A stretch of DNA of 40,186 nucleotides from Deltaproteobacteria bacterium. Lineage in GTDB: Bacteria; Myxococcota_A; Polyangia; Haliangiales; Haliangiaceae. The notes beneath the pieces were generated by a model. That model made no database searches, was not told the origin of the DNA, and saw only the letters and a list, made by a program, of their open reading frames with translations. Positions 1-40,186 of the stretch are shown here, in pieces. The position numbers were made by a program, and so were the translations under genes. Location of the stretch: positions 1-40,186 of the forward strand of contig JANXOM010000302.1 in assembly GCA_025353585.1 (NCBI GenBank), written 5' to 3'. Position 1 is the first letter of the stretch. The number at the start of each line of letters is the position of its first letter.

Positions 1-948
1 CCGCGCCGGCGCGACAACCGGCTCGGCCGCCGCCACCGCGGGCCGCACGCGCGAGCCGCCGTCGACGGCGCCGAGCCGCACGCGGTCGCGCTCGATGACC
101 GCCGCCTGCTGCGGATGCGTCCGCCGGAAGCCGGCCGGATCCGCCTCGAACTGCCGGTGCGCCTCGGCGTACGCCTCGCGCCGGAACGCCTCCGGATCCG
201 CGCGAAAGCCCTCCGCGTACGGCGTCGTGCCCTCCGCGATCGCCGCCTCGAAGCCCTCCGTGTAGCCGATGCCCGGCGCGAGCCGGTAGCCGGCGCCGTG
301 CCCGCCCTCGTGGTGCACCACCGGCGCGAGGTTGCCGTGCAGCGCGTTCGGCGTGATGGTCATCCGGCCGGTGCCGCCGTCGAGGTAACCCGCGAGCCGC
401 GTCGGCGTCCGGCCGTCGCTCATCATCCCGTTCGTCCCGAGCGTGACCTCGCTGACGCCGGCGAGGAGCTCGGGCGGCGTCGTCGCGATCTGCCGGAGCA
501 TCACCTCGGCCTCGTTGACCGTCGCCCGTCCCTCGAGGCCCGCCGAGACCCCGTAGCCGCCTTCCGCCGTCCGCATGTCGTGGCCCCACGGGATCCCGCC
601 CCGCGGCGTGGTCGGGACGAGCACGTCGATGCGCCGGCCGTCGCCGAGCCGCAGCGTGTACCGGTCGTGCGGCAGCATCGCGGTCGACCGCACCGGCAGC
701 GCCACGGACACGGGGACCTCGCGCGCCACCACGTCGTGCCCGATGACCGTGGCGCCCTCGAAGCGCGCGCCGATCGTCACGTCGGCCCGCGGCCGCGGCA
801 AGGGCGCGGCCGGCGCCGCCGCCCCCTGCCCGTAGGTCTGCTCCACCAGCGTGTGTCGCCCCGGGACGCCGGGCGCCGCCTCCGGGCTCGCCCCACGCCC
901 GGGCCCCGTCACGTCGCGGTCGCGCTCGTGCATTCGTCCGTTCGCCAT
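1..948 (-). CDS. HExxH putative metallopeptidase, contractile-injection-system-associated type (3' end cut off)
   Basis: Open reading frame on the minus strand from ATG at 948 running off the left edge (316 codons seen); an in-frame ATG at 933 is an alternative start, and neither has a clear ribosome site. After a Gly/Pro-rich N-terminus comes the phrase GRHTLVEQTYG. I know similar 'TLVEQ' phrases from proteins encoded near extracellular contractile injection systems and DUF4157 toxins. A motif HHEGGHGAGY (HEGGH codons at 298-312) fits a zinc-binding HExxH, and TEGFEAAI about 10 residues later could give a third ligand (Glu), as in gluzincins. Past the motif, two related blocks (ADPEAFRRE, ADPAGFRRT) form a short charged repeat. 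There is no signal peptide. Divergent from the kinase gene at 1007. Function as a protease or injected effector is inferred. Confidence 0.6.
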   Translation of the reverse strand, partial: MANGRMHERDRDVTGPGRGASPEAAPGVPGRHTLVEQTYGQGAAAPAAPLPRPRADVTIGARFEGATVIGHDVVAREVPVSVALPVRSTAMLPHDRYTLRLGDGRRIDVLVPTTPRGGIPWGHDMRTAEGGYGVSAGLEGRATVNEAEVMLRQIATTPPELLAGVSEVTLGTNGMMSDGRTPTRLAGYLDGGTGRMTITPNALHGNLAPVVHHEGGHGAGYRLAPGIGYTEGFEAAIAEGTTPYAEGFRADPEAFRREAYAEAHRQFEADPAGFRRTHPQQAAVIERDRVRLGAVDGGSRVRPAVAAAEPVVAPAR

Positions 949-976
949 ATCGGAAGTACGAAGGTCGCCGGACGAA
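933..976. promoter_or_regulatory. Inverted repeat TTCGTCCG / CGGACGAA in a divergent promoter region
   Basis: Perfect 8-bp arms at 933-940 and 969-976, 28 bases apart, between the divergent genes starting at 948 and 1007. Could be an operator acting on both, but the left arm lies inside the start of the minus-strand gene and the spacing is wide. Weak. Confidence 0.25.
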
Positions 977-993
977 GTCGCGGGGGCGCCGCG

Positions 994-999
994 TACAAT
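994..999 (+). promoter_or_regulatory. -10 element TACAAT, 7 nt before the kinase start
   Basis: TACAAT ends 7 bases before ATG 1007, so transcription would begin at or next to the start codon. No Shine-Dalgarno is present. One of a recurring TAnnnT series in this window. Confidence 0.55.
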
Positions 1000-1006
1000 C
1001 TCGCCG

Positions 1007-4000
1007 ATGGACGCGGACGACCGCAGCGACGCGCAAACCGTGCGCGAGCGTCCCACCGGGCCGCCGCCGCTCCCGACGCCCGGCGAGCGCCTCCCCGAGC
1101 GGTTCCAGTTCATCGCCGAGATCGCCCGCGGCGGCATGGGCCGCGTCATCGAGGCGTTCGATCAGCGCCTCGGCCGCACCGTCGCCCTCAAGCAAACCCT
1201 CGACGGAAGCGACGCCATCCGCCAGCGCTTCGCCCGCGAGGTCGCGATCACCGCGCGGCTCGAGCACCCGTCGATCGTGCCGGTCTACGACGCGGGCACC
1301 GTCGATGGCGAGCCCTTCTACGTGATGCGCAAGGTCGCGGGCGCCCCCCTCGACGCGCGCGTGCGAGCCGCCGGGTCGCTCGATCGCCGGCTCCTGCTCG
1401 TGCCGCACGTCCTCGCGATGGCGGACGCGATCGCGCACGCGCACCAGCGCGGCGTGATCCATCGCGACCTCAAGCCGAGCAACGTGCTCGTCGGCGAGCT
1501 CGGCGAGACGATCGTCATCGACTGGGGCCTCGCGAAGCAGGTCGGCGAGGCGGACGCGCACGTGGTCACCACGACGGCCGCCCCGGGCGTCCTCGAGACG
1601 CGCGCCGGCGCCGTGTTTGGCACGCCCGGGTTCATGGCGCCGGAGCAGGCCGACGCCGAGCCGACCGACGCCCGCACGGACGTCTATGCGCTCGGCGCGT
1701 GTCTGTTCTACGTGCTCGCGGGCCGGCCGCCGTTCGTGGGCGCCGAGGACGACGTGCTCGCGCAGACGCGCCGCGGCACCCTTCCCGAGCTCGCGCTCCT
1801 CGCGCCGGGCGTCCCGCCGGATCTCGTGACGATCGTCGGCAAGGCGCTCGCCCGCGCGCCGGCGGACCGCTACCTGGACGGCGGCGGCGTCGCGGAGGAG
1901 CTGCGGCGGTTCCTCGGCGGCCAGCTCGTCGCGTCGCATCGCTACGGCGCGCGGCAGCGGGTCACGCGCTGGCTCCGCCGGCACCGCGCGCTGGTCGTCG
2001 CCGTCGCCGCTGGCACCGCCATCGCGGTGGTCGTGGGCGCCACGTCGTTGCAGCGCGTGCTCACCGCGCAGGCCAGCACGCAGGTCGCCCTCGATGCGGA
2101 GCGCGAGCGCGGCGACGAGCTCGTCATCGCGCAGGCCGCGGCCTACCTCGACACCGATCCCACGCGCGCCGTCGCCACGCTCCAGCACCTGCGGCCCGAG
2201 TCGCCGCGCTGGCCCACGCTCGTGCCGCTCCTCGCCGATGCCACCGCGCGCGGGATCGCGGTCGGGTATCCGGGCCACGGCGCCGCCGCCGAGGTCTCGT
2301 TCGCGCCGGGCGCCGGCCCGCCGCGCCTCCTCAGCAGCGGTGGCGGTACCGTGCGGTTGATCGAGCCGCAAGCACGCCGCGTCACGACGCTCGTCGACAA
2401 CCGCCCGACGGCCCTCGCGATGTGGGCCGGCGATCTCGTGGTGCTCACGGGCGCAGACCGCGAGGGCGGGGCCGAGGTGCTCGATCCGAAGACCATGGCG
2501 CGCGCCCCGCTCGCGTGGCCGCAGCCGCTGCGGACGATCGACGCCGCGGGCGGGGTCGTCGCGCTCGTCGACCTGACGGGACAGACCGCCACGCTCGACG
2601 TGACGACGCTACCGCTCGCCGCGCCGCGCCTCGTGCCGCACGCCGCGCCCGCGACCGAGGGCTACCTCAGCCCGACGGGCCGCTGGCTCGTGCTGCGCGG
2701 CCCCGGCACGCAGATCTTCGAGCGCACGGCGGCGACCTGGCAGCTCGTCGCCGAGCGGGGCCCCGGTCACGGCACGCCCGCGTTCGCCGCCGATGGCAGC
2801 CGCGTCGCCCTCATCGAGGACGCCGTCGTCGAGCTCGCGTTGCCCGCCGCGACCGAGGCGCACCGCTGCGCGCAGGACGGCACGGTGCGCGAGCTCGCGT
2901 ACGTCGGACCGGATCTGGTCGCGGTCCAGGGCGCGCTGACGTTGCAGGTCGCGCAGTGCACGGCCGCCGGCGCGCTCGCTCGCGTGCTCGAGACGGATCT
3001 GGCCGCGCACGCCACCGCTGGCGGCGCCTATGACTATCCGCATCCAGTCGCCGCCGCCGGCGGCCTGCTCGCGGTGATGGCGGCGACGCGGACGATCGCC
3101 ATCGGCCTGCCGGCGTTTCGGCGCGAGCTGCGCGCGCCGCTCGACGTGCTCGGCATCGCGCTCGATCCGAGCGGGCGCTGGCTGGTCGGCACGTCGATGT
3201 CGGAGGTGCTCGTGTGGGATCTCGCGGCGAGCCGCGACCGGACGACGGATCTCGCTGGCGCGGGCTTCGACGGGATCGCGTTCTTCGACGCGCACGCGCT
3301 CGTGGTGTCGCGGACCGATGGAGACATGCGCGCGCTGGAGCTGCGCGACGTGACCGCCGAGCCCTTCGCGATCGCCGCCGCCGAGCCGCTCGGACGCGTC
3401 GCCCTGGAGAACGAGATCGACGTCGCCGGCGATGGCGCGGCCGTCGACCGCGGCGGCGCGCACGCGACCGCTCGCGTCCTGCGCCCCGCGGTGACGGGCG
3501 CGACGGCCGCCACGACGCTCGCCGACGGCCGCCTCGTGACGGGCACGGCGGCCGGGACGATCGCGGTCGGCGATCACGCGCTCGGGGCGCTCCCGGGCCC
3601 GATCACGCAGCTGACGGCGCGCGCCGGCTGGCTCGCGGCCCGGTCCCCGACGGGGCTCTGGCGCAGCGACCCGGCGGGCCACCTCGAGACCGCCGGCATC
3701 GCGCGGGCCGGGTCCCTGGTGTTCGGGGCGGCCGGCACGCTCTACGTCGTCACCGAACACGAGCTCTACGCGTGGCCTGCCCAGGGCGCCCCCGGACGGG
3801 TGGCCGCGTTCGCCGACGCCACCGACTCTTCGCACGAGACGAGCGACGGCGCGGTCGCCGTGACCACCGCCGATGGCTCGCTCGTCCTCTACGATCCCGC
3901 GCTCCAGCGGGTGCGCACGCTCTTCCACGCGAACCTTCGCCGCGGGCTGCCGCGCTACGCGTTCGCCCGGAACGGCGCCGTCGCCGCCGCCGAGCTCGAC

Positions 4001-4240
4001 GACGGCGTGGCCGCGGTCGACCTGCGCACCGGCGCGCACTGGATGATCGCGCCGCACCTTCACTTCGACGCGCTCGCGCTATCGCCCGATGGGACCGTGC
4101 TCCTCGCGATCGCGGGCGGGCGCGTGCATCGCTTCGACGTGCGCGTGCCGGCCCCGAGCCCCGCGTGGGTCCGCGCCGCGACCAACGCGCTCGCGCCGGC
4201 GGGCGCCGGCGAGCTCGGCTGGCGCGAGGCGGCGCCGTGA
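1007..4240 (+). CDS. Transmembrane Ser/Thr protein kinase with C-terminal beta-propeller-like region
   Basis: 1077 aa. The start at ATG 1007 is chosen because the kinase domain begins near residue 33 and a -10 hexamer lies 7 bases upstream. The N-terminal domain is a complete Hanks-type kinase: glycine loop ARGGMG (40-45), lysine K62 in VALKQ, catalytic HRDLKPSN from H142, DWG at 162-164 in place of DFG (common in this group), APEQ activation-segment end. A hydrophobic helix at about 325-345 follows basic residues and anchors the protein, with the kinase in the cytoplasm. The remaining ~700 residues are repetitive beta-strand-like segments (phrases such as LDPSGRWLV, VLVWDLAAS) typical of WD40/beta-propellers, probably a periplasmic sensor. 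Its stop overlaps the sigma-factor start (GTGA), so the two are coupled. The ligand is unknown. Confidence 0.9.
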   Translation: MDADDRSDAQTVRERPTGPPPLPTPGERLPERFQFIAEIARGGMGRVIEAFDQRLGRTVALKQTLDGSDAIRQRFAREVAITARLEHPSIVPVYDAGTVDGEPFYVMRKVAGAPLDARVRAAGSLDRRLLLVPHVLAMADAIAHAHQRGVIHRDLKPSNVLVGELGETIVIDWGLAKQVGEADAHVVTTTAAPGVLETRAGAVFGTPGFMAPEQADAEPTDARTDVYALGACLFYVLAGRPPFVGAEDDVLAQTRRGTLPELALLAPGVPPDLVTIVGKALARAPADRYLDGGGVAEELRRFLGGQLVASHRYGARQRVTRWLRRHRALVVAVAAGTAIAVVVGATSLQRVLTAQASTQVALDAERERGDELVIAQAAAYLDTDPTRAVATLQHLRPESPRWPTLVPLLADATARGIAVGYPGHGAAAEVSFAPGAGPPRLLSSGGGTVRLIEPQARRVTTLVDNRPTALAMWAGDLVVLTGADREGGAEVLDPKTMARAPLAWPQPLRTIDAAGGVVALVDLTGQTATLDVTTLPLAAPRLVPHAAPATEGYLSPTGRWLVLRGPGTQIFERTAATWQLVAERGPGHGTPAFAADGSRVALIEDAVVELALPAATEAHRCAQDGTVRELAYVGPDLVAVQGALTLQVAQCTAAGALARVLETDLAAHATAGGAYDYPHPVAAAGGLLAVMAATRTIAIGLPAFRRELRAPLDVLGIALDPSGRWLVGTSMSEVLVWDLAASRDRTTDLAGAGFDGIAFFDAHALVVSRTDGDMRALELRDVTAEPFAIAAAEPLGRVALENEIDVAGDGAAVDRGGAHATARVLRPAVTGATAATTLADGRLVTGTAAGTIAVGDHALGALPGPITQLTARAGWLAARSPTGLWRSDPAGHLETAGIARAGSLVFGAAGTLYVVTEHELYAWPAQGAPGRVAAFADATDSSHETSDGAVAVTTADGSLVLYDPALQRVRTLFHANLRRGLPRYAFARNGAVAAAELDDGVAAVDLRTGAHWMIAPHLHFDALALSPDGTVLLAIAGGRVHRFDVRVPAPSPAWVRAATNALAPAGAGELGWREAAP

Positions 4241-4914
4241 CGTCACCGTGGCCCGACGATCTCGCGCTCGCGCAGGCGGCGAGCCGCGGCGAGGCCGACG
4301 CGATCCGCGCCCTCGAGACGACGTACGCGCCGGCTATCACGGCGGTGTGCCGGCGCTTCGCGAGCCGCGGCCACGGCGAGGACGACCTCCGCCAGATCCT
4401 GCGCGACAAGCTGCTCGTCGGCGACGCGCCCGCGCTCGCGCTCTACAATGGCGAGGGGGCGCTCGGGACCTGGCTGCGCGTGATCGCGACGCGCCTGTTC
4501 ATCGATCTCGGGCGCCGCAAGGACCGCACGCGCGAGGCGCTCGTCGACGACGGCCTCGCCGACGCGATCGCACCGGACGACCCGACGTTCGCGCTGATCA
4601 AGGCGGAGTACCGCGGGGCGGTCGCAGCGGCGTTGCGCGCGGCGGTGGCCGAGCTCGCGCCGGGCGATCGCCACCTGCTCCGCCAGCACCTCGTCGGCGG
4701 CCTGACGATCGACCAGCTCGCCGCCGTGCTCGGGATCCATCGGGCCACGGCCGCCCGTCGGATCGCGACGGCGCGCGAGCAGCTCGCCGCCGCCACGCGG
4801 ACGCGGCTCGCTGAACACCTGCGCCTCGACGCGCGCGAGCTCGCGGAGGTCTTCGCGCTCGTGGTCAGCCAGATCGATCTATCGATGCGCACGTTGCTCG
4901 CGAGCAAGCGATGA
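4237..4914 (+). CDS. Sigma-70 family factor, myxobacterial kinase-associated type
   Basis: 225 aa from GTG 4237, which overlaps the kinase stop by four bases (GTGA). Region 2 is seen around 30-95 (LETTYAPAITAVCRRF, then GEGALGTWLRVIATRLFIDL). A similar Y-G-x-G-x-L-x-x-W-x-R-V block marks the atypical sigma factors I know from myxobacteria. Region 4 near 160-195 holds a helix-turn-helix (LTIDQLAAVLGIHRATAARR). It should bind core RNA polymerase and direct an unknown regulon. Coupling to a Ser/Thr kinase upstream and a zinc-finger protein downstream (ATGA overlap) suggests control by phosphorylation, by anti-sigma binding, or by both. This logic is inferred from context and from known kinase-regulated ECF factors such as EcfP/PknT. 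Confidence 0.8.
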   Translation: MTSPWPDDLALAQAASRGEADAIRALETTYAPAITAVCRRFASRGHGEDDLRQILRDKLLVGDAPALALYNGEGALGTWLRVIATRLFIDLGRRKDRTREALVDDGLADAIAPDDPTFALIKAEYRGAVAAALRAAVAELAPGDRHLLRQHLVGGLTIDQLAAVLGIHRATAARRIATAREQLAAATRTRLAEHLRLDARELAEVFALVVSQIDLSMRTLLASKR

Positions 4915-5591
4915 GCTGCCTCGATGACCCCACGTTCGCGCGGTTGATCGACGGCGCGCTCTCCGACGACGAGCGCGCCGCGGCGGAGGTGCACCTCGAT
5001 GGCTGCCGCGCGTGCGCCGAGCTGCTCCGCGAGCTCGCGGGCGTGGTCGCGCCGCTCGATGCGCGCGCGTGGCTGGCGGCCGCGCCGCGCACGACCGCGG
5101 CGATCGACGCGGCGTGGCGCGAGGTGGCAGTCGACGTCTGCGCGCGCCACGCAATAGCCGAGGTGGTCCAGCCATCGCCCGGCCGCGTGCGGTTCGACGG
5201 CGAGCACCCGCGCCTCGAGCCGGGCGCATCGGTCGAGCGCGGCTACGACGCACCCGAGGTGATCGCCGGCGGTCCGCCGAGCCCGCGCGCCGATCAGTTC
5301 ACGCTGTGCATGGCGTGGTGGGAGGCCGCGGCGGGCGAGCCGCCGTTCCGCGGCGCGACACCCGGCGCGCTCGTGGTCGCGATGCAGGCGCCGCTGGCGC
5401 GGCCCGCCGGCCGCCGATTCGCGGTGCTCGCGCGCGGGCTCGCGTTCGACCCCGAGCGACGGTGGCCCGATGTGCCGGCGCTGCTGGCGGCGCTTTCCCG
5501 GCCGCGACGGCCGGTCGGTTGGTACCTCGGGGCGACGGTGCTGCTGGTGATCGTCCTCCTCGCGTGGATCGCGCGCGACTCGCTCTGGTGA
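4911..5591 (+). CDS. Zinc-finger anti-sigma-like protein fused to a decayed kinase C-lobe, with a C-terminal TM helix
   Basis: 226 aa; ATG 4911 overlaps the sigma-factor stop (ATGA). Residues 1-45 resemble the anti-sigma zinc-binding fold, with H-x3-C-x2-C in EVHLDGCRAC. Residues ~100-200 match only the C-lobe of a Ser/Thr kinase: YDAPEVIAGG (APE motif), RADQFTLCMAWWEAAAGEPPF (helix F Asp and following), then LARGLAFDPERRWPDVPALLAAL. The glycine loop, Lys, HRD and DFG are absent; FDGEHPRL stands where DFG should be. So it cannot be an active kinase. A hydrophobic helix (about 201-220) ends the protein. I infer a membrane-bound anti-sigma factor whose kinase remnant may bind the kinase at 1007 or the sigma factor. 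Confidence 0.75.
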   Translation: MSCLDDPTFARLIDGALSDDERAAAEVHLDGCRACAELLRELAGVVAPLDARAWLAAAPRTTAAIDAAWREVAVDVCARHAIAEVVQPSPGRVRFDGEHPRLEPGASVERGYDAPEVIAGGPPSPRADQFTLCMAWWEAAAGEPPFRGATPGALVVAMQAPLARPAGRRFAVLARGLAFDPERRWPDVPALLAALSRPRRPVGWYLGATVLLVIVLLAWIARDSLW

Positions 5592-5597
5592 CCTTCG

Positions 5598-5619
5598 TCT
5601 CTCGTTCAACCCCGAGAGA
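5598..5619. terminator. Hairpin between convergent genes
   Basis: TCTCTCG, 8-base loop, CGAGAGA: a perfect 7-bp stem six bases after the stop of the zinc-finger gene, between convergent genes ending at 5591 and 5750. There is no U-tract, so intrinsic termination is only plausible. The rest of 5592-5749 shows nothing else I recognise. Confidence 0.35.
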
Positions 5620-5749
5620 TCTACTCACGGCCGCTGCGTGCTCGTCCGTTACGCCCGGTGGCGGACGCCGCCGCACCTCGCCCTCGCGCACGAGCGCTCG
5701 CGCTCTCGAATCACCTCGAGTGGTCTCCGGGTTAGCGGCCGTGGGTCTC

Positions 5750-6721
5750 CTACGCGAACGCGGCGACGTCGCCGGTCCACGCCGTGACATCGACCGCCAC
5801 GGCGTCGGCGCCGGCGGCGCGACACGCGGCGGCCCGCGCGGCGTCGACGATCCCCCCGACCGCGACCAGGTGGACGCGGCGAAACGACGGCCGGCTCGCG
5901 AGCGAGGCTCGGGCGGCGCACAGCGCATCGGACCCGAGCGGCGCACCGTCGCCGGGCGTGTCGAAGATCGGCCCGACCAGGACGAGATCCGCGCCGTGTA
6001 TGGAGAGCGGGGAGCGCGTCGGGACAGGCGCGTCACCGGGCGCCGCCTGCTCGATCCGCTGGGCATCGCTCTCGAGGCCGACGAGCCGGTAGAGCTCGGC
6101 GAGCGCCGGGCGCGCCTCGCTGTCGTTCGCGTCGAGCTCGAGCGTCCGCTTGTAGACCGCGATCGCCTTGAGCCAGAACCCGTGCTCGCGGTAGTACGCG
6201 CCAACCCGCAGGTACGCGTGGAGCGCGTCCTCCGTCGCGCCCGCCTTGGCGTAGAGGTCGCCGACCTTGAGCCACACGCGCACGTCGGCCGGATCGTCGC
6301 GCACCATCTGTAGATACTGGTTCAACGCGTCGCCGATCCGTCCCGTGTCGACCGCGTCGGGCAGCGCGCGTCGCGTCGCTCCGATCAAGAAGCCCGCCGG
6401 CGCGAGCTTGCGCGCATCGGTGACCGCGAGCCCGTCCGCCGGCAACACCACGCCGGCCGCGCCCGCCGCGAGCGCGACGTCGAGCCGGTCGCTCACCATC
6501 ACGGCGGCTCCGCTAGCCATCGCGGCGTGCACGAGCGGCAAGACCTGGCCGCCGTCGAGGTCTGCCTCGCGCACGAGCACGAGCGCCGCGCCCGGCGGCA
6601 GCGCCGCGACCCCGCGCGCGATCGCCGCGCCGAACGCGACGACCGAGCCGTCCCCCATCCGATGCCGGTCCGTCACCAGTACGACGCGCACGCCACCGAG
6701 CCAGGCCGCTACGCGCGCCAC
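5750..6721 (-). CDS. ThiE/TenI-like TIM-barrel protein interrupted by a TPR block
   Basis: 323 aa from GTG 6721, with GGAG 7 bases upstream and overlapping the upstream gene by 13 bases; GTG 6691 is an alternative. Residues 11-118 look like the first part of thiamine-phosphate synthase/TenI: VVLVTDRH, LVREADLDG, VSDRLDVAL, GVVLPADGLAVTDARKL, LIGATRRA. Residues 242-320 look like the last part: GADLVLVGPIFDT, PLGSDAL, VAVGGI, AAGADAVAV. Between them (about 129-228) lie TPR helices (GDLYAKAGATEDALHAYL, WLKAIAVYKRTLELDAND). Catalytic residues of ThiE have drifted: REKD-type Lys is Ala, the IND-type Asn is Ser, and the HLGQ segment is VLPA. Thiamine-phosphate synthesis is therefore doubtful; a scaffold or regulator is more likely. 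It is last in a three-gene run with the M50-like protease. Confidence 0.7.
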   Translation of the reverse strand: MARVAAWLGGVRVVLVTDRHRMGDGSVVAFGAAIARGVAALPPGAALVLVREADLDGGQVLPLVHAAMASGAAVMVSDRLDVALAAGAAGVVLPADGLAVTDARKLAPAGFLIGATRRALPDAVDTGRIGDALNQYLQMVRDDPADVRVWLKVGDLYAKAGATEDALHAYLRVGAYYREHGFWLKAIAVYKRTLELDANDSEARPALAELYRLVGLESDAQRIEQAAPGDAPVPTRSPLSIHGADLVLVGPIFDTPGDGAPLGSDALCAARASLASRPSFRRVHLVAVGGIVDAARAAACRAAGADAVAVDVTAWTGDVAAFA

Positions 6722-7488
6722 GCCGGGGCTCCGCGCGCGCGCCGCCGCGCCGCGTAGACGGACCACGCCCACACCGCGGCCAGCGCGACCAGGCACAGCG
6801 TGCCGAGCGTTACGTAGCGGTGCACGATCGCGCGCTCCGTCCAGCCGTACACGTCCTTGAGCTTCGATGGATCGGAGAGCCCGACGCCCTCGATCTCGCC
6901 GAACGGGATGACATCCGGGTCTGTCCGCGCGGCGGACCACAGCGAGAACGTGTCGACGAACGCGGCCGCGCCGATCGCGAGGAGCCCGTAGCGCAGCTGG
7001 CCCGCGCGCAGCCGAGACTCTGGCGCCACGAAGAACGTGCACATGAGCAGCGTGCCGAGCACCATCGCGCCGCCGTCGCCGCCGAACGTGATCGCGACCT
7101 GCGCGGTCTCGACGGGGCGCGTGGTCCCGTAGAGCGCGAGCACGGCGAGCACGCCGCCCGCGACCCCGAGGCCGAGCCGCCGCGCCCACCCGCCGAGCGC
7201 GAGCAGCGCCACGCCGAGCCCGCCGACGAGCACCGGCGTCACCACGCCGCGCGCCTCGGGGATCCGGGTCTTCCACAACGTCGGCAGGCACGCGAAGCCG
7301 CTCAGCCAACCCGTGACCGCGTGCCCGAGCTCGTGCAGCGGCATCGTGAGCGCGGTGCGCTGCATGAAGTGGCCTGCGCTCCAGCTATGGAACGCGAGGG
7401 CGAGCAGGAGCGCGACGGGCACGGCGATCGCGCGCCGCTTCCACTCGTGCTGCTCCGCTGCTTCGTCGGGCTCGTCCTCCGGCTCCAC
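6709..7488 (-). CDS. M50-like membrane metalloprotease
   Basis: 259 aa. The start is taken as GTG 7488, 7 bases after a TATCGT hexamer; GTG 7491 is nearly as good. Hydrophobic segments at about 19-35 and several later ones make it a polytopic membrane protein. LTMPLHELGHAVTGWLSG places HELGH at residues 52-56, a zinc-binding HExxH just after the first membrane helix, as in M50-type intramembrane proteases. I did not see a clear second-helix NPDG motif, so it may be a divergent family member. It overlaps the downstream ThiE-like gene. Its substrate is unknown. Confidence 0.7.
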   Translation of the reverse strand: MEPEDEPDEAAEQHEWKRRAIAVPVALLLALAFHSWSAGHFMQRTALTMPLHELGHAVTGWLSGFACLPTLWKTRIPEARGVVTPVLVGGLGVALLALGGWARRLGLGVAGGVLAVLALYGTTRPVETAQVAITFGGDGGAMVLGTLLMCTFFVAPESRLRAGQLRYGLLAIGAAAFVDTFSLWSAARTDPDVIPFGEIEGVGLSDPSKLKDVYGWTERAIVHRYVTLGTLCLVALAAVWAWSVYAARRRARGAPAWRA

Positions 7489-7495
7489 CACCCGC

Positions 7496-7501
7496 ACGAT
7501 A
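7496..7501 (-). promoter_or_regulatory. -10 element TATCGT before the M50-like gene
   Basis: TATCGT on the minus strand ends 7 bases before GTG 7488 (4 bases before GTG 7491). No Shine-Dalgarno. Fits the leaderless series. Confidence 0.5.
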
Positions 7502-7531
7502 GCGCGACCGGCGGCGGTTCGCGCGCGCGGA

Positions 7532-8368
7532 CTACGCGCCGACGGCGGGCAGCGCGGCCGCCAGCAGATCGGTATACCGCGTGGCGAGCGTGACATCGCC
7601 GAGGTGCGGCCAGCGGCGCGCGCTCCGCGGCTCGACGGCGAACGTGGCCCCCGGCGCGAAGTGCTCGATCAGATAGCGCGCCAGCGTCGGTCGCGCGACC
7701 GCGCGCGTGGCCGTCAGGTGCCGGATCCCGACGAGCGGCGAGCGCGCCAGCGCCCACACGCGGCGCGCCGCGTCCTCGGCCCACACCGCCGAGCGCACCT
7801 CGTCGGTGACGAGCGTCATCGGGAGCTGCTTGCCGTGGCGGTGGCGGAGCCAGTCGAGCTGGCCGACGCGCCCCGACGCAGACGGGCCGATCCACAGGCC
7901 GGGCCGGATGACGAGGGTGTTGCCCCGCGCGCGCACGAGCTGTTCGGCCGCGACGCGGGTCTCGCCGTACACGCTGACCGGGTCGGTGGGCGCCGCCTCG
8001 TCATACGGCCCGTGGTCGCCGCCGAAGACGTGGTCGCTGGAGCAATAGACGATGCGCGTCTCCGGGGGCGCGTGGCGCAACAAGATCCGCGTGCCCTCGA
8101 CGTTCACCGACCGCGCAAACCCGGGCGAGCGCTCGCACGTCTCGACGTTGCACACACCGGCGCAGTGAATGACGAGCGCCGGCCGCGCGGCCTGGAACAG
8201 CAGCACCATCGCGAGCTCGTCGTCGAGGTTGATCCCGTGGGTGATGCCAGCCGGTAACGCGGCGCCGTCGCGATTGCCGGCCGCGAGGACCGGGACGGGC
8301 GCGGCGCGCAAGATGGACCAGCCGAGCAGCGACGTCGCGCCGAGGAGCAAGACGGCGGGCTCGGCCAT
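7532..8368 (-). CDS. RmlD-like NAD(P)-dependent sugar reductase / extended SDR
   Basis: 278 aa. The N-terminus has a Rossmann loop GATSLLG (10-16). Further on are CAGVCNVETCE, YCSSDHVFGG and a YGETRVAAEQ block, the order seen in dTDP-4-dehydrorhamnose reductases and related extended SDRs. The active Tyr is Y134, but the usual Lys four residues on is Arg (R138), so catalysis may be altered. Cytosolic; no signal peptide. It lies 43 bases upstream of the M50-like gene on the same strand, probably the first gene of that run. No other sugar-nucleotide genes are nearby, so the substrate cannot be named. Confidence 0.75.
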   Translation of the reverse strand: MAEPAVLLLGATSLLGWSILRAAPVPVLAAGNRDGAALPAGITHGINLDDELAMVLLFQAARPALVIHCAGVCNVETCERSPGFARSVNVEGTRILLRHAPPETRIVYCSSDHVFGGDHGPYDEAAPTDPVSVYGETRVAAEQLVRARGNTLVIRPGLWIGPSASGRVGQLDWLRHRHGKQLPMTLVTDEVRSAVWAEDAARRVWALARSPLVGIRHLTATRAVARPTLARYLIEHFAPGATFAVEPRSARRWPHLGDVTLATRYTDLLAAALPAVGA

Positions 8369-8423
8369 GCGCGCGCGGATGATGACAGCTCTGCCCTCGC
8401 GCGGCGCGCCCCCACGGCCCTGC

Positions 8424-8429
8424 TACGCT
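8424..8429 (+). promoter_or_regulatory. -10 element TACGCT, 6 nt before the DUF3237-like gene
   Basis: TACGCT followed by 6 bases and GTG 8436. No Shine-Dalgarno. The same TACGCT-N6-start arrangement recurs at 27658. Confidence 0.55.
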
Positions 8430-8435
8430 CGCGCC

Positions 8436-8930
8436 GTGCCGAGCTCTTTTGCCTCCCTGCCCGCCGCGCTGCAGACCGTCCGGACGCGTCCGCTGTTCGT
8501 GATGCGGCTCGACGTCAAGGCGCCGCTCCTTGTCGGCGCCACGCCGGGCGCGCTCCGCCGCGTGGGCGTGGTCCCCGGGGGCACCTTCGCGGGCGAGCGG
8601 CTCTCGGGGGCGGTGCTCGATGGCAGCAGCGACTGGCAGACGGTACGCAGCGACGGCGCGGTCACGCTCGACGTGCGGCTGATGCTGCGGACCCACGACG
8701 ACGTCCTGATCACGATGGCGTACCGCGGCCTGCGGCACGGCGCGCCGCAGGTGCTCGCGCGGCTCGACCGCGGCGAGGCCGTCGATCCGGCCGACTACTA
8801 CTTCCGCATGACGCCGACGTTCGAGGTCGCGGCGGCGACCCCGTACGACTGGCTGAACCGCGTCATCGCGATCGGGACCGGTCATCGCCTGCCGGATGGC
8901 CCGGTCTACAGCGTGTTCGAGGTCCTGTGA
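8436..8930 (+). CDS. DUF3237-family protein
   Basis: 164 aa from GTG 8436, selected because family members are about this long and a -10 hexamer ends six bases upstream. The order of recognisable phrases fits DUF3237: RTRPLFVMRLDV at the start, GVVPGGTFAGERLSGAVLDGSSDWQTVRSDGAVTLDVRLML, DDVLITMAYRGLRHG, and a YYFRMTPTFEVAAATPYDWLNRVIAIGTGHR ending. The family forms a small beta-barrel of unknown biochemical role. Cytosolic, apparently a single-gene unit diverging from the RmlD-like gene. Confidence 0.8.
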   Translation: MPSSFASLPAALQTVRTRPLFVMRLDVKAPLLVGATPGALRRVGVVPGGTFAGERLSGAVLDGSSDWQTVRSDGAVTLDVRLMLRTHDDVLITMAYRGLRHGAPQVLARLDRGEAVDPADYYFRMTPTFEVAAATPYDWLNRVIAIGTGHRLPDGPVYSVFEVL

Positions 8931-8945
8931 TCGCGGTTTGGCGCT

Positions 8946-8951
8946 TATGAT
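8946..8951 (+). promoter_or_regulatory. -10 element TATGAT, 6 nt before a small lipoprotein gene
   Basis: TATGAT ends 6 bases before ATG 8958; no Shine-Dalgarno. Confidence 0.55.
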
Positions 8952-8957
8952 CTCCGC

Positions 8958-9278
8958 ATGCAAAGGGTCGTTGTCGGGGCGGTGATGGGGCTGACAATGA
9001 TGGCGGCGGCGTGCGGGGGGACGGAGCCGGCGGGCGGGCCGCAACCCTGCGCCGACCTGCCCGCGCAGACGCAGTACGACGCGTGCGCCGCCGTCGACGC
9101 CGCGACGCCAGGCTGCATGGGCTCGGATGGCCTCTGGCCCGATCCGGGCACCGAGAACGTCCGCTACCCCGTCGGCTGCCACGTCACCTATCCCGTCTGC
9201 GACGGCGCGTACGGCGTGCCGTACGACTGCACGTGCCAGACGTCTTTGGGACCGGCCGCGTGGTACTGCCCCGTCTGA
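8958..9278 (+). CDS. Small Cys-rich lipoprotein, unknown function
   Basis: 106 aa. A hydrophobic leader (VVVGAVMGLTMMAAAC) ends in a lipobox AAAC at C19, so the mature protein should be a lipid-anchored envelope protein of about 88 residues. The mature part has several spaced cysteines (CADL, DACAA, GCMG, GCHVTYPVC, CTCQ, WYCPV), suggesting disulfides in the periplasm or on the surface, and is rich in Pro, Gly and aromatic residues. I do not recognise the family. It precedes another Cys-containing lipoprotein by 49 bases and may share its transcript. Confidence 0.7.
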   Translation: MQRVVVGAVMGLTMMAAACGGTEPAGGPQPCADLPAQTQYDACAAVDAATPGCMGSDGLWPDPGTENVRYPVGCHVTYPVCDGAYGVPYDCTCQTSLGPAAWYCPV

Positions 9279-9327
9279 CGGCGGCCGATTTCGCGCAAAC
9301 GTGGCCCGGTCGGTCCCACCAGAGGGC

Positions 9328-10446
9328 ATGACCCTCCGTCCGATCTGGGCGATCGCCGCGTACGCGCTCTCCCTGAGCTGCAACGTATCCATGCACGCCA
9401 GCGGCAGCGGGCTGTTCGGGACCCACGGCGGCAGCGGTCCGCCGCCGGCCCCTGCCTCGACCGCGGACCCGGCAGCCGAGCCGCCGCCGAGCCACGCCGA
9501 GCTCGCGCCGCCGCCAGAGCGCGTCGCTGACGCCACGCCGCCAGCTTCCAAGACCCGGCCCAGCAAGCGCGGGCCGGCGGCGCCTCCGCCCGGCGCGGCG
9601 GCCCCCGTGATCACGGGCGCGCCCGTCTTCGGGCTCCCCGAGCCCGCGCGCGGACCAGCGGCCGGCGCCACGTTCAACGGCACGTACATCCCCGAGGCGG
9701 CGCCGGACTGCAGCGGCGCGACGGCGTTCGATCCGAAGGGCCCCGACGTGCAGGCGATTCACGCGAGCGGCTGGGGCTACCAGCCGGGGTTCCGGTGCCC
9801 GTCGAGCTGTGAGAACCCGGCGAAGGTGACGTTCGCGAACGGCAAGGCGTCGGTGCCGCTGGTGTGGGTCGAGGACCATCCGCCCGAGGACGGCGATGGC
9901 GTCAAGGTGACGATGCACCGGTACAAGCTCGAGATCCCGCTGAACCAGCTCGCGGACAAGTCCGGCTACGCCGGCGGCGCGACGGTGACGTCGCCCGCGT
10001 TCCACTGGTCGCACAACAACATCTACGAGATGTTGTCCGACAGCTTCGCGGTGCGCATCGCGGTCGCGGACATCAAGGACGTGCACTGGGGCACGGGGCG
10101 CGCGGCCCTGTTGTCGGTGCTGCTGCGCCCGGACGGGAGCGCGGACAAGGACGCCTACAGCGAGGAGGCCGAGGCGGCGTGCAAGATCTCGCTCGTGCGA
10201 ACGGACTGGAAGCCGGGCGATGGCCTCTCGGATGACGACGTCGGCGACGATGGCGACAGCGGCGACAGCGGCACCTCGTCGTCCTCACACTCGTCGTCGA
10301 GCAGCGACTCCAGCGCGCGGCGCAGCTGCAAGAGCTCGTGCCGGCAGACCGCCGGCGCGTGCCGCACGGCGTGTCACGGCTCCAGCGCGAAGTGCGCGAG
10401 CAACTGCAACCACGACGAGAGCTCCTGCGAGCGCGGCTGCGGCTAA
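9328..10446 (+). CDS. Lipoprotein with a C-terminal hendecad CX3C cysteine array
   Basis: 372 aa from ATG 9328 (AGAGGG just upstream). The leader ends at a lipobox (LSLSC), followed by a Pro/Ala/Gly linker to about residue 110. A globular part follows (GTYIPEAAPDC, VEDHPPEDGDGVKVTMHRYKL, HWSHNNIYEML), resembling no family I can name. Near residue 300 comes an acidic Asp/Ser linker (DDDVGDDGDSGDSG, then Ser runs). The last 40 residues (codons 10327-10440) carry eight cysteines in exact C-x3-C-x6 spacing repeated four times. An 11-residue period places all cysteines on one face of a helix, either as i/i+4 disulfides or as metal sites. The stop codon TAA is the first base triplet of a downstream repeat unit. 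Confidence 0.75.
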   Translation: MTLRPIWAIAAYALSLSCNVSMHASGSGLFGTHGGSGPPPAPASTADPAAEPPPSHAELAPPPERVADATPPASKTRPSKRGPAAPPPGAAAPVITGAPVFGLPEPARGPAAGATFNGTYIPEAAPDCSGATAFDPKGPDVQAIHASGWGYQPGFRCPSSCENPAKVTFANGKASVPLVWVEDHPPEDGDGVKVTMHRYKLEIPLNQLADKSGYAGGATVTSPAFHWSHNNIYEMLSDSFAVRIAVADIKDVHWGTGRAALLSVLLRPDGSADKDAYSEEAEAACKISLVRTDWKPGDGLSDDDVGDDGDSGDSGTSSSSHSSSSSDSSARRSCKSSCRQTAGACRTACHGSSAKCASNCNHDESSCERGCG

Positions 10447-10500
10447 CCCCGGGGACGCTGTCTAACCCCGGGGACGCCGGCTAACCCCGGGGACGCTGTC
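10444..10500 (+). repeat. Three tandem 19-bp units starting in a stop codon
   Basis: Units at 10444-10462, 10463-10481 and 10482-10500, each TAACCCCGGGGACGCTGTC (the middle one ends CCGGC). The first TAA is the stop of the preceding lipoprotein gene. The GGGGACGCTGTC part continues into the longer repeat at 10489. Confidence 0.85.
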
Positions 10501-10746
10501 AAGTCTGTCAACTCTGGCCAAATCATGATCCCGAACGAATTCGGTTGCTTACCCGGGGACGCTGTCAAGTTTGTCAACCCTGGCTACCCCGTCCGCCTCG
10601 CGTAGTTCGCGCGATCTCGTCACCTGAAAAGGTGATGGGTCTAGAGCAAAGCTAGAGTTGACAGAACTGACAGCGTCCCCACCTAACGTGGCGGAACGAC
10701 ACCGGAACACGGATGGAGCAGCGTTGACAAACGTGACAGCGTCCCC
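10489..10746. repeat. REP-like inverted repeat cluster (four copies of a 24-bp unit)
   Basis: The unit GGGGACGCTGTCAAG plus TNTGTCAAC occurs on the plus strand at 10489-10512 and 10554-10577, and inverted at 10657-10680 and 10723-10746. The second and fourth copies differ at one position. Between them are small hairpins: CCGAA-CGAA-TTCGG (10531-10544) and TCACCT-GAAA-AGGTGA (10620-10635). This fills the 321-base gap between genes; no gene is seen here. The layout resembles REP/RAYT-type elements, but no transposase is present. Confidence 0.7.
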
Positions 10747-10767
10747 GGGCGGGGGCCGGGTGGGGGG

Positions 10768-11934
10768 CTACTCGGGCTCGGTCTCGAACGCGGCGCTGGC
10801 CGCGACCGGCTCGGCGAGCTTCGCGCGGGCGGCCTTTGGCGCCGCCGAGAGGCTCGCGTCGGACGCGCTGACGGCGCCGACGTGGGCGAGCGTGTGCGCG
10901 CCGTCGTCGAACTCGATGACCACGCGCTGCGCCTCGATCGCGGTGACCTCGCCGCGCCCGAATTTCGGGTGGGCCACGAGCTCGCCGACCGCGAACGTGA
11001 GCCGGGCGCCGTAGGTGCGCACCGGCCGCGTCGGCGCGCGCCACGCGATCCGCGCGAGCTCGGAGAGGCCATCGAGCAGCGCGGCCGTGACCGCCGCCGG
11101 GACCAGCGGGACGCGCGCGTCGGTCGCGCGAGCGATGGCCACCTCGCGCGGCGTGGCGCGCAGCGTGATCGGCTGATCGATCCGGGCCGCCGCCTCGGGC
11201 GCGGCCGCCGCGATCACTGCTTGGGCCTGGTCGATCGCCGCGCGGGCGACGCGATCGACGATGCCGATCCGCACGTCGCGGACGACGCGCAGGATCGCGT
11301 GCAGTGCGTGCAGCGGCACCTTCGGCGTCTTGTTCAACTTCACGCCGCGCTCGTCGAGCTGGGCCGCGATGCGGTGGAATACGCCGCGGTGCTCCTCGGG
11401 GCAGGCCTCGCGCGCCTGCGCGATGATGGCCTCGCGGATCTGCGGCACCGCGAGCTCGGGCTCGATCACCTTGGCCATCGCCGCCACCACCGCGTTGCGG
11501 ACGTCATCGTCGAGTGCGATCGAGCGATCTGGCTCGTCGTCGACCAGCGTCAGCCCGAGCGCCGCGACGACGCAGTCGGTCAGCTGGATCGGCTTGTGGT
11601 TCCGGGGGCCGCCGTCGTCCAGCGCCAGCGTGCCGAGCTGCGCGACCAGCGCGAGCGCCAGCACCGGGTGCTCGGCGAGTGCCCCGCCCGCGTCGGGCTC
11701 GCCCACCTCCGTCTCGCCGTCGGGCACCGCCGCGGCCGGCTCCGCAGGAAACGCGGCCGCCAGCTCGGCGAGCAGGCGATCCTGCCCGGCGCGCGCGCAG
11801 ATCTCGTAGAAACCGGCGAGCAGGTCGCGCGCCACCGACGCGTTCTCCGTCTTCGGCTTGCGGCTATCGAGGAGACGCGACGCGAGCTCGCGCAGAGGAA
11901 CGACGAGGGTCCGCGGAAGGTCGAGCGCCGGCAT
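10768..11934 (-). CDS. Hypothetical protein with a C-terminal Tudor/SH3-like segment
   Basis: 388 aa. Mostly helical and rich in Ala, Glu and Arg, with no signal peptide. I do not recognise the body; around residues 90-190 are conserved-looking phrases (NHKPIQLTDCVVAALGLTLVDD, ACPEEHRGVFHRIAAQLDERGVKLNKTPKVPLHALHAI). Near the end, FAVGELVAHPKFGRGEVTAIE followed by VVIEFDDGAHTL closely resembles the small beta-barrel found in CarD-like proteins and at the C-terminus of UvrD/PcrA helicases, which contacts RNA polymerase or other proteins. It ends in a short acidic tail. A role near transcription is a guess from that segment only. Confidence 0.65.
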   Translation of the reverse strand: MPALDLPRTLVVPLRELASRLLDSRKPKTENASVARDLLAGFYEICARAGQDRLLAELAAAFPAEPAAAVPDGETEVGEPDAGGALAEHPVLALALVAQLGTLALDDGGPRNHKPIQLTDCVVAALGLTLVDDEPDRSIALDDDVRNAVVAAMAKVIEPELAVPQIREAIIAQAREACPEEHRGVFHRIAAQLDERGVKLNKTPKVPLHALHAILRVVRDVRIGIVDRVARAAIDQAQAVIAAAAPEAAARIDQPITLRATPREVAIARATDARVPLVPAAVTAALLDGLSELARIAWRAPTRPVRTYGARLTFAVGELVAHPKFGRGEVTAIEAQRVVIEFDDGAHTLAHVGAVSASDASLSAAPKAARAKLAEPVAASAAFETEPE

Positions 11935-11942
11935 GGCCGGGC

Positions 11943-11948
11943 ACTATA
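11943..11948 (-). promoter_or_regulatory. -10 element TATAGT, 8 nt before the start at 11934
   Basis: Minus-strand TATAGT ends 8 bases before ATG 11934; no Shine-Dalgarno. Confidence 0.55.
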
Positions 11949-11963
11949 CGCGCGAGGGGCCTG

Positions 11964-12275
11964 TCAGCGGTGATCTCGGACCTTGCTGAGCCCGTGCTCG
12001 AACTGGTCACCCCACTTGTCGAGCATGTTGCCGACGCCGCCGGCGAGACAGCCGAGCGCCTCGGGGCAGCTGTTCGCGTCCGCCGTGCACGTCAGCATCC
12101 GATCGTAGTTATCGGCCCCGAGCTGATCTTTCAACTCTGGCAGGTCGCGGCTACAGCTCTTCGCCTCGTCGGTCTCGCCGCAGAGCTTCTCGAGCCGGTC
12201 GCAAGCCTGCTTCGCGCGCCCGCCGCACCCCGCGCCCATCACCAGCGACAGCGCCGCGATCGTCAGTGTTCGCAT
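11964..12275 (-). CDS. Small Cys-rich lipoprotein, unknown function
   Basis: 103 aa. Short leader MRTLTIAALSLVMGAGC with lipobox GAGC (C17). The mature protein is helical and charged with evenly spaced cysteines (QACDRLEKLC, KSCSRDL, MLTCTADANSCPEALGC), so probably disulfide-bonded in the periplasm. Proteins of this size and pattern are frequent in myxobacteria but I know of no function. It ends 29 bases before the start of the Tudor-tailed gene on the same strand. Both have their own -10 hexamers, so separate transcription is likely. Confidence 0.75.
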   Translation of the reverse strand: MRTLTIAALSLVMGAGCGGRAKQACDRLEKLCGETDEAKSCSRDLPELKDQLGADNYDRMLTCTADANSCPEALGCLAGGVGNMLDKWGDQFEHGLSKVRDHR

Positions 12276-12282
12276 GAGCCAG

Positions 12283-12288
12283 ATCGTA
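12283..12288 (-). promoter_or_regulatory. -10 element TACGAT, 7 nt before the start at 12275
   Basis: Minus-strand TACGAT ends 7 bases before ATG 12275; no Shine-Dalgarno. Confidence 0.55.
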
Positions 12289-12367
12289 GCGCACGAGTCC
12301 GCTCACGCGCCAGCCCGAGGATCAGAGCGGGTCCACGACCGGCCAGCCAATTGCAGATACACCGCCC

Positions 12368-12919
12368 ATGAGATCTCGCTCCGCCTCGACGCTTCGTGCG
12401 CTGACCCTCGGCTGTGGCCTGACCGTCGTCGTCGCGCTGACCGGCGCGTGCCGCAAGCACGACAACTCCGACGTCACCGCGCAGGCGAGCCGGGACCTTC
12501 GCCTGGCGCAGGAAGAAGCGAACACGCACGGCAAGGAGCTCGCCGCGAACCAGGCGGACATGGACCAGTCCAAGCGCGATCTCGTCGCACAACATCAAAA
12601 GGTCGCCGACACCGCGGAGGCCCTCGTGAAGCAGCAGGTCGCCGTCGGCTCGGCGCAGCTCACCCTGGCGAACGCCCGCCAGGCCTACGCGACCGCGATG
12701 ACCGACCGCCTCGCGCGCCTCGACGCCGATCTCGCCGAGCTCGCGGGTAAGGCCAAGGATGCCAAGGCCAAAGATACGCTCGCCGGCCTGCGCGCGCGGC
12801 GGGACGCCGTCGTCAGTACGTGGAAGGCCGCGACGGCCACGGTCGACGCCAACTGGGAGACGTACACGCGCGACCTGGACAGCACGCTGACCACGATCGA
12901 ACACGACGTCCATAACTAA
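12368..12919 (+). CDS. Coiled-coil lipoprotein
   Basis: 183 aa. The leader (LGCGLTVVVALTGAC) ends in a lipobox TGAC. The mature part is almost entirely helical, with long heptad-like stretches (ASRDLRLAQEEANTHGKELA, AALVKQQVAVGSAQLTLANA-like runs, DADLAELAGKAKDAKAKD), and ends at HDVHN. It is most likely a rod-shaped outer- or inner-membrane-anchored protein. It faces away from the small lipoprotein at 12275; the divergent gap is 92 bases. No family is recognised and there is no strong promoter match (GATACA six bases before ATG is weak). Confidence 0.75.
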   Translation: MRSRSASTLRALTLGCGLTVVVALTGACRKHDNSDVTAQASRDLRLAQEEANTHGKELAANQADMDQSKRDLVAQHQKVADTAEALVKQQVAVGSAQLTLANARQAYATAMTDRLARLDADLAELAGKAKDAKAKDTLAGLRARRDAVVSTWKAATATVDANWETYTRDLDSTLTTIEHDVHN

Positions 12920-12940
12920 CCTTCCCCGGACAATTGCGCA

Positions 12941-12955
12941 CGCCGGGCGCCGGCG
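12941..12955. terminator. GC hairpin between convergent genes
   Basis: CGCCGG-GCG-CCGGCG, a 6-bp stem in the 186-base gap between convergent genes (stops at 12919 and 13106). No U-tract; in DNA this rich in G+C such stems are common, so support is weak. Nothing else is recognised in the gap. Confidence 0.25.
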
Positions 12956-13105
12956 CACGGTCGCCGTGGTGCCGCGGCACGCCCGTGCGATCCCACGCAC
13001 CCGGCCGGATGACGATGCCGCGCCGCGCGCCCGCATGGTCGCCGCCACGTACCGCGAAGCGCGACGTGACCGAGGCCTCGGCTGCGCTGGGGCGGACGCC
13101 CGGCG

Positions 13106-13574
13106 CTACGCGAGCTGCCACAGCGCCGCGTACTCTGCGATGAGCCCATCGTACTCGCTCATCTCCGGCAGCTTCTCGTAGCTGTGGACGGCCGGTGTCG
13201 TCGCCCACGGCAGCTTCTCGCTCGTCCAGGTCTCGATGAACGGCGCGTACCAGCTCGGGTCGTCGAGCATCGTCGCCCGCAGGTTGACGAAGAAGTCGAT
13301 GCCATCGGGGCGCGTGAACATCCAGCTCATGCAGCGCGGGCAGAAGTAGTGCCGCGCCGCGCCGTGGAGGCCGCCGATCACCCGGGTCGCCCTGCGTGAC
13401 GGCGAACGCAGGCGTCGGGATCGCCGCGCTCAGCGAGTAGGCGCTCGAAGTCATGCGCTGGCAGCCGGTGCAGTGGCAGGCCATCGCGAGGAGCGGCCGC
13501 GCGCTGATCTGGATCCGCACCTGGCCGCAGCGGCAGCCGCCCGCCTGGGGAACGTCATGTCCGGTCCGCCGCAT
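13106..13574 (-). pseudogene. GFA-family (glutathione-dependent formaldehyde-activating-like) gene, frameshifted
   Basis: Two frames together make one GFA protein of about 155 aa. The first (from ATG 13574) reads GGCRCGQVRIQI, MACHCTGCQRMTSSAYSL, FAVTQGDP and then runs into nonsense. The next frame resumes exactly at VIGGLHGAARHYFCPRCMSW and continues to WATTPAVHSYEKLP and a stop at 13106. Removing one base from the CCCGGG run at 13381-13386 restores the family sequence. All zinc cysteines (CRC, CHCTGC, CPRC) are intact, which favours a recent mutation or a sequencing error over old decay. It starts 10 bases after the zwf stop and is probably co-transcribed with it. Confidence 0.8.
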
Positions 13575-13583
13575 CGCTCGGCC

Positions 13584-15530
13584 CTAACCAGCCTTGAGCG
13601 CGTCCGTGCCGACGTCGACACGGAAGCGCTCCTTTGCGACGCGCTGGATCGTGTCGGCGAAGGTCGGGTTGTCGCGCAAGATCCGGCTGAAGTCCGCCTT
13701 CGCGAGGACGTAGAGGTCGGTCGGGATCTTCGCGCGCACGGTGGCGTTGCGCGCCTTCGCCGTCAGCACGCCTACCTCGCCGAAGACGTCGCCGTCCGTC
13801 AGCACGCGGATCACCCCACCCGCGTCGTCGAGGACCTCGACCTCGCCCTGCTCGATCAGGAACAGCTCGCGGCCCGGGTCGCCCTTCGCGATCAGCACGT
13901 CGCCCGCGGCGACCTGGATCGGCTTGAGGGCCATGATCACCTGCTCGAGGAACACGGTGTCGCCGTCCCGGAACAGCGGTGACTGCTTGAGCACGTCCTC
14001 CGTCACGACCTCGAACCAGCGGCGCCCGTCGCGCGCGATCATCTCGGCGGCCGCCTTGGGGCCCCACGTGCTGCGGATGTAGTTCGGGAAGTCCGCCGGC
14101 GTCGCCGCCCAGCGATCGAGGATGGGCTGGGCCACGCGCCACGCGGCCTCCACGAGATCGCCGCGCGAGAACAGCGTCGCGTCGCCGTGCGAGCACGAGT
14201 AGATCATCACCTCGTAGCCCGTCGAGCGGCTGGCCTTGAACGCCTCGCCGTAGCCGAACTTCATGTGGACCGGCTGCAGCTGCATGCGCGGGCCCGGCAC
14301 CTTCGCCTGGAACTGGATCTCGATGCCCTGGTACGGCTGGATGTGAAAGATGAGGCGGTTCGCGTTCAGGCCGGTGATCGGCGTGCCACGGAAGATCACC
14401 TCCGGCGCCTTCTTGAACTCGACGACGATCTCCGTGCCGCGCTTCCACAGCGCCTTGCCCGAGCGCAGGTAGATCGGGACGCCTTCCCAGCGCCAGTTGT
14501 CGACGTGAAACTTCGCCGCGGCGTAGGTCTCCGTCTTGGACTCGGGGTTGACGTCCTTCTCCTGGCGATAGCCGGGCTTGTCGAGCGACGGCCCGTACTG
14601 GCCACGCACCGCGTTGAGATCGACCTCCTCGGGCGTGTAGTGCCGCACCGACTGCAGGAGCTTCGCCTTCTCGTTGCGGATCGCGTCGGGCTCGAACGAG
14701 CCCGGGACCTCCATGCACAGATACGCGAGCATCTGGAACATGTGGTTCTGCATCATGTCGCGCAGCACACCGGACGAGTCGTAGTAGCCGCCGCGCCCCT
14801 CGACGTCGACGGCCTCCGAGACGTTGAACTGGATGTTGTCGATGTGGTGCTTGTTCCAGAGTGGCTCGAACATGCCGTTCGAGAACCGGAACGCCAGGAG
14901 GTTCTGGACGGTCTCCTTGCCGAGGTAATGATCGACGCGATAGATCTGGTTCTCGTTCCAGTTCGCGAGGACCTCGCGGTTGAGCTGGAGCGCGGACTCG
15001 AGGCTCGTGCCGAACGGCTTCTCGACGATGACGCGCTTCCAGCCCGCGCCGTCCTTGAACCCGGTGTTATGCAAATTGTCGCAGAGCGTGCCGAAAAACC
15101 GCGGCGCGACCGCGAAGTAGAACAGCACGTTGCCGCCGGCGCCGTACTGCGCGTCGAGCTCGGCCACCTTGGCTTTGAGCGGATCGTAGATCTTGAGATC
15201 CGTGAAGCTGCCAGAGATGTAATGGAAGCGCGCGATCAGCTTGTCCCAGGCGGGCTGATCGAACTCCTTGCGCGTGTGGAACTTCTGGATGTCCTCGCTC
15301 ATCTTCGCGCGGAACTGCTCGGTCGTCATGCCGTCCATCGCGGTGCCGAGCACGGCGAAGTTCTCGGACAGGAGGCCATCGCACGCGAGGTTGTAGATCG
15401 CGGGGACGAGCAGGCGCTTCGTCAGATCGCCCGACGCACCGAAGATGAGCATGATGCACGGCTCGGTCGGCGGGCTCACGTCGGGAGCATCGGTCGCGGG
15501 CGAACGAAGGACAGCAGACGGGTCAGGCAT
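13584..15530 (-). CDS. zwf: Glucose-6-phosphate 1-dehydrogenase with a C-terminal cyclic-nucleotide-binding domain
   Basis: 648 aa, about 150 longer than usual Zwf. Residues ~25-508 are a full G6PD: NADP loop GASGDLTKR (31-39), EKPFG (170-174), substrate/active-site RVDHYLGKE (198-206). It oxidises glucose 6-phosphate to 6-phosphogluconolactone, the entry to the oxidative pentose phosphate pathway, in the cytosol. Residues ~511-640 form a Crp-type cyclic-nucleotide domain: LKQSPLF, AGDVLIAKGDPGRELFLIEQGEVEVL, then the phosphate-binding cassette VFGEVGVL...ARNATV with E585 and R594 intact. The N-terminal 24 residues are a Pro/Ser-rich extension. GAGGA lies 8 bases before ATG 15530. Direct control of G6PD by a cyclic nucleotide is inferred. 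The frameshifted GFA gene follows. Confidence 0.92.
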   Translation of the reverse strand: MPDPSAVLRSPATDAPDVSPPTEPCIMLIFGASGDLTKRLLVPAIYNLACDGLLSENFAVLGTAMDGMTTEQFRAKMSEDIQKFHTRKEFDQPAWDKLIARFHYISGSFTDLKIYDPLKAKVAELDAQYGAGGNVLFYFAVAPRFFGTLCDNLHNTGFKDGAGWKRVIVEKPFGTSLESALQLNREVLANWNENQIYRVDHYLGKETVQNLLAFRFSNGMFEPLWNKHHIDNIQFNVSEAVDVEGRGGYYDSSGVLRDMMQNHMFQMLAYLCMEVPGSFEPDAIRNEKAKLLQSVRHYTPEEVDLNAVRGQYGPSLDKPGYRQEKDVNPESKTETYAAAKFHVDNWRWEGVPIYLRSGKALWKRGTEIVVEFKKAPEVIFRGTPITGLNANRLIFHIQPYQGIEIQFQAKVPGPRMQLQPVHMKFGYGEAFKASRSTGYEVMIYSCSHGDATLFSRGDLVEAAWRVAQPILDRWAATPADFPNYIRSTWGPKAAAEMIARDGRRWFEVVTEDVLKQSPLFRDGDTVFLEQVIMALKPIQVAAGDVLIAKGDPGRELFLIEQGEVEVLDDAGGVIRVLTDGDVFGEVGVLTAKARNATVRAKIPTDLYVLAKADFSRILRDNPTFADTIQRVAKERFRVDVGTDALKAG

Positions 15531-15644
15531 GTGGGAGTTCCTCGCTAGTCGGTCTATCGATGACGCGGCGCCAACAGTCCCACGAGATGCGGAGTGGCGT
15601 GCGCCAGCGGCGAGACTATCCGCGGGAGATTGCCGACCGACGTC

Positions 15645-17072
15645 TCAGGTGAAGAGCTTGAACATCCAGCCGAGCATCGTCTTCACGCTCTCCGTGTACG
15701 GCGGATACACGCGCTTCGTCAGATCGATCCGGCCCTGCCGCAGGACGGCGCGCTCGTGCGAGAACGCGCGGAAGCCGAACTCGCCGTGGTAGCTGCCGCT
15801 GCCGCTGGGGCCCACGCCGCCGAACGGCAGGTTCGGGTTCACGAAGTGCAGCAGCGTGCTGTTGACGCACGTACCGCCGGCGGTCGTGTTGTCGATGATC
15901 TCGTCGATGCGCGCGCGGTCATTGCCGAACACGTACAGCGCGAGGGGCTTGTCGCGCGCGGTGATGAACGGGGCGACGTCGCTCCAGGTCTCGTACGTGA
16001 GGATCGGCAGGATCGGGCCGAAGATCTCCTCGCTCATGAGCGCGGAGGCCGGCGTGACGTCCGTCAGCACCGTCGGGGCGATGTAGCGCTCACCGGCGTC
16101 AGTGGCGCCTCCGATCTCGATCGTCGCGCCGCTCGCGACGGTGTCGTCCAGCAGCTTCTTCAAGCGCGCGAAGTTGCGGTCGTCGATGATCCGACAGAGA
16201 TCGGGGGAGGCGCGGCGGGCCTCGTCGGACGCGCCATACGCGGCCGCGATGGCGGTGCGGAGCGCGGCCACCAGCGCGGGCTGCGTTCGCTTCGAGACGA
16301 GGACATAGTCCGGCGCGATGCAGGTCTGCCCGGCGTTGACGAACTTGCCCCAGACGAGGCGCTGCGCCGTGCTCGCGAGATCGGCCGAATCGTCGACGAC
16401 GCCCGGCGACGTGCCGCCGAGCTCCAGCGTGCTCGACGCGAGGTGACGGGCCGCCGCCTCGGCCACGATCTTCCCGACGCGCGTGCTGCCGGTGAAGAAG
16501 TAGTGATCGAACGGCAACGCGAGGAGCTGGCTCGCGACGGACGCGTCCCCCTCGACGACGGCGACCTCGTCCTCGGCGAACACGGCGCCGAGGAGCTCGG
16601 CGAGGAGCGCGGACGTCTTCGCCGTCAGCTCGGATGGCTTGACGATGACGCAGTTGCCGGCCGCGATCGCGGCGACGAGCGGCGCGATGACGAGCTGGAA
16701 CGGGTAGTTCCACGGGCCGATGAGGAGGCAGACGCCGCGGGGCTCGTAGTGGATGGCGCTGCTCGTGCCGAACAGCGAGGCCGGCGTGGCGACCTTGCGC
16801 GGCTTCATCCAGCCGGCGACCGAGTGGATGGCGTCCTTGATCTCGACGAGGCTCGCGAAGATCTCGGTCGTGTCGACCTCGGTCGGCGACTTCTTGAAGT
16901 CGGCGAACATCGCGGCGCGGATCGCGGGCTCGCGGGCGAGGATCGCGGCGCGCAGCTTCTCGAGCTTCGCGATGCGCTGGGCGGCCGTCGAGCGGCGCAC
17001 CGCGGCCTTGTTCGCTTGCTGGGCGCGAAAGAGGCGCGGGATGCGTTCGTCGGGCGGGGCGAGGGCGGCCAT
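15645..17072 (-). CDS. Class 3-type (fatty) aldehyde dehydrogenase
   Basis: 475 aa. ATG 17072 is chosen because the homologous sequence begins there and TAGGCT lies 7 bases upstream. NAD(P)-dependent oxidation of aldehydes to acids. Motifs: GPWNYPF (119-125), K145 in VKPSELT, glycine loop FFTGSTRVG, general base E217 in LELGG, nucleophile C251 in NAGQTC, EEIFGP. Length and sequence match the class 3 group, which oxidises medium/long-chain or aromatic aldehydes. The C-terminus (MLGWMFKLF) is amphipathic/hydrophobic, like the membrane-binding tails of fatty aldehyde dehydrogenases. The next gene on this strand is zwf, 114 bases downstream, so it could supply NADPH-linked chemistry, though no link is proven. 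Confidence 0.9.
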   Translation of the reverse strand: MAALAPPDERIPRLFRAQQANKAAVRRSTAAQRIAKLEKLRAAILAREPAIRAAMFADFKKSPTEVDTTEIFASLVEIKDAIHSVAGWMKPRKVATPASLFGTSSAIHYEPRGVCLLIGPWNYPFQLVIAPLVAAIAAGNCVIVKPSELTAKTSALLAELLGAVFAEDEVAVVEGDASVASQLLALPFDHYFFTGSTRVGKIVAEAAARHLASSTLELGGTSPGVVDDSADLASTAQRLVWGKFVNAGQTCIAPDYVLVSKRTQPALVAALRTAIAAAYGASDEARRASPDLCRIIDDRNFARLKKLLDDTVASGATIEIGGATDAGERYIAPTVLTDVTPASALMSEEIFGPILPILTYETWSDVAPFITARDKPLALYVFGNDRARIDEIIDNTTAGGTCVNSTLLHFVNPNLPFGGVGPSGSGSYHGEFGFRAFSHERAVLRQGRIDLTKRVYPPYTESVKTMLGWMFKLFT

Positions 17073-17079
17073 GTCGGCC

Positions 17080-17085
17080 AGCCTA
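17080..17085 (-). promoter_or_regulatory. -10 element TAGGCT, 7 nt before the aldehyde dehydrogenase gene
   Basis: Minus-strand TAGGCT, 7 bases, ATG 17072. Identical hexamer and spacing to the element at 19952. No Shine-Dalgarno. Confidence 0.6.
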
Positions 17086-17094
17086 CGCCATGCG

Positions 17095-19017
17095 TCAGAG
17101 CTCGACGAGGTTCGCGCGCAACCGCGCGAGGAGCTTGTCCGCCGCGGCGCCCCACGGGCCGCGCACGGTCTGGAACGCGATGCGGTGGTTGAGCGAGATG
17201 TCCTCGAGCGGGCGGGCGGCCACCTCCAGGAGCGGGAAGCCGCCGAAGCGAAAGCCGCGACGCAGATACTCGACGAGGCGACCGCGCCCGCGCTCGTGGA
17301 GCACGCGCGGATCGACGGCGTCCGCCGGCGTCGGCGGCGGGAGCTGGATCGTGTACGGCGGGCCGCCGCTGATGTTCTGCTTGTGCAGGTAGTCCGGCGC
17401 GAACTGCAGAGAGAACGGCCCGACGATCTCGACATCGGAGGCCGCGACGTCCGCCGCGTACTGCGCGAGCCCCTCCGCCGTCTCGACGGTGCCCTCGATC
17501 TCGAGCGGATCCAGCGCGATCAGCGCGATGCCATCGGCCGTCTGGAGGTCACAGGTGCCGTAGTCGATCCGCTCGGCGTCGCCGGGGACGAGCGCGAGCG
17601 AGCCGACGACGCGCCAGAACGCATCGAGCGCGAGCGGCAGCGGGCCGGTGAGCGCGACGACGCGCGCGTGGATCTCCGCATCGAACGCGGTCTCGGCGGC
17701 GAGGCGGGCGCCGGCCTCGCGGAGCGTCGCGCGGAGGGCATCGGCGTTCGCGCGCACGCGGCGCATGAGCGTGGCGGCGACGGCGGCGGCCTCGACGCGG
17801 AGCTCGGCGTGCTGCGCGATCGCCGGGCCGAGCGCGACGAGCTCGTCCCAGACGGCGTACTCGCCGCTCGCGTAGCGCGCGAGGAAGTCGCGGCGCGCGG
17901 GCAGGACGGCCGGGGCGAGCGCCGTGAGGCGGGGATGGCGCGCGATCGCGACGCGCGCGTCCGGCAGCGGGATGGCGCCGAGGACGCGACGCGCCGGCTC
18001 GTCGAGGCCGGGGACGTGCCGCAGCTCGGCCGCGAGCTCGACGAGGCGGGGCTCGCGCAGCAGCGGATCGCGCGCGGGCGCGACGCGGCGCGGGGTCTTG
18101 CCGCCGTGGCTCTGGTGGAGCACGAGGTGGACGAGGCGCGTGGCGACGGCGTCGCCGGTGCCAGCGCGCACGGCAACGATCTGGGCCGCGAAGCGAGCCC
18201 ACGCCGCGGCGGGGTCGCGAAGCAGCGCCGCGTGGATCGCGATGTTCTCGATGGTGGGATCGGCGTCATTCCACCGCGCCTCGAGGACCGCGGACGCGTC
18301 GGGATCGGCGATGCCGTGGAGCGCGTGGGCGGCCTCGGTCCGGATCACGCGGTTCGGGTGGCCCTCGAACAGGCGCAGGAGCAGCGGCGCGGCGTCGCGA
18401 TCACCGCGCATGCCGAGCACCTCGATGGCGCGCGTCACGCGGGCCCCGCCTTCGGGCATCCGCTGCGTGGCCGTCTCGGCGCGCTGCGCGGCGGGCGAGC
18501 GCGCCTGGAGCTCGGTCCAGGTCGGCCACGCGCGGAGCGCGAACGTCGCGAAGGTGCTCTGCTCGACGGACATGCGCAGGCGAGCGTCGACCTCCGGGTG
18601 CACGCTCCGCGCGAGGGCCTCGAGGCCGAGCTTGCCGTCGAGCGCGGTGAGCAGGAAAGCCAGCGCACGCTCGTCGGTGCTGTGCGCGAGGACGAGCGCG
18701 GCCGTCTTGCGGAGATCGACCGCGTACGGTCGCGCGGGGTCGCTGCGGACGAACACCGCGAGCGCGAGCGCCGGCTCGAGCATCGCCTCGCCGTCGCGGC
18801 GGGCGAGGCAGGACATCACCGCGCCGACCGCGCGCGTGTCCTCGGCGGCGATGGCGGCCGCGAACGCCGCGAGGTCCGGATAGACCTCGCCGACGAGCGG
18901 CACGCTGGCCTGCGTGCTCGGCACGCGGAAGCGCGGGGCGAGGTCGGCGTAGATCGCGGCGAGATCGGCGGTCGCGACCGCGGCCTGCACGGCCGCGATC
19001 GCCTCGGCGGCGGTCAT
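17095..19017 (-). CDS. HEAT-repeat protein with SMI1/KNR4-like C-terminal domain (tentative)
   Basis: 640 aa. The start codon follows the upstream stop directly (TAGATG), so translation is coupled to the DHH-like gene. Residues ~60-320 contain HEAT-type helical pairs (RDAAPLLLRLFEGHPNRVIRTEAAHALHGIADPDASAVLEAR). From ~480 on, ALDAFWRVVGSLALVPGD, IALDPLEIE, FAPDYLHKQNISGGPPYTIQLP and LRRGFRFGGFPLLE match a domain I have seen in many uncharacterised bacterial proteins. Some of these lie near SUKH/SMI1-type immunity or interaction modules. No catalytic motif or signal peptide is visible. It probably binds another protein; the partner may be the gene product at 19018. Confidence 0.65.
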   Translation of the reverse strand: MTAAEAIAAVQAAVATADLAAIYADLAPRFRVPSTQASVPLVGEVYPDLAAFAAAIAAEDTRAVGAVMSCLARRDGEAMLEPALALAVFVRSDPARPYAVDLRKTAALVLAHSTDERALAFLLTALDGKLGLEALARSVHPEVDARLRMSVEQSTFATFALRAWPTWTELQARSPAAQRAETATQRMPEGGARVTRAIEVLGMRGDRDAAPLLLRLFEGHPNRVIRTEAAHALHGIADPDASAVLEARWNDADPTIENIAIHAALLRDPAAAWARFAAQIVAVRAGTGDAVATRLVHLVLHQSHGGKTPRRVAPARDPLLREPRLVELAAELRHVPGLDEPARRVLGAIPLPDARVAIARHPRLTALAPAVLPARRDFLARYASGEYAVWDELVALGPAIAQHAELRVEAAAVAATLMRRVRANADALRATLREAGARLAAETAFDAEIHARVVALTGPLPLALDAFWRVVGSLALVPGDAERIDYGTCDLQTADGIALIALDPLEIEGTVETAEGLAQYAADVAASDVEIVGPFSLQFAPDYLHKQNISGGPPYTIQLPPPTPADAVDPRVLHERGRGRLVEYLRRGFRFGGFPLLEVAARPLEDISLNHRIAFQTVRGPWGAAADKLLARLRANLVEL

Positions 19018-19944
19018 CTAGTGGCTCCGAGCGATCACGGTGTTCACGATGGCCTCGACCGCCGCAGGGGCGAGCGCGCTGCCCCGGGCGCGCGGACTGC
19101 CGCCCACCGTGTCCGCCCCGCCCCACCCCGTCCGGTCCACCGCGGCGTACCCCTCGGCGACGTTTAGCGCGGCGAGGATCTCGCGCACCGGAAACTTCAC
19201 GACGTACTCGGACCGTCGCCACACCGTGTACAGGTAGCGCTCGTCGGCGCGGCCGAACAGCTCGACCGCGGCGCGCACGCCGGACGCGACCATCTTCTCG
19301 CGCGCGGTCTGATGGCTGACCTCGGCGAACACCCAGCCGTCGCCGCCGCCGATGCGCGTGTACTCGCCGGGGAGCGGCGCGGTCTCGGCGCGCCCGATCG
19401 CGAAGGCGTCGAGGCGGTGATGCACGTCCCGGATGACCTCGCGCATGACCGCGCTCGTCATGCCGGCGAGGTTCGGGCGCGCGCGCTGGTAGGGCTCGAA
19501 GACCCAGCGGATCTGCCCGCGGAGATCGCGCTCGTGCGGCATGGGAAACACGCCCGCTGACATGTCGAGGAGATCCACGATCTGGCTGACGACGCGCACG
19601 AGCGGCTCGGTGGCGCGGTCGGGGTTCATCAGGATCCACGTCGAGAGGCAGACGTCCTGGTCGCAGTCGTTGACGTGCAGCGCCGCGACGCGCTCGCCGC
19701 CGGTGCGGAACAGATCGTAGAAGCCGAGGATGACCGCGCGCCGCGCCTGCTCGCAGGTGGCCGACGTGCAGCTGCGGTCCACCGTCTCGTGGTGGTTGAA
19801 GTTGCGGTAGGGACCGTCGGGCTCGAGCGCGAGCCACGGCTCGCCGAACACGTAGCCGTCGAGCGCGACGCTGTACGGTGGATGCGTCGCGAGGAACTGC
19901 TCGCGGGTGAGCGCGGGACCGGGCCGGACGACGAGCGTGATCAT
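19018..19944 (-). CDS. Uncharacterised DHH-phosphoesterase-like protein
   Basis: 308 aa. Conserved metal-ligand-like phrases stand out: FNHHETVDR near residue 50 and HVNDCDQDVCLSTWIL near 90, spaced as in DHH/DHHA-type phosphoesterases, though the classical DHH triplet is missing. Further on are VFEPYQRARP and a C-terminal region with YTVWRRSEYVVKFPV and a GGGDGWVF/GGSPRA pair, which resemble the substrate-recognition part of such enzymes. I know this arrangement only as an uncharacterised family. No signal peptide. First of a coupled pair with the HEAT-repeat gene. Confidence 0.6.
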   Translation of the reverse strand: MITLVVRPGPALTREQFLATHPPYSVALDGYVFGEPWLALEPDGPYRNFNHHETVDRSCTSATCEQARRAVILGFYDLFRTGGERVAALHVNDCDQDVCLSTWILMNPDRATEPLVRVVSQIVDLLDMSAGVFPMPHERDLRGQIRWVFEPYQRARPNLAGMTSAVMREVIRDVHHRLDAFAIGRAETAPLPGEYTRIGGGDGWVFAEVSHQTAREKMVASGVRAAVELFGRADERYLYTVWRRSEYVVKFPVREILAALNVAEGYAAVDRTGWGGADTVGGSPRARGSALAPAAVEAIVNTVIARSH

Positions 19945-19951
19945 CGCGGGG

Positions 19952-19957
19952 AGCCTA
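19952..19957 (-). promoter_or_regulatory. -10 element TAGGCT, 7 nt before the DHH-like gene
   Basis: Minus-strand TAGGCT ends 7 bases before ATG 19944; no Shine-Dalgarno. Confidence 0.6.
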
Positions 19958-19972
19958 GCCCAGCTCGCCGCG

Positions 19973-20677
19973 CTACCAGGTCTCGCCGAACGGCCGGGCC
20001 TCGAGCTCGAAGGTCCAGGCGGAGCGCGGCTGCGTGACGAGCCACGCCGCGGTCGTCGCGACGTCGTCGGGCGCGACGAAGAAGGCGTCCGGCTTGTCGG
20101 GCATGCGGGCGCGGGTGCGCGGGAGGTCCACGACGCCGTCGACGATGATCAGCGCGACGTGGATCCCGGCGGGCCCGAGCTGCCGCGCGAGGGACTCGGC
20201 GAGGGAGCGCTGGGCGGCCTTCGCGGGCGCGAACGCGGTGGTGCGCGCGCCGCCGCGACGCGAGGCGGTGGCGCCGACGATGACGAGGCTGCCGCGCCCG
20301 GCGACCTTCATCGCGGGCGCCACGAGCTTCGCGACGACGAACAGGCCGAGGGTGTTCACGCGCCAGCTGGTCTCGAGGTCCTCGGCCGTGACGTCGTCGA
20401 AGCCGCCGAACTTACCGGAGCCGGCGTTGTACACGACGACGTCCGGGTTCCCGAGCTCCGCCTTGATGGCCTCGAAGACGCGGTGGACGACGGCCTCGTC
20501 GCCGACATCGCACGCCCACGCGCGGGCCTCGGTGAGGGTGGCGGCGAGGTCGCGGCTGTACTCGTCGCTGCGCGCGAGGAGGGCCACGGCGTAGCCATCG
20601 CGGTCGAACCGGCGGGCGAACGCGGCGCCGTTGCCCGGCCCGACGCCCACCACCACGCAAACAGGTCGCTTGGACAT
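19973..20677 (-). CDS. Short-chain dehydrogenase/reductase with Phe replacing the catalytic Tyr
   Basis: 234 aa. ATG 20677 has AAGGTG 4 bases upstream and gives a normal N-terminus (KRPVCVVVGVGPGNGAAFARRF); a longer frame upstream adds nothing family-like. Rossmann features: GVGPGNG (11-17), CDVGD (56-60), YNAGSG (83-88), Ser at 139. The active-site motif, normally Y-x3-K, reads AFAPAK (F149, K153). I have seen the same change in a subgroup of SDRs, so it is probably functional or binding-only rather than a sequencing error. Substrate unknown. Divergent from the Sel1-type lipoprotein, with a dyad between them. Confidence 0.75.
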   Translation of the reverse strand: MSKRPVCVVVGVGPGNGAAFARRFDRDGYAVALLARSDEYSRDLAATLTEARAWACDVGDEAVVHRVFEAIKAELGNPDVVVYNAGSGKFGGFDDVTAEDLETSWRVNTLGLFVVAKLVAPAMKVAGRGSLVIVGATASRRGGARTTAFAPAKAAQRSLAESLARQLGPAGIHVALIIVDGVVDLPRTRARMPDKPDAFFVAPDDVATTAAWLVTQPRSAWTFELEARPFGETW

Positions 20678-20720
20678 GGCGCACCTTGGCATGCCGGTCG
20701 CGGCGGGCACGACCGGGCGA

Positions 20721-20750
20721 CCTTCACCGCGGCTGTCGGGCTGGTGAAGG
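20721..20750. promoter_or_regulatory. Operator-like dyad CCTTCACC-N14-GGTGAAGG
   Basis: Perfect 8-bp arms at 20721-20728 and 20743-20750 with centres 22 bases apart (two helical turns), in the 154-base divergent gap between the SDR and the Sel1-type gene. Such spacing suits a dimeric regulator, but none is encoded next to it. Confidence 0.35.
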
Positions 20751-20810
20751 CTGAACGCGCGGCGTGACGGAGTTTCGCGTGCTTACGAGGCACTTCGGGC
20801 TGGCGCGGCG

Positions 20811-20824
20811 GGTGCTTTAGCACC
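20811..20824. promoter_or_regulatory. Palindrome GGTGCT-TT-AGCACC next to a start codon
   Basis: Perfect 14-base palindrome ending 7 bases before ATG 20832. Could be an operator or a 5' hairpin in the mRNA. Confidence 0.3.
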
Positions 20825-20831
20825 GTGCACG

Positions 20832-21500
20832 ATGATGCACCGCGCGCTGCCGTTTGCCGTGGTCGGGTTCGGGCTCGGGCTCGGGCTCGCGGGGATGTCG
20901 GGGTGCGCGACGCTCGCGTGCCAGCTGAACAAGTCGGACGGCCAGATTCGCGCGTGCGAGGCGGGGGCGGCGACCAGCCACGCGGAGGCGGATGCGGAGC
21001 ACGAGCGCCACGCGAGCGACGCCGGCAGCGAGCGCGCGGCGCGGAAGGCGGCGGGGCCGGCGTGCGACGGCGGCGATGCGCATGCGTGCCTGACGGTGGC
21101 GGTCTACGACGAGCGGCATGACGCGCCGGCGATCGCGGTGGGCCGCGCATATGACATCGCGTGCGACGGAAACATCGGGGTCGGGTGCCACGGGGCCGGC
21201 CGGTTCGCGAAGGACCCGAGCCTCGCGTACGCGCGGTTCGCCCGCGGGTGCGAGCTCGGTGAACAGGCCGCATGCGAGGCGGCCGCGCGCGTGTCGCCGG
21301 ACCGGGCGACGGCGTTCCACGAGGCCGCGTGCGCGCTGCGTGACTACGACGCCTGCGGCCGGGCGGGCTTCGCGTTCCTCTACGGCGCGGGCGTGCCCGC
21401 GGACCGGGCCCACGGCCTCGCGCTCATCGCGCTCGGGTGCGACCACGGCAGCGCCGCGAGCTGCGAGCTGCGGGCCGCCGTCCCGCGAGGGACGGAGTAA
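20832..21500 (+). CDS. Sel1/Hcp-like Cys-rich repeat lipoprotein
   Basis: 222 aa. The leader ends in a lipobox (MSGC). The mature N-terminal part is a charged helix (HAEADAEHERHASDAGSERAARK). Then come five units, each containing C-x7-C: CDGGDAHAC, CDGNIGVGC, CELGEQAAC, CALRDYDAC and CDHGSAASC. This spacing is characteristic of Cys-rich Sel1-like repeats (Helicobacter Hcp family), where each helix pair is closed by a disulfide. A periplasmic protein-protein scaffold is likely. The last residues RGTE and the stop TAA are encoded by the left end of a mini-element that begins at 21486. Confidence 0.8.
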   Translation: MMHRALPFAVVGFGLGLGLAGMSGCATLACQLNKSDGQIRACEAGAATSHAEADAEHERHASDAGSERAARKAAGPACDGGDAHACLTVAVYDERHDAPAIAVGRAYDIACDGNIGVGCHGAGRFAKDPSLAYARFARGCELGEQAACEAAARVSPDRATAFHEAACALRDYDACGRAGFAFLYGAGVPADRAHGLALIALGCDHGSAASCELRAAVPRGTE

Positions 21501-21610
21501 CACCTGTCACCTCCCATGGGGTGACAGGTGTTACACCGTCCCCGATCAAGTCTTTGTAATTGCTGCGGAGTTATCGGCAACGGGGTTGACAGGTACTACT
21601 CCGTCCCTCG
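21486..21610. mobile_element. 125-bp MITE/REP-like element supplying stop codons to two convergent genes
   Basis: Inverted ends: CGAGGGACGGAGTAACACCT... from 21486 and its near-mirror ending at 21610, matching over about 25 bases. Inside, 21489-21511 and 21520-21542 form a 23-bp hairpin with one mismatch and an 8-base loop. GTCCC-GCGA-GGGAC (21480-21493) makes a small GNRA-loop hairpin at the left edge. Plus-strand reading of the left end gives R-G-T-E-stop for the Sel1-type gene; minus-strand reading of the right end gives R-G-T-E-stop for the gene at 21596. The unit is related to the GGGGACG...TGTCA repeats at 10489-10746. No transposase is present; mobilisation in trans by a RAYT-type enzyme is an inference. 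Confidence 0.7.
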
Positions 21611-22300
21611 GTTTTGGAGGGCGGCGAGCTTGGCGCCGGTGAAGTGGGTGATGCGCTCGCCGGCGGTGCGCGCGAGAGCGACGAGGCGGCGCGCGTCGGC
21701 CGCGGGCGCGACGACCACGTCGAAGGAGCTCGAGTTGCGGTCGAGCTGCAGCAGCGCGTACTTCGCCGTGCCGAGCATGCCGCCGGCGAGCTCGAGGGTC
21801 TCGTCGGTGCGGCGGGTGGGGAGCGTGGCGTCGGCCAGGGCCGGCTCGAGCGCCGCCTTGCCGGCCGCGTTCGCGAGGCCGTGGATCCACGAGAGCGCGT
21901 CCATCGCCCCGTGCTTCCAGTCGAGGTACGCGAGCTTCTTGCGCGCGCGCAGGCCTTCGATCAGCGCGAACCACGGCAGGCTCGGGTCGGTGACCGCGAT
22001 GCCGTTCTCCGCGAGCCGCGCGCGAAACTTCTTCGCGTAGGTCATCGGCGAATCGGCTGCGAGGACGACCTCGGCCGCCACCTCGCCGCCGCCCAGCCGC
22101 GCCGCGAGATCCAGCAGCGCCACGCGCCGCGCCGGCGTCAGCTTGCTCGCCGCCGCCGCCGCCGGCTTCGCGAGCGCCAGCTTCGTCTTCGCCGCCGGCG
22201 GCGCGGGCCGCCGCTTCGTCGTCTTGCCCTTCGTCTTTGCCGTCGGCTTCGTTGCCGCCGGCCTCTTCCTCTTCGTCGCTGCCTTTTTCGGTCCTGCCAT
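21596..22300 (-). CDS. Hypothetical protein with a histone-H1-like basic N-terminus
   Basis: 234 aa. The first ~50 residues are Lys/Ala/Pro-rich (KKAATKRKRPAATKPTAKTK), like the H1-type tails common in GC-rich bacteria, and could bind DNA. The remainder is globular: PMTYAKKFRARLAENGIAVTDPSLPWFALIEGL, KKLAYLDWKHGAMDALSW, then a second part with NSSSFDVVVAPAADARRLVALARTAGERI, which resembles small uncharacterised domains that handle similar residues (DUF6630-like at best). No active site can be named. The last four residues RGTE and the stop TAG come from the right end of the mini-element. Confidence 0.65.
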   Translation of the reverse strand: MAGPKKAATKRKRPAATKPTAKTKGKTTKRRPAPPAAKTKLALAKPAAAAASKLTPARRVALLDLAARLGGGEVAAEVVLAADSPMTYAKKFRARLAENGIAVTDPSLPWFALIEGLRARKKLAYLDWKHGAMDALSWIHGLANAAGKAALEPALADATLPTRRTDETLELAGGMLGTAKYALLQLDRNSSSFDVVVAPAADARRLVALARTAGERITHFTGAKLAALQNRGTE

Positions 22301-22306
22301 GCCCCG

Positions 22307-22312
22307 AAGCTA
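22307..22312 (-). promoter_or_regulatory. -10 element TAGCTT, 6 nt before the start at 22300
   Basis: Minus-strand TAGCTT, 6 bases, ATG 22300; no Shine-Dalgarno. The rest of the 175-base divergent gap holds GC-rich hairpins (GGCGGC/GCCGCC) but nothing I can name. Confidence 0.5.
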
Positions 22313-22457
22313 CCGCTTCCTCTGGCCGCGGCGCGGCGCCGGGCGCGCCTTGTCGATGGGCGCGGAGCCTCCATCCAGGACGAGCGGCGGCCGCGCGCCG
22401 CCGGCGATTTCTGGCCGGCCCTCCCGCCAGGGAACCCGGAGGCCGTGGAGCCAGGGG

Positions 22458-22463
22458 TAAGCT
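22458..22463 (+). promoter_or_regulatory. -10 element TAAGCT, 12 nt before the TPR kinase
   Basis: TAAGCT ends 12 bases before GTG 22476, so a leader of only about 5 bases is expected. Confidence 0.4.
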
Positions 22464-22475
22464 GTCCGAACTTCG

Positions 22476-25139
22476 GTGCACGAGACGGACGACCTCGGCT
22501 CTCTCGCGGGTGACCTGCGCGCGCTGGCGTCCGCGCCCGCCGAGCTCCTCGTGCGCGGGACCGTGGTCGACGAGCAGTACGCGATCGAGCGCGTCATCGG
22601 CAGCGGCGCGATGGGCGTCGTGTACCTCGCCACGGACCTCCGGCTCGAGCGGAACGTCGCCATCAAGCTCGCCCGCGAGCGGTCGCCGATTGCCCTCGCG
22701 CGAGCCTCGCGCGAAGCCGTGTCGCTCGCGCGGCTCTCGCATCCCAACGTCGTCGTCGTGCACCAGGTCGGCGCGCTCGACGGCCGGGTCTACGTCGCGA
22801 TGGAGTATGTCGCGGGCGCCACGGCCCGCGCCTGGTGCGAGACGCGCAGCGCGCGCGAGATCCTGACGCTCTATGCTGCGGTCGGCGACGGGCTCGCCGC
22901 CGCCCACGCCGCCGGGCTCGTGCACCGCGACTTCAAGCCGGACAACGTGCTCGTCGGTGACGACGGGCGCGGGCGCGTGGCGGACTTCGGCCTCGCCACG
23001 TCGGAGTCGGTCACGCCGGACGTCGCGGGCACGCCGGCGTACATGGCGCCCGAGCAGCTGCGCGGCGAAGAGCTCGACGCGCGCGCGGATCAGTTCGCGT
23101 TCTGCGCGGCGCTGCTCGAGGCGCTCGGCCCGCGGCGCTTCTCGCGCCACGTCGAGATCGCGCTCCGGCGCGGCATGGCGCCGACCCGCGAGGCGCGCTG
23201 GCCCGCGCTGCCCCCGCTCCTCGCCGAGCTGCGCCGGGATCCGACCCGCCCGCGGAAGGTGGTCGCGCTCGGCGCCGCGCCGGTGCTCGCGGCCGTGGCC
23301 GTGTTCACCGCGACGCGGGGCGGCCCGCCGCCAACGGTCGACCGCTGCGCGGGTGGGCCGCCGCGGATGGCCGCGCAATGGTCGCGCGCGGAGGCCGACA
23401 AGGTGCACGCCGCGATCGCACCCGCCGGTTCGCCCGCGTGGGTGACGGCCGTGGCCGACGCCGCCGTGCTCGCGACGGACGGCTGGACCGCGCGCTGGAG
23501 CGCCGGCTACCGCGACGTGTGCGAGGCCGGCTGGACGTCCGCGCTGCACGATCGCGGCATGGAGTGCCTCGCGCGCGACGAGCACACGCTGCGCGCCACG
23601 CTCGAGAGCCTCGCCGAGCCGGGCGGCGATCCCGCGAAGCTCGACGGCCTCGTCGGTCGGCTGCCGCGCCCCGAGGCGTGCGCCGATCCGCTGTACCTCG
23701 CCGCCGAGGTGCCGCCGCCCACCGAGCCCGTGCTCGCGCGCCGGGTGGCCGAGACCCAGGACGAGCTCGCGCGCGCGATGGTGCTCGCGGCGGCGTGCAA
23801 GCTCGAGCGCGCCGACGAGCTCCTGCGCACGATCGAGGCGCGGCCGGCCGGCGAGTACGCGCCGCTCGTGGCGCAGATCCAGTTTCACCGCGCGTGGATC
23901 AGCCGCTGGCGCGATGACAACGAGCACGCGCTGCCGCTCCTCGAGGACACGTACTACAAGGCGCGCACCGTCGGGGACCGCACGCTCGCCGCCGACGCCG
24001 CCGCCGAGGCCACGCTCGCGTTGATCGACCTGTCTCGCGACGCCGACGCCGAGCCGTGGGGCCGCCTCGCCGAGGTCGAGATCGCGACGCTCACGGATCC
24101 GCAGACCCGGTCCCGCATCCTGCGCGCGCTCTCGGTCCTCGCGACCACGCGCGGCGACCCGGCCCGCGGGCTCGACCTCGCCGACCGCGCGCTCGAGTTC
24201 AACCGGCCGCTCGCCGATCTGCACGGCCTCGAGGCGACGCTACAGGAGCGGGCCCAGGCCTACGACGGCCTCGGCAAGTCGGAGCTCGCGCTCGCCGATC
24301 TCGACGAGGCCGCCGCCGTGCTGACCAGGGCGTACGGCGAGCATCCCGAGATCGCGCTGATCGAGGACCAGCGGTCCCTGCTGCTCCTCAAGCTCGGGCG
24401 CATCCCGGCCGCGGTCGCGGCCGCGCGGCACGGGCTCGCGGTGGCCGAGGTCACGAGCGGCGGCGACGCGGCGATGGTGAACCACGCCGTCGGCGGCCTC
24501 GGCGTGGCGCTCAGCCACGCCCGCGAGTATCCGGAGGCGCTCGCCATGATCGATCGGTCGCTCGCCATGACGAGCAAGCTCGAGGGGGCCCACAGCTACA
24601 ACGTGGCCAGCGATCTCAACAATCGCTGCGACCTGCTCGCCCGGATGGACCGCGAAGCCGAGGCGGCCGACAACTGCACCGAGGCGATCGCGATCTGGAC
24701 GGACGTCACCGGCAAGGACAGAGCCGAGATCGCGTCCGCCGAGCTGAACCTCGCCCAGGCGCGGATCGACCTGCGCCAGTTTCCCGCGGCCATCATCGCG
24801 AGCGAGCGCGCGCTCGCGATCGCCGGCAAACAGCCGGACGGGCCCGGGGCCCCGCTCGCGCTCATCGCCCGCGCGACCGCGCGTCTCGGGCTCGGCAAGC
24901 GGAGCGAGGGCCGAGGCGACCTCGAGAAGGCGATCGCGCTCCTCGACGCGTCGCCGGCCTCGAATCCGGCGTGGGTCGCGGGCGCGCGCTTGCAACTCGC
25001 GAACGTCGAGCTGCACGAGGGCCACGTCGTGGCCGGGCGCACGCTGGCCACGGCCGCGCGCGACGCGTTCGAGGCGATCGGGGACGAGCGGCTCGACGCC
25101 GCGCAGAAGCTGATCGCGCAGCTCGAGGCCACGAGGTGA
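22476..25139 (+). CDS. Transmembrane Ser/Thr protein kinase with C-terminal TPR-type repeats
   Basis: 887 aa from GTG 22476. Kinase domain at about 35-250: IGSGAMGVVY (41-50), K64 in VAIK, HRDFKPDN from H150, DFG at 170-172, GTPAYMAPEQ, RADQFAFC. The lobe after helix F is shortened compared with typical members. A hydrophobic helix at about 261-283 anchors it. The outer ~600 residues are helical repeats (phrases such as LADLDEAAAVLTRAYGEHPEIALIEDQ, AVAAARHGLAVAEV) as in the TPR sensor regions of many myxobacterial kinases; a short Cys-containing linker (CEAGWTSALHDRGMECLARDE) sits between them. Its stop overlaps the sigma-factor start (GTGA). A different sensor from the kinase at 1007, but the same gene layout. 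Confidence 0.92.
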   Translation: MHETDDLGSLAGDLRALASAPAELLVRGTVVDEQYAIERVIGSGAMGVVYLATDLRLERNVAIKLARERSPIALARASREAVSLARLSHPNVVVVHQVGALDGRVYVAMEYVAGATARAWCETRSAREILTLYAAVGDGLAAAHAAGLVHRDFKPDNVLVGDDGRGRVADFGLATSESVTPDVAGTPAYMAPEQLRGEELDARADQFAFCAALLEALGPRRFSRHVEIALRRGMAPTREARWPALPPLLAELRRDPTRPRKVVALGAAPVLAAVAVFTATRGGPPPTVDRCAGGPPRMAAQWSRAEADKVHAAIAPAGSPAWVTAVADAAVLATDGWTARWSAGYRDVCEAGWTSALHDRGMECLARDEHTLRATLESLAEPGGDPAKLDGLVGRLPRPEACADPLYLAAEVPPPTEPVLARRVAETQDELARAMVLAAACKLERADELLRTIEARPAGEYAPLVAQIQFHRAWISRWRDDNEHALPLLEDTYYKARTVGDRTLAADAAAEATLALIDLSRDADAEPWGRLAEVEIATLTDPQTRSRILRALSVLATTRGDPARGLDLADRALEFNRPLADLHGLEATLQERAQAYDGLGKSELALADLDEAAAVLTRAYGEHPEIALIEDQRSLLLLKLGRIPAAVAAARHGLAVAEVTSGGDAAMVNHAVGGLGVALSHAREYPEALAMIDRSLAMTSKLEGAHSYNVASDLNNRCDLLARMDREAEAADNCTEAIAIWTDVTGKDRAEIASAELNLAQARIDLRQFPAAIIASERALAIAGKQPDGPGAPLALIARATARLGLGKRSEGRGDLEKAIALLDASPASNPAWVAGARLQLANVELHEGHVVAGRTLATAARDAFEAIGDERLDAAQKLIAQLEATR

Positions 25140-25747
25140 GCGACGCGACGACCGCCGAGGACCGCGCGGAGCTCGAGCGCGCCGTCCGCGCCGCGTGCGA
25201 CACCGAGGCCTGGCAAGACGCCGTGACGCTTGCCATCCGCGGCTATGGCCCCGAGCTCCTCGGCTACCTGAACGCGCTCCTCCGCGATCCCGCGGAGGCC
25301 GACGACGTGTTCGCGACCACGTGCGAGAACCTGTGGGCCGGCCTCCCGCGCTTCGCGTGGCAGTCGACGTTCCGCACGTGGGCGTACACGGTGACGCGCA
25401 ACGCGTGCGTGTCGTTCGTCCGCGGCTCGCGCAAGCGACGCAGCGTGCCGCTCTCGAGCGCGCCGATCGCGGCGCTCGCGGCCGGCCTGCGCACGCAGAC
25501 CGCGACGTTCCTGCGCAGCGAGACAAAGGACAAGCTCGCCGAGATCCGCGCCGCGCTCGATCCCGATGACCAGACGCTGTTGATCCTGCGCATCGACCGG
25601 CAGCTGGCGTGGCGCGAGATCGCGCACGTCTTCGAGCCCGAGTCCGCGACGCCGGCGACGCCGACGATGCTCGACGGCCGCGCGGCCGCGCTGCGCAAGC
25701 GGTTCGAACGGCTGAAGGCCGATTTGCGCGAGCGGCTCGGCCGCTGA
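25136..25747 (+). CDS. ECF-type sigma factor coupled to the TPR kinase
   Basis: 203 aa from GTG 25136, sharing GTGA with the kinase stop. Region 2 runs through GYGPELLGYLNALLRDPAEADDVFATTCENLW and WQSTFRTWAYTVTRNACVSFVR. Region 4 has LDPDDQTLLILRIDRQLAWREIAHVF followed by ALRKRFERLKADLRERL. There is no anti-sigma gene next to it, in contrast to the module at 4237. It could be activated by phosphorylation from the adjacent kinase, as shown for Vibrio EcfP/PknT; Thr residues in the ATTCEN segment of region 2 would be candidate sites. That mechanism is inferred. Confidence 0.85.
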   Translation: MSDATTAEDRAELERAVRAACDTEAWQDAVTLAIRGYGPELLGYLNALLRDPAEADDVFATTCENLWAGLPRFAWQSTFRTWAYTVTRNACVSFVRGSRKRRSVPLSSAPIAALAAGLRTQTATFLRSETKDKLAEIRAALDPDDQTLLILRIDRQLAWREIAHVFEPESATPATPTMLDGRAAALRKRFERLKADLRERLGR

Positions 25748-25797
25748 CGTCCCGCAGAACGGCAACGCGAGGCGCTCACCGGGGTCGCCGTACGGGC

Positions 25798-25803
25798 TAG
25801 AGT
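25798..25803 (+). promoter_or_regulatory. -10 element TAGAGT, 9 nt before yebC
   Basis: TAGAGT, 9 bases, ATG 25813; an mRNA leader of about 3 bases is expected. Confidence 0.45.
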
Positions 25804-25812
25804 CAAGGCGCG

Positions 25813-26535
25813 ATGGGCCGAGCATTCGAGAAACGCAAGTCGACGATCTTCGCGCGCATGGATCGCGTGGGGAAGCAGTTCAGCAAGATCTCCAAGGACA
25901 TCGCGATCGCGGTCAAGGCCGGCGGCTCGAGCCCGGACGGCAACCCGTCGCTGCGCCGGATCCTGCAGAACGCGCGCGTGGTGAACATGCCAAAGGATCG
26001 CATCGACGCCGCGATCAAGAAGGCGAGCGGTCAGGGCGCGACTGACTACGACGTCGTGATCTACGAGGGCTACGGCCCGCACGGCGTGGCGATCATCGTG
26101 GAGACGGCCACCGACAACGTCACGCGCACGGTCGCGAACGTCCGCATGCACTTCCGCCAGCACGACGGCAACATGGGTGCGACGAACAGCGTGCTGTTCA
26201 TGTTCCAGAAGCAGGCCGTGTTCCGGCTCGACCCCGAGGACATCGACCGCGACGGCCTCGAGCTGGAGCTCATCGACCACGGACTCCTCACGCTCGAGGA
26301 CGGCGAGACGGACAAGGGCGCGCCGCTGCTCGTCGTGCGCTGCGCGTTCACGGATTTCGGCACGATGCACGCCGCGCTCGAGGCGCGCGGCACGCCGCCG
26401 GTGTCGACCGCCCACGAGTTCGTCGCGGCAACGCAGACCGAGCTCCCCGACGCCAAGATGGACGAGGTGATGGAGCTGGTCGCCACGCTCGAAGGCGACG
26501 ACGACGTGCAGAACGTCTACACGAACCTCGCCTGA
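25813..26535 (+). CDS. yebC: YebC/PmpR-family (TACO1-like) protein
   Basis: 240 aa, normal family length. It opens [20 protein letters not shown] and has the family landmarks: [64 protein letters not shown], and an [12 protein letters not shown] ending. The slightly unusual N-terminus is like the YeeN/MGR subgroup rather than classic MAGHSKW YebC. Members bind DNA as regulators or help ribosomes translate difficult motifs such as polyproline; which applies here cannot be told. Cytosolic. Stop overlaps the next start by one base (TGATG). Confidence 0.92.
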
Positions 26536-27257
26536 TGCGCACCACACGAATCACCGCGGCGCTGGCCGCCGTCGCGCTCACGTCCTCGCTCGCCGCGTCC
26601 GCCGACGTCGAGCCGCGCGCGAAGTGGCAGAAGTGGGAGAACGCGAAGCTCGGCCTCGTCGTGATGCACCCGGCCGCGACCAAGGTCGAGGTCACCGCGT
26701 TCGGCGTGCGCATCACCGGCGCGGACATCGCCACGGTCGAGATCACGGTCGCCGACACCAAGGAGCGCAATAGCTCCAAGTCTGGCGGCCAGGCGCAGTC
26801 CAGCATCGACTGGGTCATCAGTGTCCCGAAGCGCACCGCGAAGTGTCACGCGCAGACGGACGACACCGAGAAGGCCGTCGTGGCTTCGGCGATCTGCGAT
26901 GCGCTCGAGGTCAGGCCTGGCCCCCGCGACCCGCACGTCGAGATGGCCGTGACGACAGCGGGCCTCACGGACGCGGCCGCCTACGAGAAGGCGGTCCGCG
27001 GCAAGCAGAAGGCCGTCGACGCGTGCTGGAAGGCGGCGCTCGCGAAGGACGCCGCGCTGACGGAGGGCTCGCTGACCGTCAAGCGGGTGTTCGCGGACGG
27101 GCAGCCGGCGGAGACGAACGAACGCGCGGAGAACTTCTTCGACCACGACACGAAGGCCCTCGCCGCGTGCGTGTTCGGGCTGGTCGAGGCGGTGCCCGTG
27201 AAGGCCGCCGGCACGGACGCCGCGATCAAGCTCGACCTCGTCTGCCGACTGTACTGA
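26535..27257 (+). CDS. Secreted AgmX/PglI-like C-terminal domain protein
   Basis: 240 aa; ATG 26535 overlaps the yebC stop (TGATG). A Sec signal peptide ([23 protein letters not shown]) precedes a domain of ~120 residues with two cysteines, then a C-terminal part (KAVDACWKAALAKDAALTEGSLTVKRVFADG, LAACVFGLVEAVPV). That part has the paired-cysteine pattern of the AgmX/PglI C-terminal domain, a TonB-C-like fold found in myxobacterial motility and envelope proteins. It is likely periplasmic. Coupling to yebC may be incidental. Confidence 0.65.
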   Translation: MRTTRITAALAAVALTSSLAASADVEPRAKWQKWENAKLGLVVMHPAATKVEVTAFGVRITGADIATVEITVADTKERNSSKSGGQAQSSIDWVISVPKRTAKCHAQTDDTEKAVVASAICDALEVRPGPRDPHVEMAVTTAGLTDAAAYEKAVRGKQKAVDACWKAALAKDAALTEGSLTVKRVFADGQPAETNERAENFFDHDTKALAACVFGLVEAVPVKAAGTDAAIKLDLVCRLY

Positions 27258-27278
27258 CCGCGCGCGCGGTCACCGGCG

Positions 27279-27623
27279 TCAACTCTCGAGCTTGTCGACG
27301 ATCAGCGCGACGAACGCCTTCGAGTCCAGGTCGCGATACGTGTAGCCGTCCTCGAACCACTCGACGACCGGGTCGCCCTGGCCGTCCTTCATCTTCTTCG
27401 TGACGGTCGGATAGCGGTTGCTGATCGCGAGCAGCCGGCCGATCACCGCGTCCGACGCGGCGTGGCTCGCCGCGTAGCGATTGCGGATCCACGTGAACAG
27501 GAGATAGACGAGGGCCGCGTCCGCGTCCTCGATGAGCGCGTACGAGTCAGCCGCCGACATGGTGCCGTCCTCGATCCCGGACAGGATCCGGAGGGCCTCG
27601 CGCTGTGCTCGTTCGTGTGCCAT
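27279..27623 (-). CDS. Small hypothetical protein
   Basis: 114 aa from ATG 27623 (a start at 27653 would add ten unrelated residues). Helical, acidic and soluble: ALRILSGIEDGTMSAADSYALIEDAD, LVYLLFTWIRNRYAASHAASDAVIGRLL, DPVVEWFEDGYTYRDLDSKAFVALI. No signal peptide and no family that I can name. TAGACC 5 bases upstream is a poor -10 match. Divergent from the CAP-domain gene, whose promoter lies in the 46-base gap. Confidence 0.65.
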   Translation of the reverse strand: MAHERAQREALRILSGIEDGTMSAADSYALIEDADAALVYLLFTWIRNRYAASHAASDAVIGRLLAISNRYPTVTKKMKDGQGDPVVEWFEDGYTYRDLDSKAFVALIVDKLES

Positions 27624-27657
27624 GCGCCGGTCTAGCACGCGCAGCGCCCCCACGCGC

Positions 27658-27663
27658 TACGCT
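27658..27663 (+). promoter_or_regulatory. -10 element TACGCT, 6 nt before the CAP-domain gene
   Basis: TACGCT, 6 bases, ATG 27670; no Shine-Dalgarno. Same hexamer and spacing as at 8424. Confidence 0.6.
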
Positions 27664-27669
27664 TGGGCC

Positions 27670-28836
27670 ATGCGCGCCATGTTCCTCGTGCTTGTCTTTG
27701 CGGCGACCGCCGCCGCCGACGTGCCGAAACCCGCGCCGCCAGCGCCGCCGACGCCCGAGCAGCAGGTCCTCGCGCTCGTAAATCACTACCGCGCCGTCGC
27801 GGGGGTGCCCGCCGTCCAGCTCGACGCGGCGCTGTCGCGGGGCTGCATGGAGCACGCGGACTACATGCGGCAGAACCGCGGAACGGGCGCGATGGAGGGG
27901 CTGAGCGCGCATCACCAGGATCCGAAGCTCCCCGGCGCGACGCCCGCCGGTGCGGCGTGCGGCAGGGCCGCGGACCTGTTCCCCGGCGTCGCGGATCTCG
28001 GCGCCGCCGTCGATGGCTGGATGGCGGGGCTCTATCACCGCCGGCCGATCCTCTCGCCCGCGCTGCGCACGATCGGCGTCGGGTACGCGCCGCTGCCCGA
28101 CGGCACCCTGATGGCCGCGCTGATGTTCGTCGATGGCGACGGCGCGGCGCCGAGCGAGGGCTGGCCTGTCGCGTATCCCGCGCGCGACCAGGCGGAGCTG
28201 CCGCTCGAGCTCGGCAACGAGATCCCGAACCCGTCGCCGGGCGGGGCGGGCGGCGGCTATCCGATCACGCTGCAGTTTCCGCCGTTCGACAAGGTGACGG
28301 CGGTGACGGCCACGCTGACCGACGCCGCGGGCAAGCCGGTGGCGTTCGCGCTCTCGACGCCGGAGCGCCCCGCGACGAGCTTCGGCCAGTACGGGGTCGT
28401 CTGTCTGATCCCGACGCAGGCCTTGCGGCCGGCCGCGCGCTACACGGCCGCGGTCACGGCCACCTGGGGCACCGCCGCGCCACGCACGTACACGTGGAGC
28501 TTCGCGACCGTGGGGCTCCGCAAGGTCGACGCGACCGATGAAGCCGCGCTCCTCGCGGCGATCGGTCATCCGAGCCTGGTGCACGGCGTCGTGCAGTACG
28601 CCGGCCTCATGGACACCCAGACGGTGTTCTTGATGATCGCGAAATCGGAGCGCGGGCGGTACCAGATGGTGTCGATCGTGATCCCGGCCCCGGTGTGGAC
28701 GGCGCTCGTGGGCAAGGCGAAGCTGGACTCGCTGCAGGGCGCGACCGTCGACGTGGAGGCGACACCGCAGCTCGTGATGAACGCGTACCTGAACCTGACG
28801 ATCGCGCGGCCGTCGCAGCTGCACATCACGCCCTGA
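27670..28836 (+). CDS. Secreted CAP-domain (SCP/PR-1) protein
   Basis: 388 aa. ATG 27670 gives a short signal peptide (MRAMFLVLVFAATAAA) and has the -10 hexamer; a longer in-frame extension upstream has none of these features. Residues ~30-160 form a CAP domain: VLALVNHYRAVAGVPAVQLDAALSRGCMEHADYM, HHQDP, GWMAGLYHRRPILSPALRTIGVGYA. CAP domains are extracellular and bind lipids, metals or partner proteins. Then come a beta-rich Ig-like segment (~190-290, FDKVTAVTATLTDAAGKPV) and a further C-terminal domain of ~90 residues that I cannot place. No catalytic function is known for bacterial CAP proteins of this kind. Confidence 0.82.
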   Translation: MRAMFLVLVFAATAAADVPKPAPPAPPTPEQQVLALVNHYRAVAGVPAVQLDAALSRGCMEHADYMRQNRGTGAMEGLSAHHQDPKLPGATPAGAACGRAADLFPGVADLGAAVDGWMAGLYHRRPILSPALRTIGVGYAPLPDGTLMAALMFVDGDGAAPSEGWPVAYPARDQAELPLELGNEIPNPSPGGAGGGYPITLQFPPFDKVTAVTATLTDAAGKPVAFALSTPERPATSFGQYGVVCLIPTQALRPAARYTAAVTATWGTAAPRTYTWSFATVGLRKVDATDEAALLAAIGHPSLVHGVVQYAGLMDTQTVFLMIAKSERGRYQMVSIVIPAPVWTALVGKAKLDSLQGATVDVEATPQLVMNAYLNLTIARPSQLHITP

Positions 28837-28921
28837 AGACCGCGCCTTCGCGGCCGAGCTGTGCTTCGAACAGGCGCCGGCGGCGGAGGCCCGGTGTCCC
28901 ACGCGCGGAGCGCGCTCGCGC

Positions 28922-28944
28922 GCACACGAAAGCTTCACGTGTGC
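28922..28944. promoter_or_regulatory. Dyad GCACACG-N9-CGTGTGC upstream of the lipoprotein/SPFH operon
   Basis: Perfect 7-bp arms at 28922-28928 and 28938-28944, 29 bases before ATG 28974. Could be an operator for the following pair or a terminator for the CAP gene. A smaller hairpin CCGCG-CCTT-CGCGG sits at 28840-28853. Confidence 0.3.
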
Positions 28945-28973
28945 AGTGGAGTGCCAGCTGTTACCACGGTCGC

Positions 28974-29507
28974 ATGAGGCTGAAGCGACGGACCCGTGGG
29001 GGCCGAGCGGTCGAGATCTGCGCGGCGATGGCCGTGCTGGCGGGCTGCGGCCGCCACGTGGTCGCCGTGATCCCCGACGGCCTGGCCGTGACCGGGTCGG
29101 CGCGTGCGACGGCCGATCCGACCTTCGAGGTCGTCGCGCGGATCGCCGGCGCCAAGGATCCCCTGCCCGTCGCCGGCGCGCACTTCGCGTACGCCGACCT
29201 CGAGACCGCGCTCGACCAGGCGATCCTGCGCGCCGTCCCGCCGCGCCACGACCACGTGCTCACCGTCGAGCTCGTGGCCGCCGATGCGCTCTACGCGAAC
29301 ACGCGGCTCTCCGTCTCGCTCGTCGTCCGCGCGACGTTGCGGGCGAGGGCCGGAGACACGTTCGTCGCGCAGAAGCAGTTCCTCTGTCGCGACGGCGCGA
29401 TCGTGCCGCCCGAGCAAGGCGCGCGTGTGATCTGGTCCTGCATGACGCGGCTCGGCCAGGACCTCGGCGGCTGGCTCGGCGACCTGTCTCCCTCGGCCCA
29501 CAAGTGA
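28974..29507 (+). CDS. Lipoprotein, YajG/LptE-like fold suspected
   Basis: 177 aa from ATG 28974. A basic leader (MRLKRRTRGGR) leads to a hydrophobic stretch with lipobox VLAGC. The mature ~150 residues alternate beta strands and helices (DLETALDQAILRAVPPRHDHVLTVELVAADALYANTRLSVSLVVRATLRAR), a layout seen in small outer-membrane lipoproteins that assist transporters. I cannot assign a family. Two cysteines (LCRD, WSCM) may pair. The next gene starts 12 bases after the stop, so the two are one operon and may work together. Confidence 0.65.
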   Translation: MRLKRRTRGGRAVEICAAMAVLAGCGRHVVAVIPDGLAVTGSARATADPTFEVVARIAGAKDPLPVAGAHFAYADLETALDQAILRAVPPRHDHVLTVELVAADALYANTRLSVSLVVRATLRARAGDTFVAQKQFLCRDGAIVPPEQGARVIWSCMTRLGQDLGGWLGDLSPSAHK

Positions 29508-29518
29508 AAGGTCCCTCC

Positions 29519-30562
29519 ATGCGAACTCCCCTCCTCGCGCTCGTCTGTGCTCTGGCGTCCGGCTGTGCGTATCAGACCGTCCAGCCCGGGCACCTCGGCC
29601 TGCGCTACGACCCCGCCGTCGGGCTGCGGCGCGACGTGGTGCCCGAGGGCAAGCACAGCCTCGGCTGGTGCTTCCTGCGCGACTGCGGGCGCATCGTCGA
29701 TTTCGACGTGACGTTCTCGACGAAGCAGGAGGTCCTGAAGACGACCTCGCAAGAGGGCCTCGCGCTCGACCTCCAGCTGAGCGTCATCTTCAAGCCGATC
29801 ATCTCGGAGCTCTACGAGCTCGACAGCGAGGTCGGGCCGAATTATTACGACGAGGTCGTCGGGCCAGAGTTTCGCAGCGCTGCGAGCGGCGTGTTCGCCC
29901 ACCACCCGTACAGCGAACTCGCGGCGAACAAGGAGAAGATCGAGGACGAGATCGAGAAGGACGTGCAGCGCCGCATCAAGGGCAAACACATCGCGATCGC
30001 GTCGATCACCCTCGAGTCCATCCAGTACGCGCCCGAGATCCAGACCGCGACGCGGCAGCGTCTGGTCGCCGAGCAGGAGTCCGTGCGCCAGAAGGCGGCC
30101 ATCGAGCAGGACGCCGCGCGGCAGAAGACGCAGATGGAGAACGACGCGCTCAAGCAGAAGCTCGCGCTCGAGCAGGAGACCGCGCAAAAGCAGTCCGAGA
30201 TCACGAGCAAGACCTCGGAGCAGGAGCTCACGATGAAGCTCGAGCTCGCGAAGAAGAAGAACGAGCGCGCGATCGCCGAGGAGGACGCGCTCCTCGAGAA
30301 GGCGAAGGCCGCCGCGACCGTCGCGAAGGCGCACGCCGAGGCCGAGGCCATCACGATCCTCGCGAAGGCCCACGCCGAGGAGAACCGCGCGTCGACGCAG
30401 GCCCTCTCGCCGCTCACCGTGCAGATGAAGGCGTACGAGGCGCTCGGTCAGCTCGGCGGCACCGGCACGACGATCATGCTCGGCGATTTCTCGAAGGTGC
30501 CGCAGTTCCTGTTCCCGCCCGGCCTCGGCGGCGGGATGTACCCGCTGTTCGGCAAGAAGTGA
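29519..30562 (+). CDS. SPFH/prohibitin-domain lipoprotein
   Basis: 347 aa from ATG 29519, with AAAGG 7 bases upstream. The leader MRTPLLALVCALASGC ends in a lipobox rather than the usual N-terminal membrane helix. Residues ~20-190 are an SPFH domain: QPGHLGLRYDPAVG, TKQEVLKTTSQEGLALDLQLSVIFKP, FRSAASGVFAHHPYSELAANKEKIEDEIEKDVQRRI. From ~190 to 300 there is a highly charged coiled coil (KQKLALEQETAQKQSEITSK, then EEDALLEKAKAAATVAKAHAEAEA), as in flotillin/prohibitin/YqiK oligomers, and a hydrophobic Gly-rich end. The protein should form rings or cages, but on the periplasmic side of a membrane. Operon partner of the lipoprotein at 28974. Confidence 0.85.
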   Translation: MRTPLLALVCALASGCAYQTVQPGHLGLRYDPAVGLRRDVVPEGKHSLGWCFLRDCGRIVDFDVTFSTKQEVLKTTSQEGLALDLQLSVIFKPIISELYELDSEVGPNYYDEVVGPEFRSAASGVFAHHPYSELAANKEKIEDEIEKDVQRRIKGKHIAIASITLESIQYAPEIQTATRQRLVAEQESVRQKAAIEQDAARQKTQMENDALKQKLALEQETAQKQSEITSKTSEQELTMKLELAKKKNERAIAEEDALLEKAKAAATVAKAHAEAEAITILAKAHAEENRASTQALSPLTVQMKAYEALGQLGGTGTTIMLGDFSKVPQFLFPPGLGGGMYPLFGKK

Positions 30563-30680
30563 TCGGCGCGGGGCCAGGGACACCGCGAATCGAGCGCGGC
30601 CTCTGTCGACCGGCTTGTCGGCTCCAGCGCGGGTGCCTGGCCGGAGGAGATCGCCCGCGACGGCGCGGGGCGCCGCCGGC

Positions 30681-31154
30681 CTACTTGCAGAACGCCTTGT
30701 CGCCGAAGTTGCACAGCGCCTCGCGGGTCCGACGCTCGGCGCCGGCGATGTCCTCGAGCGCCCGCTTCTTGAGGTGCTTCGCGTAGTCGTTGTCCTCCTC
30801 CTGGTTGACGTCGTCGTGCGCGGCCTTGAGGGCCTCGAGCGCGTGGTGGAGGCGGCCGCTGTACGGCTGGTCGGCGTCGAGCGCCGGGTGATCCTCCAGG
30901 TTCTTGCCGTCGTCGATCGCGGCTTCCTTGATCTTCTTGATCGCGTTGTCGATGTCCGCGATCGCCTTGCGCTCGTCCCACTTCACCTCGGCGTCCCCGC
31001 CCTTCTTGCGGATCAGATTTGCGCGCGCGTTGCGGAGGTCGGTGAGCGCGTGGAGGTACGCCGGATGCTTGCCCGGCTGGTCGGCCATCGCCTGCGGCGC
31101 GGCGGACGCGAGGGCGAGCACGAAGGGGAGACCGAGCTTGATGAGGTTCTTCAT
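30681..31154 (-). CDS. Secreted helical protein, unknown function
   Basis: 157 aa with a clear Sec signal peptide (MKNLIKLGLPFVLALASAAPQAMA). The mature part is charged and helical (YLHALTDLRNARANLIRKK, DIDNAIKKIKEAAIDDGKNL, RLHHALEALKAAHDDVNQEEDNDYAKHLKKRALEDI), and ends with two cysteines (LCNFGDKAFCK) that may close a loop. Probably a periplasmic four-helix bundle. I have seen similar small proteins in proteobacteria without known function. Convergent with the SPFH gene; the 118-base gap holds nothing clear. Confidence 0.7.
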   Translation of the reverse strand: MKNLIKLGLPFVLALASAAPQAMADQPGKHPAYLHALTDLRNARANLIRKKGGDAEVKWDERKAIADIDNAIKKIKEAAIDDGKNLEDHPALDADQPYSGRLHHALEALKAAHDDVNQEEDNDYAKHLKKRALEDIAGAERRTREALCNFGDKAFCK

Positions 31155-31279
31155 TGGGCGAGCGGGTGTGCAGCGCCCGCGCCAAGCGCCTCCATGTCTT
31201 TCGCCGACTTGCGCGTGCCTTTTGTGAGGCGCGCAGCCTCGGTGGGGCACCTCGACCTACGGGGCACTCCGCGCTTAAC

Positions 31280-32119
31280 CTACGCTTGCTCGGCGGGGTC
31301 CCAACCGGTCGCGAGCCCCTCGTCGAGCGCATCGAGCTGCTGCATCGCGCGCGCGTCGAGCGCGAAGTCGAACAGCGCCGCGTTCTCCGCGATGCGGTCG
31401 CGATGGACGGACTTCGGCAGGATCACGTGTCCGTGCTGGACGCCCCAGCGCAGCATCACCTGCGCCGGCGTGCGCGCGACGGTCCGCGCGATCTCCACGA
31501 TCACCGGGTGCGCGAGCCGCTCGCCGCGCGTCAGCGGGCTGTACGCCTCGACGACGATCCCGTGCTCCTTGCACAGCGCGCGCGTGTCGCGGCGCTGCAG
31601 GAACGGCGTCAGCTCGATCTGATCCACGTGCGGCGCGTGCTTCGCCTTGCCGAGCAGCTCCTGCAGGTGCGGGACGAGGAAGTTCGAGACGCCGATCGCC
31701 CGCGCGCGCTTGTCGTCGAACAGCTTCTCGAGCGCGCGCCACGACTCGAGCCGCTTGCCCGGCACGGGCCAGTGCAGAAGGTACAGGTTCACGTACTCGA
31801 GACCGAGGCGCTCGAGGCTCTTGTCGAACGCGTGGAGCGCGGCGTCGTAGCCCTGGTCGTCGTTCCAGAGCTTCGTCGTCACGAAGATCTCGGAGCGCGG
31901 GACGTTCGCCTCCTTGACGGCCGCGCCGACGTCGGCCTCGTTGCGATAGATCCGCGCGGTGTCGACGTGGCGGTAGCCGAGCTCGAACGCGGCGATGACG
32001 GACTCGCGCGTCGCCGTGCCCTGCGGCGCTTGCCAGACGCCGAGCCCGACTTGCGGGATGGTGGTTCCGGAGCGCAGCGGCAACGTGGCGGTGGTGATCG
32101 TCGGCGCAGCAGAGGCCAT
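31280..32119 (-). CDS. Aldo/keto reductase (2,5-diketogluconate reductase type)
   Basis: 279 aa. NADPH-dependent reduction of aldehydes and ketones, cytosolic. The catalytic tetrad is complete: D53 and Y58 in HVDTARIYRNE, K83 in TTKLWND, H116 in LLHWP. Other family marks are GLGVWQAP, IGVSNFLVPHLQELL, QIELTPF, VVEAYSPLTRGE and VMLRWGVQHGHVILPKS. Size and sequence fit the bacterial DkgA/DkgB group, which also detoxifies methylglyoxal. TAGAGT stands 5 bases before ATG 32119. It lies just downstream of metX (15-base gap) and may be partly co-transcribed. Confidence 0.92.
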   Translation of the reverse strand: MASAAPTITTATLPLRSGTTIPQVGLGVWQAPQGTATRESVIAAFELGYRHVDTARIYRNEADVGAAVKEANVPRSEIFVTTKLWNDDQGYDAALHAFDKSLERLGLEYVNLYLLHWPVPGKRLESWRALEKLFDDKRARAIGVSNFLVPHLQELLGKAKHAPHVDQIELTPFLQRRDTRALCKEHGIVVEAYSPLTRGERLAHPVIVEIARTVARTPAQVMLRWGVQHGHVILPKSVHRDRIAENAALFDFALDARAMQQLDALDEGLATGWDPAEQA

Positions 32120-32124
32120 GCGGC

Positions 32125-32130
32125 ACTCTA
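32125..32130 (-). promoter_or_regulatory. -10 element TAGAGT, 5 nt before the aldo/keto reductase
   Basis: Minus-strand TAGAGT, 5 bases, ATG 32119. It lies in the 15-base gap after metX, so it might be incidental. Confidence 0.4.
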
Positions 32131-32134
32131 CCGC

Positions 32135-33286
32135 TTACCGCGCGGCGAGGAACTCGCGGACCAGCGGCGTGATGAGGTCGCAATCGACGAGGAACGCGTC
32201 GTGGCCATTCGGCGTCGCGATGTCGACGTGCTCGGCGCGCGCGCCCTGCTCGCGGAGCGCCGCCGCCACGCGCCCCATCTCGGCGCTGGGGAACAGCCAG
32301 TCCGTGGTGAAGGAGACGAGCAGCGCCCGGGCGCGGAAGCCCGCGAACGCCTCGCCGAGCGTGCCGAACTGCTCCTCGAGATCCATCTCGTCCATCGCGG
32401 CCTGCACGCGGATGTACGAGTTCGCGTCGTAGGCCACCGCGAACTTGCTCGCCTGGTGCTCGAGGTACGAATCGACCTCGAACTGCCGCGTGCCGCCCCG
32501 CCGCCGGCGCCCGAACTTCCGCTCGAGCGCCGGCGGCGAGAGGTACGTCATGTGGCCGACCATGCGCGCGAGCTGGAGGCCGCGCAGGGAGCTGGCCTGG
32601 CCGTAGTAGTCGCCGCCGCGGAACGCCGGATCGGCCTCGATGAGCTTGCGGCCGATCAGGTGCCACGCGACGCTCGCGACGGGGACGGCCGCGGCCGCCG
32701 CCATGCACACGAGCGCGCCGACGCGCTCCGGGTGCAGCGCCGTCCACATGAGCGCCTCCATGCCGCCGAGCGACGCGCCGATGACGGCCGCGAACCGCCG
32801 GATGCCGAGGTGATCGGCGACCCGCCGCTGCGCCTCGACCATGTCCTCGACCGTGACCTCGGGGTAAGCCGACCCGTACGGCGCGCCGGTCGCGGGATCG
32901 ATCGTCGCGGGCCCGGTGGTGCCCCACGGGGAGCCGGGGAAGTTCACGCAGACGACGAAGTACTGCGCGAGATCGATGCCCTTGCCGTAGCCGACGAGGC
33001 CGTCCCACCAGCCGGCGACGGCGTCGGTCTCGGCGTACTTGCCGGCGGCATGCGCGCCCGGCGATAGCGCGTGGCAGACGAGGATCGCGTTGCTCGCGTC
33101 GGCCGCGAGCAGGCCGAACGTCTCGTAGACGATCGCGAACGGCGCGAGCGTGTCGCCGTGGTGGAAGCGGAAGCCATCGGCGAGGACGAGCTGGCGCGGC
33201 GGGTCGCTGAGGAACGTCGTGCCGACGAAGACCGGGCGGGCCGCGACCGGCTCCGCGGTCGGCGTGGCGTGGGCGACGCGCGTCAT
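32135..33286 (-). CDS. metX: Homoserine O-acetyltransferase (alpha/beta hydrolase, MetX)
   Basis: 383 aa. Transfers an acyl group (usually from acetyl-CoA) to L-homoserine for methionine synthesis, in the cytosol. The triad is visible: nucleophile S172 in GASLGGM, D329 in SFTTDWLFP, H362 in NGHDAFL. Other landmarks: VYETFG, CHALSPGAHAAG, GKGIDLAQYFVVCVN and GTTGPATIDPATG. Some family members use succinyl-CoA; sequence alone does not decide it here. GGACGAG lies upstream of ATG 33286, and TATAAC (33299-33304) may be its -10. There is no riboswitch in the 51-base leader region. It is not next to other methionine genes. Confidence 0.92.
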   Translation of the reverse strand: MTRVAHATPTAEPVAARPVFVGTTFLSDPPRQLVLADGFRFHHGDTLAPFAIVYETFGLLAADASNAILVCHALSPGAHAAGKYAETDAVAGWWDGLVGYGKGIDLAQYFVVCVNFPGSPWGTTGPATIDPATGAPYGSAYPEVTVEDMVEAQRRVADHLGIRRFAAVIGASLGGMEALMWTALHPERVGALVCMAAAAAVPVASVAWHLIGRKLIEADPAFRGGDYYGQASSLRGLQLARMVGHMTYLSPPALERKFGRRRRGGTRQFEVDSYLEHQASKFAVAYDANSYIRVQAAMDEMDLEEQFGTLGEAFAGFRARALLVSFTTDWLFPSAEMGRVAAALREQGARAEHVDIATPNGHDAFLVDCDLITPLVREFLAAR

Positions 33287-33337
33287 ATCGACTCGTCCGT
33301 TATAGCGGAGGCCGCCGACGCTGGCAACCGCGGATCG

Positions 33338-34537
33338 TCAATGCTCGCGCTCGCGGCGCTCGTAGCGGTCCGTGCCGGAGACGCCGATGGTCAACCCGAC
33401 AAACGTGATGTCGGCCAGCCGGGTCGCGCCGATGAGGACGTGGACGTCGCGCGGCGAGGTCCGCGCGAGATCGACCGCGTGAAAGACGCCCTCGCCGATG
33501 ACGTCCACCCCGGCGGTCCAGCCGAACGCCCGGTCCGCGCCGGCGACGGCGAACCGCAGGCCGCCCCGCAGACCGACCGCGACATGGGGGGCGACCGGGT
33601 AGTACGCGTAGGCGTCCAGCGGGATCGTGTAGGCCCGCGGGATCCGGTCGCCGTCCGCGTCCACGCGGATGCCGGCGAGGACGCCGGTGCGCATGCCGCC
33701 CGACCGCTTCATCTCCGTGCCCATGCGCAGCGACGCCGCGTACGGAATCTCGCCACTCGCCGCGAGGCCAACGCCGCCATCGAGCGCGATGATCGGATCG
33801 CCGAGGACATCGTTGTGGCGCGGCTCGAAGCGGACGCCGAGGTACAGCCGCCCGAGCACCACGCGATCCGGATGCGCGGCGGTGTCGCTCGTGACGCCGA
33901 CGTCCACGCTCGTGCCGGCCTCGAGCGTCGTCTCCGGTTGCCGGGGCGGCATCTCGGCGTAGGACGGCTGCACGATCGCGAGCTCCTCGCGCGTGAAGCC
34001 CGAGGCGGCGACGAACGCGTCGAACGCGGGGTCGGCGAAGCCCGCGACGAACTCGTTGTGAAACCGCGCGTCCAGGGCGACGACCGTCGCGTCCCCGGCG
34101 GCCGCTTCCACCATGTCGGCCACGGCGCAGCGCGTCCCGGCGCGGTCGATCCACGTCGGCAGGCGACCGGTCGGCGACTCGCCCGCCGGGAAGCGGCGGG
34201 CGCGCGCGTACGCGGCCAGGCGATCGAGGAGCCGCGTGCGCTCGGCTCGCCGCACGGGCGCGAGCATGGACACGTCCCGCGCGCGGAGGATGCGCTCGGC
34301 GAACGCGAGGTGCGTGGCGATGCGCTCGACGGGATCGTCGGCGGCGGTCGGCGCGCGACCGTAGCGGGCGACGAAGCTGAGATCGCCGATGACGGCGTTG
34401 ATGGTGACGATCGGGACGGGGCGCGAGGCCGGCGGCGGCACGGCACGCGCGACGAGCCCGACGAGCCCGGCGAGCCCGACGAGGAGGAGGACCGCGGCGA
34501 GGCGCAGCGGCGGGACGGCGTGGTGGTGGATCGGCAT
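33338..34537 (-). CDS. Exported two-part protein with beta-rich C-terminal half
   Basis: 399 aa. ATG 34537 gives a hydrophobic signal segment (LRLAAVLLLVGLAGLVGLVA). Residues ~45-190 match an uncharacterised exported family: ATHLAFAERILR, LLDRLAAYARARRFPAGE, RLPTWIDRAGTRCAVADMV, ASGFTREELAIVQPSY. This module usually stands alone in other bacteria. Residues ~195-399 alternate short strands (VVLGRLYLGVRFEPRH, VAVGLRGGLRFAVAG, LADITFVGLTIGVSGTDRYERR), as expected of an outer-membrane barrel or beta-sandwich. The split into a helical periplasmic part and a barrel is inferred. The start region has a GACGAGCCC codon repeat within the signal sequence. Confidence 0.6.
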   Translation of the reverse strand: MPIHHHAVPPLRLAAVLLLVGLAGLVGLVARAVPPPASRPVPIVTINAVIGDLSFVARYGRAPTAADDPVERIATHLAFAERILRARDVSMLAPVRRAERTRLLDRLAAYARARRFPAGESPTGRLPTWIDRAGTRCAVADMVEAAAGDATVVALDARFHNEFVAGFADPAFDAFVAASGFTREELAIVQPSYAEMPPRQPETTLEAGTSVDVGVTSDTAAHPDRVVLGRLYLGVRFEPRHNDVLGDPIIALDGGVGLAASGEIPYAASLRMGTEMKRSGGMRTGVLAGIRVDADGDRIPRAYTIPLDAYAYYPVAPHVAVGLRGGLRFAVAGADRAFGWTAGVDVIGEGVFHAVDLARTSPRDVHVLIGATRLADITFVGLTIGVSGTDRYERREREH

Positions 34538-34629
34538 GGGAGACGTGCAGGCACCAACGCGCCAGTCCGCGATTCGGTGCACGTGCGTGACGATTTATTC
34601 CAAGGTCCGCAGGCTGGCGCGTGTCTCGC

Positions 34630-35631
34630 CTAGCGCTGGGCCGCCGCACAGCAGCGGAAGCCGGTCGAGTAATCCGCGTACGCGGTGTCGTGGGCGGTGG
34701 TCGCGTAGAGGCAGCCGGGGCCGTTCTCGACGGTGTCGACGTAGTAACCGCCGCGAAACGTACCGGCGGTGGCGGCGGTCCACTCGTGGAGGTTGCCCAT
34801 CATGTCGAAGACGCCCTCGGCGGTGACACAGCCCGCGTGCGCGCCGCTGCGAGCGAGCCCGGCCGCCTCCTGGTCGAGGCACGGGCTGTCGAGGTGAGCG
34901 AAGATCCAGCTGTCGCTCGTGCCGTAGAGCTCGACGGCCGGATGCACGGCGCGCGCGTCGTTGCAGACGCCGGGCTCGCGCGTGGCCCCGTACGGATAGG
35001 TGGTCGCGGCGGGGCCCTGGCACGCCCGCAGCCACTGCGCGTCGGAGCAGAGCTGCTTGCCGGCGGCCACGCACGCGGCGCTCGCCGCGGTCTGCGCGAT
35101 GTAGCCCTGGGGAACGGCGTTCCGCAGCGAGACCGCACGCACGTTCGCGCGCCCGGGGTCGATGTACGGCGACCACGGCGCGCCGGTCGCGGCGTCCACG
35201 AGCGCGGCCTCGAAGCGATCGACGCAGAACGTGTCCACACGGGCCATCCCGGCCGGGCAGCCCGCGTCGCCCGGCTCCTCGACGAGGCACGCGTTCGGCT
35301 GCGGGGCGGCGTTCGGATCGCAGGTGATATCTGCGGCGAAGCGCGGCGTGCAGCACTCGATGTTGGCGGCGCCGGCACACGCGCCGGCGGTCGACGAACG
35401 CGCGCCGCGGCAGCTCGCGACGTCGATGCACGAGCCGGGGATCCCGCCCGCGGTGCAAGCCGCGCCGCGCGCATCGAGGACCGCCGCCGCGTCGCTCGCC
35501 GCGCAAGCGGCGCCGTCGGGCGCGCCGCTGGTGTCGCTCGTCAGCGCCGGGCCATCGGAGCCGGTCGGGCTGCGGCGGCCGCACGCCGCGAGCGCGAGGA
35601 CGACGACCGTGGCAGCGAGCCGGGCGAGCAC
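34630..35631 (-). CDS. FGE-sulfatase-domain (SUMF1-like) lipoprotein
   Basis: 333 aa from GTG 35631. The leader ends in lipobox LAAC. A Cys-rich linker (~25-125, with CTAGGIPGSC, CRGAR, IECCTP) is followed by a formylglycine-generating-enzyme fold: PAGMARVDTFCVDRFEA, AASAACVAAGKQLCSDAQWLRAC, MMGNLHEWTAATAGTFRGGYY, YSTGFRCC at the C-terminus. True FGE has a catalytic Cys pair near GFRC; here a GFRCC ending and extra cysteines leave catalysis open. Many FGE-fold lipoproteins of myxobacteria are probably binding proteins rather than enzymes. No sulfatase gene is in the window. Confidence 0.82.
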   Translation of the reverse strand: MLARLAATVVVLALAACGRRSPTGSDGPALTSDTSGAPDGAACAASDAAAVLDARGAACTAGGIPGSCIDVASCRGARSSTAGACAGAANIECCTPRFAADITCDPNAAPQPNACLVEEPGDAGCPAGMARVDTFCVDRFEAALVDAATGAPWSPYIDPGRANVRAVSLRNAVPQGYIAQTAASAACVAAGKQLCSDAQWLRACQGPAATTYPYGATREPGVCNDARAVHPAVELYGTSDSWIFAHLDSPCLDQEAAGLARSGAHAGCVTAEGVFDMMGNLHEWTAATAGTFRGGYYVDTVENGPGCLYATTAHDTAYADYSTGFRCCAAAQR

Positions 35632-35637
35632 GCGTTC

Positions 35638-35643
35638 ATCCTA
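35638..35643 (-). promoter_or_regulatory. -10 element TAGGAT, 6 nt before the FGE-like gene
   Basis: Minus-strand TAGGAT, 6 bases, GTG 35631. This supports GTG over the nearby out-of-frame ATG at 35639. Confidence 0.55.
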
Positions 35644-35703
35644 GCGCCGATGCCGGTCGACCGCGCGTCACGCCCTAGGGGCACACCGCGTCACGCGGTG
35701 ACG

Positions 35704-38007
35704 TCAGCCCGTCGGGCCGGTGGCGTCGAGCACCTCGCGCACCTTGCGGGCGAGCGCATCGGGCGTGAGCGGCTTCATCAGGAACGCGATATCAGAGCTC
35801 GCGATCCCGTGGCGCACGATGCTGTCATCCGTGTAGCCAGACATGCACAGCACGCGGAGCCCGGGGTGCCCCGGAAGCAGGCGACGCGCGAGCTCGGGGC
35901 CGCTCATCTGGGGCATGACCACGTCGGTGAGCAATAGATCGATCCGCTTGCCGTGCTGCTCGGCCAGCGCGAGCGCCGCCGCGCCATCGGGCGCCTCGAT
36001 CACCGTGTAGCCATGGCGCTCCAGGATCTGCCGCGCCACCGCGCGCACTGGCGCCTCGTCCTCGACGAGCAAGACCGTCTCGGTGCCGCCCGCCGCCGCC
36101 GACAACGGCGCGCGCGCCGGCTCCGGCTCGCCCTGCACGCACGGCAGGTACACGCGGAACGTCGTGCCCGCGCCGATCGCGCTCTCTACCCACACGCTGC
36201 CCCCGCTCTGCTGCGCGATGCCGAACACGGTCGACAGGCCGAGGCCCGTCCCCTTGTCCTTCGACTTCGTGGTGAAGAACGGCTCGAAGATCCGCGCTTG
36301 CGTCGCCACGTCCATGCCGATGCCGGTGTCGGACACCGCGAGCCGTACGTAGGCCCCTGGCTTGACCCCGGCGTGCGTCTCCGCGAAGCCCGCGTCGACG
36401 TCCACCGTCGCCGTCTCGATCGTGAGCTTGCCGCCGACGGGCATCGCGTCGCGCGCGTTGACCGCGAGGTTCATGATCACCTGCTCGATGCTGCTCGGAT
36501 CTGCCCTGATCCGACACCGGCCGTCGCCGCGCACCGTGACGAGCTGGATATCTTCGCCGAGCACGCGGCGGAGCATCTTGTCCATGCTGCCGACGACCGC
36601 GTCGAGGTCGAGCACCTTCGGCTCCAGCATCTGCTGCCGGCTGAACATCAGGAGCTGCCGCGTCAGGTCCGCCGCGCGCCAGCCGGCCTGGAAGATCTCG
36701 GTGATGTCCTCGCGCTTGGGATCGTCTGCGGGCAGCTCGTCGAGCAGCATCTCGGCGTAGCTGAGGATGATCGACAGCACGTTGTTGAAGTCGTGCGCGA
36801 CGCCGCCGGCCAGCCGCCCGACCGCCTCCATCTTCTGGGCCTGGCGCAGCTGCTCCTCGGTCGCCCGCAGCGCGACCTCCGTCCGCCGCTTGTCCGTGAG
36901 GTCGACGACGAACGCCGTCGCGGTGGGGAACGTCTGCACCGCGACGCCGATCAAGATCGGCATGCGCGAGCCGTCCTTGCGGATCATGACCGTCTCGTAG
37001 GGCGCCGCGAAGCCGTTGCGGCGCAGGAGCTGGGCCTTCTCGCCGTCCGCCGCGTCCTGCTCGAGCGGCAGGAGATCGCCCAGGCGCAGCGCGCCGGCGC
37101 GCATCTCGCCGCGCGTATAGCCCGTCATCGCGAAGTACGCGTCGTTCGCGTCGATGATGTTGCCGCCGAGCTCCGACGTCACGATGCCGATGATCCCGGA
37201 CTCGGCGAGCCGATTGAACCGCGCCTCGCTCGCGCGCAGGGCCTCGGCCGAGCGGCGCCGCTCCGTGACGTCGCGCAGGTTCGCGACGATCGCGCCGACG
37301 GCCGGATCGTCGAGCAAGTTCGAGCCGGTCACCGCGATCCAGCGGATGGACAGGTCGGCGCGCTGGATGCGGCACTCGACCGGCACGCCGATGGCGCGGT
37401 CCTCGCGCAGCCGGAGCAGCGTGCTCGCCGCGAAGTTGCGATCTTCGGGATGCACCAGCTCCCCGAAGCGCTTGCCGACGAGCTCCTGCGGGAAGAGGCC
37501 GAAGATCGGCGTGGACGCGGGGCTCGCGTACGCGATCGTGCCGTCCTCGCTCGTCAGGAGCACGGCCTCGGCGCCTTTCTCGATGAGCGCGCGGAACCGG
37601 GCCTCGGTCCGCCGGTGGCCCTCGGCGCGCCGCGCATCCCGGATCTCGCGCTCGATCGCCGGCACGAGCCGCGCGAGCTTGTCCTTGAGCACGTAGTCGT
37701 TCGCGCCCTCGCGCATCGCCTCGACCGCGAGCTCCTCGCCGATCGTGCCCGACACGATGATGAACGGCAGCTCGGGGTCGTGCTCGCGCACGATCCGCAG
37801 GGCGGCGAGCGCGCTGAACCCCGGCATCGCCCAGTCGCTCACGACGACATCCCACGCCGGTCCCGCGCCGAGCGCGGCCCGGAGCGCGGCTTCGCCCTCG
37901 ATCCACTCGACGTCGGCGTCGGGATGCGTGCGCGTCAGCTCGCGGGTGATCAGCTTCGCGTCGAAGGCCTGATCCTCGAGGAGCAGGATGCGGATATGTT
38001 CGATCAC
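35704..38007 (-). CDS. Hybrid sensor histidine kinase (REC-PAS-PAS-HisKA-HATPase-REC)
   Basis: 767 aa from GTG 38007, overlapping the receiver gene stop (GTGA). Domain order: REC 5-120 (phospho-acceptor D58 in VVVSDWAMP), PAS ~135-255, PAS ~265-380, dimerisation/His box with H405 in GGVAHDFNN, ATPase domain with [14 protein letters not shown] and [19 protein letters not shown]-terminal REC (~640-767, [25 protein letters not shown]). There is no membrane segment, so it is a soluble phosphorelay hub that can take signals from the upstream kinase/receiver pair. It has no DNA-binding output of its own. Confidence 0.9.
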
Positions 38008-38450
38008 GAACCTCGGGGCGAGGGCGGCTGCTCGTTGAGGAGCAACCAGAACAACCCGAGGGTCTTCGCGGCCGTGGCGAACTCCCCGAAGTCGATCGGC
38101 TTGCGCACGTACGCGTTCGCGCCGAGCTGATAGCCCTTGGCGATGTCCTCGTCTTCCTTCGACGACGTCAGGATCACGATCGGCAAGTGCCGCGTGCGCT
38201 CGTCCTCGCGGACGCGCCGCAGGACCTCGAGGCCGTCGATCCGCGGCAACTTGAGGTCGAGGAGCGCGACCGTCGGCAGCTGGCTCGTGTCGCGGCCCTC
38301 GTACTTGCCCGTGCCGAACAGGTAGTCGAGCGCCTCGGCCCCGTCCCGGACGACGACCACCTCGTTGGCCACGCCGCAGGTCTTGAGCGCGCGCAGGGTG
38401 AGCTTCTCGTCGCTCGGGTTGTCTTCGACGAGGAGGATCTGCTTGGTCAT
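38004..38450 (-). CDS. Single-domain response regulator (Rcp1-type)
   Basis: 148 aa. Stand-alone receiver with acidic pocket E9/D10 (LLVEDNPSD), phospho-acceptor D65 (VALLDLKLPRIDGLEVL), Thr/Ser at LTSSKEDED and Lys at RKPIDFGEF. The length and the insertion GTGKYEGRDTSQLP mark the Rcp1-like group that typically pairs with phytochrome-like kinases. It shares ATGA with the upstream kinase (38447-38450) and GTGA with the downstream hybrid kinase (38004-38007), so the three are made together and probably form one relay. Confidence 0.92.
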   Translation of the reverse strand: MTKQILLVEDNPSDEKLTLRALKTCGVANEVVVVRDGAEALDYLFGTGKYEGRDTSQLPTVALLDLKLPRIDGLEVLRRVREDERTRHLPIVILTSSKEDEDIAKGYQLGANAYVRKPIDFGEFATAAKTLGLFWLLLNEQPPSPRGS

Positions 38451-40186
38451 CGGGTCCCTTCCGTGGTGTCCGTCGGTAGCGTGAACGAGAACGTCGCGCC
38501 CTGCCCCACCGTCCCGACCGCCCAGATCCGCCCGCCATGGCGCTGGAGGATCCGCTGCACCGTCGCGAGCCCGATGCCGGTCCCCGGGAACTCGTGGACG
38601 GTGTGCAGGCGGTGGAACGGCGAGAACAGCTTCGCGGCGTGCGCCATGTCGAAGCCGGCGCCGTTGTCCGCGACGAAGATGCTCCCGCCATCGGCGTGCG
38701 TGCCGAGCTCGATGCGCGCCGCCGCCGCGTCACGCGTGAACTTCCACGCATTGCCAACGAGGTTATCGACAAGGACACGCGCGAGCCGCGAATCGAGCCA
38801 CGCGTAGATCGCGGTCGGCGGCGTGATCACGGTGACGGCGCGGCCCGGCTCGGCCCCGGCCAGCTCGGCGGCGCTCGCCCGGACGAGCGCCGCGAGGTCG
38901 ACCCGCTCGCGCCGCAGCTCGCTCCGCGTCACGCGCGACAGCGAGAGCAGCGCGTCGATGAGGGCGGCCATCTTCTGCGCCCCACCGCGCACCTCGTCGA
39001 GGCAATCGCGGCCATCGTGATCGAGCTGGGCGCCGTACTCGTCGCCCAGCACCTTCGCGAAGCCGCTGATGGCCCGTAGCGGCGCGCGCAGGTCGTGGGC
39101 CACGGAGTAGCTGAACGTCTCGAGCTCGCGGCTCGCGGCCAGCGCCTCGTCGCGCGCGCTCGCGAGCGCGAGCGTGACCCGGCGCCGGTCGGTGATGTCG
39201 TGAAACAAGGTCGACGCGCCGGCGACCGCGCGCGCGGCATCGAAGATCGGCGAGACCGTGAGCGCGACGTCGATGAGATGGCCGTCTTTGTGCCGACAGG
39301 CCGTGTCGAGGCGCACGACCTGGCCGCGCAGCACGGCGGATCGGACCTCGGGCATCAGCGACGCCCGGTCGGGGGGCGCGATGATCGCGATGCCGGCCGC
39401 GGTGCCGACCACCTCGTCCTCGGTGTACCCGAACATCACCCGCGCGCCATGGTTCCAGCTCGTGACCTTGCCGTCGAGCCCGAAGCCGAGGATGGCGTCA
39501 TCGGACGAGTCGACGATCGCGGCGAGCCGGGCCGCCATGGCGCTCTCCTCGCGCGTCTGGCGCGTCTCGGCCTCGGCCCGCTTGCGCGCGGTGATGTCGA
39601 GGATGAAGGTGATGACCTCGAAGCCGTCGGCCTCCACCACCGCCGAGCCAGCGAGTACGGCGATGCGCTCGCCGGACTTGTGGAAGTACTCCTTCTCGCG
39701 CACCGGCACGAAGCCGTCCGTCTGCAGCGTGGCGACGACCGCCGTGTCCGCCGCGCGCCACTCCGGTGGCGTCCGCTCGGTCCAGTCGAAGTCCTCGGCG
39801 ACGATCTCCTCGCGCGTGAACCCGAGCATCCGGGCGAACGTCTCGTTTACCTCGACGACGCGCCGCCGCGATGTCGCGACAAAGATGCCGAGGATCCCGG
39901 CCTCCGACAGGCGAGCAAAGCGAGAGAGCCGGTTGCGCGCGGTCTCCTGGGCCACCGCCGCGTCGGCCCGCGTGACGGCGAGCTCGGCGCACCGCCGCGC
40001 ATGGGCGAGGGCCAACGCCGCGTGAACGGCCAGGATCGCGGCCAGCGCCTGCTCCGCCGCCGTGAACGCCAGGCGGTCCGCCGGCCGGACAAGCACGAGC
40101 TCGCCATCCGACCTGTTCGATCCCGACGGCCGGCGCGGCGCGCCCGAGGTGTACCCCCGCCGCCTGATGGTCGAGGCGATGCTCTG
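38447..40186 (-). CDS. GAF-PAS-PAS sensor histidine kinase (5' end beyond window)
   Basis: The open frame continues past the right edge (580 codons seen); translated ends such as SDGELVLVRPADRLAFTAAEQALAAILAVHAA look like the end of a GAF domain. GTG 40096 could be mistaken for a start but lies inside this domain. Two PAS domains follow (IFVATSRRRVVEVNETFARMLGF; LGFGLDGKVTSWNHGARVMFGY). Next are the His box FSYSVAHDLRAPLRAISGF, N-box NLVGNAWKFTRDA, DNGAGFDM and GTGIGLATVQRILQRHGG. This His box type is the one found in cyanobacterial-phytochrome-like kinases. No bilin-attachment region can be seen within the window. It passes phosphate to the receiver at 38004, with which it overlaps. Confidence 0.88.
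   Translation of the reverse strand, partial: QSIASTIRRRGYTSGAPRRPSGSNRSDGELVLVRPADRLAFTAAEQALAAILAVHAALALAHARRCAELAVTRADAAVAQETARNRLSRFARLSEAGILGIFVATSRRRVVEVNETFARMLGFTREEIVAEDFDWTERTPPEWRAADTAVVATLQTDGFVPVREKEYFHKSGERIAVLAGSAVVEADGFEVITFILDITARKRAEAETRQTREESAMAARLAAIVDSSDDAILGFGLDGKVTSWNHGARVMFGYTEDEVVGTAAGIAIIAPPDRASLMPEVRSAVLRGQVVRLDTACRHKDGHLIDVALTVSPIFDAARAVAGASTLFHDITDRRRVTLALASARDEALAASRELETFSYSVAHDLRAPLRAISGFAKVLGDEYGAQLDHDGRDCLDEVRGGAQKMAALIDALLSLSRVTRSELRRERVDLAALVRASAAELAGAEPGRAVTVITPPTAIYAWLDSRLARVLVDNLVGNAWKFTRDAAAARIELGTHADGGSIFVADNGAGFDMAHAAKLFSPFHRLHTVHEFPGTGIGLATVQRILQRHGGRIWAVGTVGQGATFSFTLPTDTTEGTR

Follow-up and report, generated by a model that had tools for sequence, protein, structure and literature searches.

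The Zwf-CNB fusion gene

The window (by which we mean the whole stretch of DNA that was analysed, 40,186 nucleotides of contig JANXOM010000302.1) carries on its minus strand an open reading frame with an ATG start, whose 648-residue product, Zwf-CNB, is a full-length glucose-6-phosphate dehydrogenase (G6PD, Zwf) with a cyclic-nucleotide-binding (CNB) domain at the C-terminus (Table 1). An initial annotation, made from the letters and translations of the window, had proposed this fusion and profile searches bore it out, with the Pfam domains G6PD_N, G6PD_C and cNMP_binding all exceeding their gathering scores (cNMP_binding, PF00027, at 67.4 bits against a threshold of 27.5) and the zwf equivalog model TIGR00871 matched at 573.9 bits (cut-off 400.6). 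By phmmer, the CNB portion of the protein matched the CNB chains of PKG, PKA-R, SthK and HCN2. The motifs were found at the residues at which they had been placed, these being GASGDLTKR at 31-39, RVDHYLGKE at 198-206, FGE at 583-585 and the cassette arginine at R594. Because 59 further fusion proteins share an identical junction length between the two parts (see below), an assembly accident or frame artefact was ruled out.

Table 1. Position of the Zwf-CNB gene and its features in the window, with the evidence for each.
Feature	Position	Strand	Evidence
Zwf-CNB fusion gene, 648 aa	13584..15530	-	Pfam and TIGR00871; at least 59 further fusions
G6PD NAD(P)-binding domain, aa 29-210, with GxxGDL fingerprint and RVDHYLGKE	14901..15446	-	PF00479, E 1.2e-60; catalytic residues invariant
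Met65 codon, at the NADP+ 2'-phosphate Arg position (Leuconostoc Arg46, human Arg72)	15336..15338	-	Profile alignment
G6PD C-terminal domain, aa 212-505	14016..14897	-	PF02781, E 2.5e-110
Trp362 codon, tracking CNB presence and aligned with human Asn363	14445..14447	-	Alignment counts
Junction W505-F520, 16 residues	13971..14018	-	Same length in every member
CNB beta-barrel, aa 539-621	13668..13916	-	PF00027, E 1.1e-18
Phosphate-binding cassette, aa 583-597, with E585 and R594	13740..13784	-	Both conserved 60/60
CNB C-terminal helix, aa 622-640, with invariant R635	13611..13667	-	Helix by analogy

The catalytic core and the coenzyme position

The G6PD part has the D200-H263 dyad and the substrate residues K171, H201, Y202, K205, K359 and Q398 that define a Zwf, all of which, along with E239 and D258, are invariant in the 50 aligned fusions; roles for several of these residues are given in section 2.1 of PMC11448927. 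The closeness of the window protein's residue numbers to those of human G6PD is a matter of chance. Position 40 is Leu in 54/54 fused rows, compared with Lys in 70/72 unfused rows.

At position 65, the NADP+ 2'-phosphate position, Arg was found in 19/54 fused rows (and so is absent from 35) compared with 67/72 unfused rows, a contrast with a Fisher p of 2.5e-12 that is uncorrected for kinship among rows and leaves out two gapped fused rows as well as L093 and L096, which are unfused kin. Loss of Arg65 as a mark of the whole fused clade was ruled out by the fused rows that keep it. In the P. putida work of Volke et al. (PMC8546961), a missing Arg at the equivalent of position 65 is taken as lowered NADP+ affinity. 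As the window protein has Met65 and no 2'-phosphate Arg, the pattern of an NAD+-type enzyme, it is predicted with reasonable confidence not to be NADP+-specific, being NAD+-preferring or relaxed (dual) in coenzyme use, so that it may yield NADH no less than NADPH.

The cyclic-nucleotide pocket

The proposal of a working pocket hung on its conservation among homologues, and the pocket was found to be conserved, with E585 and R594 of the cassette and R635 of the C-helix kept in 60/60 fusions. The position of R635 we take to be that of the purine-contacting Arg in the C-helix of HCN channels. In the 56-row alignment (55 loci and the window) F520, G562, G580, G584, E585, L589, R594, A632 and R635 are invariant, and E585, R594 and R635 are present in 4/4 of the fusions recovered later. 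The core glycines are kept at G562, G580 and G584 (56/56), G550 (55/56) and G543 (50/56), so that the window protein shows both the FGE...R motif and the core glycines of a canonical-cassette CNB. By our reading, Gly550 would be the beta2-beta3 loop glycine described as co-evolving with the cassette Arg (Kannan 2007, PMC2246266).

Directly after R594, 40 of the 56 fusions have T, 8 have N (the window protein among them), 3 have I, 3 have S and 2 have M. As this position is T in PKG and HCN and A in PKA (Table 1 of PMC2246266), the predominance of T gives the family an appearance closer to the PKG/HCN type. Bd1971 of Bdellovibrio has S at this position and is described as responding to both cAMP and cGMP (PMC6717892), and the residue after R594 does not single out one ligand for the putative pocket. 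The sequence gives no support to c-di-GMP or ATP, which had also been put forward as candidate ligands, as the cassette is of the canonical cAMP/cGMP type.

Size and spread of the family

A survey of Zwf+CNB fusions, which had been suggested as a check, revealed a conserved family with at least 59 other members, of which 56 are full-length (L098, L099 and L160, counted among the 59, lack part of the N-terminus). By record label these belong to seven phyla, namely Myxococcota, Planctomycetota, Acidobacteriota, Verrucomicrobiota, Pseudomonadota, Bdellovibrionota and Rokuibacteriota, and all named fusion records are titled as MAGs. The phylum labels are partly doubtful, as the near-identical L071 and L072 are assigned to different phyla; the species name of L097, labelled Bordetella parapertussis, was not taken at face value. 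A scan of a species-genome collection gave the best 80 of 105 loci, and BLAST over the collected loci gave 58 fusions, from which L060, L069 and L092 were removed as copies to leave 55, with the near copies L071/L072 (99.8%), L074/L077 and L079/L080 remaining among them. Four fusions were added later, giving n=60 with the window protein; L100, L105 and the fragment L156 were excluded from the set as partial. The 55 first-found fusions are 54-81% identical to the window protein.

Full fusions were found in 4/56 genomes comprising the window's own and its relatives (the three other fusions being 66-81% identical to the window protein), in 13/377 Myxococcota genomes (the window's own counted), in 4/294 genomes of the Planctomycetota, the phylum of G439, in 2/321 genomes of the class of the gammaproteobacterium G429 and in 2/247 genomes of the Acidobacteriota, the phylum of G424. 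These counts put the fusion in very roughly 1-3% of sampled genomes, each sample including its own centre genome and the last three having used strict E-values. A tblastn search of 72,556 plasmid records (E 1e-100) gave 77 matches, all below 60% identity; among the 60 of these matches that were listed there was no fusion, as 59 stop at or before query residue 516 and one at 548.

Evolutionary history

In a tree of 95 G6PD domains (all trees were built with FastTree and carry local supports only), the 51 fused rows form one side of a branch with a support of 90. A tree of 100 rows, with more unfused relatives, requires two changes of CNB state. In it the unfused L153 and L096 diverge ahead of the fusions (support is 98 for the branch that excludes L153 and only 80 for the one that excludes L096), and the unfused L093 is nested among the fusions, in a three-row branch with a support of 95 in which its pairing with L144 has 80. 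L093 had been placed outside the fusions in the 95-row tree, before L143 and L144 were added. Its frame stops seven residues beyond the match, and the downstream DNA was checked by eye. These data are best read as one gain of the CNB domain and one nested loss, in L093, although the tree by itself does not distinguish a gain from a loss. Repeated independent fusion was also considered and was not supported, given the grouping of the 51 fused rows and the two changes needed in the later tree. Within the limits of MAG labels, the mixture of phyla in the fused clade suggests transfer between phyla.

A junction of fixed length and residues that track the CNB domain

The junction from W505 to F520 measures 16 residues in 56/56 fusions and again in 55/55 of a second alignment that shares most of the rows and includes the four later members. 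W505, E507 and F520 are invariant among 50 fusions, and a joint of such constant length speaks against loose tethering.

In the G6PD part, Trp362 is present in 59/60 fused proteins (56/56, plus 3/4 of those added later) compared with 0/93 unfused proteins (0/74, plus 0/19 later), a correlation which rests on few evolutionary events. The one exception, L158, is a long-branched fusion with Cys at 362 and an intact pocket; in the nearest unfused kin the residue is Gly (L093), Ser (L096) or Leu (L153). Position 441 behaves similarly, being Val in 54/56 fused and 1/74 unfused proteins.

When counted on the alignment, Trp362 lines up with human Asn363, which is given in PMC11448927 as an example of a residue linking the C-terminal NADP+ site with the substrate site. 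Human Lys366, described there as binding the 2'-phosphate of the structural NADP+, has no equivalent in the fusions, the aligned position 365 being G in 47, S in 7 and A in 2 of 56. Taken together, the match of Trp362 to Asn363 and the replacement of Lys366 by Gly365 lead us to propose that the CNB domain may use the old C-terminal allosteric route in the absence of NADP+.

Other G6PDs and gene neighbourhoods

Of 31 genomes chosen from the loci found, 30 carry a fusion (split across two contigs in G437) and one, G438, has only the unfused L093. A further G6PD match (E 1e-40) was found in 28/30 fusion genomes, being partial in G414, G421 and G434, with none in G410 and G427; a fusion that is always the only G6PD of the cell was thereby ruled out, and in many carriers the fusion is an extra isozyme. 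The fusion was the only G6PD found (E 1e-60) in 9/13 Myxococcota fusion genomes, the window's included, with three candidates having been scored per genome and the nine genomes being 77-95% complete. The window's genome (8.0 Mb, 437 contigs, 90% complete) has a single G6PD_N match, which is Zwf-CNB, and two 6PGD-family matches, one whole-domain and one partial; its same-genus relative G001 and the relative G023 carry further G6PDs. In some Myxococcota, including the window's genome, the fusion is perhaps the sole G6PD. With a second G6PD in so many fusion genomes, the suggestion of the initial annotation that the fusion would place the entry to the oxidative pentose phosphate pathway under direct nucleotide control was not supported as stated.

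The pathway genes gnd, pgl, pgi or tal lie near the fusion gene in 6/60 entries (59 loci, with three same-gene pairs, plus the window; the flanking DNA reached 10 kb at most and was often about 1.5 kb). On one strand, the close relatives L068 and L100 have the order tal-gnd-zwf-pgl-tandemCNB-pgi-msrB-zwfCNB and G237 (L041, L184) has pgl-gnd-zwfCNB; gnd is upstream of the fusion on the same strand in L055, and opposite-strand pathway genes are gnd in L072 and tal with pgi in L098. Both cassettes of the L068 tandem-CNB protein are intact, and the protein was found in 5/229 genomes of its class (E 1e-45, own genome counted); in the stretches examined around its gene in the four other genomes, tal, gnd, zwf, pgl and pgi were not found. 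In the window, the Zwf-CNB gene is preceded, across a gap of 114 bp, by an aldehyde dehydrogenase open reading frame (15645-17435, minus strand), and no further gene of the pathway turned up when the window was searched by tblastn with the genes of L068. No operon partner was common across phyla among the 29/195 neighbour open reading frames scanned, which were mostly of unrelated functions. Six loci, four of which were scanned, have a GH63/MGH1-like glycosidase of about 900 aa close to the fusion gene; two of the six, L071 and L072, are near copies.

Class III cyclase domains, a possible source of the nucleotide, gave 8 matches in the window's genome and were present in 34/34 clade genomes (including the CNB-less G438) compared with 41/59 other genomes (E 1e-10; Fisher p 1.8e-4). 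These 59 background genomes were unmatched; they came from the top entries listed for the Planctomycetota, Acidobacteriota and gammaproteobacterial samples, with G747 (0.4 Mb) left out and no Myxococcota among them. As genome size and the Myxococcota-free background both confound the excess, we regard the presence of cyclases as a necessary condition for nucleotide control and not as proof.

Discussion

The conserved pocket, the fixed junction and the CNB-tracking Trp362 make direct control in cis the best reading of Zwf-CNB, and it is probable, judging from the sequence, that binding of a cyclic nucleotide (cAMP or cGMP) changes the activity of the attached G6PD. Also in favour are the pathway gene orders of L068, L100 and G237, the cyclase domains throughout the clade and the precedent of Bd1971. 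Counting against it are the lower conservation of the CNB part than of the G6PD part, the variable residue after R594, the lack of a nearby pathway gene at most loci within the flanks covered, the confounded cyclase excess, and the few evolutionary events behind the Trp362 correlation together with its exception L158. The intact G6PD core would oxidise glucose-6-phosphate, in the window enzyme probably with NAD+ or with both coenzymes, and the junction probably doubles as the N-terminal helical (N3A-type) element of the CNB domain. cAMP or cGMP would bind the cassette with R594 on the phosphate, E585 on the ribose and R635, in the C-helix, closing over it like a lid, the latter two roles being those general to CNB domains. 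The role of R594 is that described for the cassette Arg toward the phosphate (Kannan 2007, PMC2246266). A shift of the CNB helices would then be passed to the C-terminal tail, from there to the loop of K359, Trp362 and R364, and so to the substrate-phosphate site, along the C-terminal path that the structural NADP+ uses in human G6PD. The nucleotide would most likely relieve an inhibition, and we lean modestly towards activation over inhibition. The fullest form of this reading, a cAMP- or cGMP-gated, NAD+-preferring or dual G6PD in which the CNB domain took over the animal NADP+ allosteric site via Trp362/Asn363, which crossed phyla and which is the sole G6PD of some Myxococcota, is put forward tentatively, as a combination that is possible but rather doubtful.

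The CNB domain might instead have no signalling role, its ligand being purely structural or the domain being an oligomerisation module. The dimerising CNB domains of CRP and Bd1971 (PMC6717892) are consistent with such a role, as is the human C-terminal NADP+, which is described as both stabilising and regulating (PMC11448927), and so is the lower mean pairwise identity of the CNB part across the fusions (0.53, vs 0.62-0.73 for the G6PD part). We consider it unlikely, as a pure scaffold would not need the E585 and R594 that every fusion keeps, and the fixed junction and Trp362 suggest coupling to the active site. That the fold senses some other ligand, as in the haem of CooA or the chlorophenols of CprK, is a less probable explanation again; CNB families with other ligands have been described (PMC2246266) and the R+1 and R+3 positions of the cassette vary across the fusions, but the cassette of CooA is given there as non-canonical, whereas the fusions match the canonical FGE...R with its core glycines.

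Two further explanations concern what the protein is for. A role of the CNB domain in docking or localisation, bringing Zwf next to a partner such as the stand-alone tandem-CNB protein or an encapsulin, would fit the tandem-CNB gene that shares the operon of L068 and L100 and a weak score of the CNB domain with the encapsulin model of family 2B (35.9 bits against a cut-off of 400); we think it very improbable, as that operon occurs in two related genomes only and no cNMP_binding match was found in the seven neighbouring window open reading frames scanned. The least credible explanation in our estimation is that the protein is a cyclic-nucleotide sensor whose G6PD part, a degenerate paralogue, no longer oxidises glucose-6-phosphate. 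It could account for the second G6PD match in most fusion genomes and for the replacement of the Lys40 of other G6PDs by Leu, but every catalytic and substrate residue checked is invariant, the fusion is the only G6PD found in those nine Myxococcota genomes, and in G237 it sits in a pgl-gnd-zwfCNB operon.

The entire catalytic unit is common to Zwf-CNB and canonical Zwf (TIGR00871), to which the fusion adds a C-terminal CNB domain, Leu40 in place of Lys, Trp362 and, often, the lack of Arg65. We know of no NAD+-type or dual G6PDH isozyme with a CNB domain. An enzyme controlled by a fused CNB domain is known in the mycobacterial acetyltransferase Pat, which governs protein acetylation, whereas Zwf-CNB is itself an enzyme of central metabolism; the window CNB matches the Pat model (NF058543) weakly, at 46.7 bits against a cut-off of 460. 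Similar in predicted coenzyme use are NAD+-type or dual isozymes such as the G6PDH-B of P. putida (PMC8546961), with which the window protein shares the lack of the discriminating Arg and the family the frequent presence of a second isozyme. As is predicted for Zwf-CNB, the bacterial CNB-EAL protein Bd1971 is controlled by a CNB domain on its own chain, its c-di-GMP turnover being raised about 8-fold by cAMP or cGMP, but there the CNB is N-terminal and the enzyme a c-di-GMP phosphodiesterase (PMC6717892). In the Bact_Pyrredox architecture (Table 1 of PMC2246266) an oxidoreductase that is NAD(P)-linked also carries CNB domains, in that case tandem CNBs on a pyridine nucleotide-disulphide oxidoreductase. 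G6PD is joined to another domain in G6PD-6PGL and G6PD-6PGD as well, where the partner is a pathway enzyme, according to a survey of eukaryotes (PMC3148214). In human G6PD the C-terminus and the K360-K366 loop are described as an allosteric path (PMC11448927), whereas in the window protein Gly365 stands in place of Lys366 and the allosteric part would be a separate domain.

Among the literature matches listed (subscription papers and InterPro lying outside the scope of the search), no published description of a G6PD-CNB protein was found. The word "cyclic" is absent from the survey of G6PD fusions (PMC3148214) and from a recent review of G6PD structure, the words "glucose", "dehydrogenase" and "G6PD" are absent from the text of the CNB survey (PMC2246266), and of the two papers, PMC4106842 and PMC7093602, that came up for the narrowest pairings of architecture terms, the latter uses the terms in passages unrelated to each other. 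Domain databases probably list the architecture automatically. The G6PD-CNB protein is a real, conserved variant with a canonical pocket that is apparently undescribed in the literature.

Bacterial cAMP is usually thought to steer metabolism via transcription factors of the CRP type. If control in cis is true, a pocket built into G6PD would let cyclic nucleotides act directly and quickly on carbon and redox flux. The gain of the domain, its probable loss and the co-varying residue would then offer a natural system for dissecting the C-terminal control of G6PD, and such control of the active site would also be relevant to human G6PD variants.

Position 40 of the fused G6PDs and the G439 set

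At position 40 of the 648-residue fusion protein, Lys was found in 70/72 unfused G6PDs versus Leu in all fused members (54/54). As Leu40 was also common to L093, L096 and L153, the nearest unfused kin of the fusion clade in the G6PD tree, the Lys to Leu change probably predates gain of the cyclic-nucleotide-binding (CNB) domain. The planctomycete genome G439 gave four G6PD matches in total: one fusion, two unfused members near the fusion clade, and another G6PD that shows 45% identity.

Gene neighbourhoods

An aldehyde dehydrogenase gene lies directly 5' of the window fusion gene on the same strand and is possibly co-transcribed with it. Its top NCBIfam model was the benzaldehyde dehydrogenase MdlD, scoring below the model cut-off. 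At L069, the locus from the same genus, a scan of two ORFs beside the fusion gene showed that neither was an aldehyde dehydrogenase. Immediately 3' of the fusion gene is a GFA-family ORF, which looks frameshifted, by sequencing error or as a pseudogene, because its Pfam match ends at model position 57/115 and the remaining family sequence, read by eye, apparently carries on in a different frame. At six loci (L055, L066, L067, L097 and the near copies L071 and L072), a GH63/MGH1-like glycosidase of approximately 900 residues adjoins or lies near the fusion gene (four of the six were covered by Pfam scan).

In the close gammaproteobacterial relatives L068 and L100, the oxidative pentose phosphate operon encloses a stand-alone gene, with pgl on one side and pgi on the other, encoding only two CNB domains, both with intact cassettes. 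An unfused zwf lies close to this gene, and its product might be a target in trans of the tandem-CNB protein.

Locations of the features discussed
Feature	Location	Strand	Remark
GFA-family ORF	window 12813-13574	-	partial Pfam match
Position 40 (Lys to Leu)	window codon 15411-15413		residues counted in fused vs unfused G6PDs
Aldehyde dehydrogenase gene	window 15645-17435	-	best NCBIfam model MdlD, below cut-off
Tandem-CNB protein gene	L068 4958-5869; L100 6962-7879		stand-alone
G439 G6PD loci	L144, L152, L153
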